From positions 1-64,000 of the forward strand of contig JAJDTB010000075.1 of the NCBI GenBank assembly GCA_022827345.1: DNA of 64,000 bases. Reading direction: 5' to 3'. The notes beneath the pieces are model-generated. The model did no database searches. It was not told where the DNA came from and worked only from the letters and a program-made list of their open reading frames with translations. The position numbers and the translations under genes are program-made. Origin of the DNA: Gemmatimonadota bacterium. GTDB taxonomy: Bacteria; Gemmatimonadota; Gemmatimonadetes; Longimicrobiales; Gaopeijiaceae. Below, one piece after another: positions 1 to 64,000 of the stretch (positions within the stretch are counted from its first letter, which is position 1; each line of letters begins with the position of its first letter).

Positions 1-2
1 TG

Positions 3-371
3 AGCGACAACGGCCGCGAGTACTGCGGCCGGCCGGACAAGCACCCCTACGAACTCTTCCTGCAGCTCGAGGAGATCGAGCACCGCACCACGAAGGTCGG
101 AAGGCCCCAGTCGAACGGCTTCATCGAGCGCTTCCACCGCACGCTGCTCGAAGAGCATCTCCGGATCAAGGGCCGCACGACCTGGTACGAGGCCGTCGAC
201 GAGATGCAGGAGGACCTCGACGCTTATCTTGAGACCTACAACACCCGCAGGCCTCACCGCGGCCGCGGGATGGAGGGACGGACGCCCTACGAGGTCTTCA
301 AGGCCGGGATCCCGAAGAAGTCCCCGGCCCGGAAGAAGAAGGCCAGAAAGGAGGTCAAGCCAGCAGCGTAG
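3..371 (+). CDS. IS481-type transposase, C-terminal fragment (cut by window start)
   Basis: Open frame running in from the left edge, 122 residues to the TAG. It begins SDNGREY, the DNG of the second catalytic aspartate of a DDE integrase core. It then has the GRPQSNGFIERFHRTLLEEH block, whose glutamate is the third catalytic residue, and an RPHRGRGMEGRTPYEVF tail. This layout is typical of the IS481 family rather than of IS3 OrfB, but the missing N-terminal half prevents firm assignment. The protein ends in a Lys-rich tail (KKSPARKKKARKEVKPAA). No terminal inverted repeat is recognisable downstream, so the boundary of the insertion sequence is not defined. Confidence 0.85.
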   Translation, partial: SDNGREYCGRPDKHPYELFLQLEEIEHRTTKVGRPQSNGFIERFHRTLLEEHLRIKGRTTWYEAVDEMQEDLDAYLETYNTRRPHRGRGMEGRTPYEVFKAGIPKKSPARKKKARKEVKPAA

Positions 372-436
372 AACTGACCTCGGCGAGGCCGGGTGTCAGG
401 TGAATACCATACTTGTACACACGGAACAATCCCAAG

Positions 437-1453
437 TCAGTGTCTCGTTCCACCGGTCTTCTGCATCCTGAAAGCGTGAGATGATATATGGCCAACGAAT
501 AGCCCACTCTTGTTCTCGCCTCGGGAGACTTGAACGGCTCGCTCTACGTCCACTTCCCGGGTGTTGGCACTACGGTAGATTTCCCGTATCGCCTCCGGTG
601 GCGGGTCTATCACCTTGACGGGCCACCCGTTGGCATCCTCCTTCCCAGTGTCGCGAGCCTGCTCCAGGTCAACAAGCAGCCGGACTTCCTTCTCGTACGC
701 CCACGTTATCCCCTTCACCAGCAAGAGCCGAGATAGTGACTTCCAGCCCGCTCCAATCTCTGCCAGTCTCGTCCGTGTAAGGAGCCGTAACCCCTTGCTG
801 CTCCGACCAGCACGCAACTCACGTTCCATGTGCTCACGGTGGACGAAATCCAGCCAAATAGTCTCACCTTCCGACGGTAGGTAGGTGGGAGCTAGTTCCG
901 AGTAGACCACCGGCCTCAACTCAAAGCCGAGGGCTCTCAGCGCTTTCGTGTCGTAGCCCACGACTATGCCGATATTGCCAACCTAATGCGCCCACATGGT
1001 AGGAACCAGTACGTCTGTGCTCAACGAAACCACGCCCACACGCGGATTCAAGTATTTCTGGATGAACGTTGAAAGCCTCACGTCACCGTAGCGAAGCGAC
1101 CGCGTCAACATTTCCTCCCATGGCACCGCAATCCCCAAATGCTCCTCCGTTTTCGATTGGACCGCAGCCAAGAATGCCAGGGTGTCCTGCTCCTCGTCGC
1201 CCTTCATCGTTGTGACATTGCATTCCATGTCGTCGTTGAGGGCCAGCAACTGAGTCGCCCGCAGGCTACTCGGCGCTCCCCTACCGATGAGCTTCCGGGG
1301 AATGTACTTGTAGAGGACGGCGGGAATCTCAGCGTCGCCCCACACGGATCGCTCCGCGCACTCATCGGCTTGGTGCGTCTCAAGCCAGTAGCCAGCGAGC
1401 TGGTCCATTACCGAGGCCGCCAACTTGCGTCCCTCGCGGCCCCGCGCTGCCAT
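437..1453 (-). pseudogene. DUF2971-family gene interrupted by an in-frame TAG
   Basis: Two minus-strand open frames (down to 983, and 961 down to 437) lie in the same reading frame, separated by one TAG at 985-983. Read through, the junction gives MWAH-stop-VGNIGIVVGYD. In DUF2971 proteins this region normally reads WAHYA..H.G.v.GyD, so the stop sits where the conserved Tyr is expected (TAC or TAT changed to TAG). Upstream is the family's N-terminal pattern LYKYIP...SLRATQLLALNDDMECNV; downstream is YEKEVRLLV, the family's late E-x-R block. The start is uncertain: ATG at 1453 or 1408 gives a sensible length, though the frame stays open to 1675. The biochemical function of DUF2971 is unknown; it is often seen in defence and mobile regions. 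A sequencing error is the main alternative. Confidence 0.75.
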
Positions 1454-1958
1454 TTGTAGGGACGCTCCGGTCACACGAGCCACCGTTTTTCGGATAGCCT
1501 GTTCGCTGTACGGGTGATAACGGCCGTGTATGGAGCCGAAGCTGCACCGGCAGCAGCTCGTGGAAGCGCACGGCCAGGTGATGGTTCTCGACGAAGACCT
1601 TTCCCCTTGAAGTGGAGCCGTGGCAAGGAGCCCTCCTCTGGTGTGTCCAGGGTATCCCGGGTGTTCCGCCCCCATCGGACGGATATTCCGCTCTCCAAAA
1701 TAAGTCCCATCCTACCGGCGTGCAGGTGACCTGCGCCGCCAGGTCACCGCCTCGTCGCGGGGCGGATCACCAGCGCGGACACCCCTTCCGAAGGCATCGG
1801 CCACATCCGCCGGAACCACGGGCGCGTGGATTGACCGGGTGCCGTAGGGCGGGGGACAGACATCGACGGCCGGACCACTTCACGGAAGTGCCCAAGCAGC
1901 GCCCGCCCCTGCTGGAGGTCTACCGCCACGGTCGGTTCCCTGATAGAGTCAATGGACC

Positions 1959-2159
1959 ATGAGTATCAAGGCCGAGTACAAGGACGGGGTGTTCGCGCCC
2001 CTGCAGGAGGTGGAAGAACCCACCCCCGGCGAGGTCTATCAGGTCTTCTCCGAGAGTGAGTTGAGACGGCTCGCGGCCGCTGTTCCGTGGTTGAAGGCCT
2101 CGGAGCCCAGCTTCGAGTTCTGGGAGAACGAGGAGGACTCCGTCTACGATGGCCTATAG
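1959..2159 (+). CDS. Antitoxin of a MazF/PemK-type pair (DUF104-like N-terminus)
   Basis: 66 residues. The N-terminus MSIKAEYKDGVFAPLQEV resembles the AF2212/DUF104 antitoxin fold (beta strands with a YKDGVF turn). The C-terminus SFEFWENEEDSVYDGL is the acidic F-W-x-N-x-E-D tail common to antitoxins that cap a MazF-like toxin. Its TAG stop overlaps the toxin ATG by 11 bases, so the two are translationally coupled. The usual role is to bind the toxin and repress the shared promoter. The 280 bases upstream hold no recognisable gene. Assignment rests on the tail motif and the partner gene. Confidence 0.8.
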   Translation: MSIKAEYKDGVFAPLQEVEEPTPGEVYQVFSESELRRLAAAVPWLKASEPSFEFWENEEDSVYDGL

Positions 2160-2487
2160 GCAGGGCGACATCGTTCTCGTCTCCTTCCCCTTCACCGACC
2201 TCACTTCATCTAAGAGACGCCCCGCGCTGGTCCTGTCCCCGGATTTCTTCAACGCCGCCGGAGAGGACCTCGTGCTGGCGGCAGTGACCTCCCACATCAC
2301 GGATGACCCGAACGCGGTGCGTCTCTGGCACGGTGACTTCGTGGAAGGCGGGCTTCCCAAGCCATCGATGGTGAAGGCAACCAAGCTGTTTACGATGCAC
2401 TCCTCGCTCATCGTCAAGCGGATCGGTGCCCTCAGGACCGAGAAGATGGAGGACGTGCTACGGACACTGCGCGGCTTCTTCTCCTGA
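2149..2487 (+). CDS. MazF/PemK-family endoribonuclease toxin
   Basis: 112 residues, the usual length of the family. It opens with YRQGDIVLVSFPFTDLTSSKRRPALVLSPD, the hallmark of the MazF/PemK SH3-like barrel: a G-D-I-V start, then the R-R-P-A-L-V-L strand carrying the catalytic Arg. A second conserved block, KPSMVKATKLFTMHSSLI, matches the Ser/Thr-rich strand of these sequence-specific mRNA interferases. It is downstream of, and overlaps, its antitoxin. The pair stands alone between a broken gene and a tRNA gene, consistent with a mobile addiction module. Confidence 0.9.
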   Translation: MAYRQGDIVLVSFPFTDLTSSKRRPALVLSPDFFNAAGEDLVLAAVTSHITDDPNAVRLWHGDFVEGGLPKPSMVKATKLFTMHSSLIVKRIGALRTEKMEDVLRTLRGFFS

Positions 2488-2561
2488 GGGTCGGATGTAG
2501 TAGCCGGATAGGCCCCCGCGCCGGCGGGAATCGGCACCCACGACGTGCCAAAAGGCACAAA

Positions 2562-2635
<74 letters not shown>

Positions 2636-2767
2636 CGATCACCAGGCGTCCCCTGACCAGGGGAAGGGCTCCGGTGGCGCAACAAGATCGTCACGGGAAT
2701 CCCCGATAGCAAGGGAGGCGGGGGCTGCGACAGAGGCGGGGACGGCGAAACCGGTGGTATCTTTCGG

Positions 2768-4690
2768 GTGACGAGACGCAGACACCGATACAGGGAGTTT
2801 CTTCGAATGACGACGAGCGCCTTTTTTCTGCTTCTGGCCGGAGTCCAGGCCGGACCCGACCGGATCGAACTGGATCCCGGCAGCCTCACTCTGGATGTCG
2901 GAGAGAGAGCCTCCGTAACAGCCACGGTGTTCGACGAGAGCGGGACGGTCCTGGCCGACGCGCCACTGCTGTGGATGGCGATGTCGCCCGAGGTCGTCGA
3001 GGTGGACCAGAACGGGCGCGTATGGGCGGTGGGGCCCGGGGAGGGAAGGATCGCGGCCCGCGCCGGCAACGTGATGAGCTTCGCCACGGTGGTGGTCGAG
3101 GCAGTACCGGTCGCCGCGCTGGACGCATCGCTGGCGGCATCGACCCTCGTGACCGGCACCAGCGCACCGGTGCGGATCCGCGCGACGGGCCCCGACGGCG
3201 AACCGGTCATGGCGCCCGACGTGGACTACGCGTCCTCCGACGAGGCCGTCGCGGGTGTGGACGCGACCGGCCGGGTGTACGCGCGCACGCCTGGACAGGC
3301 AACCGTGACAGCCAGCGCCGGCGCCGTCAGCGCCACCGTCTCCGTCACGGTCGAGCAGGGCGATCCCGGCGCCGTCGAGATCGTCCCCGCCGAGATCCGG
3401 GCACGCACAGGCGATGTCATCCGCTTCGAGGCCCGCGGCGCCACCACACTCTACCCGGAGTGGAGCGTCAGCGGCGCCGGCGCGCAGATCGAGGCCGAGG
3501 GGACCGAGGGCGTCTTCGTCGCCGAGCGGCCGGGCACCTACCGGGTGACCGCGATGTACGGCGAGGGCAGGGCGGCCACGGGGTCGGCCGAGATCACCAC
3601 GCGCATCGAGGAGGCCGAGCTGGTCACGGTCGGGCGGGGCGCCGCCGCGGACCACCACTCGGGCGACACCTGGGTCTTCGAGGGGGTGAACGGCCGCGAC
3701 TACGCCTACGTCGGGACCTACATGTACGACTGGATGAAGGCGTGGGACGTGACCGATCCGTCCGCGCCGGTCCTCACCGACTCCATCCAGCTCGACGCCC
3801 GCCGGATCAACGACGTCAAGATCCATCCCGACAACCGCATCGGCATCCTCACCCGCGAAGGAGCCTCGGACCGGCGCAACGGCATCGTCATCCTCGACCT
3901 CTCCGAGCCCGCGCACCCGACGATCATAACGGAGTACAAGCGCACCGTCCCCGGGGGCGTCCACAACGTGTGGATCGAGGGCGACCTCGTCTACGCCGTC
4001 CACAACGGGACCAGCGACATCCACATCATCGACATCTCGGACCCCGCCAATCCCGACGAAGTGGGGCGCTGGGGCATGCCCGAATCCGACCACAAGTCGC
4101 TCCACGACGTCATCGTGCAGGACGGCTACGCCTACCTGTCGTACTGGGATGACGGGGCGGTCACGCTCGATGTCGGAGCCGGCACGCACGGAGGAACACC
4201 CACCGAGCCCACGCTCGTATCGCGCTACAAGTACCCGGTCGGCAACACCCACACCGCCTGGCGCGCGGGCCGCTACCTCTTCGTCGGAGACGAGATCTTC
4301 CCGCAGGTGTGGGACGCGGACGCGCCGATCGAGGCCCGCGGGTACATCCACGTGCTCGACATGCAGGATCCGGACAACCCGGTCGAGGTCGCCCGCTACG
4401 AGGTGCCGGAGGCGGGAGCCCACAACATCTGGGTGGAGGGGGACCGCCTCTACGTCGGGTATTACCAGGCAGGCCTGAGGGTGGTGGACATCTCCGGGGA
4501 GCTGCGGGGCGACCTGTACCGCCAGGGCAGGGAGATCGCGATCCTCAAGACCACCGACGCCGAATCGACCGTCCCGAATTGGGGGATGACGTGGGGCGCC
4601 CAGATTCACAAGGGCCACATCTTCACGTCGGACCTGAATTCGGGATTGTGGATCGTGAAGCTGGTCGAGGGGCAGAGGATCATCTCCTGA
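2768..4690 (+). CDS. Secreted Ig-like (Big_2) and LVIVD-repeat protein
   Basis: 640 residues from a GTG. An ATG at 2807 is the alternative, but only the GTG start gives the basic n-region (MTRRRHRYREFLR) before the hydrophobic core SAFFLLLAGVQA of a signal peptide. Residues about 30-200 hold two bacterial Ig-like (Big_2) domains with the pattern DVGERASVTATV...DGRVWA-type strands, and a third Ig-like segment follows to about residue 285. From about 300 onwards come LVIVD repeats, seen as YAYVGTY, HIIDISDPANPDEV, VHVLDMQDPDNPVEV-type blades and VVDISG, which predict a beta propeller. There are many conserved His (DHHSGDT, HNVWIEG, HKSLHD). Probably surface or periplasmic; substrate unknown. 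No partner gene is obvious. Confidence 0.85.
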   Translation: MTRRRHRYREFLRMTTSAFFLLLAGVQAGPDRIELDPGSLTLDVGERASVTATVFDESGTVLADAPLLWMAMSPEVVEVDQNGRVWAVGPGEGRIAARAGNVMSFATVVVEAVPVAALDASLAASTLVTGTSAPVRIRATGPDGEPVMAPDVDYASSDEAVAGVDATGRVYARTPGQATVTASAGAVSATVSVTVEQGDPGAVEIVPAEIRARTGDVIRFEARGATTLYPEWSVSGAGAQIEAEGTEGVFVAERPGTYRVTAMYGEGRAATGSAEITTRIEEAELVTVGRGAAADHHSGDTWVFEGVNGRDYAYVGTYMYDWMKAWDVTDPSAPVLTDSIQLDARRINDVKIHPDNRIGILTREGASDRRNGIVILDLSEPAHPTIITEYKRTVPGGVHNVWIEGDLVYAVHNGTSDIHIIDISDPANPDEVGRWGMPESDHKSLHDVIVQDGYAYLSYWDDGAVTLDVGAGTHGGTPTEPTLVSRYKYPVGNTHTAWRAGRYLFVGDEIFPQVWDADAPIEARGYIHVLDMQDPDNPVEVARYEVPEAGAHNIWVEGDRLYVGYYQAGLRVVDISGELRGDLYRQGREIAILKTTDAESTVPNWGMTWGAQIHKGHIFTSDLNSGLWIVKLVEGQRIIS

Positions 4691-4709
4691 GCATCATCTC
4701 GCACACTGC

Positions 4710-5720
4710 GTGAGAGATCGGGACACGACGGCCAAGTCCTCTCCGGCGGTCGCGCCAGCCCTCCCGGCGACCGCGCAGGACCGGTGCGGGCCGCCAGCGG
4801 CCGACTTCGCGCGGGCCCGCGAACGCATCCGCGACCTGATCTGGCGCACGCCGGTGCTTCCGGTCGAAACCCCTGCCGGCCAGGTGGCCCTCAAGCTGGA
4901 GTCACTCCAGCGAACCGGCTCCTTCAAGGTGCGGGGAGCGGCGAACCGGATCCTCAAGCTGGACCGGGCAGAGCGCCGCCGGGGCATCGTCGCGGTCTCC
5001 TCCGGCAACCATGGCCGCGCCGTCGCAGAGGTTGCACGCCACATCGGCATCGCCGCCACCGTCTGCGTTCCCGACTGGGCGGACCCGCTCAAGCTGCGCG
5101 GGATCGAGGAGGCCGGCGCTACGCTGGTCTTCTGCGGCAACAGCTACGACGCGGCCGAAGAGCGCGCGGCGGCCCTCGCCACCTCGCGCGGGCTGACGCT
5201 CATCCACCCCTTCGACGATCCCGACGTGATCGAAGGGCAGGGGACCATCGCGCTCGAGCTGCTCGAGCAGGTGCCGGATCTCGAAGAGGTGCTCGTGCCC
5301 CTGTCCGGCGGGGGTCTCGTCGCGGGTGTCGGACTGGCGGCGCAGGCCGCCGGGGTTCGTGTGGTCGCCGTGTCCGCGCGGCGCGCGTCGGTGATGGTGC
5401 AGAGCATCGATGCCGGAAGACCCGTCCAGCTGCCCGACGAGGAAACGGTGGCTTCGGCGCTGTCGGGCGGGATCGGGCTCGATAATCGGTTGACGTTCGA
5501 TATTGTAAAGGAGGTCGCGGCCGAGCACGTGATCGTCGAAGAGGACGAGATCCGCGGGGCGGTAGCGTGGTGTTTCCACCGCCACCGCCTGGTGGTCGAG
5601 GGCGGGGGGGCTGTAGGGATCGCGGCGCTCCGGTCGGGGTACAGGCCTGCAGGACGTGCCGCCACAATTGTATCCGGCGGCAATATTGATCCGGCGGCGC
5701 TCACGGCGCTGGCCGATTGA
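4710..5720 (+). CDS. PLP-dependent threonine/serine dehydratase-like protein
   Basis: 336 residues, GTG start. The PLP-binding lysine is in GSFKVRGAANRI. The substrate-loop SSGNHGRAVAEVA and the glycine-rich phosphate loop PLSGGGLVAGVG match fold-type II threonine dehydratases of the short, catabolic class; there is no C-terminal ACT regulatory domain. Near the C-terminus are VEGGGAVGIAAL and IVSGGNID. The family removes water and ammonia from Thr or Ser to give 2-oxobutyrate or pyruvate. Some relatives act on hydroxyectoine intermediates or as serine racemases, so the exact substrate is open. It starts 19 bases after the previous gene and ends 13 bases before the transporter. Confidence 0.88.
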   Translation: MRDRDTTAKSSPAVAPALPATAQDRCGPPAADFARARERIRDLIWRTPVLPVETPAGQVALKLESLQRTGSFKVRGAANRILKLDRAERRRGIVAVSSGNHGRAVAEVARHIGIAATVCVPDWADPLKLRGIEEAGATLVFCGNSYDAAEERAAALATSRGLTLIHPFDDPDVIEGQGTIALELLEQVPDLEEVLVPLSGGGLVAGVGLAAQAAGVRVVAVSARRASVMVQSIDAGRPVQLPDEETVASALSGGIGLDNRLTFDIVKEVAAEHVIVEEDEIRGAVAWCFHRHRLVVEGGGAVGIAALRSGYRPAGRAATIVSGGNIDPAALTALAD

Positions 5721-5733
5721 GGAAGGGCAATTG

Positions 5734-6687
5734 ATGGCTACCAGCCCCAAATGCGATCACGACCACTCCCGCGACATTCGGGAGATGAGCAAGCGGCGGC
5801 TCTCCATCGCCCTGGTGCTGATTCTCGGGTACATGGTCGCCGAGATCGTCGGGGGGATTCTGGCCGGCAGCCTGACCCTGCTGGCGGACGCCGGCCACAT
5901 GCTGACCGACGGCGCCTCCATCGGACTCGCCCTGGTGGCCATGCACTTTGCCACGCGCGCGCCGTCCATGAAACGGACCTACGGCTACCATCGCCTCGAG
6001 ATCCTCGCCGCATTGGTCAACGCGCTGACGCTCTGGGGCATCTCCGTGTGGATCATGGTCGAGGCATTCCACCGATTCGCCAGCGCCCCCGAAGTCGGAG
6101 GCGGGCTGGTGCTCGGCGTCGGTTCCGTCGGCCTGGTGGTCAACGTGATCGTGGCGGCGATGCTGCACAGATCGGCGAAGCACAGCATCAACGTCGAGGG
6201 CGCCTTTCAGCACGTGATCGCCGACCTTCTGGGCTCGGTCGCGGTCGTGGTCTCCGGGGTTCTGATCTGGGCGTTCGGCTGGTACCTGGCGGACCCGATC
6301 CTGAGCGTCGTCATCGGGATCCTGATCCTGGTGAGCGCCTGGCGCCTGCTCAAGAAGACCGTTCATGTCCTCCTGGAGGGCGCCCCCGATCACATCGACC
6401 TGTCCCGGCTCTGCGACGCATTCGTCGGTGTCGAGGGCGTCCGCGGGGTCCACGACGTCCACGTGTGGACCCTTGCCTCGGGCTACGACGCACTCACCGC
6501 CCACGTGATGATCGATCCCGCCGACGACGGACTGAGCCGCGACGAGTTGCTCGGCCGCCTGAGGACCATCGCGTACCGGGAGTTCCAACTTCAGCACATC
6601 ACCCTGCAGCTCGAGACCGAAGCCGACGGGTGCATGGAGGTTCACCAGACGGAAAGGCCGCTCCACGCCGCTTCCGCGGTGCTCTGA
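5734..6687 (+). CDS. Cation diffusion facilitator (CzcD/ZnT-type) metal exporter
   Basis: 317 residues. The ATG at 5734 follows a GAGGAAGGG Shine-Dalgarno stretch; TTG at 5731 is the alternative. The short N-terminal His-rich piece CDHDHS can bind metal. Six membrane segments follow (residues about 22-225). Transport-site residues show in LLADAGHMLTDG (H-x3-D of helix 2) and HVIADLLGSV (H-x3-D of helix 5), the arrangement of zinc-transporting CDFs. The C-terminal cytoplasmic domain has VHDVHVWTLASGYDALTAHV, the ferredoxin-like regulatory fold. It likely exchanges Zn2+ (or Co2+/Cd2+) for protons across the inner membrane. No metal-regulator gene is adjacent. Confidence 0.92.
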   Translation: MATSPKCDHDHSRDIREMSKRRLSIALVLILGYMVAEIVGGILAGSLTLLADAGHMLTDGASIGLALVAMHFATRAPSMKRTYGYHRLEILAALVNALTLWGISVWIMVEAFHRFASAPEVGGGLVLGVGSVGLVVNVIVAAMLHRSAKHSINVEGAFQHVIADLLGSVAVVVSGVLIWAFGWYLADPILSVVIGILILVSAWRLLKKTVHVLLEGAPDHIDLSRLCDAFVGVEGVRGVHDVHVWTLASGYDALTAHVMIDPADDGLSRDELLGRLRTIAYREFQLQHITLQLETEADGCMEVHQTERPLHAASAVL

Positions 6688-6787
6688 TCCGGTTCCCGCC
6701 ACGATCCGGCGTTGACCCCAATTCCGCGCCAGCATTAGTGTTCAGCAGTCACCCAAGTCAAACCGAAACGGATCTCTTCGACTCATC

Positions 6788-7486
6788 ATGGGCAAATACA
6801 GCAAGCCGGGTACCGGCCCCGTAAAAGACGTCAATCCCGCTGAACAGGAAGATGTCTTCGTCGCCAGGATGCTCACCTTCAGCGAGTGGGCTCAAAAGAA
6901 CCGGTCCGCGCTGACGATCGGCGTCGTGGCCGCAGTGCTCGGGGTAACCGCACTCGTGTACTACGGCAACTATCGCGAGTCGCTGAATACCGCCGCGGCA
7001 GCGCAGCTGGAAGAGCTGCAGCAACGGCTGGAGATGGGCGACCAGGCTGGTGCACAGGCCGACCTGCAGCTGTACCTCGAACGCTTCGCGGGCACGCCGT
7101 TCGCGGACGAAGCGCGGGTATCGCTGGCGCAGATCACGGCCGGCATGGGCGATCCGGCCGCCGCCGCAGAGGTGCTCGAACCCGTCGCGGGCGATGTGGG
7201 CGATCCTCTCGGAGCCCAGGCCGCCGGCCTCCTGGCCGCCATCTCCGAAGACGCAGGGAACCCGCAGATGGCCGAGGGATTGTACGAGCGACTGGCGGAC
7301 CGGGCCGAACTGAGCTTCCAGGTCCACGACGCGCTCGCCGACGCCGCCCGCGTCAAGCGCGATCAGGGGGACATCGCCGGCGCACTCGCGGTCTACGACC
7401 GGCTGCTCGCGGAGATGGACGAAGGCGATCCCGGACGGGGCGTCGTGGAAATGCGCCGGGCCGAGGTGGTCGCGCTGCTGCGCTGA
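6788..7486 (+). CDS. YfgM-like membrane-anchored TPR protein
   Basis: 232 residues. The N-terminal 36 residues are polar (SEWAQKNRS just before the membrane). A single membrane helix, about residues 39-60 (LTIGVVAAVLGVTALVYYG), is followed by tetratricopeptide-like helices: AQADLQLYLERFAGTPFADEARVSLAQI and QGDIAGALAVYDRLL. This is the topology of the YfgM/TPR_21 family, an inner-membrane chaperone partner of SecYEG in enterobacteria. Family placement is moderate because TPR helices are poorly specific. It lies 100 bases after the CDF gene and is the last plus-strand gene before a convergent region. Confidence 0.7.
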   Translation: MGKYSKPGTGPVKDVNPAEQEDVFVARMLTFSEWAQKNRSALTIGVVAAVLGVTALVYYGNYRESLNTAAAAQLEELQQRLEMGDQAGAQADLQLYLERFAGTPFADEARVSLAQITAGMGDPAAAAEVLEPVAGDVGDPLGAQAAGLLAAISEDAGNPQMAEGLYERLADRAELSFQVHDALADAARVKRDQGDIAGALAVYDRLLAEMDEGDPGRGVVEMRRAEVVALLR

Positions 7487-7497
7487 ATTCGCTTCAG

Positions 7498-7620
7498 GTT
7501 CTTGCGAACCAAGCGTCTGGCCGACCTGCGATTTCGACGCGGGAATTATCCCGTGGACGGGCCAGATCCATTGAATCCACTGAATAATCGCTGTATTTGG
7601 TTCGTATAATATATATTATG
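7498..7620. repeat. Hairpins and a 14-bp AT palindrome in a convergent intergenic region
   Basis: Between the convergent ends of the TPR gene and the serine-hydrolase gene. Seen directly: GGTTC-TTGC-GAACC (7498-7511); inverted arms CTGGCC/GGCCAG enclosing CGGGA-ATTA-TCCCG; and the perfect palindrome ATAATATATATTAT at 7606-7619. The last stands out in GC-rich DNA. These could be transcription-termination or protein-binding structures. No U-tract terminator is evident. Confidence 0.5.
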
Positions 7621-7722
7621 TAAAGTTACGTCCTGGAGTGGCACGGACCTCCGACGTTGGATTGACCAGAGCCGCTCCCCTGCCGCCCGCAGCGGCGCAA
7701 CAGAGCCCGCTACCCAGCCCCC

Positions 7723-8883
7723 CTACCGAAACAACTCCTCGATCCGTCCGGCGAGCCCGGCAGTCATCGGCGCGCTCGACAGGTTCGCGACGATCGCCAC
7801 AATGAGCCCGTTGTCTCGGTTCATGGTCAGCATGGTGCGGCCGCCGACCGATCCGCCGCCGTGCGAGACGATCCGCTCGCCGTGCGCGTTGGTGCTGGAA
7901 CCCCAGCCGACGCCGTATCCGGTCTCGCTGCCGTCCCGTGTCGTCTGGGACGTGAACAGCACCTCCAGCGTCTCCGCCTGGAGGTATCCGGGCTCCAGAT
8001 GGCCGTTTGCGAAGACCAGCAGGTCCTCCGGGGTCGAAATGAAACCACCGCCCGCCCATTTGTAGCTGTTGTCGACGTAGGGAGCGTTCACGACCTGCCC
8101 GTCGGCGTCCCTGATGTAGAAGCGGGTCCTGTGCTCGATGATCGGTCGGTTCCTGTCGGCAAACGTCTCGTCCATTGCGAGCGCGCCGAAGACCTCGCGG
8201 TCCATGAAATCGAGGAACGCTTCCCCGCTGGCGCCCTCGATCACCGCGCTGATCAGGTTCCAGGCGTAGGACGAATACGAGAACTCGGTGCCGGGTTCGT
8301 TGATCAGCGGATCGTCCTCGAAGATGACCAGTCCGGACATCACGTCGGGATAGTTGACCGCGGAGAAGTTCTCCATTTCCGCATAGTGGCGGATCCCGCC
8401 CAGGTGCCCCGCGAGCTGCCGGGTCGTCACCGGAAAACGCTTCGTGGGAAACGACGGCACATAGTCCTGCACGGGAGCATCCAGATCCAGCGCGCCCCGC
8501 TCCAGCAGCACGCCGAGCGCCGCCGCCGTCATCGGCTTCGACACGCTGCCAACGCGGAACACAGTCTCTGGTGTGACCCTCACACTGTGCGTCAGATCAG
8601 AATATCCAAAGCCTTCGGACCAAACAACTTCCGAAGCACGTCCCACGGCCACCGAAAGTCCGGGGATCGCCTCTGCCGCCATCAGCGAATCGATGAGCAG
8701 GCGCGCCGAATCCGCAGCCGCATCGTACCCGGCCGCAACCGTGCCGGCCTCGGCTTCCGGTTGACCACCCGCCTGGCCCCCTTCTCCACACGCGCCCGCC
8801 CCCGCGACCGCCAGCAGCAGGAAAAGGACCGGAATCCGCTGAAGACCATCGAACCACACCCTGAACAACGAACGTTCCATCAT
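7723..8883 (-). CDS. Beta-lactamase-family (class C-like) serine hydrolase, probable lipoprotein
   Basis: 386 residues. N-terminal signal with hydrophobic core IPVLFLLLAVAGAGACG, a Cys at the likely lipoprotein cleavage site, then an Ala/Gly/Glu linker. Catalytic motifs of the family: S-V-S-K in FRVGSVSKPMTAAALG (nucleophile Ser and general-base Lys), Y-A-W-N in FSYSSYAWNLI (Tyr-x-Asn motif), and SHGGGSVGG near the C-terminus in place of KTG. Such proteins are usually esterases, D-aminopeptidases or peptide hydrolases rather than true beta-lactamases. It sits 6 bases downstream of the proline dehydrogenase gene on the same strand, so it is probably cotranscribed. Substrate cannot be read from sequence. 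Confidence 0.9.
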   Translation of the reverse strand: MMERSLFRVWFDGLQRIPVLFLLLAVAGAGACGEGGQAGGQPEAEAGTVAAGYDAAADSARLLIDSLMAAEAIPGLSVAVGRASEVVWSEGFGYSDLTHSVRVTPETVFRVGSVSKPMTAAALGVLLERGALDLDAPVQDYVPSFPTKRFPVTTRQLAGHLGGIRHYAEMENFSAVNYPDVMSGLVIFEDDPLINEPGTEFSYSSYAWNLISAVIEGASGEAFLDFMDREVFGALAMDETFADRNRPIIEHRTRFYIRDADGQVVNAPYVDNSYKWAGGGFISTPEDLLVFANGHLEPGYLQAETLEVLFTSQTTRDGSETGYGVGWGSSTNAHGERIVSHGGGSVGGRTMLTMNRDNGLIVAIVANLSSAPMTAGLAGRIEELFR

Positions 8884-8889
8884 CTCAAC

Positions 8890-9819
8890 TCACTTCGGAA
8901 GTAGACTGCGCAGCACGAACCCGACATTCGCCGGGCGTTCGGCCAGGCGGCGGACATACCAGGGGAACCAGTGCTCCCCGTAACTGATGAGCACCCGGAC
9001 GCCCTTGCCCGCCCCCGCGAGACGCCTCTGTTCCTGTTCGGCGATCCCGTAGAGCATCTGGTACTCGCAGGCGTCGCCTCCCACGCCGTTCGCCTCCGCC
9101 CAGGACTCGATTCGCCGGATCAGCCGGGCATCGTGGGTCGCCAATCCTACGCGAACCCCCGCCTCGCGGGCGTCGGGGGCGAGCATGCGAATCGCCTGAT
9201 CGAAGAACGCCTGATCGACGTCCGCCTTCACCGGCAGCGCGACCTCGGGAGATTCGGCGTAGGCGCCCTTCACCAGCCGCACGGCCGGCCCCAGAGGAAT
9301 GAGGGATTCGAGGTCGTCCGGCGTGCGATGCAGGTAGGACTGGAGACAGATCCCGAACTTTGGGTGATCGGCGCGAATGGAACGGTACAGATCGAGCGTC
9401 GGATCCACGTAGCGGCTGTACTCCATGTCCAGCCAGACCCAGTTGCCCCACGCCTCGGCGGCCGCGGTCACGCGCCGCAGATTCTCCTCCGCAACGTCGA
9501 TGCCCAGATCGAGTCCCAGGTGCGTCGGCTTGAGCGACAGCTCCACATCCAGCCCCGCGGCGGCGATCGCCTCGGCGGTGTGGATGTAGTGGTTCGTCAC
9601 CGAACGAGCTTCGGCCTCGTCGGCCACGTTTTCGCCCAGAAAGGTGATGAGCGCCGGGATCCGGTGCTGCTCGACCATCGACCGCGCGGCCCCGAGGGCA
9701 TCGTCCAGCGTCTCGCCGGGCATGAAGCGGCGCACCGCCCGCCGCACGAAGCCGTACCTCGGCAACGTGTTCTTGCACCAGCCGTTTTCGGACATCCACA
9801 GGAGTGCTGACCGTATCAT
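8890..9819 (-). CDS. Proline dehydrogenase (monofunctional)
   Basis: 309 residues, the size of a stand-alone PRODH rather than bifunctional PutA. It shows RLVKGAYAES (flavin/substrate Lys-Gly block), VRVGLATHDARLI, CEYQMLYGI and the C-terminal YGEHWFPWYVRRLAERPANVGFVLR, which carries the Tyr and paired Arg residues that bind proline. It oxidises L-proline to pyrroline-5-carboxylate, passing electrons through FAD to the quinone pool at the membrane. The P5C dehydrogenase partner is not in the window. It is 25 bases downstream of the acyltransferase gene, at the tail of the long minus-strand block. Confidence 0.95.
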   Translation of the reverse strand: MIRSALLWMSENGWCKNTLPRYGFVRRAVRRFMPGETLDDALGAARSMVEQHRIPALITFLGENVADEAEARSVTNHYIHTAEAIAAAGLDVELSLKPTHLGLDLGIDVAEENLRRVTAAAEAWGNWVWLDMEYSRYVDPTLDLYRSIRADHPKFGICLQSYLHRTPDDLESLIPLGPAVRLVKGAYAESPEVALPVKADVDQAFFDQAIRMLAPDAREAGVRVGLATHDARLIRRIESWAEANGVGGDACEYQMLYGIAEQEQRRLAGAGKGVRVLISYGEHWFPWYVRRLAERPANVGFVLRSLLPK

Positions 9820-9844
9820 GGCCCGGAAACTGGTCTCTGGAGGC

Positions 9845-10474
9845 TCAATCCGCCAGTGTCTCGTCGCGCAAACTCAGCAGAGCGCTGGAGATGCGTTCCG
9901 AAGTCCCGTCGAGCGCCGCTTCGCGGGCCGCCCGCGTATCGTGGACGCCGAAGTGGAGGGGCTCGCCGTAGCGGACGAAAACCCGCGACCGCCAGCGCCG
10001 GCGGCTCCAGCGGGGCCAGGCCCTGTAGGTACCGGAAACCGAGCACGGGACAACAGGTGCGCCCGCCCCGAGGATCAGCCGAATGGAGCCTCGGCGAAAC
10101 GGCTGCAGCGCACCGTCCCAGCTGCGCTCGCCCTCGAGGTAGATCCCGACGCCGTCACCTCGCCGGAGCATCCGCAGCGCCGTGCGGACCGACTGCGGAT
10201 CGACCCGATAACGCCGGGCGGGAATCGCCCCCACGCGCGGGAGAAACCACCGAAACACCGCGCTGGAGGAGAACTGCGTGCTCTTGGTGAAGAAGTGGAC
10301 CGCCCGCGGGCAGAATCCCTGCACCAGCACCGGATCGAGGATGCTCTCGTGGTTGGCCACGAGAAAGAACGGGCCCGTGCGGGGGATGTTCGACCTCCCG
10401 GACACCGCCGGCCGCGCCAGCACCCGCGTGAGCAACCTCGCGATGACGCGGAAGAAGGGATACCAGGCGCTCAC
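9845..10474 (-). CDS. Lysophospholipid acyltransferase (PlsC-like)
   Basis: 209 residues from GTG at 10474, chosen because it forms a GTGA overlap with the upstream stop; longer starts would run into the upstream gene. The acyltransferase motif I, VANHESILDP (H-x4-D), is clear. Then come IYLEGERSWDG, in place of the usual FPEGTRS, with the conserved Glu and Arg, and PVVPCSVSGTYRAWPR as motif IV. It transfers an acyl group to a lysophospholipid, most often 1-acyl-glycerol-3-phosphate, at the inner membrane. Its position in a glycan and LPS block also allows a role in lipid A-like or glycolipid acylation. Confidence 0.88.
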   Translation of the reverse strand: MSAWYPFFRVIARLLTRVLARPAVSGRSNIPRTGPFFLVANHESILDPVLVQGFCPRAVHFFTKSTQFSSSAVFRWFLPRVGAIPARRYRVDPQSVRTALRMLRRGDGVGIYLEGERSWDGALQPFRRGSIRLILGAGAPVVPCSVSGTYRAWPRWSRRRWRSRVFVRYGEPLHFGVHDTRAAREAALDGTSERISSALLSLRDETLAD

Positions 10475-11088
10475 GGTCGAGCGACGATCCGCGGCTGGTA
10501 CTCGATCACCCTGCCCCGTCCGGCGCGCTTCCACGCGTCGGCGATCAGGCGCCGCATGAGCGTCTCCCACCGCCGCGGCGAATCAGCGATGAAACGGAGC
10601 TGCACCAGCCGCTCGCCGGGGAGCGACAGCTGCAAGGACGAGGAAGACGCCTGCACGGCGCCGATGTCCAGGTGCCGCCAGCGTCCCGCACCGGTTCGCC
10701 CGCCGTCCACGGACACCGTGTCGCGATCCACGGTGATCGCCCCTTCCCCGGCCGGACCCATCGACTCGGAGAAGCCCCGCAGGACGCCGCCGTGCCACAC
10801 CGCATCCTCGGCGATCCGCCACGACACCATCGCCCGCGCGGTGTATTCGATAGTCCCGTCCGGCGCCGTCGCCCGGGTCATCGGTCCGCCGTGCGCGTCG
10901 ATTCTGCGACACAGCTCCCGCGCGCCGATCCGGGTCGCCCTTGCGTCCCCCGAAGCGGTCATCCACAGCCGTCCCCGCCGGCGCTCGATCAGGACCCCGC
11001 ACGACCCGCATCGCGCTTGATCCCGCTCCCCCTCCATCGGATCGTGACCGCATTCGGGGCAGCGGTAGCAAAGGTCGACGAGCGCCAC
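10471..11088 (-). CDS. Zinc-ribbon-containing protein of unknown function
   Basis: 205 residues. The N-terminus YRCPECGHDPMEGERDQARCGSCG has two Cys pairs of a rubredoxin-type zinc ribbon. The rest is predicted beta-rich (TIEYTARAMVSWRIAEDAVWHGGVLRGFSE, QASSSSLQLSLPGERLVQLRF) and ends with a basic helix. I do not recognise the C-terminal domain; its strand pattern with paired W and FS resembles lipid-binding or PH-like folds, but this is a guess. It lies between, and is coupled to, a polyprenol-phosphate mannosyltransferase gene (4-base gap) and an acyltransferase gene (GTGA overlap), so a membrane-lipid role is possible. Confidence 0.6.
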   Translation of the reverse strand: MALVDLCYRCPECGHDPMEGERDQARCGSCGVLIERRRGRLWMTASGDARATRIGARELCRRIDAHGGPMTRATAPDGTIEYTARAMVSWRIAEDAVWHGGVLRGFSESMGPAGEGAITVDRDTVSVDGGRTGAGRWRHLDIGAVQASSSSLQLSLPGERLVQLRFIADSPRRWETLMRRLIADAWKRAGRGRVIEYQPRIVARP

Positions 11089-11092
11089 TGTG

Positions 11093-11821
11093 TCACAGCT
11101 TCCCCAGCAGATCGAGGATGCGCAGCGCCCACACCCGCCACACGGCTTCGCGGATGATCCGGCCGGACATCTTCGATTCGCCGCTGTCCCGTTCGGTGAA
11201 GACGATCGGGACTTCCCGGAGGGTGTAGCCGGCCCGGCGGGCGCGCAGCTTGAGCTCGATCTGGAAGCTGTAGCCGTTCGACTGGATCCGCTCGAGCCCG
11301 ACGGACTCGATCACCTCCCGCCGGAAGGCGTTGAAGCCTCCGGTCATGTCGTTGATGGAAATCCCTGTAATGGCGCGCGCGTACCACGAGCCGAAGAGGC
11401 TGATCATCAGCCGCCGCAGGGGCCAGTTCACCACCGTGATGCGTCCGCCGACGTAGCGGGATCCCACCGCGACATCCACCTCCTCGAGGGCCTCGATGAG
11501 CGCCGGAAGCCGGTCGGCCGGATGCGACAGATCGGCGTCCATCTCGACCAGCGCATCGAAACCATGCTCCAGTCCCCATGCGAATCCGGCCACGTACGCG
11601 GCGCCAAGGCCCATCTTGCCCGCCCGGTGCAGCACGTTCACGCGCTCGCTTGCACCCGCGAGTTCATCGGCCAGCTGACCGGTGCCGTCGGGTGAGTTGT
11701 CGTCGACCACGAGGATGTGGAAGGCCTCTCCCTGCGCCAGTATGAGCGGGACGACGCGCGGCAGGTTGTCGCGCTCGTTGTAGGTGGGCACGATGACGAG
11801 GACGCGTTTCATGCGGGTCAT
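11093..11821 (-). CDS. Polyprenol-phosphate mannosyltransferase-like GT2 (DPM1 type)
   Basis: 242 residues from ATG at 11821, which overlaps the upstream stop as ATGA. GT2 fold: VLVIVPTYNERDNLPRVV, VVDDNSPDGTGQ (first Asp motif), EMDADLSHPADRLP (DxD-like), and the DPM-type ending SGESKMSGRIIREAVWRVWALR. There is no C-terminal membrane domain, as in the soluble DPM1/Ppm1 class. It would transfer a hexose from a nucleotide sugar to a polyprenyl phosphate. The coupled upstream genes encode multi-pass membrane proteins, so the lipid-linked sugar may feed membrane glycosyl transfer. Confidence 0.9.
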   Translation of the reverse strand: MTRMKRVLVIVPTYNERDNLPRVVPLILAQGEAFHILVVDDNSPDGTGQLADELAGASERVNVLHRAGKMGLGAAYVAGFAWGLEHGFDALVEMDADLSHPADRLPALIEALEEVDVAVGSRYVGGRITVVNWPLRRLMISLFGSWYARAITGISINDMTGGFNAFRREVIESVGLERIQSNGYSFQIELKLRARRAGYTLREVPIVFTERDSGESKMSGRIIREAVWRVWALRILDLLGKL

Positions 11822-12840
11822 GCCGTGCCTCCGGTGGCCGGCTCGGCGCCTTCGGTGTCGCCGGGATGGGGCGCGGCGCGGGCGGGTTTGCGCAGCGCGA
11901 ACGCCCCGGCCGAGGCCGCCACCAGCTCGGCAGCGGTGATCCACACCCGCTGCAGAGCGGCGAGGATCAGGCTCGCTTCGGCTCCCAGCACCGGGGTGAG
12001 CAGGCCCAGCAACGATGATTCGCGGATGCCGAGCCCCGCCGGCGCGAAGACGGCGAGATAGCCGGCGAAGTAGGCGGCAGCAAAGGCCGTGATCCCGATC
12101 CCGAAGCCGAACTCCATTCCCAGACCCCGCCCCAGGCATACGAAAGCGGCGCCGAAGACCAGCCAGTTGACGATGTAACCGGGCAGGAGCAGCAGCAGGG
12201 CGCGGCCGCTCGGGTCCGGGAGGTTCCGGTCATGGCCGCTTCGCCGGAGCACCCAGCGCACCAGGGCCCCCGCTCCCCCGAAGTAGAGGAATCCCCCCAA
12301 CGCGGCCACCATCCCCACGCCGACCCCCACCTGCCACGCCTCCGAGAGGCCGGCCGACCACACGGCGACCCACCCCCCCACCGCCGCCGCCGCGAGCAGG
12401 TTGACCATCTGGGCCGTCACCGCCGCCGCCGTCGCGCGCACCCCCGAGATCCCCCGGCGGCGCGCCATCACGGCCACCCCGGCAAGGGCCAGGATCTTGC
12501 CCGGCACGTACCTGCCCAGGTTCGCGATCAGCAGCACGGCGGCGCCCTCGACCACCCCCACCCTGCGCTCGCCGAACTCCACCAGGTTGCGGGACCACAG
12601 CGCGGCCGTGACCGCAAACGTCACGAAGACGAGCGCCACGGAAAGAGCCAGGTACGGCACGTTCGGCCGCACCAGCCGCCAGTCCACCGTCCCCACCTCC
12701 GACAGCCGGACCCCCGCCCCGCGCAGGATCAGCCAGGTCACGCCGACCGTCAGGATCAGCTTGACGGGCGTCACCCACCAGCGCTTGCGGCCGGCCGCGG
12801 ACGGCTGCCCGCTCCCCGCCGGAGATTCGCGACCGGTCAT
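11818..12840 (-). CDS. LPG-synthase transmembrane-family (UPF0104/AglD-like) protein
   Basis: 340 residues from ATG at 12840 (ATGA overlap with the YfhO-like stop). About eight hydrophobic segments are visible. Family signatures are the N-terminal LKLILTVGVTWLIL-like first helix, LIANLGRYVPGKIL (the NLGRYVPGK block) and VFAPAGLGIRESSL (the G-P-G-G-x-G-x-R-E-like block). This is the integral-membrane domain of the lysylphosphatidylglycerol-synthase superfamily without the aminoacyl-transfer domain. Such proteins often act as flippases or in lipid-linked sugar chemistry, consistent with the coupled DPM-type gene downstream. Confidence 0.88.
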   Translation of the reverse strand: MTGRESPAGSGQPSAAGRKRWWVTPVKLILTVGVTWLILRGAGVRLSEVGTVDWRLVRPNVPYLALSVALVFVTFAVTAALWSRNLVEFGERRVGVVEGAAVLLIANLGRYVPGKILALAGVAVMARRRGISGVRATAAAVTAQMVNLLAAAAVGGWVAVWSAGLSEAWQVGVGVGMVAALGGFLYFGGAGALVRWVLRRSGHDRNLPDPSGRALLLLLPGYIVNWLVFGAAFVCLGRGLGMEFGFGIGITAFAAAYFAGYLAVFAPAGLGIRESSLLGLLTPVLGAEASLILAALQRVWITAAELVAASAGAFALRKPARAAPHPGDTEGAEPATGGTA

Positions 12841-15275
12841 CCGGCCCCTCGTCCGCGGCCAAGCCACCCAGGCATACCCGGCACAAACGACAACCCGAAG
12901 AGCAGAACCGTGATCACCGAGGCGGCGATGCTGAGCCGCAGCGCGCTGCGCACCGTCGGGGCCGTATAGCGCAGCGTCACCGCGTGGTCTCCGGCCGACG
13001 GGATCTCCACCGCCTGCAGCGTGAGATTGGCCCGGCGCACCTCGGCGGGCTCACCGTCCACCTCCGCCACCCACCCCGGGAACCAGTTCTCCGACACGAC
13101 CAGCAGCGCGGGACCGGCCGTCGTCACCCGCAGGCGGCGCTCGTCGGGCTCGTTGAGGTCCCAGACGACCTGGCCGCCCCCCCCTCCCGGCAGCGCCAAC
13201 GACGGCGGCTCCGCCAGGATCGCCTCGCGCGCCGGGTCGAATCCCGGCGACAGGATCCGTGCGAGCGCGGCTTCGTCGTCCGCGAGGACGGTGGCGGCGG
13301 GCACCACCCAGGCCTTGTCCAGGCCGGGCGGATAGGCATACACCGTCATCACGCCCCTCGGGGTTCGCGCCGAACTCAGCGCCTGGGCGCCCTGGAACGG
13401 CGGCCGTCCGGCTGCCTCTTCGGGCCACACCAGGTACTTCACGTTCATCATCCGCAACACGTTCTGGTGCCGGGTGTTGGCGCCCTGGCGCACGCTGGCT
13501 TCGAGGCCGAGAAGCTGGCGGTAGCGGGCGAGGTCGTTGGGATGATGTCCGGTCAGGATGTCCAGGCCATGCATGCCGTATTCCACGGCCTGGTCGTCGC
13601 CCCGCAGGTCGGCGACCCGGAAGGGCGGCTCGGCGTCGCGCCGCTGCTGGAGGTATCGCGTGTTGGCATTCGGCGCGGCCCAGGCGTGGAAATCGAATGT
13701 GCGGATGAAGGCCCGATCCACCCGCCCGAGGTCGACGGCGACCAGGAGGGCCAGAAGGGCCAGGCCCGCCGTCAGGGGCATCTTCCCTTCCCTCACCGCC
13801 CACACCGCCGCGACGCAGAGCGCCGCCATCAGCAGGGCGATGAAGAATCCTCGCGTGATGAAGGGCGTCGCAGCCGCCAGCGCGGCAAGGCCCCGGTCGC
13901 CGATGTCGCCGTACACCATCGTCGTCCAGACGCTGCCCAGCACGCCGCTGCCCTGAAGCAGGAGGCCGAGCAGGAGCAGGCCGACGAAGGCGACGAGCGC
14001 GCGGCCCCGCCGGCCGCGGAAGAAACATCCCGGCGCCGGGCCCTCGCGGACCAGGTCGTCCACGCCGAGCGCGAGCAGGGTCGTCACCCCGAAGCTGATG
14101 AGGAAGGCGCTGATCGACGGGACCCGGAAGATGGAAATCCCCGGCACGATCTCGTAGAAGATCCGCCACAACGGCGTGTGCGTGCCAAGGGCGAAAAGGA
14201 GCCAGGTCGCGCTCAGCACCGCCAGGAACCACCGCAATCCCCTTCTCCGCCGACCCAGAAAGCCGAACAGGGCGAGCACAAGCACGGTAACGCCCAGGTA
14301 CTCGTGGTTGAGCTTGAGCGCGTTGCGACCCCAGTAGGTTCCCCGGCCCCACTCCGCATCGGCCCCGCTGTTGCCCACGAACTCGGGCACCACCAGCGAC
14401 GCCACCTCTTCCGGATGGAACGACCACGAACTCGCGTACGCGATCCGCTCCGCTGGCGTCGCCTCGACGGTGGTGGCGATCCTGCGCGACGACTCCGTGA
14501 CGTACTGCGCTGCGGGGATCAACTGCACCGCGGCGATCCCCGCGCCCAATACCGAGCAACCGAGGAACACGGCGCCGGGGACGAGCGCGCGCCGCATCCC
14601 TCCGGCGGCCTCCGCCCTCCACAGACACACCGTGCGAAAGACCGCGTACGCCCCGACCGACATGAACAGGAAGTAGGAGGTCTGGAACTGCGTGGTCAGA
14701 CAGGTCACGGCCACGGCGCCCGCCAGCCCCGCCATGTTGCGGCCCGAGGGCGAGCGCAGCACCGACTCTGCGGCCCAGAAGACCAGGGGGGCCAGCGCTG
14801 CAACCATCAGCTTCCCGTCGTTGCCGGGCAGAACCAACGTCACGATGACGGGGGCCATCAGCCACGCGATGCCCCCGACCGTCGCGGCCGCCCGCCCCAT
14901 GCCCAGGCTCCGCACCCACCCGTACATGAAGAATCCGCCGCCCAGCACGTGCAGGACCAACTTCCACCCAAGCACCCGGTACGCATCGGCAATGAAGTAG
15001 AGGACGCTCGTCGGGTAGATGGAATCGCCGGCCGAAAGGGCCTCCAGGAACGGGATTCCGCCGAGGAGACGGGGACTCCACAGGGGGAAGTCGCCGGCGC
15101 CCAGCCGCTCGGCGAAGTACGCCCGCGCCATATACCCCAGCGAGAGCGAATCCTCTCCATGGAGCATCCGATCGGAGAAAACGAACTCGCCGAAGAGGAT
15201 CAACGTCAGCAGCACAAAGATGCCGCCTGGAAGCCACCAGCCGATGTGCCCGATACTGTTTCTGGAGTCGGTCAT
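12837..15275 (-). CDS. YfhO-family multi-pass membrane protein
   Basis: 812 residues. The N-terminal part has GEDSLSLGYMARAYFAERLGAGDFPLWSPRLLGGIPFLE, a GT-C-like first loop with acidic residues, then at least a dozen hydrophobic segments. The C-terminal 250 residues form a periplasmic domain (VAVDLGRVDRAFIRTFDF, MNVKYLVW, YAYPPGLDKAWVVP, YTAPTVRSALRLSIAASV). This is the YfhO architecture, proposed to move a sugar from a polyprenyl carrier onto envelope polymers. It is the first gene of a coupled set that continues with the LPG-TM and DPM-type genes. Donor and acceptor are unknown. Confidence 0.88.
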   Translation of the reverse strand: MTDSRNSIGHIGWWLPGGIFVLLTLILFGEFVFSDRMLHGEDSLSLGYMARAYFAERLGAGDFPLWSPRLLGGIPFLEALSAGDSIYPTSVLYFIADAYRVLGWKLVLHVLGGGFFMYGWVRSLGMGRAAATVGGIAWLMAPVIVTLVLPGNDGKLMVAALAPLVFWAAESVLRSPSGRNMAGLAGAVAVTCLTTQFQTSYFLFMSVGAYAVFRTVCLWRAEAAGGMRRALVPGAVFLGCSVLGAGIAAVQLIPAAQYVTESSRRIATTVEATPAERIAYASSWSFHPEEVASLVVPEFVGNSGADAEWGRGTYWGRNALKLNHEYLGVTVLVLALFGFLGRRRRGLRWFLAVLSATWLLFALGTHTPLWRIFYEIVPGISIFRVPSISAFLISFGVTTLLALGVDDLVREGPAPGCFFRGRRGRALVAFVGLLLLGLLLQGSGVLGSVWTTMVYGDIGDRGLAALAAATPFITRGFFIALLMAALCVAAVWAVREGKMPLTAGLALLALLVAVDLGRVDRAFIRTFDFHAWAAPNANTRYLQQRRDAEPPFRVADLRGDDQAVEYGMHGLDILTGHHPNDLARYRQLLGLEASVRQGANTRHQNVLRMMNVKYLVWPEEAAGRPPFQGAQALSSARTPRGVMTVYAYPPGLDKAWVVPAATVLADDEAALARILSPGFDPAREAILAEPPSLALPGGGGGQVVWDLNEPDERRLRVTTAGPALLVVSENWFPGWVAEVDGEPAEVRRANLTLQAVEIPSAGDHAVTLRYTAPTVRSALRLSIAASVITVLLFGLSFVPGMPGWLGRGRGAG

Positions 15276-15407
15276 CGGCGGGGCTTCCCTGGTGGCGATC
15301 CGGAGGACCCGCGGGAGAGGCTCGGCGCGTTCTCCCGAGGTCCGGCACTCAACGGTAAACCGCAGTTGCCGGGACCATCAAGAAACGCATTGGCCCGGGC
15401 ACCCATC

Positions 15408-16118
15408 TCACACCTCCCCCGGTTTCACCGCAAGCACCGCGATCCTGCGCCTCAACAGGGGCATCCAGCCAAGCATCAGCCGCTCGAGAACCCTCAGCGC
15501 GGGCAAGTGCGATTCGGCGTAGCGCGCCCGCTCGATCCGGAACCCCGCGCCGGTCAGGATCTCCCTCATCCTGGGCATCGACTTGTAATCGACATGGGTG
15601 ATGTCCCGCTTGAGGATGATGTCGTTGTTCTTGAGGACTTCGAGGATGTGGCTGCGGCACGGCGTCCACACCGCGAAGCGTCCCCCCGGCTTCAGCACCC
15701 GGAAGGCCTCGGCGGCCACCTCGCGGGAGTCGTCGGGATAGAGATGCTCGAAGAGATCGGCCGCCACGATCGCATCGAAGGAGGCCGCGCCGAGACCGGT
15801 CTCGCGCGCGTCGGCGACGCGGAAGTGCACGTTGGCGAAGCCGAAGGTCCTGAGGCGCCGGTCGCAGCTGGCGACCGCCCGCTCGGAGAAGTCGAGTCCG
15901 ATGACTTCGCGCACGATGGAGCCCAGCGCGAAACTGATCGATCCCCAGCCGCAACCCAGGTCGAGCACCCGGTCCGAGGGCTGCGGCGCCAGGAGTTCAA
16001 GCACCTTCCTGACCCGGTATCGCTGAAAGGGACTGTCGAAGTCGTGCAGATGGACTCCGCCCTCGAGGTCGAAATAGTTCGACTCGTCGTAGTAGGCTTT
16101 GCCGATCCGTTCGTCCAT
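15408..16118 (-). CDS. Class I SAM-dependent methyltransferase
   Basis: 236 residues from the ATG at 16118. The frame is open further upstream, but that extension is Cys/Arg-rich and unlike the fold. The protein begins MDERIGKAYYDESNYFDLEGG. Motif I is VLDLGCGWGSISFALG. The acidic residue after strand 2 is in VIGLDFSE, motif IV is AADLFEHLYPDD, and motif VI is VLKPGGRFAVWTPC. The C-terminal basic tail may lie on a membrane. Substrate not known; the position next to sugar-polymer genes suggests methylation of a lipid or glycan, such as a cap on O-antigen. It is separated from the next gene by 82 bases that contain tandem inverted repeats. Confidence 0.85.
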   Translation of the reverse strand: MDERIGKAYYDESNYFDLEGGVHLHDFDSPFQRYRVRKVLELLAPQPSDRVLDLGCGWGSISFALGSIVREVIGLDFSERAVASCDRRLRTFGFANVHFRVADARETGLGAASFDAIVAADLFEHLYPDDSREVAAEAFRVLKPGGRFAVWTPCRSHILEVLKNNDIILKRDITHVDYKSMPRMREILTGAGFRIERARYAESHLPALRVLERLMLGWMPLLRRRIAVLAVKPGEV

Positions 16119-16164
16119 CAAGCGCACCCTGCTCCGGTGTTGTCCGTCCGCGCGGGAAGACAAT

Positions 16165-16201
16165 GTAATGTTTGCATTACATAATGTAATGTTTGCTTTA
16201 C
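16165..16201. promoter_or_regulatory. Tandem 21-bp-spaced inverted repeats, operator-like
   Basis: Upstream of the methyltransferase start lie GTAATG-TTTG-CATTAC (16165-16180) and, exactly 21 bp on, GTAATG-TTTG-CTTTAC (16186-16201), the second with one mismatch. The pair forms an AT-rich island between the stop of the glycosyltransferase and the methyltransferase. Two symmetric sites two helical turns apart fit a dimeric regulator binding side by side. A short attenuator-like RNA structure is an alternative. No regulator gene is adjacent. Confidence 0.5.
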
Positions 16202-17304
16202 TATTGGCCCAACAGTGCCCCGTAGACCTCCTCATGCCGGTCCACAAGACGTTCGTTGCTCCACTGCCCCGCCACCATGGCCCGGCCGGTGGCGCCGCGT
16301 GCACTCAGATCCCGGTCCGCGAGCAGTTCCAGGACCTTCGCGGCCAGGGCGACGGGGTCCCCCGAGGGGAAGAGTCCTCCCACGGCTTCGTTCACGATCT
16401 CGGGCAATCCGCCGACAGCCGACGCCGCCACGGGCACCCCGCAGGCCATGCACTCCAGCGCCGCGACGGAGGTCGCCTCGACCAGCGACGGAAACACCGC
16501 CAGCTCGCCGGAGCAGATCAGTCCGGGCATCTCGGCGTGGGGCCGGGCACCGAGGAATTCGATCCGGCCGGCCACCCCGAGTTCCGCCGCGAGGGCTTCG
16601 AGCCTGCCGCGCTCGGGACCGTCGCCGATTACGACGGCGTCCACGTCCGCCCCCTCCGCGATCATCGGCATCGCCCGCACGAAGTACTCGACGCCATTCT
16701 TCGGGAAGAGCCGGCGCGGCACGATGAGCCGGCGCCTGCCATCCCGGGGCGGCAGCGAGCCTTCGACCGGCCTGAAGATTCCGGTGTCGACCCCGTTGAC
16801 GAGCACCTCCACTGAAATGGACGAACCCAGGCTCTCCCCGACATCGGCGATCTCTTTGCTGGCAGCAAAGTTGTGGTCGCTCAGTTCAACCAGCTTGCCA
16901 AGCGCGGGCGCCACCGCCCGATTGGCCGCCAGCCGCAGAAAGTGTGACGTGTGCAGCGTGCACACCAGCGGCGTGCTCGATCCCGCGAGGGCCAGGGCGC
17001 AGGGGAGGAGCGACGGAAACGCCTGCGCGTGCACGATGTCCGCCCCGGCCACGAGAGCCCGGGTCCGCCCCGTCGAACCGGCCGCGTGCGCAAACCAGCC
17101 CAGGGCGTTGCGCGCCGGCAGCGGTGTGCGGTAGACCCCGATTCCGTCCACCACCTCGTGCCTGGCCAGCCCCGGCTGGGAGAGCGAGGTCACCACGGCC
17201 ACTTCGTGCCCCCGGGCCGCCAGGCCGCGGCACAGGTAGTGGACATGGCTCTCGAGCCCTCCCACTTCGGGCGGAAAGTACACGCAGTGGACGACGATCT
17301 TCAT
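16201..17304 (-). CDS. Family 4 glycosyltransferase
   Basis: 367 residues, ATG at 17304 overlapping the epimerase stop as ATGA. N-terminal acceptor domain: VVHCVYFPPEVGGLESHVHYLCRGLAARGHEVAVVTS. C-terminal donor domain: RLFPKNGVEYFVRAMP, VVIGDGPERGRLEALA, then the GT4 signature E-x7-E in PSLVEATSVAALECMACGVPVAAS and GGLPEIVNEAVGG. Being GT-B and retaining, it most likely adds a sugar from a nucleotide donor to a growing glycan on the cytoplasmic face. Coupling to the UDP-GlcNAc 2-epimerase gene suggests a ManNAc-containing glycan, though the donor cannot be read from sequence. Confidence 0.93.
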   Translation of the reverse strand: MKIVVHCVYFPPEVGGLESHVHYLCRGLAARGHEVAVVTSLSQPGLARHEVVDGIGVYRTPLPARNALGWFAHAAGSTGRTRALVAGADIVHAQAFPSLLPCALALAGSSTPLVCTLHTSHFLRLAANRAVAPALGKLVELSDHNFAASKEIADVGESLGSSISVEVLVNGVDTGIFRPVEGSLPPRDGRRRLIVPRRLFPKNGVEYFVRAMPMIAEGADVDAVVIGDGPERGRLEALAAELGVAGRIEFLGARPHAEMPGLICSGELAVFPSLVEATSVAALECMACGVPVAASAVGGLPEIVNEAVGGLFPSGDPVALAAKVLELLADRDLSARGATGRAMVAGQWSNERLVDRHEEVYGALLGQ

Positions 17305-18491
17305 GGCGCACTCCAGTCCGTGAGCGCGCGGGGAACGCCCGTGAGCTCGGCAAGGAGGATGTCGGCGATGCGCTCCCCCGCGCGGCCATCGCCGTAGGGA
17401 TTCCCGGCCGGGCAGGCGGCGCGCCGGCCGGCGAGGTGCTGAGATGCCTCCGTGAGGATCAGCTCGGGGTCGGTGCCGACCAGGGTGGCCGCGCCCGCCC
17501 GCACCCCTTCCGGCCGTTCCGTCACCTCCCTGAGAACGAGCGTGTGGACGCCGAAGGCCGGCGCTTCCTCCTGGATCCCGCCCGAGTCGGTGAGCACCAG
17601 GCTCGCGCGTTCCAGCACCGCCACCAGATCCCCGTAGTCGAGGGGATCGATGAGGTGAACGCGGGGGCAGCCGCCCAGAATCCGATGGGCCGGCCCCTTC
17701 ACGCGCGGATTCGGGTGGACGGGATAGAGGATGTCGATGTCGTCGAACCGTTCGGCCAGCGCGGCCACGGCGCCGAAGACCCGCTCCAGCGGCTCGCCGA
17801 AGGACTCGCGGCGGTGCGCCGTCAACAGCACCAGGCGGCGCGGTCCGGCCGCCAGCGCGGCGGCGGTCGCGTCGCGAACATCGGGAACGCGGCTGCGCAT
17901 CTGGTGGAGCGCGTCCACCACCGTGTTCCCCGTTACGAAGATCCGTTCGGCTTCTATCCCCTCCGCGGCCAGGTTCGCCGCCGCCTCGGAGGTGGGCGCG
18001 AAGCAGAAATCGGAGACGGTGTCGGTCATCCTGCGGAGCATCTCCTCCGGGAAGGGCGACCACTTCTCGCGGCTGCGCAGCCCGGCCTCGACGTGCGCCA
18101 GCCTGCCCTGCTGGAAGAAGGTGACGACGCCCGCGAAGAACACGGTCGCCGTGTCGCCCTGCACGATCGTCACGTCGGGGCGGAAGTCCTCGGCGACCTC
18201 GCGCAGGCCGTCCATGCAGGCGTGGCCGACGTCGTAGAGGGTCTGGCCGGGCTTCATCAGGTCGAGATCGTAATCGGCCTCGAGGTCGAAGACGCCGAGC
18301 ACCTGGTCGACCATCTCGGTGTGCTGGCCGGTGAGGGCGAGCCGGTGGGTACAACCCCCGCGGGCGTGCAGGGCACGGATCACCGGCGCCATCTTGATCG
18401 CCTCGGGGCGCGTGCCGATCACCGAGAGGATGCGCGGGCGGCGGGGGTGGACGGCCGTGGTCTTCCCGGCCGCGGCTGGGGAGCGGGCCAA
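17301..18491 (-). CDS. wecB: UDP-N-acetylglucosamine 2-epimerase (non-hydrolysing)
   Basis: 396 residues if it starts at TTG 18491, just after the upstream stop and preceded by a GGAGG stretch; ATG at 18518 (405 residues) overlaps the upstream gene and lacks a ribosome site. Family blocks: ILSVIGTRPEAIKMAPVI, LTGQHTEMVDQVL, VQGDTATVFFAGV, HVEAGLRS, GNTVVDAL, LLTAHRRESFGEPL, LTDSGGIQEEAPAFG and VLREVTERPEG. It interconverts UDP-GlcNAc and UDP-ManNAc for surface polysaccharide. No ManNAc dehydrogenase gene lies next to it. Confidence 0.95.
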   Translation of the reverse strand: MARSPAAAGKTTAVHPRRPRILSVIGTRPEAIKMAPVIRALHARGGCTHRLALTGQHTEMVDQVLGVFDLEADYDLDLMKPGQTLYDVGHACMDGLREVAEDFRPDVTIVQGDTATVFFAGVVTFFQQGRLAHVEAGLRSREKWSPFPEEMLRRMTDTVSDFCFAPTSEAAANLAAEGIEAERIFVTGNTVVDALHQMRSRVPDVRDATAAALAAGPRRLVLLTAHRRESFGEPLERVFGAVAALAERFDDIDILYPVHPNPRVKGPAHRILGGCPRVHLIDPLDYGDLVAVLERASLVLTDSGGIQEEAPAFGVHTLVLREVTERPEGVRAGAATLVGTDPELILTEASQHLAGRRAACPAGNPYGDGRAGERIADILLAELTGVPRALTDWSAP

Positions 18492-18492
18492 G

Positions 18493-19449
18493 CTACTCCT
18501 CCCCCGCCCCGCTTCCACGTTCCCCGGGGCCGCGTTCCCGCCGCGCGGCGTCGAGCTCGTCGTGGACCGACGCGATCATCTCCCCCAGGAAGCCCGCCGC
18601 GAAGCAGAGCACCCCCACCGTCACCAGCAGTACCACCAGGTACAGGAGCGGCCGGAACCCCAGCCCCATGACGTAGCGCAGGTAGAGCGCGACCAGCCCC
18701 GTCAGCACGCCCACCCCCATCAGGAACAGCCCCGGCAGCCCGAACGCCACCATCGGCTTGCGGGAGAACCGCAGGTGGAACCACACGGCCACCAGGTCGA
18801 GCACGCCGCCGACGATCCGGCTCTTCCCCGAGTACTTGGCCTCGCCCGCGCGGCGCGGGTGCAGCTCGATGTCGATCTCGGTGGCGCTGAAGCCCTTGCG
18901 GTGCGCGAGGACCACGAAGAAGCGGTGCCAGTCGTGCCGCAGCCGCACGGCTTTCAGCACATCGGCGCGGAAGGCCTTCATCGAGTTGAGGTCGCTGACC
19001 GGCACGTCGAAGATGCGGCGGCTCAGCGCGTTGTAGATCGAGGACACGGCGCGCTTGTCGTACCGCCCGACCTTGCGCCCGGTGACGATGTCCCACCCTT
19101 CGTCGAGCTTGTCCAGGAAGCGCGGGATCTCGGCCGGAAGGTGCTGCAGGTCCGCGTCGAAGAGGACGATGTACCTGCGGTCGGTCGCTTCGGCCCCGGT
19201 GAGGAGCGCCTCGGTCTTGCCGAGGTTGACCCGGTGGCGCACCACCTTGAGGCGGTCCCATCCGGCGCCCTCCGCCTCGGCCGCCCCGGCGGTGCCGTCG
19301 GTCGAACCGTCGTCGACCAGGACGACCTCGCCGGTGAGTCCGAACTCCTCGAAGGCGGCCCGCAGCTCGGGGATGAGGTGCGGAATGTTCGGCGCCTCGT
19401 TGAACGCCGGCACAACCAGGGCGAAGTCGGCACGCGCGGTCGTCCTCAC
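18493..19449 (-). CDS. Family 2 glycosyltransferase with C-terminal membrane helices
   Basis: 318 residues. GT2 domain (1-225): FALVVPAFNEAPNIPHLI, VLVDDGSTDGTAG, VLFDADLQHLPAEIP (D-A-D), SDLNSMKAFRADVL and HPRRAGEAKYSGKSR. Two hydrophobic helices follow (VAFGLPGLFLMGVGVLTGLVALYL and LLYLVVLLVTVGVLCFAAGFLGEMI). This is the DPM/ArnC/GtrB class that charges undecaprenyl phosphate with a sugar at the inner membrane. It starts 4 bases after the rpoN stop and ends 1 base before the TTG start of the epimerase gene. The sugar is unknown. Confidence 0.9.
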   Translation of the reverse strand: MRTTARADFALVVPAFNEAPNIPHLIPELRAAFEEFGLTGEVVLVDDGSTDGTAGAAEAEGAGWDRLKVVRHRVNLGKTEALLTGAEATDRRYIVLFDADLQHLPAEIPRFLDKLDEGWDIVTGRKVGRYDKRAVSSIYNALSRRIFDVPVSDLNSMKAFRADVLKAVRLRHDWHRFFVVLAHRKGFSATEIDIELHPRRAGEAKYSGKSRIVGGVLDLVAVWFHLRFSRKPMVAFGLPGLFLMGVGVLTGLVALYLRYVMGLGFRPLLYLVVLLVTVGVLCFAAGFLGEMIASVHDELDAARRERGPGERGSGAGEE

Positions 19450-19453
19450 TCGG

Positions 19454-20965
19454 TCAGATCCGTTTTCTCATGCGCGCCGGCAGGATTCCCAGCTGGTCGC
19501 GGTACTTGGCCACTGTGCGTCTGGCGATCTTGACGCCCTCGCTCTTCAACAGGTTGACGATAGCCTGATCGGTAAGAGGGCGCTTCGAGTTCTCGTTGTC
19601 CACCAGGCTCTTGACCCTCGCCTGCACGCCCCGGGTGGACACTTCGCGGCCGGTCGCCGTCGGCAGTCCGCCGGAGAAGAAGAACTTGAGCGGGTACACG
19701 CCGGTGGGCGACTGGACGTACTTCTCGTTGGTCACCCGCGAGACCGTCGATTCGGCCATCCCGATGTGGTCGGCGACCTCCCTCAGCGTCAGCGGCTTGA
19801 GGTGCTGCACCCCCTTCTCGAAGAAGCCCTGCTGCCGGTCGACGATGAAGCGCATGACATTCAGCATCGTCTGGCGCCGCTGCTCGATGACCTGGATCAG
19901 CCAGTTGGCCGCGTTCAGCTTGTTCGAGATGAACTCCTTGTTCGATCCCTGGAACTTCGACCTGTCGGCCGCCACCTCCCGGTACGCCTTCGCCAGCCGC
20001 AACCGCGGCAGTCCGGTATCGTTCACGAACACCAGGTACTCCCCCCCTACCCTGTCGACGATCAGGTCCGGGATGACGTAGTGATCGGGATCGGAGGAGT
20101 ACTGCTTGCCGGGCCTGGGATCCAGGGTGGCGATCTCGTCCGCGGCGTCCTGGACCTCGCGGGGGGGGATCTCGAGCGCGCGCGCGATCTCGGTCCAGCG
20201 GTGGTTGATGAGCGCGTCGAAGTGCTCCCGGACGATCGTGCAGGCCAGCGTGTCCTCCTTGTCGTCCCGCCGGAGCTGCAGTTCGAGGCACTCGCGCAGG
20301 GTGCGGGCGGCGACCCCGGGCGGATCCAGCGTCTGCACGATCCCGAGCACCTCCTCGACCTCTTCTGGGGTATGGGGCGCGAAGAACGCGGCCAGCTCCT
20401 CCAACTCGGCCTCGCGGGCCTTGTCGTCCTCGATGCCCCGCGCGCGTTCGAACGCTTCGTCGCGGGTGGCGTCGGCGGTCGCGTTCAGCCCGTCCGCCAC
20501 GTCCTGCAGCGAACAGGACAGCGACCCGTCGTCGTCGATGTTGCCGACGATCTCGTCGGCGATCCAGAGCTGGCGGTCCCCGAGGTGGAGGAGTCCGAGC
20601 TGGTCGGTGAGATAGTCGTGCAGGTGCCGCGCCCCCACCACGGGTGCCTCGAAGTACTCGCGCGGCTCGTAGCGCTCCCTTGTACCCCCGACGTCGAATC
20701 CATCGAGAAGCACCTCGTCCCAGTCGACCTCGTCGTCGGGTTCGTCGGGTTCGTCCAGGCTCTCTTCGTCCACCTCGAACTCGTCGTCGCTGTCGGGCTC
20801 CGACAGCTCCAGGAACGGATTCTCGGAGAGCTCCTGCTCCAGCTTGGTCTGCAGGTCGAGCAGCGGCATGTACAGCAGGTCCATCGCCTGATAGAGGCGT
20901 GGGTTGACCTTCAGTTCCTGCCGAAGGTCGGCCCCCTGGTACAGCCCCGCCTTCAGCCCGCTCAC
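19454..20965 (-). CDS. rpoN: RNA polymerase sigma-54 factor
   Basis: 503 residues. Region I (residues 1-55) is Gln/Leu-rich and activator-responsive: QELKVNPRLYQAMDLLYMPLLDLQTKLEQELSENPFLEL. An acidic region II follows (EPDSDDEFEVDEESLDEPDEPDDEVDWDE). The core-binding and HTH domains include HIGMAESTVSRVTNEKYVQSPTG and YPLKFFFSG. The RpoN box ARRTVAKYR near the C-terminus reads the -24 element. It lies 7 bases downstream of lptB, the common lptB-rpoN order. The usual hpf gene that follows rpoN is replaced here by a glycosyltransferase. No sigma-54 activator protein is in the window. Confidence 0.97.
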   Translation of the reverse strand: MSGLKAGLYQGADLRQELKVNPRLYQAMDLLYMPLLDLQTKLEQELSENPFLELSEPDSDDEFEVDEESLDEPDEPDDEVDWDEVLLDGFDVGGTRERYEPREYFEAPVVGARHLHDYLTDQLGLLHLGDRQLWIADEIVGNIDDDGSLSCSLQDVADGLNATADATRDEAFERARGIEDDKAREAELEELAAFFAPHTPEEVEEVLGIVQTLDPPGVAARTLRECLELQLRRDDKEDTLACTIVREHFDALINHRWTEIARALEIPPREVQDAADEIATLDPRPGKQYSSDPDHYVIPDLIVDRVGGEYLVFVNDTGLPRLRLAKAYREVAADRSKFQGSNKEFISNKLNAANWLIQVIEQRRQTMLNVMRFIVDRQQGFFEKGVQHLKPLTLREVADHIGMAESTVSRVTNEKYVQSPTGVYPLKFFFSGGLPTATGREVSTRGVQARVKSLVDNENSKRPLTDQAIVNLLKSEGVKIARRTVAKYRDQLGILPARMRKRI

Positions 20966-20972
20966 GACGGCA

Positions 20973-21782
20973 TCAGCTCACGGGCTCGGGAAAGCGCGAA
21001 CGCATGCGCGCCGTCAGCGTCGGGCCCAGGTAGAGGTCGGCGACTTCGTCGTTCCAGACCAGTTCGGAGACCGTTCCGTGAACGCGGATGTGACCCTCGT
21101 ACATGATGTACGCCCGGTCCACGATCTCCAGCGTCTGCTCCACGTTGTGATCGGAGATGATGACGCCGATGTCCCGGGTCTTGAGCTGTGCGACGATCTC
21201 CTGGATGTCGTGCAGCGCGATCGGGTCGATGCCGGCGAAGGGCTCGTCGAGGAGCATGAACTTGGGCCGCTGGACGAGCGCGCGGGTGATCTCGAGACGG
21301 CGGCGCTCGCCCCCGGACAGGGAGAACGCCCTGGCGTTGCGGAGGTGGCCGATCGAGAGCTCGCCCAGCAGTTCCTCGAGCCTTTCGGCCCGCTCCTTGC
21401 GGCTGAGGTCGAGCGTCTCCAGGATCGCCAGGATGTTCTGCGCGACCGTAAGCCGGCGGAAGACGGAGGGTTCCTGGGCCAGGTAGCCGACGCCCATCCT
21501 GGCACGCTTGTACATCGGCACGCCCGTGAGCTTGGCGTCGTCCAGGTAGACCTTGCCCCCGTCCGCCGCGATCAACCCGACCAGCATGTAGAAGGTGGTC
21601 GTCTTCCCCGCCCCGTTCGGACCCAGCAGGCCGACGATCTCACCCTGGCGGACCTCGATGTCGACGTTGGCTACGACGGCCCTCTTCCGGTAGATCTTCG
21701 TGAGGTTGGCGCCCCTGAGTGTCGAGGCCTGCACGGCGGCGGTCGTCCCGGAATCCGGGGCGAACAAAAGCTCATCTGTCAC
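20973..21782 (-). CDS. lptB: LPS export ABC transporter ATP-binding protein LptB
   Basis: 269 residues, GTG start overlapping the lptA-like stop (GTGA). Walker [16 protein letters not shown]-loop [13 protein letters not shown] (the Q-E-P-S-V-F-R block characteristic of LptB), signature [15 protein letters not shown], Walker [16 protein letters not shown], and H-loop [10 protein letters not shown]. It powers extraction of lipopolysaccharide from the inner membrane with LptF/LptG (not in this window) and passes it to LptC and LptA, encoded just upstream. Confidence 0.97.
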
Positions 21783-24007
21783 TTGCGGCGTTCCTTTCCG
21801 GTATGCGTTCGGCGACGGGCGTTGGGCTGACCCGTCGGGGTCGCGGCCGAAGGAGGGGCGGTGGCGGTGTCCGGATTCGCGGTGGCCGAATCGGCGGCGG
21901 CCGAGTCGGCGGCGACGGTCATCGAATCCACGGCGGCCGAGTCGGCGGGATCTCCGGGTGGACGCGGCTCCAGGTGATACCCCACTGTCTGGCCCTCCAC
22001 ATCCATGCTGACCACCTCCCGCCCTTCCAGGTGGACGATGATCTTCTCACCCTCGACCCAGTGCAGCGCGGGGCGCGCGGGCTCGGCGGCCGCAATGGTG
22101 TCGGAGCCGGCGGGGGCCGCGGCCGAATCGGAGGGTGCGGGATCGGCGGCGTCCGGCTGCCGGTCCGGATCGGCGGGTTGGGCCTGAAGCGCGTCCGGAT
22201 CGGCGGGGACGGTGTCGGCCCCGGCCTGTGCCGTGTCCGGATCGATCATTCTGTAGAGGCTGCGGGCCGTGCCGACCGCCGTGATGGTCTCCAGCCGGGA
22301 GCGCTGAACCGAGTCGGGAACCTCGGACGACGCATCCGGTTCCGGAGCCTCGGATGCATCAGTTTGTGTAATTTGTGTAATTTGTGTAATCTCTGCACTG
22401 TCCGCTTGTGTATCTTGCGCACTGTCCGCAGGTGCGTTCCGCGAACTGTCCGCGGGCTCGCCGGTCGAAAAGTCGGCGATCACCGTATCCCCCTCCATCC
22501 AGTCCCGGCGGGCGATTTCCGGCAGCCCTGAAGCCTCGAGCGTGTCATCGGCCAGACCCTCCGCGCGCGCGGCTCCCACCGCGGTGACCAGGTCCAGCAC
22601 CTGTCCCGGCGACAACACGTCGATGGAGTCCCCGATCAGGCTGAACTGATCGGCGCTCACCGAAGGCCGGAAGAGCGAGTCGGCGGCGGCTGAATCGGCC
22701 TCCGCGACCGCCTGTTCGGCGAGGGCCAGCACCCGCGCCGCATCCCCGGCCGAGAGGCCCTCGGTGTCGACGGTCCGCGGCTCTCCGGGAAGCGGCGGAA
22801 TCTCCCCGATCGCCACGAGCCGGTTGACCTGCCCGGATTCGAGGAACATGCGGATGGCGGGCGCGACCATGTCGACATCCTGCCCCGACAGCCTCGCGTC
22901 CCTTCTGGCCAGGAGTTCCTCGCGCAGCCCCGAGGTGGGCGTCACCGATATCGTGCTTGCGGTGAGTTCGTAGCTCTGCCCTTCGACCCGCGCATCGCCG
23001 AAGATCGACATCGCGCCGACCTCCTGGTCGTAATCGAGCGAATCGCCCTCGGCCAGCAGGGAATCGCGCTCCACGATCACGTTTCCCGCCGCCCGGAAGT
23101 ATCGGCTGCCCTCCAGCACGAACTGGTCGGCGTCGATCTCGTAGGGAGGAAGGCGGATCGGCTCGGTGTCGGCGACGACGGTGTCGCCGGCGGCATCGAT
23201 GTCCTCGACAACCTCGGTGTCGTCGACGGCCTCGGTGTCCTCGGCGGCAAGCCCATCTCCGGCGGCGACCGTGTCCTCCGGGAGCTCGGGTGGCTCGGTT
23301 GGGCCCGGTGCTTCGGCCTCGGCGGTGGTGTCCGCGGATGGCTCGCCAGGCTGTGCCGCAGTCGAGTCGCTCGCCGGTGCACTATCCGCCACCTCCACGC
23401 TGTCCGCCGCCTCAGTGCTGTCCGCCACCTCCGCACTGTCCGCCGCCTCCGCACTGTCTGCCGCCTCCGCACTGTCCGCCGCCTCCGCACTCTCCACCAC
23501 CTCGGCACGCAGCACCGGGAAGACGGTGGCGTGCGGGTTGCCCTCATAGACGACCATTCGGTCCATCGGGCGGACCTCGGTGGCCCGGTCGATCGAAACG
23601 CGGTGCCCCGTGATGATCGCACCGCTCTGGCGGTCGGTCACCGTCACGTTCGACCAGGCGTTCAACTGCTGAAGCCCGCCGAAGTAGTAGGCGGTGTCGG
23701 CGTCCAGCTCCATGTCCGCGTCCTCGATGTGCACGCGGCCGAAGAGCTGCACCTGTTCGTTCGATTCGAAGACGACGGCGGAATCGGCGAGGATGCGCGT
23801 GCCGTCCGCGCAGCGGTAGTCGACGCCGCCGCTGGCATGGTAGACGAAGTTGACGGAGTCGAACCGCGCCCGGTAGGTGACCCCTCCCACCCTGGCGAGT
23901 TCGCAGTCGCCGCCCTGGCCCGACGCGGCGGCCGGAACGAGGAGCGCCGCACTCATCACCCCCAACCCCTGCACCGCGAGAACACCGGCGGCGCGCGCGC
24001 TTCTCAT
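21779..24007 (-). CDS. LptA/OstA-like periplasmic LPS-transport protein with large repeat-rich insertions
   Basis: 742 residues from ATG 24007 (ATGA overlap with lptC). Signal peptide about residues 1-31 ([23 protein letters not shown]). OstA-type beta-jellyroll strands appear as [24 protein letters not shown]...[41 protein letters not shown], and later [25 protein letters not shown]...[12 protein letters not shown]. These are separated by low-complexity linkers of Asp, Ser, Ala and Glu, some coded by tandem DNA repeats. Much longer than enterobacterial LptA (about 185 residues), it resembles the multi-OstA proteins of other deep-branching diderms. Likely part of the periplasmic bridge that carries LPS to the outer membrane; the linkers may span extra distance. 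Confidence 0.82.
22363..22389. repeat. Three perfect tandem copies of TTTGTGTAA
   Basis: A 9-bp unit repeated three times inside the lptA-like gene, coding on the minus strand for Ile-Thr-Gln three times. It is AT-rich within GC-rich coding DNA. Copy-number change keeps the frame, so linker length could vary by slippage. Confidence 0.85.
23383..23508. repeat. Seven tandem 18-bp units in the lptA-like gene
   Basis: Seven consecutive 18-bp units, the inner ones nearly identical around TGTCCGCCGCCTCCGCAC, encode a six-residue Ser-Ala-Glu-Ala-Ala-Asp-type period on the minus strand. The end units are more diverged, the usual pattern when repeats expand and contract from the middle. Each step of 18 bases preserves the reading frame. 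Confidence 0.85.
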
Positions 24008-24549
24008 TGCTCGCCGCATCTCCCCGCGCTCTCGCCCCAGATCCTCACCGCGTCGAACGACATGTCCGCCTGGAAACGGTCTCCGTCGAAGACGCAGCCG
24101 CCTTCGTGTATCTCGACCGGCACGTCGGACCAGATGCGGTCCGCCTCCGGAGCGAAATGGAGTTCCCCGGTGCGGATTTCCTGGCCGGTCGTCGAGACCC
24201 GGAGGACCGCGCTGCCGCTGGCGGTGAGCTCGTTCCCCACATTGCTCAGCCGGCCCCGGTCGGCGGTGATGTTGGCGCGGCGCCTGCCCTGCTCGTCGAA
24301 GACGATGAGCGTCAGCCCGATCACCTGGGCATGCGACGAGTCCCGCCACAGGAACATGCTGTCGGCCATGAGGAGTGCTTCCTGCACGCCCTCGCGGGTC
24401 ATCCTGCGCGACACGCCGTAGACGATCTCGTCGGCGTTGACGGCTTCGAGCTCCGTCGCGGGTCCCTCCTCCGACTCGGCCGAACAGGCCCCGGCCGCGA
24501 GTGCCAGCGAGAGGGTGGCGAAGCTGTGAAGGGTCGGTCGGCTTCTCAT
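24004..24549 (-). CDS. lptC: LPS export periplasmic protein LptC
   Basis: 181 residues. N-terminal hydrophobic stretch FATLSLALAAGACS ending in a Cys, so possibly a lipoprotein instead of the usual uncleaved anchor. Beta-jellyroll strands follow: DSMFLWRDSSHAQVIGLTLIVFDEQGRRRANITADRGRLSNVGNELTASGSAVLRVSTTGQEIRTGELHFAPEADRIWSD, typical LptC/YrbK. LptC docks on LptB2FG and hands LPS to LptA. The start overlaps the kdsD stop by one base (TGATG) and the end overlaps the lptA-like start, so the lpt genes are coupled to Kdo synthesis. Confidence 0.9.
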   Translation of the reverse strand: MRSRPTLHSFATLSLALAAGACSAESEEGPATELEAVNADEIVYGVSRRMTREGVQEALLMADSMFLWRDSSHAQVIGLTLIVFDEQGRRRANITADRGRLSNVGNELTASGSAVLRVSTTGQEIRTGELHFAPEADRIWSDVPVEIHEGGCVFDGDRFQADMSFDAVRIWGESAGRCGEQ

Positions 24550-25553
24550 CAGAGCACTCCGGCGCGCAGCAGATCGTGAAGGTGAACGATACCGGTCAGG
24601 CCGCCCCGGCTCACGACCGGCAGCGCCATCACCCCGTGGTCCTCCATGCGGCGGACCGCGGTGGCGCCCAGTTCGTCGGGATGGGCGGTCTTCGGGGAGG
24701 TGGTCATGAAGTGCGAGACGGGCAGATCCAGGAAATCCCCGGTCCGTTCCATCAATCTCGCGAGATCGCCCGCGGTGACGACGCCGATCAGCGCGTTGTC
24801 GTCGTCGATGACGGGGACCGTGCCGCGCATCCTGGCAAGCGGGATGATGATGTCGCGGACGGTCGCGCCGGGGGCCGCAGCCGGGTAGTCGTCGGTGATC
24901 ATGACGTCGCGGACGCGAAGCGTGAGACGCCTGCCGAGCGCACCGCCCGGGTGGATCCTGGCGAAGTCGGCGGCGTCGAAGCCGCGCTGCCCCATCAGGG
25001 CGACGGCGAGCGCGTCTCCCATTGCCAGCGCCGCGGTGGTCGAGGCGGTGGGTGCGAGGTCGAGCGGACAGGCTTCGGCCGCCACGCCGCAGTCGAGGGC
25101 CGCCGCGGCGCCGCGCGCGAGCGGCGAGGACAGGTCCCCGGCGATCGCCACCACCGGCATCCGCCGGGTCCGCGCAAAGGAGAGCAGCCCCCGCAGCTCC
25201 GCACTTCGCCCACTCCGCGAAACGACGATCAGTACCGCGCCCCCGGCGACGATCCCCAGGTCGCCGTGCAGCCCGTCGACGGGGTGCAGGAATACCGCCG
25301 GGGTCCCGGTCGAGGTGAGGGTCGCGGCGACCTTGCGCGCGATCAGCCCGGACTTCCCGATCCCCGACAGAACCACCGCCCCCTCGCAGGACGCGACCAG
25401 CTCCACCGCATGCACGAAGTCGTCGCCGAGGCGATCGGCCAGCGCCGCGACCGCCGCGCCCTCCATCCGCAGGACCCGCCTGGCCTCGCGGAGGAGCTCG
25501 GGCCGGCCCGCGGCGGGCGGCGCCTCAACCGCCGCGCTCGCGACAGTACTCAT
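24549..25553 (-). CDS. kdsD: Arabinose-5-phosphate isomerase (KdsD/KpsF) with CBS domains
   Basis: 334 residues. SIS domain (about 40-190): GAVVLSGIGKSGLIARKVAATLTSTGTPAVFLHPVDGLHGDLGI, VSRSGRSAEL. It is followed by HPGGALGRRLTLRVRDVM and two CBS repeats (GATVRDIIIPLARMRGTVPVIDDDNALIGVVTAGDL; HPDELGATAVRRMEDHGVMALPVV). It converts ribulose-5-phosphate to arabinose-5-phosphate, the first step of Kdo synthesis. It overlaps kdsC by 29 bases. The CBS pair may sense a nucleotide. Confidence 0.96.
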   Translation of the reverse strand: MSTVASAAVEAPPAAGRPELLREARRVLRMEGAAVAALADRLGDDFVHAVELVASCEGAVVLSGIGKSGLIARKVAATLTSTGTPAVFLHPVDGLHGDLGIVAGGAVLIVVSRSGRSAELRGLLSFARTRRMPVVAIAGDLSSPLARGAAAALDCGVAAEACPLDLAPTASTTAALAMGDALAVALMGQRGFDAADFARIHPGGALGRRLTLRVRDVMITDDYPAAAPGATVRDIIIPLARMRGTVPVIDDDNALIGVVTAGDLARLMERTGDFLDLPVSHFMTTSPKTAHPDELGATAVRRMEDHGVMALPVVSRGGLTGIVHLHDLLRAGVL

Positions 25554-26091
25554 CGACCAGCCTCGTCCATTCGTTGCGGGCCCCGAGAAGCGCCTCGGCG
25601 AATTCCCTGACCGCTCCCCTCCCCCCCTCGCTGACGCTCTGCCACTCGGCGGCGTGCCGCACCTCGCACGTGGCGTTCGCGACGGTGGCGGGGAGCCCGA
25701 CGCGCCTCAGCGGTGCCAGATCGGCCAGGTCGTCGCCCAGGAGCGCGACCTCTTCCCACCGCACGCCCTTCTCGGCGAGCAGCCTCTCGATGATGGGCAG
25801 CTTGCGGGCGCCGCCGTCCTGAAAGACATCGGTGATCCCCAGTTCGGCCGCGCGAATCGTCGTCGCTGCCGACACCCGCCCCGATACGATCGCGACGTGA
25901 AGACCCGCTTTTGTCATCATCCTGACTCCCAGTCCATCCTGAACATCGAACCGCTTGAGTTCGATTGGAACCCCTTCCGGGGTCGCGCCCATGTAGACGC
26001 CGCCGTCCGTCATGACCCCGTCGACGTCCAATACGACCAGTCGAATCCGCCGGGCCGTTGCCTCCGGGATCTCCATCGGCAGGGGCTTCAT
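25525..26091 (-). CDS. kdsC: 3-deoxy-D-manno-octulosonate 8-phosphate phosphatase KdsC
   Basis: 188 residues, ATG at 26091 overlapping the kdsA stop as ATGA. HAD-type motif I VVLDVDGVMTDGGVYM (nucleophile and acid Asp). Next come RFDVQDGLGVRMMTKAGLHVAIVSGR (motif II Ser and the VQDG loop of KdsC), and motif IV VALLGDDLADLAPL. There is no large cap domain, as in tetrameric KdsC. It removes phosphate from Kdo-8-phosphate in the cytoplasm. Gene order kdsA-kdsC-kdsD follows the pathway. Confidence 0.96.
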   Translation of the reverse strand: MKPLPMEIPEATARRIRLVVLDVDGVMTDGGVYMGATPEGVPIELKRFDVQDGLGVRMMTKAGLHVAIVSGRVSAATTIRAAELGITDVFQDGGARKLPIIERLLAEKGVRWEEVALLGDDLADLAPLRRVGLPATVANATCEVRHAAEWQSVSEGGRGAVREFAEALLGARNEWTRLVDEYCRERGG

Positions 26092-26894
26092 ACCGCCGCT
26101 CCCGCAAAGAGTGCCTCGCGGAGCGCGACGACCTCGCCGAGCAGCGGCGGGAGTTCCGCAAGCGGCAGCATGGTCGAGCCGTCCGAGGGCGCCGAGGGCG
26201 GATCGGGGTGGACCTCGAGGAAGAGACCGTCGCAGCCGGCGGCCACGGCGGCGCGGACCAGTGCGCGGATGTGCTCCGGCGCGCCCGCGGTCGATCCGCC
26301 GGGCGCGGCCCCCGGGCGCTGGACCGAGTGGGTTCCGTCGAAGATGACGGGGGCGCCGGCCGCCTCCCTGATCGCGGCGAAACTCCGCATGTCCACCACG
26401 AGGTCGCCATACCCGAAGGCGGTCCCGCGCTCGGTCACGGTCACCGTCGCGGCGCCGCCGGCCCGCACCTTTTCCACGGCGCCGGCCATGGCCACGGGCG
26501 ACATCCACTGTCCCTTCTTGATGTTCACCGCGCTGGCCGCCCCGCCCGCCGCCTGCAGCAGCGAGGTCTGCCGGCACAGGAAGGCGGGGATCTGCAGCAC
26601 GTCCGCCACCTCGGCCACCGGGCCGGCCTGGCCGGGTTCGTGGATGTCCGTCAGGACGGGCAGGCCGGTGCCCTCGCGGACGGCGGCGAGAAGATCGAGT
26701 CCGCGTCGCAGACCCGGGCCTCGATGGGAGCGGAGCAGGGAGCGGTTGGCCTTGTCGAAGGACGCCTTGAAGACGGCGGGAATCCCGGCCTCGCGCGCGG
26801 CGTCGCGCACCCCCGCGCCCACCTCGAGGTTGAGTGCGTGGTCCTCCAGCACACAGGGGCCCGCGACAAGGGTGAATCCATCCAGAAAGGGCAC
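26088..26894 (-). CDS. kdsA: 3-deoxy-8-phosphooctulonate synthase KdsA
   Basis: 268 residues from GTG at 26894, four bases after the pyrG stop with a GGGAG element upstream; the longer ATG at 26990 would overlap pyrG by 92 bases. Blocks: FTLVAGPCVLEDHAL, FKASFDKANRSLLRSHRGPGLRRGLDLL, VLTDIHEPGQA, LQIPAFLCRQTSLL, NIKKGQWMSP, TERGTAFGYGDLVVDMRS, FDGTHSVQRPG and EVHPDPPSAPSDGSTMLPL. It condenses arabinose-5-phosphate with PEP. Metal class is not determined here. Confidence 0.96.
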   Translation of the reverse strand: MPFLDGFTLVAGPCVLEDHALNLEVGAGVRDAAREAGIPAVFKASFDKANRSLLRSHRGPGLRRGLDLLAAVREGTGLPVLTDIHEPGQAGPVAEVADVLQIPAFLCRQTSLLQAAGGAASAVNIKKGQWMSPVAMAGAVEKVRAGGAATVTVTERGTAFGYGDLVVDMRSFAAIREAAGAPVIFDGTHSVQRPGAAPGGSTAGAPEHIRALVRAAVAAGCDGLFLEVHPDPPSAPSDGSTMLPLAELPPLLGEVVALREALFAGAAV

Positions 26895-26898
26895 AGCG

Positions 26899-29309
<2,411 letters not shown>

Positions 29310-29340
29310 GACAGCACCCCGGGACGGGCGCGAAAAACAA

Positions 29341-29366
29341 AAAGGACCGTGAGATTCACGGACCTT
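29341..29366 (-). terminator. Rho-independent terminator after the pabA/trpG gene
   Basis: On the minus strand AAGG-T-CCGTGA-ATC-TCACGG-T-CCTT forms a 10-bp stem with one T-T mismatch and a 3-base loop, followed directly by TTTTTG. It lies between the amidotransferase stop and the kdsB start and separates the two transcription units. Confidence 0.8.
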
Positions 29367-29457
29367 AAGCTATCCGAATCGGAGGCCGCGGGCAAGCCGA
29401 ACCGCGTGCCCCGGACCGGCGCCCAGCGGCCTCGCCGGCCACGGTGCGGACCCCGTT

Positions 29458-30036
29458 TCAGACCGGGAATCGCAGGAAATTCTCGAGCAGCCGGCGACCG
29501 CCCTCGGTGAACAGCGATTCGGGGTGAAACTGGACGCCCCACACCGGATGCAGGCGATGACGCAGCGCCTGGATCTCGCCCCGGTCGGCGGGATCCACGC
29601 TCCAGGCGATTGGAGCGAGCTCCGCGGGAAGCTTCCGGTCCGTCACCAGCGAATGGTACCGCGTGACCCGCATGGGGGACGGTATTCCCGCAAACAGGGG
29701 GTCGCCCCGGTGCTCGATCAGCGACGTCTTGCCATGCACCATGCACGCCGCCCGGACCGTCCTGCCGCCGAATGCCTCGCCGATCGCCTGATGCCCCAGG
29801 CAGACCCCGAGCGTGGGCATCTCCGGTCCGAGTTCCCGGATCGCGGCAATGCTGATCCCGGCATCGGACGGCGTCCTGGGGCCCGGCGAAATCACGAGGC
29901 GCGTGACGCCCTCCCGCCGCAGGTCGTCGGTCGTGACCGCGTCGTTGCGGTAGACGCGGGGATCCTGGCCCAGGTCGCCCAGGATCTGGACCAGATTCCA
30001 GGTGAAGGAGTCGTAGTTGTCCAGGACCGCCAGCAT
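29458..30036 (-). CDS. Glutamine amidotransferase of anthranilate/aminodeoxychorismate synthase (TrpG/PabA)
   Basis: 192 residues, the usual size. Blocks: MLAVLDNYDSFTWNLVQILGDLG, VISPGPRTPSDAG, TLGVCLGHQAIGEAFGG (nucleophile Cys), and WGVQFHPESLFTEGGRRLLENFL (His-Glu). It supplies ammonia to chorismate for anthranilate (tryptophan) or 4-amino-4-deoxychorismate (folate). The large subunit is not adjacent, so the choice between trpG and pabA is open; many bacteria use one subunit for both. Divergent from the zinc-ribbon gene. Confidence 0.93.
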   Translation of the reverse strand: MLAVLDNYDSFTWNLVQILGDLGQDPRVYRNDAVTTDDLRREGVTRLVISPGPRTPSDAGISIAAIRELGPEMPTLGVCLGHQAIGEAFGGRTVRAACMVHGKTSLIEHRGDPLFAGIPSPMRVTRYHSLVTDRKLPAELAPIAWSVDPADRGEIQALRHRLHPVWGVQFHPESLFTEGGRRLLENFLRFPV

Positions 30037-30106
30037 GACTGCACTCCACGGCGCGGGGGACCGCCGGCCGGCCCCCTGAAACGGGCGCGCTCACGCGGCG
30101 GGTAGG

Positions 30107-30112
30107 TATAAT
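30107..30112 (+). promoter_or_regulatory. Consensus -10 box immediately before the zinc-ribbon gene
   Basis: A perfect TATAAT ends 8 bases before the ATG at 30121, so transcription would begin at or within a base or two of the start codon. No Shine-Dalgarno and no good -35 are seen, which points to a leaderless transcript. Confidence 0.55.
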
Positions 30113-30120
30113 AGCTCATC

Positions 30121-31230
30121 ATGACCGACATGTACCGCACCTGCCTGGTCTGCGGCACCGACTTCAGACCGAACGACACGCTCGAGCACCTCGGCAGAGG
30201 GCGAAGGGTGGCCTACGACCCGCTCAGGGGGCGGCTGTGGCAGGTGTGCCGATCGTGCAAGCGGTGGTCGCTGCTGCCGATGGAATCACGCTGGGAGGCG
30301 CTGGAGGAGCTCGAGAAGGTCGTCGTGGACAGGGCGCGCCTGCTATCGAGCACCGACAACGTGGCGCTGCTGCGCGCCGGGCCGCTGGAGGTCGTTCGCG
30401 TGGGACGGGCGGAGTTGAGGGAGGAGGCCTGGTGGCGGTACGGACGGGAATTTCGGGAGAGGCGGGAGCAATACCGCAAGCTCACTGCGGCGGCCGCGGC
30501 CGGGGCCGCGGGGCTGATCGCCGGGTCGGCAGCCACGGGAGGCATCAGCTTCGTCGGCGCGTGGCTGATCTGGAGGCACACCCCGAGGGTGGTGACCCGC
30601 GGGGCGCGCTGGTGGCGGTTCGGGGGTACGGTGTGGCGTGGCGAGGGCCGTTGCATGCGCTGCGGCCGCCGGATCGGGAGGGTCAGGTACAAGGAGCGCG
30701 AACGCCTGCTGGTCACCGCGGACGAGGGACCGCCGGGTGTGATCGTCACCTGCGGCTCCTGCACCGGCCGCGACGACGCCGGCCAGCGGCTGGGCGGGCA
30801 TGAAGGCGACCGCGTGCTGCGCAAGGTTCTGGCCTACCATCACTTCGCCGGCTCCTCCGAGCAGAGGGTCGAAGGCGCGGTCAAGCTCATCGACTACGCG
30901 GGCGGGACCGAACGGCTCCCCGCGAAGATGCTCGGGACGGGCACGGCCCTCGGCGAGCTCAGCGATACCGGACAGGTGGCGCTCGAGATCGCGGTCCACG
31001 AGCACCACGAGCAGCTGCTCCTGTCGATGGAGGTCGCGGAGCTGGAGGCTCACTGGCGCCGGGAAGAGGAGCTCGCGAGCATCATCGACAGCGAATTGAC
31101 GCCCGGCCCTCCGCGTGGCGCTCTCTCCGGAGCGGGCCACGAGGTCGAATCGGCGGAGGAGCCGTCCGGCCGCTGGACCGCCGAGCTGCAGGACTCGCGT
31201 GAGCCCCGAGGAGGGCCCGGCTCCAGCTAG
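30121..31230 (+). CDS. Protein with two zinc-ribbon-like Cys clusters, unknown function
   Basis: 369 residues. N-terminal cluster CLVC...CRSC (residues about 8-46) and a second, CMRC...CGSC, near residues 178-211. Between them are a charged helix and an Ala/Gly-rich hydrophobic stretch, about 120-155 (LTAAAAAGAAGLIAGSAATGGISFVGAWLIW), that could enter the membrane. The C-terminal third is helical (VRKVLAYHHFAGSSEQRVEGAVKLIDYAGG, HEHHEQLLLSMEVAELEAHWRREEELASIIDSEL). I do not recognise it. Its end overlaps the convergent nadE stop by 4 bases. The upstream TATAAT is so close that the mRNA may be leaderless. Confidence 0.65.
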   Translation: MTDMYRTCLVCGTDFRPNDTLEHLGRGRRVAYDPLRGRLWQVCRSCKRWSLLPMESRWEALEELEKVVVDRARLLSSTDNVALLRAGPLEVVRVGRAELREEAWWRYGREFRERREQYRKLTAAAAAGAAGLIAGSAATGGISFVGAWLIWRHTPRVVTRGARWWRFGGTVWRGEGRCMRCGRRIGRVRYKERERLLVTADEGPPGVIVTCGSCTGRDDAGQRLGGHEGDRVLRKVLAYHHFAGSSEQRVEGAVKLIDYAGGTERLPAKMLGTGTALGELSDTGQVALEIAVHEHHEQLLLSMEVAELEAHWRREEELASIIDSELTPGPPRGALSGAGHEVESAEEPSGRWTAELQDSREPRGGPGSS

Positions 31231-33044
31231 TAGTCCACCGGCCGCAGGTACGACGCCCCGATCGCGCTGTCCGACAGCAGCGCCACGGTGGGCAGCTGAC
31301 GCTTCCAGTGCGTGGAGGACAGGCGGTGCCACACGATCCCGGCTTCGTCCGGGTCGAACCCCAGCCGCTCGAGCGAAGCGACGTCGTGTCCCTTGAGCAG
31401 CCAGTGGAGGATCGGATCGGCCCGGTGATACGATATCCCCAGCTCGTCTTCGTCGTGTACGCCCCTGATCAGGTCGGCGCTGGCCGGCTTGTCGACGATT
31501 TCGGTGGGCACGCCCAGGTGCCGGGCCAGCTGCCAGACCTGCGTCTTGAACAGGTCGCCCAGTGGGTTGATCGGCGGAGAATCGTCTGCGTGCCAGGTGT
31601 AGTACCCCAGCAGCCGCTCGCTCTTGTTGCCGGTGCCGAGGGGCAGCGCCTCCAGTTTGGCAGACTGGTCGAAGAGCACGACCGACCGCAGCCTCGCCGC
31701 CAGATTGCCGCGGCGCGGTGCGCTGACATCCGGCTCGTGCGGATCGACATATCCGTCCACCGCCTCGGTGATCGACACCGTGCGCTCTTCTGCCCCGCAG
31801 GCCGCGATCGCCAGGCGGGCGTGCTCGAGGCTGTCCGGGCTCGACGTCGCGTAGGGGAGCCGGAATCCGAACACGTTGCCGGGACCCAGCGCCCGGCACG
31901 CGAGGAAGAGCGACACGGCCGAATCCACGCCCCCCGACACGCCGATCACGACCCGTTTGAATCCGCGCTGGCGGGTGACCTCTTCGCGAATGAACTCGAT
32001 CAGAGCCGCTTCGACCAGCTCGGTGTCGATCGCCAGCATTTCCCGGTCGGAGTCATCGGGGCGGTGGGCCGGACCCTCGCGCACGCGGACAGGGGCCGGA
32101 TCCGGGGGGACGCCGCCGCCGGCCCGGGGGTCGTTCCTGCCCGATGTCAGCGGGTCCATGCCGGCCGTGGCGGGGGACCGGTCACCCATCCAGGCGCGGT
32201 CCAGCGATCTGCGCAGCCGGGGGAGCGCGGTGCTGAGGTCGGCGAGGAAGGGCGACTCGGTCCGCACGCGGAGGATCTCGTCGAAATCGACGGGGATGAT
32301 GGTGCACGCCTCCGCAAAGAGCGGCGCGCGCTCGAGGAGCGTTCCATCCGGGGCCCAGGCCGACGATCCCCCCAGGAACAGCTTCCCGCCCTCCGAGCCC
32401 GCGAGCTGCGAGACCATCACGAACACGCCGTGCTCCTTGGCCGCCCGCGCCGCGATCCGGTCCCACTCGTCCAGGTTTGCGGGACGGGGTGTCGCCCGGC
32501 TGAACCCCCGCGCCGGGGACGCACAGCCGCTCAGGATCACTTCGGCGCCGTCGAGGGCGAGCACAGACGCCGTCATGGAATGCCACAGATCCTCGCAGAT
32601 GAGCATGCCCATCCGTCCGAACCGGGTGTCGAAGGCACGGACCTCCCTGCCGGGCTCGATGAACCGGCCCTCCTCGAAGAGACCGTAGGTCGGGAGAAAT
32701 ACCTTGCGGTGGACGTGTACGATCTCGTACCGGCTCCCGGCCGGAGCAAGGTAGGCGAGGCTGTTGTAGACTCCCCTGCGTCCCCGCTCGTAGAACCCGA
32801 TCGCGACATCGCAGTGGCGTCCCTCCGGGGGACTCCCCAGCAGTTGGACAAGCCCGCCGCGGGAGAGCGCGACCTCGTGCGCCGCGCCTTCGACGAAGTA
32901 CCCCGACAGGACCGCTTCAGGGAAGACGGCGACGTCCGCGCCGGCCGGGAGCGCCTCGCGAACGAGGGCCGCGTTGGCCTCCACAGCGCCCTTTCTCGGC
33001 TTGACCTGACACAGCGCAACACGAAGGGACTGGCTGTTGCCCAT
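31227..33044 (-). CDS. nadE: Glutamine-dependent NAD+ synthetase
   Basis: 605 residues from ATG 33044 (MGNSQSLRVALCQVKPRKG). The frame is open to 33347, but the extra sequence is unlike the family. N-terminal nitrilase-like glutaminase (1-265): ADVAVFPEAVLSGYF (Glu), HRKVFLPTYGLFEEGRF (Lys), GMLICEDLWHSMTA (nucleophile Cys). C-terminal ammonia ligase (about 325-605): RVVIGVSGGVDSAVSLFLACRAL (P-loop SGGVDS), PLGTGNKSERLLGYYTWHADDSPPINPLGDLFKTQVW. The linker between domains is proline/arginine-rich and longer than usual. It converts nicotinate adenine dinucleotide, ATP and glutamine to NAD+. Confidence 0.95.
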   Translation of the reverse strand: MGNSQSLRVALCQVKPRKGAVEANAALVREALPAGADVAVFPEAVLSGYFVEGAAHEVALSRGGLVQLLGSPPEGRHCDVAIGFYERGRRGVYNSLAYLAPAGSRYEIVHVHRKVFLPTYGLFEEGRFIEPGREVRAFDTRFGRMGMLICEDLWHSMTASVLALDGAEVILSGCASPARGFSRATPRPANLDEWDRIAARAAKEHGVFVMVSQLAGSEGGKLFLGGSSAWAPDGTLLERAPLFAEACTIIPVDFDEILRVRTESPFLADLSTALPRLRRSLDRAWMGDRSPATAGMDPLTSGRNDPRAGGGVPPDPAPVRVREGPAHRPDDSDREMLAIDTELVEAALIEFIREEVTRQRGFKRVVIGVSGGVDSAVSLFLACRALGPGNVFGFRLPYATSSPDSLEHARLAIAACGAEERTVSITEAVDGYVDPHEPDVSAPRRGNLAARLRSVVLFDQSAKLEALPLGTGNKSERLLGYYTWHADDSPPINPLGDLFKTQVWQLARHLGVPTEIVDKPASADLIRGVHDEDELGISYHRADPILHWLLKGHDVASLERLGFDPDEAGIVWHRLSSTHWKRQLPTVALLSDSAIGASYLRPVDY

Positions 33045-33154
33045 GGGGTTCTCCGTCTTCGGGACTGGGCCGATGCGACCCCGGGGGTGGCCCCCGGACC
33101 GGATTCCGCGCCATAATCTAGGGGGATTCTGCAACACTGAAAGAACACGATAAC

Positions 33155-34753
33155 ATGCGAAGATACTCTTCCCTGGCCGCGTTTGCTGCGTTCCTGGTCC
33201 TGTGGGCCGCGCCCCTCGCCGGTCAGAATGGCCGTCCGCCGGCCCGCGGCGAAAACCTCGATCTGGACTCCAACGAGGCCCAGGTCTTCCTGCAGGCGCT
33301 GTCCACCATCGCCCGCTACCATAGCTCGGCGCTCGCGGATTCCGCACTCTGGGATCGGGCCCTCGAAGGGCTGCTCGAGCAGCTGGACGATCCGTACGCC
33401 ACGGTCTTCACGCCTGACGAGTACGGCCGCTTCCAGGAGACCAACACCGGGAACTATGCAGGGATCGGTGTGCAGATCACGATGCTCGACGCGCGGGTGA
33501 CCATTACGGCAGTCTTCAGGGACACACCCGCGGAGGGAGTCGGAGTGCTGGTCGGCGACCAGATCGTGTGGGTCGAGGGCCATGATTCGCGCGACTGGAC
33601 GCTGGATCAGGCCCGGGACTCGATTCGGGGCGAACCCGGCTCCACGGTCCGGATCCGGGTGGCCCGCGACGGGTTTGCGGAGCCGATCCCCTTCTCGATC
33701 GTTCGCGACAACGTGCATGTGGAGGCCGTCGCGGCCACATGGCTGGAGGACGGTATCGCCCACTTCGCGATCGACCGGATCGCACGCGGAGTGGCCGAAG
33801 AACTCGATGGCGCCCTGAACGAATACGGCGATGCGCGCGCGCTGATCATGGACCTGCGCGGAAATCCGGGAGGCTACCTCGACGAGTCGCTGCGCGTCGT
33901 CGACATGCTGCTGGCCCCGGGCGAGAAGCTGGCAAGCGTGGACTCGAGGGGGCCGACCGGCGCCGTCTCGAATCAGGAATGGACGGCGCGGAGCCGGGCG
34001 CGGCTTCCCGAGACGCCGATCATCATCCTGGTGGACGGGTATACGGCATCGGCCGCCGAGATCATCTCCGGGGCGCTTCAGGACAATGACCGCGCCGTGG
34101 TGCTCGGCACCCGCACGTTCGGCAAGGGCGCCGTGCAGACCCACTTCCCTCTCCCGGCGGGCCGGCAGATCAGCATCACGACGGGATCGTGGTACACGCC
34201 GCTCGGCCGCTCGCTGAACCGCGCCCGGCACCGCGACGGCTCGCTCAAGCCCGACGACGAGTTCGCCGCCGCCCCGGTGGTGACCGCGGCCGGCCGCGAG
34301 CTGCCCACGGCGGGAGGCGTCTTCCCCGACCTCGAGGTGGCCTCGCAGCTGAAGGAAGAGGAAATGCGGCTCCTGCGAAACGCGAACGAGTCCCAGGTCC
34401 CCTATGGAGCGCAGATTCAGGAATTCGCCTTCGACCTGGCCAAGAAGGCGTTGGCCGATGGGAAGGTCGAACGGCTGCCTTCATCCACCTTCGATGAACT
34501 GGCCGCCGGGCTCATCGAGGCGGGCATGGACCCCGATATCGTCGGGGACCCCGTCGCGAGAGCCTACCTCGATCGCCAGGCGCAGCTGCACTACCTCTAC
34601 CGGGCGGACGCCCCCGCGCTGCGGCTGATGGTGCAGGCCGAGCGCGACGAGGCCCTGGCTGAGGCCATACGCCTTGCGCGAACCGCGAGTACGCCGGCCG
34701 AGCTGTTTGCTCTGGTCAAGGAGGCCATGGCGGAGGCGCCCCCGGCCCGGTAG
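33155..34753 (+). CDS. S41-family C-terminal-processing protease with PDZ domain
   Basis: 532 residues. Signal peptide MRRYSSLAAFAAFLVLWAAPLAGQ. N-terminal helical region (ALEGLLEQLDDPYATVFTPDEYGRFQETNTGNYAGIGVQI) is typical of CtpA. The PDZ is at about 95-180 (DTPAEGVGVLVGDQIVWVEGHDSRDW). The catalytic core has MDLRGNPGGYLDESLRVVDMLL, Ser299 in DGYTASAAEIISGAL and Lys324 in TFGKGAVQT; the 25-residue Ser-Lys spacing is that of Tsp/CtpA. After about residue 400 there is an extra helical C-terminal domain. Periplasmic; it likely trims envelope proteins. Divergent from nadE; a CATAAT at 33112-33117 may be its -10. Confidence 0.93.
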   Translation: MRRYSSLAAFAAFLVLWAAPLAGQNGRPPARGENLDLDSNEAQVFLQALSTIARYHSSALADSALWDRALEGLLEQLDDPYATVFTPDEYGRFQETNTGNYAGIGVQITMLDARVTITAVFRDTPAEGVGVLVGDQIVWVEGHDSRDWTLDQARDSIRGEPGSTVRIRVARDGFAEPIPFSIVRDNVHVEAVAATWLEDGIAHFAIDRIARGVAEELDGALNEYGDARALIMDLRGNPGGYLDESLRVVDMLLAPGEKLASVDSRGPTGAVSNQEWTARSRARLPETPIIILVDGYTASAAEIISGALQDNDRAVVLGTRTFGKGAVQTHFPLPAGRQISITTGSWYTPLGRSLNRARHRDGSLKPDDEFAAAPVVTAAGRELPTAGGVFPDLEVASQLKEEEMRLLRNANESQVPYGAQIQEFAFDLAKKALADGKVERLPSSTFDELAAGLIEAGMDPDIVGDPVARAYLDRQAQLHYLYRADAPALRLMVQAERDEALAEAIRLARTASTPAELFALVKEAMAEAPPAR

Positions 34754-34764
34754 CACTGCGGGCC

Positions 34765-34783
34765 GGGACGCTCAGGGCGTCCC
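34765..34783. terminator. Hairpin between convergent S41 protease and xerC/D genes
   Basis: GGGACGC-TCAGG-GCGTCCC, a perfect 7-bp GC-rich stem, lies across the short convergent gap and the 3' end of the recombinase gene. No U-tract follows on either strand, so it may act as a bidirectional pause or a Rho-assisted end rather than a classic terminator. Confidence 0.4.
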
Positions 34784-35731
34784 CGACGAGCCGCCCGGGC
34801 TTCCACAGCGGCTTCGGGGGTGGTAGCGCCGGTGGGCCTGCCTCAGGTATTCGCGGTCCAGGTGCGTGTATATCTGCGTCGTAGAGATATCCGCGTGTCC
34901 CAGCAACTCCTGGACGACGATGAGGTCCGCACCGCCCTCCAGAAGGTGGGTGGCGCAGCTGTGCCGCAGCGTGTGGGGCGAGATCCGGCGTCCGATCCCG
35001 GCCCGCTCGGCGGCCCGTGACACAACGGTCCACACCGACATGCGGCTGAGCGGCGTCCCGCGCTGGTTGAGCAGAAGGATCCCCTTCCCCTTGCCGCGAT
35101 CCAGCGCCGGACGGACCGACCGCAGATAGCGCTCCACCACCTCCACGGCGGTGGATCCGACCGGCACCAGGCGCTCCTTGCCGCCCTTGCCGAAGACCAG
35201 GCAGGTGGCGTGTTCGAGGTCCAGGTCGGCGAGGCCCATTCCGGTCAGCTCGCTGACCCGCATGCCCGTGGCGTAGAGAAGCTCCAGCGCGGACCGGTCC
35301 CGCCAATAGACGGGTGAATCCGGATCGACAGCCTCGACCAGGCGCGCCGCTTCGTCCTGACTTAGGAACTCGGGCAGCTTCTTCGCGGCGGCGGGCCGCT
35401 CCATTCGGTCGGCCGGATTCCCGGTCACGATGCCTTCGCCGTCCAGAAAGCCGAAATAGGCGCGCAGAGCGGACTGCGCCCTGCGGATCGACCCGGGGGC
35501 CATGCCCTCCCGGTGCAGATGAGCTACGTAGTCGCGAAGGACCACGTGGTCCACCCCGGCCGGGTCGCGGGCGGCCTCATCCTCCGCGAGGTAGGAGACG
35601 AACCGCATCAGGTCGCTCCGGTAGGCGCTGCAACTGCGCGGCCTGAGGCCTCGCTCCAGAGCCAGGAAGTCGAGAAAGGGCTCGATGTGAAAGCGGCGTT
35701 CCAGTGCCCGCTCCGCCGAATCACGGGACAC
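34772..35731 (-). CDS. Tyrosine recombinase XerC/XerD
   Basis: 319 residues from GTG 35731 (GGGAG spaced 8 bases upstream), overlapping the DedA-family gene by 11 bases. Core-binding SAM-like domain (1-110): FLDFLALERGLRPRSCSAYRSDLMRFVSYL. Catalytic domain: ELLYATGMRVSELTGM (Arg I), FGKGGKERLVPVG (Lys), SPHTLRHSCATHLLEGGADL (His-x-x-Arg), LGHADISTTQIYTH (His and nucleophile Tyr). Length and motifs fit the housekeeping recombinase that resolves chromosome dimers at dif. XerC and XerD cannot be separated safely here. The C-terminal RRYHPRSRCGSPGGSSGTP is a short extra tail. Confidence 0.93.
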   Translation of the reverse strand: MSRDSAERALERRFHIEPFLDFLALERGLRPRSCSAYRSDLMRFVSYLAEDEAARDPAGVDHVVLRDYVAHLHREGMAPGSIRRAQSALRAYFGFLDGEGIVTGNPADRMERPAAAKKLPEFLSQDEAARLVEAVDPDSPVYWRDRSALELLYATGMRVSELTGMGLADLDLEHATCLVFGKGGKERLVPVGSTAVEVVERYLRSVRPALDRGKGKGILLLNQRGTPLSRMSVWTVVSRAAERAGIGRRISPHTLRHSCATHLLEGGADLIVVQELLGHADISTTQIYTHLDREYLRQAHRRYHPRSRCGSPGGSSGTP

Positions 35732-36335
35732 CGTTCCGCTCCCTTCGGCGCCACCAGACCGCCGCCAGCAGGAGGGCGACGGCCACAGAGGCGCCCAGCA
35801 GCCACTGATTCGTCCGCGCGATGGTCTCCACCACCGCTTCGATGTTCTCGCCCGCCAGGTAGCCAAGTCTGACCAGGCCGCCGTACCAGATGGCGGAAGC
35901 CGCCAGGAGAGGTGCCGCGACCCGAAGCGCCCCGAGGTCCGCCACCCCCGCAAAAACCGGGACCAGCGCGCGAAAACCCGGCAGAAAGCGGGCGAGGAAG
36001 ATGGCGGCGATCCCCCAGCGCCGGTAGAAAGCCTCCATCCTCCGCATCCGCCGGGCGGACATCAGGCGCCGTCCCGCACCCGAGCGAAAGAACTCGCGGC
36101 CGTACCGGCGTCCCAGCGCGTAGACGCCCACGGCGGCCCCCACATTGAAGACCCAGACGACCAGGAAGACCGGAACCGGCCGCACCGTACCCAGACCCGC
36201 AATGAAGCCGCCGGCCAGGATGAAGGTGTCGGCGGGAACGACCGGGAGAATGTTCTCGACCACCGCACCAGCCGCCAGGACAACGTAGATAAGGACGGGG
36301 GGCAGCCCGGTCAGCAGGTCAAGGGCCTCTTCCAC
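35721..36335 (-). CDS. DedA/VTT-domain membrane protein
   Basis: 204 residues. About five hydrophobic segments. Family features: AAGAVVENILPVVPADTFILAGGFIAG (E-N-x-x-P-x-x-P-x-[DE], the conserved acidic/proline re-entrant loop), VFNVGAAVGVYALGRRYGREF, FYRRWGIAAIFLARFLPGFRALVPVFAG (the F-x-R-x-x-P-x-x-R block). DedA proteins help recycle polyprenyl-phosphate or phospholipid carriers across the inner membrane. It lies between ispF and xerC/D on the same strand. Confidence 0.92.
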   Translation of the reverse strand: MEEALDLLTGLPPVLIYVVLAAGAVVENILPVVPADTFILAGGFIAGLGTVRPVPVFLVVWVFNVGAAVGVYALGRRYGREFFRSGAGRRLMSARRMRRMEAFYRRWGIAAIFLARFLPGFRALVPVFAGVADLGALRVAAPLLAASAIWYGGLVRLGYLAGENIEAVVETIARTNQWLLGASVAVALLLAAVWWRRRERNGVP

Positions 36336-36353
36336 GGTCGTCCTGCGCTTCCG

Positions 36354-36848
36354 TCAGCGCGCGGCGTGCGCCACCGTCGCCACCGCCTGCACGGCGATCC
36401 CCTCTCCCCGCCCGATCCAACCCAGTCCCTCGTTGCTCTTGCCCTTCACCGACACCGCTCCGGCTTCCACTCCCAGGCACCCCGCCAGCCCGGCCCGCAT
36501 CTCCGCCGCGCGGGGACCGATGCGAGGCTCTTCGCAGATCACCGTGACGTCGACGTTGCCGACCCGCCACCCCGCATCGCGCAGCATCGCCGCCGCGCGC
36601 GACAGCAGCCCCATCGAGTCGGCGCCGCGCCACCTCTCGTCGCCCGGGGGAAAATGCGTGCCGATGTCGCCCAGGCACGCCGCTCCAAGCAGGGCGTCGA
36701 TTACCGCATGCGCGACCGCATCGCCGTCCGAGAATCCCTTCAGGCCGGGGCTGCCGGGGAAGTGCACCCCGGCCAACAGCAAGGGCCTGCCGGGATCGAA
36801 GCGGTGGGAGTCGTACCCCGTCCCCACCCGGATCCCGGGCATGGCCAC
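36354..36848 (-). CDS. ispF: 2-C-methyl-D-erythritol 2,4-cyclodiphosphate synthase
   Basis: 164 residues. RVGTGYDSHRFDPGRPLLLAGVHFPGSPGLKGFSDGDAVAHAVIDALLGAACLGDIGTHFPPGDERWRGADSM carries the zinc ligands (Asp and His in GYDSHRF, His in VAHAV) and the conserved DIGxHFP. NVDVTVICEEPRI and VSVKGKSNEGLGWIGRGEGIAVQAVATV complete the family. It closes the cyclic diphosphate in the non-mevalonate isoprenoid pathway. The start codon abuts the fabF stop with no gap, so it may be cotranscribed with the fatty-acid genes; ispD is not in the window. Confidence 0.97.
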   Translation of the reverse strand: MAMPGIRVGTGYDSHRFDPGRPLLLAGVHFPGSPGLKGFSDGDAVAHAVIDALLGAACLGDIGTHFPPGDERWRGADSMGLLSRAAAMLRDAGWRVGNVDVTVICEEPRIGPRAAEMRAGLAGCLGVEAGAVSVKGKSNEGLGWIGRGEGIAVQAVATVAHAAR

Positions 36849-38111
36849 CTACTCCTCGTACTTGCGGATCACGAGAGTGGCGTTGTGGCCGCCGAAACCG
36901 AACGAATTGCTGAGCGCCACGTCGACCGGCCGCTCGATCATGCCGCCGTGGGCGTACTCCAGGTCACACTCGTCGTCCCTGTGCGCGAAGTTGATGGTCG
37001 GCGGTATGCGGCCCGTCCGGCAGGCCATCGCACAGATCACGGCCTCCACGCCCCCGGCTGCGCCGAGGAGGTGTCCGGTCATGGACTTGGTCGATCCCAC
37101 GACGATGTCGTAGGCGTGTGCACCCAGCAGGGCCTTGACGGCGAAGGTCTCGGTCTTGTCGTTCTGCGGGGTGGAGGTGCCGTGGGCGTTGACGTAGTCG
37201 ACATCTTCCGGCGCCAGGCCCGCATCGTCGAGCGCCACGCGCATCGCGTAGCGGGCCCCCTCCGCCTTCGGGGGCTGGGCCGTGATGTGGTAGGCGTCTC
37301 CGGAAGCGCCGAAACCGGCCACCTCGGCCAGGATCTCGGCGCCCCTCGCCCGGGCACACTCCATCTCTTCGAGCACAAGGCAACCCGCCCCCTCTCCGAT
37401 CACAAAGCCGTCGCGAGTCGCGTCGAAGGGGCGGCTGGCACCCGCGGGATCGTCGTTGCGCGTGGACATTGCCTTCATCGAGGCGAAGCCGGCCACTGAA
37501 ATCGGCGTGATTGCGGCCTCGGTCCCGCCTGCCAGCATGATGTCGGCGTCCCCGCGCTCGATGAACCTCATGGCGTCGCCGATTGCATGAGCGCTCGAGG
37601 CGCACGCCGAAACGGTGGCGTAGTTGGGTCCACGCAGTCCATAGCGGATCGAAACGAGCCCGGACGCGATGTCCGGGATGAACATCGGGATGAAGAACGG
37701 GCTGACCCGGCGTGGCCCCTTGGTGAACATCGTGTTGCAATTCGCTTCCAGCGTGGCAATGCCGCCTACCCCGCTGCCGATGATCACGCCGAATCGATCC
37801 GCGGAGAGACCCGGCGGCGGTCCGGAGAGGCCCGCCGACTCCATCGCCTCGCCGGCGGACGCAATCGCCAGTTGCCCGAACCGGTCGTAGCGCCTGGCTT
37901 CCTTCCGGCCCATGTGGTTCAGGGGATCAAAGCCCTTCACCTCGCACGCGATCCGGGTGGTGAAGCCCTCCGGATCGAAGTGGGTGATGGTCCCCCCCCC
38001 AGGGGTACCGGCCAGCAGCGCCGACCAGCTCGAATCCAGATCGAGCCCGATGGGCGTGACCATCCCCATCCCGGTAACGGCGACGCGACGCCTCTTCCCC
38101 TGTGAACTCAT
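36849..38111 (-). CDS. fabF: 3-oxoacyl-ACP synthase II
   Basis: 420 residues. [42 protein letters not shown] (nucleophile Cys), [23 protein letters not shown] (first His), [20 protein letters not shown] (Lys and second His), and [15 protein letters not shown] (gatekeeper Phe region). It elongates acyl-ACP by condensation with malonyl-ACP. Last fab gene of the cluster, 51 bases after acpP, the standard acpP-fabF order. Confidence 0.97.
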
Positions 38112-38162
38112 GGTGCTGGCGGAGTGATCGATGCCACTCGTCTGGTGCCTGGGACCAGCGGG

Positions 38163-38402
38163 CTATTCGGCCCGTTCGTCGATGTAGGCCACGGCGTCTC
38201 CGACGGTCCGCATCTGCTCGGCATCTTCGTCCGGGATATCGATTTCGAATTCCTCCTCGAATGCCATGATCAACTCGACCGTATCGAGGGAATCGGCGCC
38301 GAGGTCATCGACGAACGACGCATCGGTGTTGACCTTGTCGGCTTCGACGCCGAGTTCGTCTACTATGATTTCCTTGACCTTGGCTGCCACGCTGTCGGAC
38401 AT
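38163..38402 (-). CDS. acpP: Acyl carrier protein
   Basis: 79 residues, strongly acidic. The phosphopantetheine-attachment serine is in [41 protein letters not shown], a textbook ACP helix II-III sequence. It carries growing acyl chains for FabF, FabH, FabG and PlsX, whose genes flank it. The coding sequence is less GC-rich than its neighbours, as often seen for highly expressed acpP. Confidence 0.98.
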
Positions 38403-38493
38403 GCTCGTGTTCTCCGTAGCTGGATAGTGCTGTGGGTGCTCTGAATGCGGTCGCGCGCCGCTCGACGGCGGTCTTCGCAGCGGGCACGGATGG

Positions 38494-39240
38494 CTACATC
38501 ACCATGCCGCCGTCCACCGTAACGATCTGGCCTGTAATGTAACGCGCCTCCGGTCCCGCAAGGAACCGAACGACCCCGGCGACATCGTCGGGCTCGCCCA
38601 GGCGCGCAAGGGGGATTCTCTCTTTCAACGCGTCCACGACGGACTCGTCAAGATCCGCGGTCATGTCCGTCCGGATGAAGCCGGGCGCCACCGCGTTGCA
38701 ACGGATGTTGCGCGAGGCGAACTCCTTGGCGACCGACTTGGTGAGGCCGTGGAGTCCGGCCTTGGAGGCGGCGTAGTTCGCCTGCCCCGCGTTGCCCATC
38801 AGTCCGATGACGGAAGTGATGTTGATGATCGACCCGGCCCTGCGCTTCATCATCTTCCGCGCGGCGGCACGGACCATGTTGAAGCTGCCGCCGAGATTCG
38901 TCGCGATGACCTGCGCCCAGTCGTCATCCCGCAGGCGAAGCAGGATATTGTCGCGGGTAATGCCCGCGTTGTTGACCAGGATCGACACCGGCCCCTGCCC
39001 CGATTCGACCGCGGCGACGGTCTTCTTGCAGGCGCGGGAATCGGAGACGTCGCAGGAGTACGCGGCGTGTCCGTCTCCCTCGAGCCCGTCCAGCGCGCCC
39101 GCGGCTCTCTCGGCATCGCGGGCCACGATCGCGATCCGCGCGCCCCCCCGGGCAAGGGACTCGGATACGGCCAGCCCGATGCCGCGCGACCCCCCCGTGA
39201 CGATCGCGACACCTCCGGCCAGTTCCCTGGCATTGCTCAT
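38494..39240 (-). CDS. fabG: 3-oxoacyl-ACP reductase
   Basis: 248 residues from ATG 39240, which overlaps the fabD stop as ATGA. SDR fold: [23 protein letters not shown] (cofactor Gly-rich turn with Arg for NADPH), [18 protein letters not shown] (NNAG and catalytic Asn region), [35 protein letters not shown] (Ser, Tyr-x3-Lys), [11 protein letters not shown], and VDGGMVM. It reduces the beta-keto group after each condensation. The 91-base gap to acpP may hold a separate acpP promoter. Confidence 0.97.
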
Positions 39241-40166
39241 GAGTCTGTCTCCATGGCGTCGATGGATTCCGGGCCCCCGCAGGCGTCCGTCCTCACGCCT
39301 CTGGCGTTTCTCCTGTTCAGGGCCGTCAGCACCTTCCCCGGGCCGAGTTCCACAAAGCGATCCACGCCGAGGGCGGACATGCGCCGAATGCACTCCATCC
39401 ACCTGACCGGTGAGACCAGTTGCCGAACAAGCAATCCGCGAATTGCCGCGGGATCGGCGGCCGCCTCCGCGGTCACGTTCGACACGACCGGGAATTCCGG
39501 GCGACGGAAGGTAATCCCGTCGAGGTACCGGCGAAACTCGTCGGCGGCAGGGTCCATCAGGGGCGAGTGAAAGGCCGCCGAGACCGCAAGTTCCACGACC
39601 CGGCGCGCGCCCTTCTTCCTGGCTGCCCCCCTGGCCCACTCGATCGCGGCCACCTCCCCGCTCACGACCACCTGTCCCCTGGCGTTCAGGTTGGCCGCGA
39701 CCAGGGTCATTCCCCTGTCCCGCGCATCGCGGCAGAGTTCATCGATGGCGGGCTCTCCCAGGCCCAGCACCGCCGCCATCGAGCCCGGCATGCCCCTGTC
39801 GGCCCGGGCCATCAGCTCGCCCCGGCGGCGCACTGCCCGCAACCCGTCCGCAAAGGAGTACACGCCCGCGGCGCCGTACGCCGACAGTTCGCCCAGCGAA
39901 TGTCCCGCCGCCGCCCGCACCCGGCCCAGCCGCCCGGCGGCGGCCCGGTAGACGGCCAGCGAATGGACGTAGAGCGCGGGCTGGGCGTTCTGGGTGGCCG
40001 TCAGCTCCTCGAACGGGCCTTCCCAGGCGAGCCGCGAAAGGCCGAATCCGAGCACGTCGTCGGCCTCGGCAAATGTCTCGCGGGCCACCGGATGGCGTTC
40101 GGCCAGGGCACGTCCCATGCCGACCGCCTGGGACCCCTGGCCGGGAAAGAGCAACCCCACCCTCAT
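39237..40166 (-). CDS. fabD: Malonyl-CoA:ACP transacylase
   Basis: 309 residues from ATG 40166. LLFPGQGSQAVGMGRALAER (GQGSQ), AAGHSLGELSAYGAAGVYSF (nucleophile Ser in GHSLG), RRRGELMARA (substrate Arg), and AFHSPLMDPAADEF (catalytic His). The last 25 residues ([25 protein letters not shown]) are a polar extension. It loads malonyl groups on ACP. It sits in the usual fabH-fabD-fabG order. Confidence 0.97.
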   Translation of the reverse strand: MRVGLLFPGQGSQAVGMGRALAERHPVARETFAEADDVLGFGLSRLAWEGPFEELTATQNAQPALYVHSLAVYRAAAGRLGRVRAAAGHSLGELSAYGAAGVYSFADGLRAVRRRGELMARADRGMPGSMAAVLGLGEPAIDELCRDARDRGMTLVAANLNARGQVVVSGEVAAIEWARGAARKKGARRVVELAVSAAFHSPLMDPAADEFRRYLDGITFRRPEFPVVSNVTAEAAADPAAIRGLLVRQLVSPVRWMECIRRMSALGVDRFVELGPGKVLTALNRRNARGVRTDACGGPESIDAMETDS

Positions 40167-40210
40167 CGAATCATTGCGTCTTGCAATACTGGCTGCCGGG
40201 ACCGGTCCGG

Positions 40211-41206
40211 CTACATGCGCATGGTCATGGCGCCCCAGGTCAGCCCGGCGCCGAATGCGGTCATGAGGACGTGCGAGCCCGGTCCGATCCGCCCCTCCTC
40301 CCGGGCCTCGTCGAGACCCACCGGAATGGTGGCGGAGGAGATGTTGCCGTAGCGCTCCAGGTTCATGAACACGCGGTCCATCGGAACCCGGGCATACCTG
40401 GCGGTCGCCTCGATGATCCTTGCGTTGGCCTGGTGCGGGACGAGCAGGTCGACGTCGCCGGTCTCGAGTCCGGCGTCCTTGAGAGCCCTGATGCTCGCCT
40501 TCGACATCGCCCGCACGGCCGCCTTGAAGACCTCCGGGCCCGCCATCTGCAGCATGTGCTCGCGCCGCCGCAACCGCTCGGGGGTCAGCGGCGTCCGGGC
40601 ACCGCCGGCGGGCCGGGTGATCAGTTCGGCGAGGTTGCCGTCGGATCGGTGGTAGCTCGACAGGATCCCCTCGCCGTTGGTCGAGGGCTGCACCACGGCG
40701 GCGCCTGCGCCATCGCCGAAGAGAATGCAGGTGGCGCGGTCGTCCCAGTCGATGATCGTCGACATCTTTTCGGTCGAGACGATCAGCACCGTCTCGGCGC
40801 GCCCCGCGGCGATCTGTCCCTCGGCCATCGTCACCGCATAGAGGAAGCCCGTACAGGCCGCCTGCAGGTCGTAGGCGAAGCAGCGCCGGGACGCCCCGAT
40901 CGCGGCCTGGATTTCGCACGACGTCGTGGGCAGCATGCGGTCCGGGGTCGCGGTGGAGACGATGATCAGGTCGATGTCCCGCGCCGACAGCCCCGCCTTC
41001 TGAAGCGCCGCGCACGCAGCGCGCGTACCCATTTCGACGGCTCCGGTGTCCCTGGAAGCGATCCGGCGCTCACGGATTCCGGTCCGCTCGCGGATCCAGG
41101 TGTCGCTGGTGTCCACCATCTGCTCGAGATCCGCGTTGGTCATCACCCGCTCGGGCAAATAGCGCGCGGTGGCGGAGATCCGGGCGACAGGCGTCCATGG
41201 CTTCAC
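40211..41206 (-). CDS. fabH: 3-oxoacyl-ACP synthase III
   Basis: 331 residues, GTG start overlapping the plsX stop (GTGA). Blocks: ISATARYLPERVMTNADLEQMVDTSDTWIRERTGIRERRIA, DLQAACTGFLYAVTMA (nucleophile Cys), LLVPHQANARIIEA (His), ERYGNISSATIPVGLDEA (Asn). It starts fatty-acid synthesis from acyl-CoA and malonyl-ACP. Ordinary in sequence; chain-length or branched-primer preference cannot be inferred. Confidence 0.97.
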   Translation of the reverse strand: MKPWTPVARISATARYLPERVMTNADLEQMVDTSDTWIRERTGIRERRIASRDTGAVEMGTRAACAALQKAGLSARDIDLIIVSTATPDRMLPTTSCEIQAAIGASRRCFAYDLQAACTGFLYAVTMAEGQIAAGRAETVLIVSTEKMSTIIDWDDRATCILFGDGAGAAVVQPSTNGEGILSSYHRSDGNLAELITRPAGGARTPLTPERLRRREHMLQMAGPEVFKAAVRAMSKASIRALKDAGLETGDVDLLVPHQANARIIEATARYARVPMDRVFMNLERYGNISSATIPVGLDEAREEGRIGPGSHVLMTAFGAGLTWGAMTMRM

Positions 41207-42192
41207 GACAATCCTCCCTGAACTGTTTCGAGATCGCGCGCGGTGTGCGTGACAAGATCGGCGCTCACCATGCGGGTCGCGACCCCGATACCCTTTCGGA
41301 TGGCCTTTGCGGAGGATTCACCGTGGCACACGATACTCACACCATTGACTCCCAGGAGAGGCGCTCCGCCGTATTCGGCGTAATCGAAGAGACGAAACTG
41401 GTCCCTCAGCCACTGGTCCAGCAAGTCCTGCTCCACGCGGGCGCGAAAGCTGCGGAAGATGAAGTGGGCCAGCGATTCATAGAATTTCAGCAGCACGTTG
41501 CCGCTCAGCCCGTCGCACACCAGGACATCGCACGCTCCGTGGATGATGTCGCGGCCCTCGATGTTCCCGACGAAGTTCAGGCCGCTCGCCGAGAGGAGGC
41601 GATGGGTCGTCTTGAGCATCCCGGTGCCCTTAACCTTTTCGGCCCCGACGTTCAGGAGGCCGACCCTCGGATTCCCGATGTCCTCGACATCGTGCATGTA
41701 GGTCGAGCCGAGGCGGGCGAACTGGGTCAGGTGATGGGGCTTGCAGTCGAGGTTGGCCCCGACGTCCACGACCAGCGTGAGTCCCTCCTGGGTCGGGAAC
41801 GGAGCCGCGAGGGGTGAGCGGTCGACCCCCGGCAGCCGCCGCAAGACAATGAGCGACGCCGCCATCACCGCACCGGTGGAGCCCGCGGAGACGAATCCGT
41901 CGGCCTCGCCGGCTCGCTGCATCTCGAGTCCCAGCCTGATCGAGGATCGCGGATTCCGTCGCAACGCAGCTATGGGCGAATCCGTCGTGCGGATGGCCTG
42001 GGTGGTATGCACGACCGATATCCGGTTGTGCGCCGGGTAGTCCTCCAGGCACCGGTGAATCCGCGTCTCGTCGCCGATGAGTGCGATTTCCAGATCGGAG
42101 TCGCGTTCGACTGCCGCCATCGCCCCGGCCACCTCGCTGGACGGCGCCGTATCCGTCCCCATCGCGTCGAGGGCAATCAGCATTTGACGCAA
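41203..42192 (-). CDS. plsX: Phosphate acyltransferase PlsX
   Basis: 329 residues; ATG at 42183 (MLIALDAMG) is an equally good start. LIALDAMGTDTAPSSEVAGA, AIRTTDSPIAALRRNPRSSIRLGLEMQRAGEADGFVSAGSTGAVMAASLIVLRRLPGVDRSPLA, VGANLDCKPHHLTQFARLGSTYM and CDGLSGNVLLKFYES are the family blocks. It makes acyl-phosphate from acyl-ACP for phospholipid synthesis. Followed by fabH and preceded by rpmF, the conserved rpmF-plsX-fab order. Confidence 0.96.
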   Translation of the reverse strand: MRQMLIALDAMGTDTAPSSEVAGAMAAVERDSDLEIALIGDETRIHRCLEDYPAHNRISVVHTTQAIRTTDSPIAALRRNPRSSIRLGLEMQRAGEADGFVSAGSTGAVMAASLIVLRRLPGVDRSPLAAPFPTQEGLTLVVDVGANLDCKPHHLTQFARLGSTYMHDVEDIGNPRVGLLNVGAEKVKGTGMLKTTHRLLSASGLNFVGNIEGRDIIHGACDVLVCDGLSGNVLLKFYESLAHFIFRSFRARVEQDLLDQWLRDQFRLFDYAEYGGAPLLGVNGVSIVCHGESSAKAIRKGIGVATRMVSADLVTHTARDLETVQGGLS

Positions 42193-42217
42193 GTTCTCGC
42201 GGGCCGGAGAGGACCCG

Positions 42218-42400
42218 CTACTCTTCGTCGACCTCGTAGATCAGCTTGCCCCGGTACCTGCCGGAAGTCGGGCATACCCGATGCCTGACCGTCGGATCAC
42301 CAGTGCGCGTGCAGGTCGCGAGCGTCGCTTCCGCCGCCTTGTAGTGTGTGCGGCGCTTCCGCTTCCGCTGCTTGGACACCCGCTTCTTCGGAACGGCCAT
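42218..42400 (-). CDS. rpmF: 50S ribosomal protein L32
   Basis: 60 residues from ATG 42400. MAVPKKRVSKQRKRKRRTHY is the standard start. The remaining part, ATCTRTGDPTVRHRVCPTSGRYRGKLIYEVDEE, keeps only two of the four zinc-ribbon Cys (the first pair is reduced to a single Cys followed by Thr, as is the second), so this is a C-minus-like L32. It lies between yceD and plsX as in many bacteria. Confidence 0.97.
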   Translation of the reverse strand: MAVPKKRVSKQRKRKRRTHYKAAEATLATCTRTGDPTVRHRVCPTSGRYRGKLIYEVDEE

Positions 42401-42411
42401 TTCTCTTCTTC

Positions 42412-42924
42412 CTAGTCCCCTTGAAGGGCCTTCAGCGCCGACCATCTGGGGTCGCCCGCCGCCGAGACCTCTTCGGCTACGTACTTGAAACGCTCAACCG
42501 GGTCGCCGCACTGCATGCAGCGTCCGTCTTCATACTCCGGCACAAAGTACCGCGGCACCTCGAGCAACACTTCCTCGCGGATCGCGTCACTCAGATCCAG
42601 CACGGTCTCCCGTCGTCCGATTGTCCGCACATCCGGATCCTCCGCCTGCCATTCGTCTTCCGGCACGTAGAGCAGGGTGAGGGGACGCTCAACCGCAATC
42701 TCCAATTCCTCCAGGCAGCGCCCGCAGTCGTAGAGGACCGGGGCCCTCCAGCTTCCTTGCACCACAACCCCGTCGTCGGCGGTAAACGCCGCCGAAGCAC
42801 CCACTTCGACCGGCGCGGCAAACCTCAGTTCGGTGTCGGCCCAAACCTCGGCGTCCGGCGCGATCGTTGCAGTTACAGGGAGTGTGCGGGCTTGCCGCAA
42901 ACGCCACAAGTCAATCTGCACCAT
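42412..42924 (-). CDS. YceD/DUF177 family protein
   Basis: 170 residues. Central block LYDCGRCLEELEIAVERPLTLLYVPEDE and later CMQCGDPVERFKYV, the paired Cys patterns of DUF177. Acidic LDLSDAIREEVLLEVPRYFV is the family's core helix. The position immediately before rpmF is conserved across bacteria and plastids, where the protein is linked to 23S rRNA accumulation. First gene of the fatty-acid transcription unit; its predicted promoter would start the mRNA at the ATG. Confidence 0.9.
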   Translation of the reverse strand: MVQIDLWRLRQARTLPVTATIAPDAEVWADTELRFAAPVEVGASAAFTADDGVVVQGSWRAPVLYDCGRCLEELEIAVERPLTLLYVPEDEWQAEDPDVRTIGRRETVLDLSDAIREEVLLEVPRYFVPEYEDGRCMQCGDPVERFKYVAEEVSAAGDPRWSALKALQGD

Positions 42925-42932
42925 AGCATTTA

Positions 42933-42962
42933 AAGCTAGCGCGCGGCACAGCGGCGTGTCAA
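42933..42962 (-). promoter_or_regulatory. Promoter of the yceD-rpmF-plsX-fab unit
   Basis: Minus strand: perfect -35 TTGACA (42962-42957), 18-base spacer, then TAGCTT (42938-42933), a weak TATAAT match. The -10 ends 8 bases before the yceD ATG (42924), so initiation would fall within a couple of bases of the start codon. No Shine-Dalgarno is present in that space. Confidence 0.55.
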
Positions 42963-42987
42963 TCGTAGTCGACGCGGCGCCGTGCCC

Positions 42988-43404
42988 TCAGCCCAGTCGC
43001 TCCGCCTCGGAGAAAAAGAAGGCGATCTCGCGGCGGGCGTTGTCGCCCGAATCGGAGCCGTGGATGGCGTTCCGCTCCTTCGATTCGGCGTGCAGCCGGC
43101 GCACCGTGCCTTCGGCGGCTTCGGCGGGATCGGTGGCGCCGATCACCTCCCGAAGCCTGGGCACCGCCGCCGGGGCTTCCAGGACCATCGGGATGCACGG
43201 ACCGGAGGTCATGAAGGCGACGAGGGAGTCATAGAAGGGACGCTCGCGGTGGACGGCATAGAACGAGCCCGCCTGTGCGGGCGTCATGGTGAGCATGCGG
43301 GCAGCCCGAAGGGTGAAACCGGCCGACTCGAGCTGGGCGAGGATCAGCCCCGCCTTTCCGCCCGCGGTCGCGTCCGGCTTGATGATGGCCAGAGTCTGGT
43401 TCAT
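42988..43404 (-). CDS. ndk: Nucleoside diphosphate kinase
   Basis: 138 residues from ATG 43404. TLAIIKPDATAGGKAGLILAQLESAGFTLRAARMLTM, FYAVHRERPFYDSLVAFMTSGPCIPMVLEAPAAVPRLREVIGATDPAEAAEGTVRRLHAESKERNAIHGSDSGDNARREIAFFF. The phosphohistidine is in NAIHGSD. It balances NTP pools from ATP. Its stop lies 63 bases before the divergently unrelated fatty-acid unit on the same strand. Confidence 0.97.
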   Translation of the reverse strand: MNQTLAIIKPDATAGGKAGLILAQLESAGFTLRAARMLTMTPAQAGSFYAVHRERPFYDSLVAFMTSGPCIPMVLEAPAAVPRLREVIGATDPAEAAEGTVRRLHAESKERNAIHGSDSGDNARREIAFFFSEAERLG

Positions 43405-43468
43405 TCGCTTGTCTGATCGGTTTGAAGGAATGGGAAAGGGTGTGGAACCACCCCCCCCGTAAACGGAA

Positions 43469-44347
43469 TCAGGATGCCGACCCCGAGTCAACCCGACTGG
43501 GAGACTTCGATGTCACGTAGGCCTCGGCAAAGGCCTCCATGACGGTTTTGCGCGACAGAAACCCCACGAGCCGGCCGTCCGCAACGACCGGAAGCTTCGA
43601 CACACCGCGCGAGATCAACGACCTGCTCGCCGCCGCGACGGTCTCGTTCTCGGAAACGCACAGCACCGAACGCGTCATGAGGTCGCGCGCCACCAGACCG
43701 CGGCGCCCGGAGGGAGGTCCGCCCTCCTGGGTCGGGAGAATGTGGCACAGAACATCTTCCGCCGTGATCAACCCGAGCAGTTCATGCTCCTTCCCGACGA
43801 CGGGAATGGCCTTGAGTCCGCGCCTCAGCATCAGGTGCTGAACCTCGCCGACGGGTGTGTCCGGATAGATGCGGTAGGTCAGGGGTTCGAGTACGTGTTC
43901 GACACGTGCTTCCAGTTCTATGTCAATGTCTGAAAACGCTTTGGACTTTGTAAATTCAAGTATGTTCTCATGCGTGGACCAATCTCCCAGGTCCCGGGAC
44001 AGGCGAGTCAGCAGAGGAGCCAGGAACAGGTTGACCGATGGCCGCGGGAGCCCCCAGACCACCCATGCGGCACTCTGCCCCGCGCTGCCCTGCCGATCCG
44101 GCGACACGCAAGCGAGCAGGCCGGCATCGGGACGTGCGCGCCCGAGATTGACGAACCCCACGCGATCCGTAAGAGCAACGCGCCATGGCGGAACACCCGC
44201 CTCCGCGCACCCCCGTGCGGCCATGATCGCCGGATGGTCCTCGGGCAGCCGGGAAGTACCGGGCTCCAGGCACTGCAGGGGGTCGTCTCCCGGCGCCAGG
44301 ACGACACCGGGCGGCACCAGCAAGCCGCCGAGGGTCATCCGGGACAT
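43469..44347 (-). CDS. CBS-domain protein with a possible degenerate EIIA-Ntr-like N-terminus
   Basis: 292 residues. The C-terminal half (about 150-285) holds two CBS repeats: YRIYPDTPVGEVQHLMLRRGLKAIPVVGKEHELLGLITAEDVL and VLCVSENETVAAASRSLISRGVSKLPVVADGRLVGFLSRKTVMEAF. The N-terminal half (AEAGVPPWRVALTDRVGFVNLGRARPDAGLLACVSP, VNLFLAPLLTRLSRDLGDWSTHENILEF) has the strand-helix order and the LLTRLSR helix of PTS EIIA-Ntr domains. I see no phosphorylatable His in the expected P-H-A context, so it would be inactive as a phosphocarrier. It may sense adenylates. 24 bases downstream of sucD. Confidence 0.65.
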   Translation of the reverse strand: MSRMTLGGLLVPPGVVLAPGDDPLQCLEPGTSRLPEDHPAIMAARGCAEAGVPPWRVALTDRVGFVNLGRARPDAGLLACVSPDRQGSAGQSAAWVVWGLPRPSVNLFLAPLLTRLSRDLGDWSTHENILEFTKSKAFSDIDIELEARVEHVLEPLTYRIYPDTPVGEVQHLMLRRGLKAIPVVGKEHELLGLITAEDVLCHILPTQEGGPPSGRRGLVARDLMTRSVLCVSENETVAAASRSLISRGVSKLPVVADGRLVGFLSRKTVMEAFAEAYVTSKSPSRVDSGSAS

Positions 44348-44371
44348 GGTGCGGCGGCGTTGGTCCGGCCG

Positions 44372-45259
44372 CTATCCGCCCAGGGCCTCGGCGACGAGCG
44401 AGGAGATCTCCGCTGGACGCTTTGCGACCTTGATTCCATTGTCTTCGAAAGCCTTCGTCTTCTCGGCCGCCGTTCCGGACGACCCGCTGATGATGGCGCC
44501 GGCGTGGCCCATGCGCTTGCCCGGCGGAGCCGTTCGTCCGGCGATGAAGCCGACCACCGGGACGGACAGATTGGCGCTGGCCCACGCGGCGGCTTCCTGC
44601 TCGGCAGTTCCGCCGATCTCGCCGATCATGACGATCGCCTCGGTGTCGGGGTCTTTGGCGAACTCGGCGAGGCAGTCCACGAAGCTGGTGCCGATCAGCG
44701 GATCGCCGCCGATTCCCACGCATGTGGTCTGCCCGAGACCGTCGCGCGTGAGATGGTGCACGGCCTCGTAGGTAAGGGTGCCCGACCGGGAGATCAGGCC
44801 CACCGGTCCGGGGATCACCATCCTCCCGGGAATGATGCCCAGCGTGGTCTTGCCGGGGGAGATGATGCCCGGGCAGTTGGGGCCGAGAACGCGGCAGCCG
44901 CGGTCGCGGGCCAGCGCATGCGCACGGGTCATGTCCAGTACTGGAATGCCCTCGGTCACGCACACGATGAAGCTGACGCCCGCATCGGCGGCTTCCATGA
45001 TCGCGCTCGCCGCAAACGCCGGCGGCACGTAGATCACGGATGCGTCGGCTCCGGTCTCCCCGACGGCCTCGGCGACGGTGTCGAATACGGGCACTGCTCC
45101 GCCGTCCGGCCCCTCGAAGTCGCGTCCACCCTTCCCCGGGGTCACGCCCGAGACGACCCGGGTGCCGTACGCCATCATCTGGCGGGTGTGGAAGGACCCG
45201 TCGCGTCCGGTGATTCCCTGAACTACGACCCGCGTGTTCTCGTCAACGTAGATCGACAT
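44372..45259 (-). CDS. sucD: Succinate-CoA ligase subunit alpha
   Basis: 295 residues. [34 protein letters not shown] (CoA-binding Rossmann), [65 protein letters not shown], and the active-site His in [18 protein letters not shown]. It forms succinate and ATP (or GTP) from succinyl-CoA in the TCA cycle. 33 bases downstream of sucC. Confidence 0.97.
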
Positions 45260-45292
45260 GATCTCCTGGCGTTTCCCTGGTCGATACCGCGG

Positions 45293-46423
45293 TTATCCGG
45301 CGAGCCGCACGGCTTCCTGGACCACCTCGTCCATCGAGGTGCCCGCCGCGAACCCGGCGTCGGCCAGGATCGTGCGCGCGAGGTCTTCGTTGGTGCCGGT
45401 GAGGCGGATCACGATGGGAACATCGATGCCGGTCCTTCCCGTCGCTTCCACGATTCCCCGCGCCACGTCGTCGCACCGCGTGATGCCGCCGAAAATGTTG
45501 AACAGGATCACCTCGACGGAAGGGTCGGAGGTGATGATCTCGATTGCCGCAACCACCTTGTCCGGGTTCGACGAGCCGCCGATGTCCAGGAAGTTCGCCG
45601 GCTCGCCGCCGTAGTACTTCACCAGGTCCATCGTCGCCATCGCGAGCCCCGCCCCGTTTACGCAGCACCCCACATTGCCGTCGAGCTTCACGAAGCTGAG
45701 GCCGGCCTCGCGGGCCTGCGCGTCGGCGCCCGACTCGGACCGGGGATCCCGGAGTCCGGCGACCCCGGGGCGGCGGAACAGCTCGTTGTCGTCGATGCTG
45801 ACCTTGGCGTCGATCGCCTTGACCTCGCCGCCGGCGGTGGAGATGAGGGGGTTGATCTCGGCCATCGACGCACCGCTGTTCACGAAGGCGTCGTAGAGCT
45901 GCGAGATGACGCGCGCCGCCTGCCTTGCCAGCCGCGGATCGTCGAACAGCCGGGTCGCCAGCCAGTAGGCCTGGTGCGGCATCAGCCCGTAGCGCGGATC
46001 GACGCGGAGCTTGTGGATCGCCTCCGGGTTCGTCGCCGCCACCTCCTCGATATCGATCCCGCCCTCGGCCGACACCATGAACAGCGGACACTGCCCTTCG
46101 CGATCGACCAGCACCCCGACGTAGGCTTCCGAGGCGATGTCCTCGATGGGGGATACGAGCACCCGTTCGACGGTCAGGCCGCTGATCTCCATTCCCAGGA
46201 TGGCGGCGGCGTGAGCCGCGGCTTCGTCGGGGCTCCCGGCGAGTTTGACCCCGCCCGCCTTGCCCCGGCCGCCGGAATGCACCTGCGCCTTTACGACGAC
46301 TCTGCCGCCGAATCCTTCCGCCAACGTGCGAACGGCTTCGGGGGTGTCCGCCACCTCGCCGGGGTTCACGGCCATCCCGGCAGAGCGGAAGAGTTCCTTC
46401 GCCTGGTATTCGTGGAGGTTCAT
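45293..46423 (-). CDS. sucC: Succinate-CoA ligase subunit beta
   Basis: 376 residues, slightly shorter than E. coli SucC (388). ATP-grasp N-terminus MNLHEYQAKELFRSAGMAVNPGEVADTPEAVRTLAEGFGGRVVVKAQVHSGGRGKAGGVKLA, SEAYVGVLVDREGQCPLFMVS, INPLI (metal-binding Asn), KLDGNVGCCVNGAGLAMATMD, and NIFGGITRCDDVARGI. It forms the heterotetramer with SucD. On the minus strand a TAACTT lies 9 bases before the ATG, another possible leaderless arrangement. Confidence 0.97.
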   Translation of the reverse strand: MNLHEYQAKELFRSAGMAVNPGEVADTPEAVRTLAEGFGGRVVVKAQVHSGGRGKAGGVKLAGSPDEAAAHAAAILGMEISGLTVERVLVSPIEDIASEAYVGVLVDREGQCPLFMVSAEGGIDIEEVAATNPEAIHKLRVDPRYGLMPHQAYWLATRLFDDPRLARQAARVISQLYDAFVNSGASMAEINPLISTAGGEVKAIDAKVSIDDNELFRRPGVAGLRDPRSESGADAQAREAGLSFVKLDGNVGCCVNGAGLAMATMDLVKYYGGEPANFLDIGGSSNPDKVVAAIEIITSDPSVEVILFNIFGGITRCDDVARGIVEATGRTGIDVPIVIRLTGTNEDLARTILADAGFAAGTSMDEVVQEAVRLAG

Positions 46424-46552
46424 GGAGCCATGAAGTTAGATGGAAACGAGCGCGCAGCAAGCGGCTCGGACCGCCTCCCGGCCGGGGTCGGCTACATGCG
46501 ATAGGCGGCCTTCATATCATATTACAGACGACCTCCAACCTGAAGGACCCCC

Positions 46553-47722
46553 GTGCCGACCCACCCGGACCCGCTCTACCTGGATCACGCCGCCACCACC
46601 CCCGTCCGCCCGGAGGTGGTCGAAGCCATGGCGGCGTGCATGACCGGTGTCTTCGGCAATCCGTCCAGCGGCCACGATTGGGGCCGACAGGCCCGCCGGC
46701 GGTTGGAGGAGGCTCGGGCCACCGTGGCATCCGCCCTGGGCGTGGCCCCGTCCAGCGTCTGCTTCACGCGGGGCGGCACCGAGGCGGACAACCTGGCCAT
46801 ACTCGGGCTGGCGAGGCGCGCGCGGCGGCAGGGTGCGCGCCCCCATGTGGTGACGACGGCCATCGAACACCCCGCCGTGGACGAGGCGGCGCAACAGGCG
46901 GCCCGGGAAGGGGCGACGCACACGGTCCTCGGGTTCGTCGAGGGTGCGCTCGACCTCGACGCCCTGGGGCGGGTGCTCGCTCGCCGCGCTACCGTGGTCT
47001 CGTGCATGTGGGTGAACAACGAAACGGGTCTGGCGCTGCCGATGGACCAGATCGCGGCGGCCTGCCGGGAGTGGGATGTTCCCCTCCACAGCGACGCGGT
47101 GCAGGCGGTGGGCAAGATCCCGGTGTCGCTCACGCGGACGCCCGTGGACATGCTCACGGTCACGGGCCACAAGATCTACGGCCCCAAGGGGACGGGGGCG
47201 CTCATCGTGCGCGGCGGACGAAGGCGGCCCGGAATCGAGCCGCTCCACTTCGGGGGCGGGCAGGAGCGCGGGCTGAGGCCGGGCACCGAAGACGTGGCCG
47301 GCGCGGTCGGATTCGCCGCGGCGGTGCGGCTGGCGGTCGCCGAGACGGCAGCGGAGTCGGTCCGCCTCGCGGAGATCCGGGACGCGGTTGAGTCGGGGCT
47401 GCGCGCATCGGTGCCGGGGCTGCGCGTGAACGGGGACGGGCTTCCCCGCGCCCCCCACATCCTCTCCCTCGCCATCCCCGGCGCCGATTCGGACACGCTG
47501 CTGGCCGCGCTCGACGCATCCGGCATCGCGGCCTCGGGCGGTTCCGCCTGCGCGAGCGGATCGAGCGCGCCGAGCGCCTCCCTGTCGGCGCTGTACCCGG
47601 GCGACACGGCGACCTCCCTGCGACTGAGCTTCGGGCGGTTGAACGCGGCAGGGCAGGTCGACCGCATCGTCGCGGCGGTTGCCGGCGCGGTGGCGCGCAC
47701 TCGCGAGCTGGTTGCCTCATGA
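46553..47722 (+). CDS. Cysteine desulfurase (NifS/IscS type)
   Basis: 389 residues, GTG start with AAGGACC upstream. LYLDHAATTPVRPEVVEAM, NPSSGHDWGRQARRRLEEAR, CFTRGGTEADNLAI, HPAVDEAA, WVNNETGLALPMDQIAAAC, HSDAVQAVGKIP, TGHKIYGPKGTGALIV (PLP Lys), QERGLRPGTEDV, and the flexible catalytic Cys in SGGSACASGSSAPS. It removes sulfur from cysteine as an enzyme-bound persulfide. It overlaps mnmA by ATGA, so its main acceptor here is probably MnmA for tRNA 2-thiouridine. Confidence 0.95.
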   Translation: MPTHPDPLYLDHAATTPVRPEVVEAMAACMTGVFGNPSSGHDWGRQARRRLEEARATVASALGVAPSSVCFTRGGTEADNLAILGLARRARRQGARPHVVTTAIEHPAVDEAAQQAAREGATHTVLGFVEGALDLDALGRVLARRATVVSCMWVNNETGLALPMDQIAAACREWDVPLHSDAVQAVGKIPVSLTRTPVDMLTVTGHKIYGPKGTGALIVRGGRRRPGIEPLHFGGGQERGLRPGTEDVAGAVGFAAAVRLAVAETAAESVRLAEIRDAVESGLRASVPGLRVNGDGLPRAPHILSLAIPGADSDTLLAALDASGIAASGGSACASGSSAPSASLSALYPGDTATSLRLSFGRLNAAGQVDRIVAAVAGAVARTRELVAS

Positions 47723-48936
47723 GCGCGCGGGCGCCAGGCCGGCGCATCCTGGTGGCGATGTCCGGCGGCGTGGACTCGTCGGTGGCCGCGGCGATGCTCG
47801 TCGAGGCGGGCCACGAAGTCGTCGGGGCCACGATGAAGACCTTCTGCTACAGCGACGAGGAGGTGGCGCAGAGCACCAAGACCTGCTGCGGCCTCGACGG
47901 CATTCAGGACGCCAGGGCCGTCGCGGACCGGCTGGGCATCCGGCACTACGTCTTCGACGTGGAGCGCGAGTTTACCCGCGACGTGATCGACGACTTCGTC
48001 AGCGAGTACAGCAGGGGCCGCACCCCGAATCCGTGCGTCCGGTGCAACTCCAACACCAAGTTCCGTGACCTGCTGCGGCGCGGGCGCGTCCTGGGCTGCG
48101 ACGGCGTCGCGTCCGGCCACTATGTCAGGATCGACCGATCCGGCGGCGAGGCAAGGCTGCTGCGCGGCCTGGACGGCAACAAGGACCAGTCCTATTTCCT
48201 GTGGGGGCTCCCCGCCGGCATGCTCGATCTGCTTCACTTCCCCCTCGGCGAACTCACCAAGCCCCAGGTCCGCGACCGGGCCCGCGCGCTGGGGCTGGTC
48301 ACCGCCGACAAGCCGGAGTCCCAGGAGATCTGCTTTGTACCGACCGGCAACTACCGGGACTTCCTCGCCCGGAAGCTGCTCCCGGTGCACCCCGCCCTGT
48401 CGCCCGGAGCGATCGTGGATCACCGCGGCCGGGTCCTCGGCCGGCACGACGGCTATTCCGGCTTCACCGTCGGCCAGCGCAAGGGGCTCGGCGGGGGCCT
48501 GCCGGAGCCGTACTACGTGCTCGAGATCAGGCCGGAGGCGCGCGAGGTCGTGGTGGGGCCGCGGCATCTCCTGGACGTGGACGGCGTGGAGGTCGGCGAT
48601 CTGAACTGGCTTACCGCGCGCCCGGAGCCCGGAGCGCGCCTGCACGTTCAGATCCGCTACCGGTCACCGCTGGTGCCGTGCCGAATCGAGTCCCACGGAG
48701 AGAGTTCGGTGCGGCTGGCCTTCGAGGGGAGGGCGAGCGCGGTCACGCCCGGTCAGTCGAGCGTGTTCTTCGACGGTGAGCGTGTGCTCGGCGGCGGCAG
48801 GATCCGCAGGGTCACCACTGCAAGCCCGCCGAGTCGGCGAACTCGCGGATCTGCTCCTGCTGCTCCTCCGTCAGGGTCTCGGGCACGTCCACCCGCACCT
48901 CGACGTACTGGTCGCCCCGCCGCCCTTCGCGGCTGA
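47719..48936 (+). CDS. mnmA: tRNA-specific 2-thiouridylase
   Basis: 405 residues. ILVAMSGGVDSSVAAAMLVEAGHEVVGATMKTF (P-loop), GRTPNPCVRCNSNTKF (first catalytic Cys), ASGHYVRID, GNKDQSYFLWGL, KPESQEICFVPTGNYRDFL (second Cys), SGFTVGQRKGLG, YYVLEI and FFDGERVLGGGRI, where the family normally stops. About 37 further residues, Arg/Pro/Ala-rich, run on and overlap the 3' end of the convergent dnaJ by 125 bases. The tail looks like read-through into antisense DNA rather than a conserved domain. It thiolates U34 of tRNA-Lys, Glu and Gln with sulfur from the coupled desulfurase. Confidence 0.95.
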   Translation: MSARAPGRRILVAMSGGVDSSVAAAMLVEAGHEVVGATMKTFCYSDEEVAQSTKTCCGLDGIQDARAVADRLGIRHYVFDVEREFTRDVIDDFVSEYSRGRTPNPCVRCNSNTKFRDLLRRGRVLGCDGVASGHYVRIDRSGGEARLLRGLDGNKDQSYFLWGLPAGMLDLLHFPLGELTKPQVRDRARALGLVTADKPESQEICFVPTGNYRDFLARKLLPVHPALSPGAIVDHRGRVLGRHDGYSGFTVGQRKGLGGGLPEPYYVLEIRPEAREVVVGPRHLLDVDGVEVGDLNWLTARPEPGARLHVQIRYRSPLVPCRIESHGESSVRLAFEGRASAVTPGQSSVFFDGERVLGGGRIRRVTTASPPSRRTRGSAPAAPPSGSRARPPAPRRTGRPAALRG

Positions 48937-49921
48937 TCCCCTGCCCCCGGATCCGGAACCGGGTGCCGGGCTGCGTGCCGGGGGGGATGCGCAGGACCAC
49001 CTTCCTGCCCGAAATCGTGCTTACGCGGATCTTCGATCCGAGCGTCGCCTGGACCATGTTGATCGGCACCGTAACCTGTATGTCGCTGCCTTCGCGCTGA
49101 AAGAAGCGGTGCGGCAGCACCTTGAAGGTGATGACCAGGTCCCCGGGCGGCCCGCCCCTGGCACCGCGCTCGCCCTGGCCGGTCAGCCTCACCCTGGAAC
49201 CGCTGTCCACGCCGGCGGGTACCGTCACCTGGATGCTCCGTTCCTGGTGGATCTTGCCCTCTCCGCCACACGCGCCGCACTCCGTTTCGGGACGTTCGCC
49301 CCGTCCCACGCACGCGGGACACGGGCGGCTGACCGCGAACCCTCCCTGGCCGAACGAAACCGTGCCGGTTCCGCCGCATTCGCCGCACTTCTTCCAGGGG
49401 GTTCCGGGCGCGCCCCCCGAACCGCCGCACGTCGCGCACTCCTCGTTGATGGGGACCGAGATCGGCACCTTGCCGCCTCTGGCCGCTACCAGAAACGGGA
49501 CCTCGACCGTGTAGTCGATGTTGGCCCCCTTGGCCGGACCGGACGGCTTGCGCGCCTCTTCCTTGCGCCCGCGGTCGAAGATCGACGAGAAGATGTCCGA
49601 GAACCCGCCCAGTCCTCCCAGGTCCTCGAATGAGAAGTTCGACGACTGCTGCGTACCCGGACGAGTTCCCGGACGAGCACCACCGAACCCGAAAGCGCCC
49701 AGCTTGCGCATCTGATCGTACTTGGCGCGCTTGCCGGTATCGGAAAGCACCGAGTTCGCCTCTCCCACCTCCTTGAAGCGCTCGGACGCCTTGGGGTTCC
49801 CCGGGTTGGCATCCGGATGATACTGCTTGGCCAGCTTCCGATAGGCCTTCTTGATCGCCTCCGCATCGGCCTTCGGATCGACGCCGAGAATCGCGTAATA
49901 GTCCTTGTCGGTCCTCGTCAT
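48812..49921 (-). CDS. dnaJ: Chaperone DnaJ
   Basis: 369 residues. J domain with YYAILGVDPKADAEAIKKAYRKLAKQYHPDANPGNPKASERFKEVGEANSVLSD (HPD at the loop), then a G/F-rich segment (FGFGGARPGTRPG). Four zinc-finger repeats C-x2-C-x-G-x-G: CATCGGSG, CGECGGTG, CPACVGRG, CGACGGEG. C-terminal client domain: VTVPAGVDSGSRVRLTGQGERGARGGPPGDLVITFKV. It delivers substrates to DnaK, whose gene is not here. It follows grpE by 13 bases and overlaps mnmA tail to tail. Confidence 0.97.
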   Translation of the reverse strand: MTRTDKDYYAILGVDPKADAEAIKKAYRKLAKQYHPDANPGNPKASERFKEVGEANSVLSDTGKRAKYDQMRKLGAFGFGGARPGTRPGTQQSSNFSFEDLGGLGGFSDIFSSIFDRGRKEEARKPSGPAKGANIDYTVEVPFLVAARGGKVPISVPINEECATCGGSGGAPGTPWKKCGECGGTGTVSFGQGGFAVSRPCPACVGRGERPETECGACGGEGKIHQERSIQVTVPAGVDSGSRVRLTGQGERGARGGPPGDLVITFKVLPHRFFQREGSDIQVTVPINMVQATLGSKIRVSTISGRKVVLRIPPGTQPGTRFRIRGQGISREGRRGDQYVEVRVDVPETLTEEQQEQIREFADSAGLQW

Positions 49922-49934
49922 TGCCCGTGAATCG

Positions 49935-50618
49935 CTATTGGCACTTGAAGACGCTCACCCGGGCGGGCCGAATGAGCAGCCCCTTGAGCGTGTAGCCCCT
50001 CTGAAACACCATGGCCACCGTGTCGTCATCGTCTTCGGACTCCGCCGGCGCACGCATCATCGCTTCCATCGTATTCGGATCGAAGGGCTCCCCGGCCGGG
50101 TCCACCACCTCGACACCCGCATCCTTCAACACCTGAAAGAACTTGCGCTCGACCAGGTCGACCCCTTCCACGATGGAATCCACGGACGACTTGTTCTCCG
50201 GCTCCAGCGCCGTAACGCGGAGCAGATCGTCCAGCGGATCCAGAAGGCGCGCAACCAGGTCGGCCTGGGCGCGGTCCCACCCCTGCCGAAGCCGTTCCTC
50301 CGTCCTCTTCCTGTAGTTGTCGAAATCGGCCGCCAACCGCAGGTGACGATCCTTAAGACGGTCCCGCTCGGTCTCAAGTTCCAGAACGGGGTCGGCGCGA
50401 TCGTCGGCTTCGGGCGATTCCCCGCCGCGGCCCGGACCAGGGTTGCTCGCGGATTCGTGGCCGCTGTCTGTTTCCGCGGTGTCGTCAGGCTCCGGCGCGG
50501 TGGACGCCGCGTCTTCGGCGCGGTCCGTCCCGTTTTCGTCGTCGGCAGCCTGCTGCCTGTCGTCTTCCAGTGAATCGTGGTCCTGAGAGATCATTTCCTC
50601 GCTCGTCACGCCGTCCAT
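49935..50618 (-). CDS. grpE: Nucleotide exchange factor GrpE
   Basis: 227 residues, longer than E. coli GrpE (197) because of an acidic, disordered N-terminal 85 residues (Asp/Glu/Ala-rich). Coiled coil: ELETERDRLKDRHLRLAADFDNYRKRTEERLRQGWDRAQADLVARLLDPLDDLLRV. Beta domain: GVEVVDPAGEPFDPNTMEAMMRAPAESEDDDDTVAMVFQRGYTLKGLLIRPARVSV (the G-Y-x-L-x-x-x-x-[IL]-R-P-A-x-V signature). It releases ADP from DnaK. grpE and dnaJ are adjacent without dnaK or hrcA. No CIRCE element is seen upstream; only the palindrome GCACTTCAGTGC at 50665-50676. Confidence 0.95.
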   Translation of the reverse strand: MDGVTSEEMISQDHDSLEDDRQQAADDENGTDRAEDAASTAPEPDDTAETDSGHESASNPGPGRGGESPEADDRADPVLELETERDRLKDRHLRLAADFDNYRKRTEERLRQGWDRAQADLVARLLDPLDDLLRVTALEPENKSSVDSIVEGVDLVERKFFQVLKDAGVEVVDPAGEPFDPNTMEAMMRAPAESEDDDDTVAMVFQRGYTLKGLLIRPARVSVFKCQ

Positions 50619-50710
50619 TTCGCCCCGGAGTCCGCGCTGCCCCGCGCTACAGGGGCGTTCGTCGGCACTTCAGTGCTGTTTACGCACTCTTCAAGCTCGT
50701 TCATTCAATG

Positions 50711-51253
50711 TCACCGGTCCATATACCGGGCCCTGCCCCCTCTTTTCTCCGTTTCCGCGACCGCCATCGCCAGGACCGCGGTCACGCTACACTCGCGGAC
50801 GGAGTCGCGATCGCCTGCGAAGCGCTCCACCCTGGCGATCGCGGTTCCCGCCGAATGGGCGACCGCAAGCCACACGGTGCCGACCGGCTTTTCCGCGGTT
50901 CCCCCGCCGGGGCCGGCGATCCCGGTGACCGCCATCGCAATGTCGGCCGAGAAGTGGCGGCACGCACCCATGGCCATCTGCAGGGCGACGAGGCGCGAGA
51001 CCGCTCCGTGGGTCCCGAGCACCTCCGCATCGACCGACAGGTGGCGAATCTTGATGTCGTTCGAATAGGCAACCACGCCGCCGACGTAGAACGCCGACGC
51101 CCCGGGCAGGTCGGTGATCACCTTGCCGAGAAGACCGCCCGTGCAACTCTCCGCGGTCGCCACTCGCAGCCCGTGAGCCATGGCCCTCGCCGCCAGCCGC
51201 CGCAGGCTCTCGCGGGCGGGGCGAACGGATGCCCTGTCGCCGGCAGCCTTCAC
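50711..51253 (-). CDS. CinA C-terminal domain protein (nicotinamide-nucleotide amidase type)
   Basis: 180 residues, GTG start overlapping the pgsA stop. VATAESCTGGLLGKVITDLPGASAFYVGGVVAYSNDIKIRHLSVDAEVLGTHGAVSRLVALQMAMGACRHFSADIAMAVTGIAGPGGGTAEKPVGTVWLAVA is the full PncC/CinA-C signature (AESCTGG with catalytic Ser; VTGIAGPGGG). It has no N-terminal MoaB-like domain. It would deamidate NMN to nicotinate mononucleotide in pyridine nucleotide recycling. Confidence 0.93.
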   Translation of the reverse strand: MKAAGDRASVRPARESLRRLAARAMAHGLRVATAESCTGGLLGKVITDLPGASAFYVGGVVAYSNDIKIRHLSVDAEVLGTHGAVSRLVALQMAMGACRHFSADIAMAVTGIAGPGGGTAEKPVGTVWLAVAHSAGTAIARVERFAGDRDSVRECSVTAVLAMAVAETEKRGGRARYMDR

Positions 51254-51882
51254 CTGCTCTCCACCACCAGCGAGCGGTAGCGCCAGAGATAGTCCGCCAG
51301 AGAGAACAGGGTCATGAACACCATCAGCGCCAGCACGGCACCCACGAAGCCGGAGTGGAAGAACTGCCAGTCACCCCACAGCCCTCCTTCCTCCCAGCCC
51401 GAGTCGGAGGCCGTGACGAGAAGCGGAAGCCACAGGAGCACCGAGCCGATGAAGAAGTTCTGCGAGAGCGCCTTGTACTTCCCGGACTTCCCTGCCGCGA
51501 TCACGACCCCGCGGCGGGCGGCGTAGCCCCGGAAGAGAGTGATGAACAGCTCCCTGCCGAATACGACGACGATCACCCACACCGGCAGTTCGCCCCAGAA
51601 CGGCAGCTCGCTGAACCCGTCGTCCCTTCGCGTAATGAAATAGAAGGGAATGAAGGCGCTGGCCATCAGCAGCTTGTCGGCGAGCGGATCCAGGAGCTTG
51701 CCGGTGTCGGAGATCCATCCGTGCTTGCGGGCCAGGTGCCCGTCCCAAACATCGGAGAAGGCGGCGACGAGGAAAACGACGAAGGCCGCGTACCTGGCAA
51801 ACTGGCCCGGCGACAGTGCAAGCCAGGCTACGAGCGGACAGAGGATGATGCGCCCGACGGTAATCGCGTTGGGGATGTTCAC
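51250..51882 (-). CDS. pgsA: CDP-diacylglycerol-glycerol-3-phosphate 3-phosphatidyltransferase
   Basis: 210 residues, GTG start. MNIPNAITVGRIILCPLVAWLAL, then the CDP-alcohol phosphatidyltransferase motif D-G-x2-A-R-x8-G-x3-D-x3-D in DGHLARKHGWISDTGKLLDPLAD. Four to six membrane helices. GRELFITLFRGYAARRGVVIAAGKSGKYKALSQ is PgsA-like. It commits CDP-diacylglycerol to phosphatidylglycerol in the inner membrane. Coupled at both ends (GTGA overlaps) to a small membrane protein gene and the CinA-like gene. Confidence 0.93.
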   Translation of the reverse strand: MNIPNAITVGRIILCPLVAWLALSPGQFARYAAFVVFLVAAFSDVWDGHLARKHGWISDTGKLLDPLADKLLMASAFIPFYFITRRDDGFSELPFWGELPVWVIVVVFGRELFITLFRGYAARRGVVIAAGKSGKYKALSQNFFIGSVLLWLPLLVTASDSGWEEGGLWGDWQFFHSGFVGAVLALMVFMTLFSLADYLWRYRSLVVESR

Positions 51883-52178
51883 GCGCCACCCGCCCTCTCC
51901 CGGAGTTCGTCCTCCATCCGGGCCAGGACGCTGCCGGCCCTGTTTCGGAGCAGGCCCCGGACTTCCCAGGCCCTGAAGTCCCGCAGGAGATTCACGGCGC
52001 CCACGCTGGCCGGTTCTCCCGCCAGGTGCCCAAGGGCCGCAAGCCGCCGAAAGGGGCTCGGACTGAACAGGTCACGCCGGCGGCGAGACACCTGGTCGCG
52101 CAGAACGAGGGCTGCAACGGCGGCGACCGCACCGGTGCCGAGCAGGAAGAAGCCGAGCGTGCGCAGGCGTCGGTCCAC
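51879..52178 (-). CDS. Small single-pass membrane protein, unknown function
   Basis: 99 residues from GTG 52178, four bases after the recR stop. One hydrophobic helix near the N-terminus (LRTLGFFLLGTGAVAAVAALVL) is followed by RDQVSRRRRDLFSPSPFRRLAALGHLAGEPASVGAVNLLRDFRAWEVRGLLRNRAGSVLARMEDELRERA, a basic helical cytoplasmic tail. I do not recognise the family. It lies between recR and pgsA with coupled junctions, so it is likely a genuine gene. Confidence 0.65.
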   Translation of the reverse strand: MDRRLRTLGFFLLGTGAVAAVAALVLRDQVSRRRRDLFSPSPFRRLAALGHLAGEPASVGAVNLLRDFRAWEVRGLLRNRAGSVLARMEDELRERAGGA

Positions 52179-52182
52179 GGGA

Positions 52183-52776
52183 CTACATCTCCCTCCGGCC
52201 CGCCAGCGCCTCGGCGATCGTGGTGCCGTCGACGTACTCGAGGTCGGCGCCCACGGGAATCCCGCGGGCCAGGCGCGTGACCCGAACCGAGCGCGCACGC
52301 AGCAGGCCCTCCAGGTAGACCGCGGTGGCCTCGCCCTCGACGCTTGCGTTGGTCGCCAGAATCACCTCCGTCGTCTCTCCCCCGGATCCGTCGATTCGCT
52401 CCAGGAGGCCGTCGATATCGAGGCTTTCCGGACCGATTCCGTCGAGCGGAGAAAGACGGCCTCCGAGCACGTGGAACTGCCCGCGGTAGTGCCCCGCCCG
52501 ATCGATCGCGCCCACTTCGTAAGCCTCCTCGACGACACAGATCACCCCCTGGTCCCGTGACGGGTCCACGCACACCGGACAGAGATCCGCTTCACAGTAG
52601 TTGCCGCACCGGGGACACGGATGTACGCGGGCGGCCACCTCCTCCAGAGTCCGGGCGAGGCGCCGCACATCGCCCTTGCTTCCCTTGAGCAGGTGATAGG
52701 TCAGACGCAGAGCCGTTTTGGTCCCCACGCCGGGCAGCCGTCCCAGCTCCCGGCTCAGGCGGTCGATCGCCGACAC
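52183..52776 (-). CDS. recR: Recombination mediator RecR
   Basis: 197 residues. Helix-hairpin-helix LSRELGRLPGVGTKTALRLTYHLL. Zinc finger CPRCGNYCEADLCPVC. Toprim domain: DQGVICVVEEAYEVGAIDRAGHYRGQFHVLGGRLSPLDGIGPESLDI. C-terminal VTRLARGIPVGADLEYVDGTTIAEALAGR. It works with RecO/RecF to load RecA on gapped DNA. The order dnaX-ybaB-recR is conserved. Confidence 0.97.
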   Translation of the reverse strand: MSAIDRLSRELGRLPGVGTKTALRLTYHLLKGSKGDVRRLARTLEEVAARVHPCPRCGNYCEADLCPVCVDPSRDQGVICVVEEAYEVGAIDRAGHYRGQFHVLGGRLSPLDGIGPESLDIDGLLERIDGSGGETTEVILATNASVEGEATAVYLEGLLRARSVRVTRLARGIPVGADLEYVDGTTIAEALAGRREM

Positions 52777-52874
52777 TCTGCGATGTTCCCATTACGGCGC
52801 GAGGTCGAGCGAACGCTGCGGCCAGTGCAGGCGGATCGCGGCCCGAATGCAGCGGAGACCCGTGCCACGGACCG

Positions 52875-53192
52875 CTAGAAAAGCCCCGGCAGCTGGACCG
52901 GCAGACCGCCCGCCGCGCCGCGCATGCGCTCCTCCGAGAACGCACGGGCTCGATTCTGCGCCTCCGCCACCGCGGCAACCACGAGATCCTCGAGCATCTC
53001 GACATCCTCGGGGTCCACCGCCTCGGGTTCGATCGAGAGGCTGACCAGGTCTCCCTTGCCCGTGACCCGCGCCGTCACCATCCCACCGCCCGCGGACGCC
53101 TGGATCTGTTCCGATTCCAGGGTGTCCTGCAGCTCCTGGACCTTCTCCTGGAGCTGCTGTCCCATCTTCATCAGTTGCTGAATACTTGTCAT
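52875..53192 (-). CDS. YbaB/EbfC nucleoid-associated protein
   Basis: 105 residues. IQQLMKMGQQLQEKVQELQDTLESEQIQASAGGGMVTARVTGKGDLVSLSIEPEAVDPEDVEMLEDLVVAAVAEAQNRARAFSEERM, the helix-beta-helix YbaB fold with the conserved GGGMV and VDPEDVEMLEDLV blocks. It binds DNA as a dimer. 7 bases after dnaX; the 98 bases to recR hold no further gene. Confidence 0.95.
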   Translation of the reverse strand: MTSIQQLMKMGQQLQEKVQELQDTLESEQIQASAGGGMVTARVTGKGDLVSLSIEPEAVDPEDVEMLEDLVVAAVAEAQNRARAFSEERMRGAAGGLPVQLPGLF

Positions 53193-53199
53193 CTTGTGT

Positions 53200-54909
53200 T
53201 CATTCCACGAGGTCGAGGTCCAATTCCCTGACCGCCTGCTCGATATGGGGAGCGCGCTCGACGAGAGCGCGCAGCCGAGTCCGGCGGGCTGACTCTTCGG
53301 TGATCCTGGCCGCGGGCCCGGCCTCGCGCCCCGTGGCGGCCTTCACCATTGAAATCTCGGCATAATCGCGGCCCGCATGAAGTGCCAACCCCTCTTCAAG
53401 CTTCCGGCGCACGGATACATCGCTCAACCTTTCCGCCACGAGGTCGCCCGGAGCCTCCAGGATCAGGCGGTTTCCGTCTTCCCTCGTCCGGGTATCGCCG
53501 AGCACCACCTTGAAGCCCCTGGGCGCGCACGAACGGTCCGCCAGCACCAGGGGCCATGCTTCCACGAGACTGCGTTTCACGCGCGCCTGCGGGGTCGGAT
53601 GCGGTTCCGGCGGTGGCGGCGCAGTCTGCTCCGGCTCCGGCGCCCGCTGGCTCTGCGCCGAGGCGGGCGACGCGTCCGGGGACCGTGCACGGCTCGGGCT
53701 CGGCGGCGCCGGCTCCGTCGGACCCGCCGCGGGGGCCTGCGCGACCTTGCGGGCCGGCGCCCCGCCGAGCGCACGGATGACATCCTCCAGCTCCACCGTC
53801 CGATCGAGGTAACTCAACCGCAGCAGCAGCACCTCTATGAGGACCCGGGGCCGTCCTGTCCGCCTCAGGCTGCCGTCGGACTCCAGCGACGAACACATCG
53901 CGAGCATGCGGACCAGGTCTCCCGGCGCAAATCGGGCCGCGCGGCTGGCGAACTCGTCACGGAGTTCCGTCCCCATCATGCCGGGCGAGCTCGCGGGGTC
54001 GACGGTCATGCGCAGCAGCAACCGCAGCTTTTCGGTGAAGCCGTGGTAGAACTCCACCAGATCGTACCCCTCGTCGATCAGCGTCTCGACGAAGTCGAAC
54101 ACGTCTCCGTGCCGCCGCTCCGCGATGATGTCGAAGATCTGCAGGTACCGCTGCTCGGCCACGACCCCAAGAACCCGCACCACCGAATCGGTCGTGACTT
54201 CCCGGTCCGAGAGCGCCAGCACCTGGTCGAGGAGCGAGAGGCCGTCGCGCATTCCACCATTCGCCTTGCGGGCGATCGCGCGCAGAGCCTCCGGCTGGGA
54301 CGCAATGTCCTCGGCCTCGAGCACCTCCTGCAGGCGCTGGACGATGTCGTCGGCCCCGATCCGCCTGAAATCGAAGCGCTGGCACCGCGAGAGGATGGGC
54401 GAGGCCGTCTGCTGGATCTTGCGGGGCTCGGTCGTCGCGAAGCAGAAGATCACCCGGGGAGGCGGCTCTTCCAGAATCTTGAGGAGCGCATTCCAGGCCT
54501 CGCGCGTGAGCATGTGGGCCTCGTCGAGGATATAGACCTTGTAGCGTCCCTCTTCCGAGGGGGCATACATGGCCCGGGCCCTCAGGTCGCGGGCATCGTC
54601 CACGCCCCTGTGCGAAGCGGCATCGATCTCGACCACGTCGAGCGACGTGTGGCCCGCCCAGATGCTCTCGCAGTCGTCGCACGAGCCGCAGGGCTCGCCC
54701 TCCGGCGTCCGTCTCGGGCAGTTGAGGGACATCGCGAGAATCCGGGCGATGGTCGTCTTGCCGACGCCGCGAGGCCCACAGAAGAGGTAGGCGTGGCCGA
54801 CCCGGTTTCCCGCCACCGCACGCTTCAGCGTCTCGGATACGTGCTCCTGGGTCGCCACCTCCTCGAAACGGCGGGGCCGGTACTTCCTGGCTAGGGCGAG
54901 ATAGGACAA
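53200..54909 (-). CDS. dnaX: DNA polymerase III subunit gamma/tau
   Basis: 569 residues. AAA+ core: YLFCGPRGVGKTTIARILA (Walker A), a four-Cys zinc module in CPRRTPEGEPCGSCDDC, YILDEAHMLTREAWNALLKILEEPPPRVIFCFATTEP (Walker B and sensor I), ILSRCQRFDFRRI. Domain III is followed by a Pro/Ala-rich linker (about residues 385-450) and a C-terminal tau-like domain. I saw no obvious A-rich slippage site for a programmed frameshift. It loads the sliding clamp. The SRP RNA gene lies 37 bases upstream on the same strand. Confidence 0.96.
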   Translation of the reverse strand: MSYLALARKYRPRRFEEVATQEHVSETLKRAVAGNRVGHAYLFCGPRGVGKTTIARILAMSLNCPRRTPEGEPCGSCDDCESIWAGHTSLDVVEIDAASHRGVDDARDLRARAMYAPSEEGRYKVYILDEAHMLTREAWNALLKILEEPPPRVIFCFATTEPRKIQQTASPILSRCQRFDFRRIGADDIVQRLQEVLEAEDIASQPEALRAIARKANGGMRDGLSLLDQVLALSDREVTTDSVVRVLGVVAEQRYLQIFDIIAERRHGDVFDFVETLIDEGYDLVEFYHGFTEKLRLLLRMTVDPASSPGMMGTELRDEFASRAARFAPGDLVRMLAMCSSLESDGSLRRTGRPRVLIEVLLLRLSYLDRTVELEDVIRALGGAPARKVAQAPAAGPTEPAPPSPSRARSPDASPASAQSQRAPEPEQTAPPPPEPHPTPQARVKRSLVEAWPLVLADRSCAPRGFKVVLGDTRTREDGNRLILEAPGDLVAERLSDVSVRRKLEEGLALHAGRDYAEISMVKAATGREAGPAARITEESARRTRLRALVERAPHIEQAVRELDLDLVE

Positions 54910-54946
54910 GGTGCCGTCGATTGGGGCTTCAGGGTGGCCGCACGAG

Positions 54947-55046
54947 GTGCCCCAGGCACTCCGCGGCGACGGTTACCGCACTTACCGCTGCTACCGGCGA
55001 GGTCCTGACGGGGTTCATGAGTTCCCGACCCGCGGACCTGGGGCAC
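54947..55046 (-). ncRNA. ffs: Bacterial small signal recognition particle RNA
   Basis: Reading down from 55046, the ends pair perfectly: GTGCCCCAGG with CCTGGGGCAC, then TCCGCGG with CCGCGGA, giving a 100-nt hairpin. The apical part carries the domain IV core: AACCCCGTCAGG on the 5' side and AGCAGCGGTAAG on the 3' side, the conserved asymmetric and symmetric internal loops bound by Ffh. The tip reads ACC-TCGCC-GGT instead of the usual GGAA-type tetraloop. No Alu domain, so the 4.5S type. An scr/ffs gene just upstream of dnaX is seen in several phyla. Confidence 0.9.
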
Positions 55047-55078
55047 GTTGCAAAGCTACCCGGAACCGCGAACGAGCG

Positions 55079-55453
55079 TCAACCGGGCCGCCAGGCGTCG
55101 GGGATGTGTTCGATCGAAACCTCCTCTCCTCTGACCGCCACTCCGATCGCGTCGAAGCGGTAGGTCGTGCCCGGCCGCCCATGCTCATGGATCCAGCGCC
55201 GGGCCGCAGCCACGACCAGTCTCCTCTTGGCTCTTCCTATCGGCTCGAGCGGCGTGCCGCCCGTCGCGGTGGCACGGGTCTTGACCTCCACGAACGCCAC
55301 GACGCCGCCCCTCGAGACGACCAGGTCGATCTCCTTCGGCCCGGCGCGGAAGTTGCGGGCAAGCACCGTCCACCCCCGCGAGGACAGATGGGCGGCTGCC
55401 AGCGCCTCTCCGCTTCGGCCGAGATCCCACCGCTTCGCTGCCATCGGCGACAA
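55079..55453 (-). CDS. YraN/UPF0102 family protein
   Basis: 124 residues. KRWDLGRSGEALAAAHLSSRGWTVLARNFRAGPKEIDLVVSRGGVVAFVEVKTRATATGGTPLEPIGRAKRRLVVAAARRWI. The E-I-D-L-V, F-V-E-V-K pattern is the restriction-endonuclease-like catalytic core (Asp, Glu-x-Lys), so it is a predicted Holliday-junction-type nuclease fold of unknown role. It ends 33 bases upstream of the SRP RNA gene, and a good promoter with a palindrome lies in front. Confidence 0.92.
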   Translation of the reverse strand: MSPMAAKRWDLGRSGEALAAAHLSSRGWTVLARNFRAGPKEIDLVVSRGGVVAFVEVKTRATATGGTPLEPIGRAKRRLVVAAARRWIHEHGRPGTTYRFDAIGVAVRGEEVSIEHIPDAWRPG

Positions 55454-55502
55454 GGTGGCGACGAGCCATGGGCGATGGAATGGCCGGATGGGCAGTGTTT
55501 TT

Positions 55503-55561
55503 GTAACATGTTGCTAATACTAGTGTTACGCTATCATATACGATTGCTGTTCCCTTATCAG
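55503..55561 (-). promoter_or_regulatory. Promoter with overlapping palindrome upstream of yraN
   Basis: Minus strand: CTGATA (55561-55556), 17-base spacer, TATGAT (55538-55533). This predicts a start near 55526 and a leader of about 73 bases. The inverted repeat GTAACA (55503-55508) and TGTTAC (55524-55529) straddles the predicted start, where a repressor would block transcription. The stretch is markedly AT-rich. Confidence 0.5.
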
Positions 55562-55649
55562 TTCGTGTTTCTTGAACGGGATGTAGATCGACGCTGCCGA
55601 ACGCCCTCGGACGTGCCGGCGTCTGCCGCCGTAGGGGGGTGGGCGCAGG

Positions 55650-56105
55650 CTATCCCGCTGGCGGCGATGGCAACAGGCGGGCGGTCATCTCCACGGTTCG
55701 AGTAGGGTAACCGCAGCGGTGCAGCCTTACGGGTATCCCGCTCGTGCGCCAAGGCTCATAGCCCTCGGCTGTAATCTCGACATCATAAACGACAACCTCC
55801 GAACGAGCCCCCGGAGGTCCCTTGCCGCCTGAGAGCTGGGTGCGATCTTGCCCAGGGACGTTGGAGACCAAGAGCATGGGCTCACGGATACTCCCTCTGA
55901 TGGCGAATCCGGTCGGGTTCGCGCTACGGGGAACAAAACGCCCTGATGACGCGTCCACGACATCGATCAGGATACCCGGCGGATCCAACAGAGGGCATGC
56001 ACCGTTGTCGTCAAGGATCCCGCACGCCTGGCCTCCCGTCAGTACCAAGATCGTGGCGGCAGCTATCCACGCTCCATACGCCCGACCAGTGCTCTTCAAG
56101 AGCAT
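55650..56105 (-). CDS. Small secreted protein with carboxypeptidase-regulatory-like fold, possible lipoprotein
   Basis: 151 residues. N-terminal signal (AYGAWIAAATILVLTGGQACG) with a Cys at its end; the residues before it fit the lipobox poorly. The mature part, PGILIDVVDASSGRFVPRSANPTGFAIRGS...VVVYDVEITAEGYEPWRTSGIPVRLHRCGYPTRTVEMTARL, has the strand order and the A-E-G-Y-E-P-W turn of carboxypeptidase-regulatory-like beta domains. Such stand-alone domains are common in envelope proteins; ligand unknown. It stands alone between yraN and a long stretch without genes. Confidence 0.65.
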   Translation of the reverse strand: MLLKSTGRAYGAWIAAATILVLTGGQACGILDDNGACPLLDPPGILIDVVDASSGRFVPRSANPTGFAIRGSIREPMLLVSNVPGQDRTQLSGGKGPPGARSEVVVYDVEITAEGYEPWRTSGIPVRLHRCGYPTRTVEMTARLLPSPPAG

Positions 56106-57288
56106 GTCTGCGCCTCCTACGATTCGTAATCGTCATCATCCGGCGCTCGCGACGGTGCGAACCCGCTTGTTGCACGAAGTTCGAAGCTGGCAGAGCCCTC
56201 GGCAATCCCGGGCGCGTCGGGCCTTGCTGGGTTGGGAAGAGGGCTCGACCCCGGCGGAGGGACGGGCGGAGTCCGTCCCGGAGGCCGGGGGGACCGGCGC
56301 CGGAGCGGTGGCAACGCCGACCACGCCACCCGCCGGTCACGCCGCAGGGCTCACCTGCGAACCGGCTGCCTTGACGGGCGGTGGTCGTGGGGCAGCGGGA
56401 GGACATCCGGCGACGGCGCGACGGTGAACGAGCGGAGCGACCGACTCCCTAACCGCGAACGCTGCCGGAGCGGGGGTTTTCCGGGGGGATCGAAGGGGGG
56501 CGGCAGCACCCCTCGCCAGAGCGCGAATGTTTTACATCGCGTAGGCGGATTGCTAACGGCCAACATCACGGCAGGAGATCACGTAAGTCTAACCCGGACT
56601 GCACGATCTGCCACTCTTGTCGTTGGAGAAGATCCGACTGCCCCGTCCCAAAATCCCCGGAATGCAGGACTGATCGGCGGGAATCGGAGCGGGTGATTTG
56701 CCGCCGTTTCGATGTCCTCGGGTAACCTCCTCGGGCCGTTCGCAACAGCCAATTCCCGAAGTCGGGTGGTCACCACGGACCACAGAGCCTTCGACCGCAT
56801 TCTTCACGGATGTTGAGCACACGCAGCCCGGACCCCGTTGGCCGGTTAGCGTTAGCATCTTGGACGAGCGCTCCCGTAGCCTATCCCCGGACACCCCAAG
56901 CCGCTGATCGAAGAGCGAGCGGCGGCGGATGCCGGTAAGGCACTGGGATCTCGCAGACGGGTGCTTCTTGCGAGCGATCCGGGACCGGCCAAGGTCCGCG
57001 GGTGGACACGCGACATCGGGCACCGTCTCCTCGGTGCGTCCCGGCAAGCGAGCGAACCGAACTTCACGCGCCCACACACCGGCGACATCTCTTTTCTGTT
57101 CGTGGCCTACCGACGCACGTTCTTGGACGGGCTCTGGGGGAAGCTGCTCAGGGCGGGCGGTGTGAGCTGCCGCCTCTCCACTAGGATGACGGGCGAGAGC
57201 CACGGAGTTGACCTCATGGTTGGACGCGCTGATGTTCGGAGACTTCCTGCGTCCGGCTGACCTGTTTTCAACGAGGATGACTCCAAGT
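56106..57288. other. About 1.2 kb without a recognisable gene
   Basis: Short open frames on both strands here have no recognisable motif, and none has a good start. The sequence holds a strong hairpin, GGGACGG-GCGGAGT-CCGTCCC, at 56259-56279, and G-rich runs around 56470-56510. It may be decayed coding sequence: one minus-strand frame stays open for about 240 codons to 57329, but its Cys/Arg/Pro composition looks non-coding. Confidence 0.5.
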
Positions 57289-58383
57289 ATGTCCAGCGAC
57301 CGTGAAAAGCCGAAGGCGTTCGTGATCATGCCCTTCGACGCCGAGGCCCAGCCCGTCTATGAGGACTTTATCCACCCCACGCTGGATAACTTGGGTTTCG
57401 ATGTCTCTCGTGCGGACAATCTGTTGAATCAGCATAACATCCTGCGCGACATCCTCTCCTCGATCGCGTCTGCCGACCTCCTTGTCGCCGACCTCACAGA
57501 CTCGAACTCGAACGTGTATTACGAACTGGGCTTGGCCCACGCGCTACGTAAGCCCGTCATCCTGCTCGGTCAGGACATGGAGGAGATCCCCTTCGACATC
57601 CGCTCATACCGGCTCGTCATCTATGACACACACTTCGCCAGAATCAAGGATGCGAAAGAGACGTTCGAGGAGGTCGCACGTGGGTTCCTTACCGGAGAGG
57701 TGACCTTTGGGAATCCCGTGGCGGACTTCTTGGGACTAGAGGTCGAGGGGCGGCGGCGGTCACTACCGGGGCCAGCCGAGGACACGACCGACGACCGAGG
57801 CCTAATCGATCACGTCGAGGATCTTGAAACACGATACAGTGAGCTGACAGTCCTCTTGGAGGAACTTGGCAAGAGGACGCGACGTGTCGGTGGTCTTACG
57901 GAGAAGGCAGGAGAGGAAATAGAGGAGGCTTCCTCTCAAGGAGGTGCTCCGGGCCGGAACCGGTTGAGAAAAGTTGCTCGCCGGCTGGCTAGACACCTGG
58001 AAGAGTTTCGGGTATTCATGGCCGATGCGAACGACCGTTACGAAACTGCGGCTGGTGCGGTCGAGACGAGCCTCGAATTCGTGCTTGAGTACACGGGCCA
58101 TGCTGCTAAAGAAGATCCAGCAGGTACAAAGGAGAGGCTGGACTCAGAGTTGGCCCTAATGAGCGATGTCCTCGACGCGGTCCGCGATGGGAGACAGGCT
58201 TTTCTTTCGCTGTACACGTCCATGACCGAGGTGCCGCGATTGGAACGTCACTTGAGTCGGGCAATCGCATCTGCGGCTAAGGAAGTTCAGCGAGTGGCCG
58301 ATAACGTCGGACAAACGGAAGCCGCGATCTCTCGAGGAATCCAAGTAGGAGAACGGATCCGGTCGGGGATTGGGAGAAGTTGA
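57289..58383 (+). CDS. Nucleoside-deoxyribosyltransferase-like domain protein with long helical C-terminus
   Basis: 364 residues from ATG 57289 (GAGG 12 bases upstream). ATG at 57277 or 57208 are alternatives. Residues 1-120 form a Rossmann-like domain: KAFVIMPFDAEAQPVYEDFIHPTLDNLGFDV, then SADLLVADLTDSNSNVYYELGLAHALRKPVILLGQ. The D-L-T-x-x-N-x-N-V-x-Y-E-L-G-x-A-H-A motif is shared by nucleoside 2-deoxyribosyltransferase-like and related TIR-like nucleotide-binding domains; the conserved Glu could be catalytic. Residues 190-364 are predicted helical with coiled-coil character (LETRYSELTVLLEELGKRTRRVGGL, LARHLEEFRVFMADANDRYETAAGAVETSLEFVLEY). Its neighbours are toxin-antitoxin and restriction genes, so a defence role is plausible but unproven. 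Confidence 0.7.
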   Translation: MSSDREKPKAFVIMPFDAEAQPVYEDFIHPTLDNLGFDVSRADNLLNQHNILRDILSSIASADLLVADLTDSNSNVYYELGLAHALRKPVILLGQDMEEIPFDIRSYRLVIYDTHFARIKDAKETFEEVARGFLTGEVTFGNPVADFLGLEVEGRRRSLPGPAEDTTDDRGLIDHVEDLETRYSELTVLLEELGKRTRRVGGLTEKAGEEIEEASSQGGAPGRNRLRKVARRLARHLEEFRVFMADANDRYETAAGAVETSLEFVLEYTGHAAKEDPAGTKERLDSELALMSDVLDAVRDGRQAFLSLYTSMTEVPRLERHLSRAIASAAKEVQRVADNVGQTEAAISRGIQVGERIRSGIGRS

Positions 58384-58548
58384 AGGAGACGAGGAAGGCA
58401 ACGACCCTGCATCCTTCCGAATGCACCCTATCCGCCCGGCGGGAAGGACTCCCCTGATCGTGGCGTCCCGTGGAGGATTCGAGTACCAACTCAGGCAAGC
58501 AAGGCCAACGCTAGTTCGGGTCCCCTAGCGGCGCGTAACGCGACGCGC

Positions 58549-58554
58549 TACAGT
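58549..58554 (+). promoter_or_regulatory. -10-like TANNNT box before higB
   Basis: TACAGT ends 6 bases before the higB ATG (58561). The spacing places the transcription start at the ATG itself, and there is no Shine-Dalgarno, so the toxin gene may be leaderless while higA has a clear ribosome site. Confidence 0.4.
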
Positions 58555-58560
58555 TGGCGC

Positions 58561-58833
58561 ATGAAGATCCGGCACAAGGGGTTGCGGGCGCTCCACGAAC
58601 GGGATGATCGCTCGCGGCTCCCCGCGAATCTGGTTCCCCGGCTTCGGCGCATCCTGTTCCGGTTGCAGGAGGCGACACATCCCGGTAGCGCCGGTGCCCC
58701 GGGTTTCAGGCTGCACCCCTTGAAAGGAGACCGGGCGGGCCAATGGAGCGTGCGCGTCTCGGGGAACTGGCGCGTGGTGTTCCGCTTCGAGGACGGCGAG
58801 GCGGTGAGCGTTGACCTGATAGATTACCACTGA
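58561..58833 (+). CDS. higB: HigB-family toxin
   Basis: 90 residues. MKIRHKGLRALHERDDRSRLPANLVPRLRRILFRLQEATHPGSAGAPGFRLHPLKGDRAGQWSVRVSGNWRVVFRFEDGEAVSVDLIDYH is a RelE/ParE-superfamily protein of the HigB (plasmid maintenance killer) type: L-K-G-x-x-x-G-x-W-S-V-R-V-S-G-N-W-R-V-V-F-R-F and the closing D-Y-H. It cleaves mRNA on the ribosome. Toxin gene before antitoxin gene is the usual higBA order. Confidence 0.95.
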   Translation: MKIRHKGLRALHERDDRSRLPANLVPRLRRILFRLQEATHPGSAGAPGFRLHPLKGDRAGQWSVRVSGNWRVVFRFEDGEAVSVDLIDYH

Positions 58834-58849
58834 AGGAAGGAGGAACGAT

Positions 58850-59167
58850 ATGACCGGAAGCGGCGAGCGAGTCGTTGCTATGCTCAACCCCCCGCACCTG
58901 GGCGAACTGATCCGCGAGAGCATGGACGAGGTCGGATGGAACGTGACGCAGACGGCTGCCCGTCTGGGTTGCGAGCGAGGCACGCTGTCGCGGTTGCTGA
59001 ACGGCAAGGCGGGCGTGTCGGCGAACATGGCGCTCGCGCTGGAGGCCATTGGCTGGGGCACGGCCGATCACTGGATGCGGATGCAGGCGAGCTACGAACT
59101 TGCGGAGGCGCGCAGGGCGCGCGGATGGCAGGAGGACATCAGGGTGAGCGATGCGGTCCCCCGGTAG
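58850..59167 (+). CDS. higA: HigA-family antitoxin
   Basis: 105 residues; ATG 58850 follows AAGGAAGGAGG, a strong ribosome site. PPHLGELIRESMDEVGWNVTQTAARLGCERGTLSRLLNGKAGVSANMALALEAIGWGTADHWMRMQASYELAEAR is the XRE-type helix-turn-helix of HigA with the P-x-H-P-G-E-x-[IL] entry (here P-P-H-L-G-E-L-I). It neutralises HigB and represses the operon. Seventeen bases separate it from higB. Confidence 0.95.
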   Translation: MTGSGERVVAMLNPPHLGELIRESMDEVGWNVTQTAARLGCERGTLSRLLNGKAGVSANMALALEAIGWGTADHWMRMQASYELAEARRARGWQEDIRVSDAVPR

Positions 59168-59214
59168 CCCATTCATGGTTCGGGCCGTGATCCATACGCG
59201 GGAGGAGTAGCGGG

Positions 59215-62004
59215 ATGCGCCTCTCGTGGAACGAAGTGCGGGTCCGCGCAGCGTCCTTCGCCAAGGCGTGGCGGGACGCGGCCTACGAGAAGGGCGAGAC
59301 GCAGAGCTTCTACAACGACTTCTTCGAGGTGTTCGATGTTCGCCGCCGATCCGTCGCCCGCTACGAGGAGCATGTCGCCAAGCTGGACAACCGCTCGGGT
59401 TATATCGACCTGTTCTGGCCGGGCGTCCTGATCGTGGAGCAGAAGAGCGCCGGGCGCGACCTCCGCAAGGCGTATGGACAGGCCGGGGAGTATTTCGACG
59501 CGCTCCCCGAACGCGACCGCCCGCGCTACATCTTGGTGAGCGATTTCCAGACCTTCGAGCTTCACGATCTGGACGAGCGGGAGACCGTCACCTTCCCTCT
59601 CTCGGACCTGCCCGGCCACGTCGAGGAGTTCGGCTTCATACTCGGCGTCCAGCGCCGGACGTTTCGAGACCAAGATCCCGTCAACATCGAGGCGGCCGAA
59701 CTCGTCGGGCGGCTGCACGACGCGCTCGACGCTGCGGGCTACCGAGGCCACGATCTGGAGAGGTTCCTCGTGCGGATCGTGTTCTGCTTGTTCGCCGACG
59801 ACACCGGCATCTTCGAGCCGCGCGACATCCTTTTCGACTTCCTTGAATCCCGTACCCGGAAGGACGGCATCGATCTCGGGGCGCTGTTGGCTCAGCTCTT
59901 TCAGGTCCTCAATACGCCGGAAGATAACCGCACGGCGACGCTGGACCACGACTTGGCCCGATTCCCCTACGTCAACGGTGACTTGTTCGAGGAGCCGCTG
60001 CGCATCCCCGCTTTCGACGCATCCATGCGCGAAAAGCTCCTCGACGCTTGTCGGTTCGACTGGTCCAACATCTCGCCGGCCATCTTCGGCGCGCTGTTCC
60101 AGTCGGTTATGGACCCGGTCGAGCGCCGCAAGCAGGGCGCGCACTACACGACCGAGAAGAACATCCTGAAGGTGATCGAACCGCTGTTTCTGGACGACCT
60201 TCGGGCCGAGTTCCAGCGCCTGAAGGGCCGCAAGGACAGCCGCCGCCGTGCCGACCTGCGCCGGTTTCAGGAGAAGCTAGGGCGGATGACCTTCTTCGAC
60301 CCCGCGTGCGGATGCGGGAACTTCCTCATCATCGCCTACCGCGAGTTGCGGGAGCTTGAGATCGAGGTCCTGACGGAGCTTCACCGGAAGCGCGCGGCAC
60401 GGCAGTTGGACGCGCTGGCGTCCGAGCTGTCCCTCGTCGACGTGGACCAGTTCCACGGAATCGAGATCGGCGAGTTTCCCGTCCGCATTGCGGAGACGGC
60501 GATGTGGATGATGGACCACATCATGAACAACCGGCTGAGCTTGGAGTTCGGCCAGACCTACACTCGGATTCCGCTTGAGACTTCGCCGCACATCGCGCAC
60601 GGGGATGCCCTTGAGATGGATTGGGCCGATCTCTTGCCCTCCGAGAAGTGCTCCTTCGTGTTCGGCAATCCGCCCTTCGGGGGCGCGAAGTTCCAGAGCA
60701 GGGCCCAGCGCGCCCAAGTGCGAAGGATCGCGGACCTTGGTGGGACGGGTGGCACGCTCGACTACGTGACGGCTTGGTTCATTAAGGCCGGAGAGTACGT
60801 CAATGGGGCCACCGGAGTTCGGATCGGCTTCGTGGCCACCAATTCGATCACGCAAGGTGAGCAGGTCGCTCAGCTATGGCCGATCCTCTTCGACCGCTGC
60901 GAGCTGGAGATCGCGTTCGCCCACCGGACCTTTGCGTGGGGATCGGACGCGCGCGGCAAGGCTCATGTGCATGTGGTTATCGTCGGACTGGATGGCCGCG
61001 AGGCGGTGCCCGGCAGGAAGCGCCTGTTCAGCTATCCCGACATCAACGGCGACCCGGTGGAAACCCGGCACGCCGTGCTCTCACCCTATCTGTTCGACGC
61101 CGGAGGGCTCGCCGACCCGTATCTGACCGTGCGGGAGGAGAGTAGCCCTATCAATGGCATGAAGAAGTTGATCACCGGAACCCAGCCTCTTGAGAAGGGG
61201 AACCTGACATTCTCAAGTGCGGCGAAGTCCTCGTTTCTGGCTCGGGAACCCAAAGCCGAGCCGTATTTCCGACCCTTTCCCGGCGCTCGTGAGTTCATCC
61301 AAGGTAGGGACCGCTGGATCCTCCATACGACCGACATTCCGCCCCAGGAACTGCGCGATCTGCCCTTGGTTCGCGAAAGGCTTCGCGCCGTGCGGACGTT
61401 CCGGGCGAAGAGCAAGCGCACCACGACCAAGCGGCTGGCGGATTTCCCCCGGTCCTATGGGGTAACCGTAGTGCCGGAAGCACCGTTCCTGATCATCCCT
61501 CAGGTCAGCTCCGAGCGACGCGAGTACGTGCCCATCGGGTGGCTGGAACCCCCGGTCATACCCAGCGAGAAGCTACGAATCCTCCCTGACGCGACTCTCG
61601 GCGAATTCGCACTGCTCACCTCCGCCATGCACATGGCATGGGTGCGGACCGTGACGGGGCGAATGAAGAGCGATTACATGTACTCGGTCGGCGTCGTCTA
61701 CAACACCTTTCCGACGCCCACCCGCTGGGGCAACAACGACAAGGTTGAGTCTCTGGCGCAGGCCGTCCTCGACGCTCGTGCGGCTTATCCCCACGCGACG
61801 CTGGCGGACCTCTACCACCCGGATCTGATGCCGCCCAGCCTGCGGCGCGCCCATCGGGCGCTCGACCGCGCCGTGGACCGGCTCTATCGTGGCAGAGGGT
61901 TCGCCTCAGAACGCGAACGCGCCGAGCACCTGTTCATGCTCTACGAGAAGATGCGCGCTCCCTTGGGCATCGGGATCAAGAAGCGAAAGCGCCGCCGCCG
62001 ATAG
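59215..62004 (+). CDS. Single-chain type IIL (MmeI-like) restriction-modification enzyme
   Basis: 929 residues, close to MmeI (about 919). N-terminal nuclease: D65-x9-E75-Q-K77 in YIDLFWPGVLIVEQKS, the exact D-x9-E-x-K spacing of MmeI. A helical connector follows (about 165-330, with GAHYTTEKNILKVIEPLF). The gamma-type adenine methyltransferase has motif I DPACGCGNF starting at 362 and NPPF at 485-488. Target-recognition domain about 620-830; C-terminal helical tail ends in KKRKRRRR. Such enzymes cut about 20 bases from their site and protect host DNA by methylating one strand. Recognition sequence not determinable here. All catalytic motifs are intact. Confidence 0.93.
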   Translation: MRLSWNEVRVRAASFAKAWRDAAYEKGETQSFYNDFFEVFDVRRRSVARYEEHVAKLDNRSGYIDLFWPGVLIVEQKSAGRDLRKAYGQAGEYFDALPERDRPRYILVSDFQTFELHDLDERETVTFPLSDLPGHVEEFGFILGVQRRTFRDQDPVNIEAAELVGRLHDALDAAGYRGHDLERFLVRIVFCLFADDTGIFEPRDILFDFLESRTRKDGIDLGALLAQLFQVLNTPEDNRTATLDHDLARFPYVNGDLFEEPLRIPAFDASMREKLLDACRFDWSNISPAIFGALFQSVMDPVERRKQGAHYTTEKNILKVIEPLFLDDLRAEFQRLKGRKDSRRRADLRRFQEKLGRMTFFDPACGCGNFLIIAYRELRELEIEVLTELHRKRAARQLDALASELSLVDVDQFHGIEIGEFPVRIAETAMWMMDHIMNNRLSLEFGQTYTRIPLETSPHIAHGDALEMDWADLLPSEKCSFVFGNPPFGGAKFQSRAQRAQVRRIADLGGTGGTLDYVTAWFIKAGEYVNGATGVRIGFVATNSITQGEQVAQLWPILFDRCELEIAFAHRTFAWGSDARGKAHVHVVIVGLDGREAVPGRKRLFSYPDINGDPVETRHAVLSPYLFDAGGLADPYLTVREESSPINGMKKLITGTQPLEKGNLTFSSAAKSSFLAREPKAEPYFRPFPGAREFIQGRDRWILHTTDIPPQELRDLPLVRERLRAVRTFRAKSKRTTTKRLADFPRSYGVTVVPEAPFLIIPQVSSERREYVPIGWLEPPVIPSEKLRILPDATLGEFALLTSAMHMAWVRTVTGRMKSDYMYSVGVVYNTFPTPTRWGNNDKVESLAQAVLDARAAYPHATLADLYHPDLMPPSLRRAHRALDRAVDRLYRGRGFASERERAEHLFMLYEKMRAPLGIGIKKRKRRRR

Positions 62005-62287
62005 GACTCTGGTCCCGGGCCCAAGGCATCACCGGCCTGAGCGGGAGTAGCCGCGCTTCAACCGCCGGATCGTCGTCACGACACCTTCCGCGCCTTGGCG
62101 ATGGAAGCGGCCCCGGCCGTCCATCGAGAACGCGACGCCCGCATTCAGCACCAGGTCCGCGAACGCCAAGCTGGTAAACTGGGCGTCGCCGACGTCTGGA
62201 GGCCCAGCCTTGGAGGACTCAATCTAACGGACCCGCCGCTCGACCGTTCGCCGAGGCCCCGGCGCTCCCTCCTACGCCGCACCGGAG

Positions 62288-62571
62288 TGTGAAAACGACG
62301 CGGGGGGGCGATTCACAATTCGGCGCTCCACCGATTCACAGGGCAGCGAACGCGCAACCGGCGCGGTTGCAACGTCTTGCGGCCAAGCGGCTCGGTCGTC
62401 CGGTGCCGGACGGGCCGCTCGGGCCGTGGCGGGAGCGACCCGCCTCGCCGAGGGCTCGGTGCGGCGTAGGGCCGAGCGTGTTTTCACACCCTCGCCCCCC
62501 CGCCTCGACGGGTCGCTCCCGCACCAGAGATCCCTCCGGGAAGGGATCGAGCGCCGCTTCGAGGCGGCGGA
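62288..62571 (-). repeat. Structured repeat element, copy A (hexamer TGTGAA)
   Basis: Module 62431-62520 is bounded by the exact 11-bp inverted repeat GGGAGCGACCC / GGGTCGCTCCC and contains two hairpins (small CCGA/TCGG near 62448; long one around GTG-TTTT-CAC at 62478-62487 with TTCACA at 62483). Three hexamers lie to the left at 62288 (TGTGAA), 62312 and 62335 (TTCACA), spaced 24 and 23 bp; the nearest is 91 bp from the module. To the right a hairpin-forming 22-bp sequence (62550-62571) is shared exactly with copy C. Length 284 bp. Confidence 0.75.
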
Positions 62572-62929
62572 GCAAGCGGTCGCCGTCCACCCGTCTGTCG
62601 GAGCGGCGGGCGTCCCCGTTGCCACGCGATTCGCCGGACGAGCCTTCGTGGTCCCACGCGACCGGGTGGCCCATTCGCCCTTGCTCTACGTTGACGCCGA
62701 CGTTTCGGTTTCGCACCCGAACCACCGGCTCGGCTTCGACGAACCGGTGGACGTGTCGCCGCCCACCGGGGCGAGCCTGACGTTCGGACGGCGCTACGGC
62801 GCTCGCTTCATCTTCCACCTCGGGGAGGCGTCCGGGGGCACCCTGACGCTCTTCCAGATGGGCGGGCACGTCTCGCTCTGAGGCCTCCACGAACGGCCCG
62901 GAGGCGAGTCGGCGCACGGACGCAACCAA

Positions 62930-63211
62930 CCGCGCAAACGCGGTGCCGTCGGCCTTCCCGCAAGGGACTGTTGGACCGGGAGCGACCCCGGGGCGGGGGT
63001 TGGGATGGCCGTGCACATCCCAACCGTCGCCGTGCCGTACCAGGCACCCCGAAGGGACGGGTCGCTCCCGGCCACGGCCGAGGAGCGCGGATCGGCATCG
63101 GCGCTCCGCTGACCGTGGCGCAACCGCAAGCGCACCAGCAATATGTGGAATTGGCGTTGTGCACACGGGAACGCGTTTTTCGTGCACATCGACCCCGATG
63201 TCGGATGTGCA
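62930..63211 (+). repeat. Structured repeat element, copy B, inverted (hexamer TGCACA)
   Basis: Module 62978-63069 with the same 11-bp ends, in the opposite orientation to copy A: the long hairpin (9-bp arms GGTTGGGAT/ATCCCAACC, 62998-63025, TGCACA at 63012) comes first and the small one (GTGCC/GGCAC, 63032-63047) second. The hexamer cluster is now on the right: TGTGCACA at 63158, TGCACA at 63183, TGTGCA at 63206, the first 89 bp from the module. A flanking hairpin CCGCG-CAAA-CGCGG (62930-62943) sits on the left. Length 282 bp. Confidence 0.75.
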
Positions 63212-63545
63212 CCTCTGGATCGGCACCGGGAGCGTCCAAAGCGGCTCCTAGTCACGTCTTCGCCGCCCCCGGCAGATCGGGCCGCCGATCCAGACCGCCG
63301 GAGTGGCGGTCTCCATCAAGCGAACGGGGTGGATTCCGTCGCGGTCGGGAGCGAGGCTGTATTCGTGCGCGCCTGTGCCTTCCTCTCCCTGATCTTGCAC
63401 CAAGACATCAAATCGAGTGGATCGCGCTGGCCCGTCTCCACGACAACATCTGGTCGCGGGCGTAGTGGACGGATTCCCCGGGTTGTCACCACGAGGAGGC
63501 CCGCAGCGCCGTCCGCGTACTCGCGGGAGTGCTTTTCCTATGGTT

Positions 63546-63869
63546 TGCGCACCTCCGGCAACGTGGGTTAGACCCGTATACGCCTGCGCAAACGACGTGG
63601 GGTGCCGATGCGCACTCCGGCGCTCCGGACGTGCGCACCGACGGAACGGCGGAAGCTGCTGCGCCCCGAGGGCTTGGGCCTCGCGGTCCCAGGCGGTCGG
63701 GGCCGCAGCGCTCGTTCGGGCTGGGCTGGGAGCGACCCCACAGTCCGAGGGACTGCTGCGGGTTCGGGGCCGTGCGCGTTTGCGCACCCCCGGCCCCTCC
63801 CCCTCGGGTCGCTCCCAGACCAACGATCCTGCCGGAAGGCTTGGTTCAGCGCCGCTTCGAGGCGGCGGA
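63546..63869 (-). repeat. Structured repeat element, copy C (hexamer TGCGCA)
   Basis: Module 63728-63816, 11-bp ends identical to the other copies. Small hairpin CAGTCC-GAG-GGACTG (63741-63755), then the long hairpin GGGGCC-GTGCGC-GTTT-GCGCAC...GGCCCC (63766-63797). Hexamers TGCGCA at 63585, 63609 and 63632 repeat the 24 and 23 bp spacing of copy A, with the nearest 91 bp from the module; a fourth lies at 63546. The right-hand 22-bp sequence (63848-63869) is identical to that of copy A. Same orientation as A. Core length 285 bp (63585-63869). Confidence 0.75.
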
Positions 63870-63934
63870 CCACGTCGGGCGGCCTGCTTGTGGCGCGCGG
63901 GATGTCGTTCGGGGGTCCGGGGGGTCTCCCCCGG

Positions 63935-63967
63935 CCAGAGGTTTTTGTAAAACAAAAACACATCTGG
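63935..63967. repeat. AT-rich hairpin between repeat copies
   Basis: CCAGA ... TCTGG encloses GTTTTTGT-AAA-ACAAAAAC, a perfect 8-bp AT-rich stem with a 3-base loop. It stands out in GC-rich DNA and lies between copy C and the start of the probable next copy. It could stop transcription on either strand. Confidence 0.6.
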
Positions 63968-63979
63968 CTCCTCCGAAAC

Positions 63980-64000
63980 CCCGCAAACGCGGGGCCGAGC
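63980..64000 (+). repeat. Probable start of a fourth structured repeat copy (cut by window end)
   Basis: CCCCGC-AAAC-GCGGGG followed by GCCGAGC resembles the flanking hairpin that opens copy B (62930-62943, CCGCG-CAAA-CGCGG then TGCCG). If it is a copy, it has the orientation of B and an 11-bp end should follow about 35 bases beyond the window. Confidence 0.35.

Follow-up and report, generated by a model that had tools for sequence, protein, structure and literature searches.

What kind of sequence is repeated three times, in alternating orientation, at the end of the window (the whole 64 kb stretch of DNA analysed here), and what does it work with? The preliminary description, made from the letters alone, took the copies for a free-standing, structured and RNA-like element lying behind a gene for an MmeI-like enzyme. 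The copies and their parts, in which w1 to w4 are occurrences of a short word and P1 and P3 are paired regions, are located as follows.

62288-62571, + strand: element copy A, word TTCACA (covariance-model match C40:62421-62547, 124 bits)
62288-62317, + strand: copy A flanking hairpin H1, w1 TGTGAAAAC ... w2 GATTCACA (sequence; 121-element alignment)
62333-62340, + strand: copy A third word w3 GATTCACA, a direct repeat of w2 (sequence; alignment)
62430-62442, + strand: copy A P1 5' arm CGGGAGCGACCCG
62480-62488, + strand: copy A w4 GTTTTCACA, at the tip of the long hairpin P3
62509-62521, + strand: copy A P1 3' arm CGGGTCGCTCCCG; proposed junction/nick zone immediately 3'
62531-62544, + strand: copy A terminal hairpin TCCC..GGGA, then AGG
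62753-62882, + strand: remnant of a cargo gene for an outer-membrane protein, of which the last ~38 codons are left, between A and B, which converge (tblastn match in L045)
62931-63215, - strand: element copy B, word TGTGCA, convergent to A (sequence; covariance model)
63182-63212, - strand: copy B flanking hairpin H1 (sequence)
62978-63069, - strand: copy B P1-closed three-way-junction domain; w4 GTGCACAT at 63011-63018
63585-63872, + strand: element copy C, word TGCGCA (sequence, blastn, covariance model)
63585-63614, + strand: copy C flanking hairpin H1 TGCGCAAAC...GATGCGCA (sequence)
63728-63816, + strand: copy C P1-closed domain; w4 GTTTGCGCA at 63778-63786

All three copies were present as reported, each with the exact 11-bp arms GGGAGCGACCC / GGGTCGCTCCC (62431-62441/62510-62520 in A, 62978-62988/63059-63069 in B and 63728-63738/63806-63816 in C), and in the 64 kb window these arms occurred nowhere else. 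An 11-mer hairpin was thus seen three times in the window tail, a recurrence that was never reproduced by 200 order-1 Markov shuffles, in none of which one was seen even twice. The copies are indeed one kind of unit with a preserved architecture, but the statement that most of the sequence inside them differs was too strong, as they can be aligned over ~270 bp at a mean column identity of ~64%.

The end of the window is a decayed mobile unit: A and B surround the outer-membrane-protein remnant, of which a full-length homologue is present in L035, and copy C is followed, just beyond base 64000 (in L045), by a tyrosine integrase gene belonging to the same family. Positions 59215-62004 (+) encode a 929-aa protein with the methyltransferase-type motifs DPACGCGNF and NPPFGG, an MmeI-like type IIG enzyme. 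This gene is a chance neighbour of the elements and its position an accident of the locus; elsewhere the steady neighbour is the gene for a protein that we call fam1.

Anatomy and distribution of the element

The anatomy was drawn from 25 copies in the window's own genome, 23 of which were aligned, and from 121 unique elements across many genomes. In order, the element comprises the hairpin H1, w3, variable stems, P1 enclosing the small hairpin P2 and the long hairpin P3 as a three-way junction, a linker of 10-15 nt (CCAnCnn) and, at the 3' end, a terminal hairpin (TCCN-nnnn-NGGA) with AGG behind it. This terminal hairpin closes the element and was absent from the layout first given. H1 consists of w1 (the word inverted), CGAC..GGGG..GTCG and w2. 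The cluster of hexamers previously reported does exist, but it is really one specific word (TTCACA, TGCGCA, TGCACA, TGTGCA or CGGACA), present three times near the 5' end, as w1, w2 and w3, and again as w4 at the tip of P3. Pairing in P1 is maintained through compensatory, two-sided changes, the outermost pair being CG in 73, TA in 27 and GC in 13. The variable parts of w2 and w4 were the same in 31 of 45 clusters (80% identity), where 8 were expected and the maximum across 5000 shuffles was 18. An RNA guide formed by the apical-loop word and pairing with w1 was rejected as the main principle: w2, w3 and w4, all direct repeats, agree more closely with one another than with the inverted w1, and w1 is mismatched in several lineages (L040, L090, L031).

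A blastn search with copy A alone recovered more copies genome-wide, the best of them 71-85% identical, and a 127-position covariance model found 30 distinct copies in the window's genome, 4 of these outside its training set. Further copies were found in related genomes; among 59 relatives they were restricted to this genus and one related genus, and of 31 genera only two, the same in both cases, had fam1 or the element. The named loci come from metagenome-assembled genomes (MAGs) of Gemmatimonadota, including its member Candidatus Palauibacter, and more sparsely from MAGs labelled Gammaproteobacteria, Acidobacteria and Pseudomonadales; the copies in MAGs labelled as other phyla may stem from binning errors. 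As two single-contig genomes (G001 and G021) also carry the element, it is not an assembly artefact. The order to which Candidatus Palauibacter belongs has been reported from sponges and marine sediments (PMC10469786). In this marine and sponge-associated lineage a genome can hold up to about 30 copies of the element. In a scan against Rfam the element gave nothing at the gathering threshold and the whole window yielded a tRNA alone, in line with the earlier failure to match a known RNA family. No description of the element was found in the open papers searched, and the viral contigs searched contained no relative of fam1. The element is real and undescribed in the libraries and papers searched; it is very unlikely to be a new RNA class.

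The fam1 protein and the words of the element

The recurring neighbour, which the preliminary description had missed, encodes a winged-helix (wHTH) protein of ~310 aa, fam1, and its gene precedes the element. Fifty fam1 genes, four of which are partial, were checked in the window's genome and its relatives, and all but the one in L099 are followed at a distance of 32-64 bp by an element on the same strand (49 of 50). In a set of 80 named loci, which has genomes in common with the first set, 79 of 82 fam1 genes had an element (79 of the 80 with room for one), and two of the three lacking it run off the contig.

Neither Pfam nor NCBIfam contains a match to fam1. By VIA structure comparison its wHTH fold matched MepR with a Z of 9.4, that is, it is MarR-like. 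The best VIA matches of the C-domain were mostly PD-(D/E)XK nucleases, with Z 6.8 at most and Foldseek E > 0.3, and the fam1 alignment shows no conserved acid/lysine catalytic pattern (PV/PL/PI stands in place of PD, and FVYADPG in the strand); on these structure models the second domain is probably a silent nuclease fold. No clear HUH relaxase appeared among the listed fold matches. A MOBC relaxase was also considered for fam1 and rejected by sequence: Pfam, NCBIfam, a PDB sequence search and hhalign against MobC (probability 0.9%) were all negative, and PF13814 (Replic_Relax) matched neither fam1 in the Pfam scans nor anything in the window's own genome. The MobC comparison used intact homologues from other plasmids, the CloDF13 reference NC_002119 being without a single open MobC frame. 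A 546-aa PF13814 protein does occur in a related genome (L202:492-2129); its N-terminal half looks, by eye, like a degenerate second wHTH/PD-(D/E)XK copy.

The words follow the fam1 clades. When 1065 pairs of fam1 proteins at 62-85% identity were compared (674 with different words and 391 with the same word), residues 48, 50 and 46 ranked first, second and third of the 310 columns in separating the two classes, and residue 48 differed in 92% of the different-word pairs but in 0% of the same-word pairs. In a structure model these residues fall within or at the start of the wHTH helix 48-60. Helix HPEQ goes with TTCACA, HHER with TGCGCA, HHEK or HHEQ with TGCACA, (D/S)R(F/W)K with TGTGCA, and HPEK or HHRS with CGGACA; further pairs are HHDR with TGCG and HRGT with GGTG. 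Where w2 had changed and w4 was the same, the helix had changed in 36 of 39 pairs, whereas where w4 had changed and w2 was the same it had changed in 13 of 76, the pairs in both counts sharing ancestry (25 clusters at 85% identity). Helix changes thus track w2 and much less w4, which suggests that fam1 reads w2/w3, and on this coevolution w2 and w3 are most likely its words. The fit between the words and the recognition helix suggests that they would be read as double-stranded DNA. Binding by fam1 does not by itself account for the apical word, since w4 and w2 disagree in about 28% of elements. Recognition helices and the DNA words matched to them form a series of natural variants in this family, in which it becomes testable how a relaxosome factor might gain a new specificity and whether small passengers keep to one helper.

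Mobile units, the folded strand and the joint

In a complete unit the order is AlpA-like, virB2, virB4, virB9-like, virB10, virB5-like, virB6, virB8, fam1, the element, T4CP, virB11, ardC, a gene for a 300-aa protein and an integrase gene, the virB5 and virB9 labels having been assigned by position and by eye. Pfam matches in the units were to VirB2, VirB4, VirB10, VirB6, VirB8, T4CP, VirB11, ArdC and integrase, and the ORFs scanned in conjugative units included no relaxase recognised by Pfam. The order virB6-virB8-fam1-element-T4CP-virB11 is found in many genomes, so that the element has the placement in a conjugation module that an oriT has, and together with fam1 it is a search handle for conjugative elements lacking a recognisable relaxase. 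The 300-aa protein (L029:12490-13389 and homologues) has a wHTH and a PDA..NVEV motif (YPDAQIEYEDADGRTGRVNVEV) that is collinear with PDALAEL..VAFEVER of MobC in a weak BLASTP match (E 0.08); hhalign did not recover a relation to MobC, and the protein had no Pfam or NCBIfam match. Judged by the motif, it is a candidate MOBC-like relaxase.

Small units consist of fam1 and an element, cargo, a second element facing the first, and an integrase gene outside the pair, or of the same parts without fam1. In all 20 convergent pairs the two elements carried different words, against a mean of 16 after shuffling (P=0.01). The alternating orientation described previously reflects such pairs, in which two elements with different words converge. 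The integrase gave a general Phage_integrase match, and its scores against the XerA/integron NCBIfam models were far below the cut-off. Genome G000 has 28 matches to CAGATCGTGCAGTCCATCG, a leader directly before the start codon that is common to ~25 closely related tyrosine integrases. An empty-site comparison in the complete genome G021 placed the right boundary of a unit about 100 bp past the integrase gene; the left flank is not conserved in relatives, and the right boundary alone was placed.

Departures from pairing in P1, counted by cluster on the fam1-sense strand, comprised 19 A.C and 3 G.U, and on the complement A.C reads as G.T. The P1 domain was also more stable on the fam1-complementary strand in 58 of 61 clusters, by a mean of 4.8 kcal/mol, although the 61 clusters have common ancestry and these strand statistics are not fully independent. 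When whole elements were folded the strand difference was not significant (P=0.17), so that the preference is local to P1. A sense RNA is made less likely by this preference, which points instead to DNA in single-stranded form or to an antisense RNA. The notion of a free-standing, RNA-like element does not hold in the face of this and of the constant presence of fam1 beside the element at other loci.

Sharp breakpoints were taken from pairs of elements having one near-identical and one diverged part. Fourteen of 26, from pairs that are not independent, fell at reference positions 227-247, which correspond to the P1 3' arm and the linker. In L181 compared with L177, and in L039 compared with L101, the elements are identical through P1 and then unrelated, each with its own terminal hairpin. 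The P1 3' edge therefore marks a preferred joint; other breakpoints occur, and such a joint is not in itself proof of a nick.

Possible functions of the element

We give an even chance to the view that the element is an oriT-like site of integrative conjugative or mobilizable elements and fam1 the specificity factor that picks its own copy. Here fam1 would use residues 46, 48 and 50, as their coevolution with the word suggests, to bind w2/w3, the direct repeats, in double-stranded DNA, and once bound would recruit or position a DNA-processing enzyme at the P1 domain. The fam1-complementary strand, when single-stranded, would fold into the P1 three-way junction beside the small hairpin, and nicking or rejoining might then take place in the ~10-15 nt between P1 and the terminal hairpin, where the sequence switches. 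The nicking enzyme could be the 300-aa protein or the tyrosine integrase, and units with an element and an integrase but without transfer genes would be mobilizable passengers bearing the site. Binding, nicking, transfer and the identity of the enzyme are thus the parts of the oriT-like reading that we infer. In its favour stand the computed results: the pairing of fam1 with the element, the coevolution of helix and word, the place among the transfer genes, the strand preference of P1, the joint and the fold of fam1. Two convergent elements per unit make an unusual layout for an oriT, which weighs against it. Integrative and mobilizable elements that use the oriT of a helper are small and integrase-bearing and carry only that helper's transfer site, whereas the small units found here usually hold two convergent sites of different specificity.

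Our best reading, by analogy, is that fam1 and the element would work like TcpK and the oriT of the Clostridium perfringens plasmid pCW3. TcpK is a wHTH protein encoded just upstream of oriT that binds its repeats and gives specificity (PMC6137059), and the pCW3 relaxase TcpM is listed as tyrosine-recombinase-like (PMC12857230). The likeness rests on layout, a wHTH gene lying directly upstream of a repeat-bearing site in both. The pCW3 oriT is ~150 bp long with direct and inverted repeats, whereas the element is ~270 bp, has a conserved P1 three-way junction and belongs to another phylum and other hosts; fam1, at 310 aa, has an added PD-(D/E)XK-like domain, and its specificity maps to the recognition helix, whereas TcpK reads DNA in an unusual mode. 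The MOBC relaxases (pAD1 TraX and CloDF13 MobC; PF13814) also combine a wHTH with a PD-(D/E)XK-type fold, to which that of fam1 is a weak match. TraX, which has an N-terminal wHTH, binds to direct repeats that lie 70-120 bp from nic (PMC12857230), and in this class the direct repeats are bound away from nic and the mobC gene lies beside the T4CP gene, just as fam1 and the element adjoin T4CP. Against a common identity stand the negative PF13814 and hhalign comparisons of fam1 and its unconserved catalytic residues; by its PDA..NVEV motif the 300-aa protein looks nearer to MobC than fam1 does.

In conjugative units the element probably lies inside a transcript, and hence a regulatory leader is possible. 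The element would then be a cis-regulatory region, with fam1 an autoregulator or repressor acting on w1-w4 and P1 a leader or attenuator of the T4CP operon. In most conjugative units the element ends in GGGAAGG ~8-11 nt before the T4CP start codon, a Shine-Dalgarno sequence, and the wHTH of fam1 is MarR-like, as this role would lead one to expect. We nonetheless consider it unlikely: the terminal hairpin and AAGG are retained where no gene follows the element, the P1 fold favours the complementary strand, and the element lies downstream of fam1, away from the fam1 promoter.

The attC sites of integrons are imperfect inverted repeats with a variable structured centre, whose folded bottom strand is favoured and which have a tyrosine recombinase nearby. 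The element shares all of these properties, its own fold being favoured on the complement strand, and it could accordingly be a folded single-strand site of recombination or cassette exchange, attC-like in mechanism and used with the tyrosine integrase, with convergent copies of different specificity bracketing cargo. The different words of all 20 convergent pairs, the variability of the cargo between kept P1 edges and the presence of an integrase gene 230-400 bp outside an element in many units speak for this. We find it doubtful, because the constant partner is the wHTH protein and not the integrase, the ~25 integrase leaders and 30 elements are not all paired, complete conjugative units have a single element and a single integrase on opposite sides, and the one placed right boundary lies ~100 bp beyond the integrase and not at an element. 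Unlike attC, moreover, the element was not seen in an integron array, and the cargo lies between convergent copies. Rather improbable, in our estimation, is a new two-part address system in which fam1, as a catalytically silent, nuclease-derived wHTH protein, and the folded element would have a readable protein-DNA code in common, with face-to-face sites of different code bounding exchangeable cargo; if it were true, cassettes could be inserted, swapped or transferred by orthogonal units that do not interfere with one another.

The strong fold, the near-obligatory position 3' of a protein gene and the word in the apical loop would suit a non-coding RNA that derives from the fam1 transcript and has a guide-like or structural role, but such an RNA is very improbable given the rarity of G.U relative to A.C and the lower stability of P1 on the sense strand, as well as the match of the words to the fam1 helix, which suggests reading as double-stranded DNA. 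No more credible is the explanation that the site (iterons and hairpins) acts as a replication origin or partition site once the mobile unit is excised, fam1 being the initiator or centromere-binding protein: a wHTH that reads direct repeats would fit, and the distant wHTH matches include centromere-binding proteins, but fam1 and the element are placed before the T4CP gene, and no recurring replication or ParA-like gene was noticed beside the element in an unsystematic look.

Some loci depart from the usual arrangements. An IS110-like transposase insertion splits one copy of the element (L031:7128-8738), and the orphan elements of L106 and L105, whose own word is TGCGCA, are preceded, ~170 bp upstream, by an additional H1/w3 module whose word is TTCACA. 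In L157 and L175 two modules of fam1 and element stand tail to tail, with the elements facing each other, about 95 bp apart.
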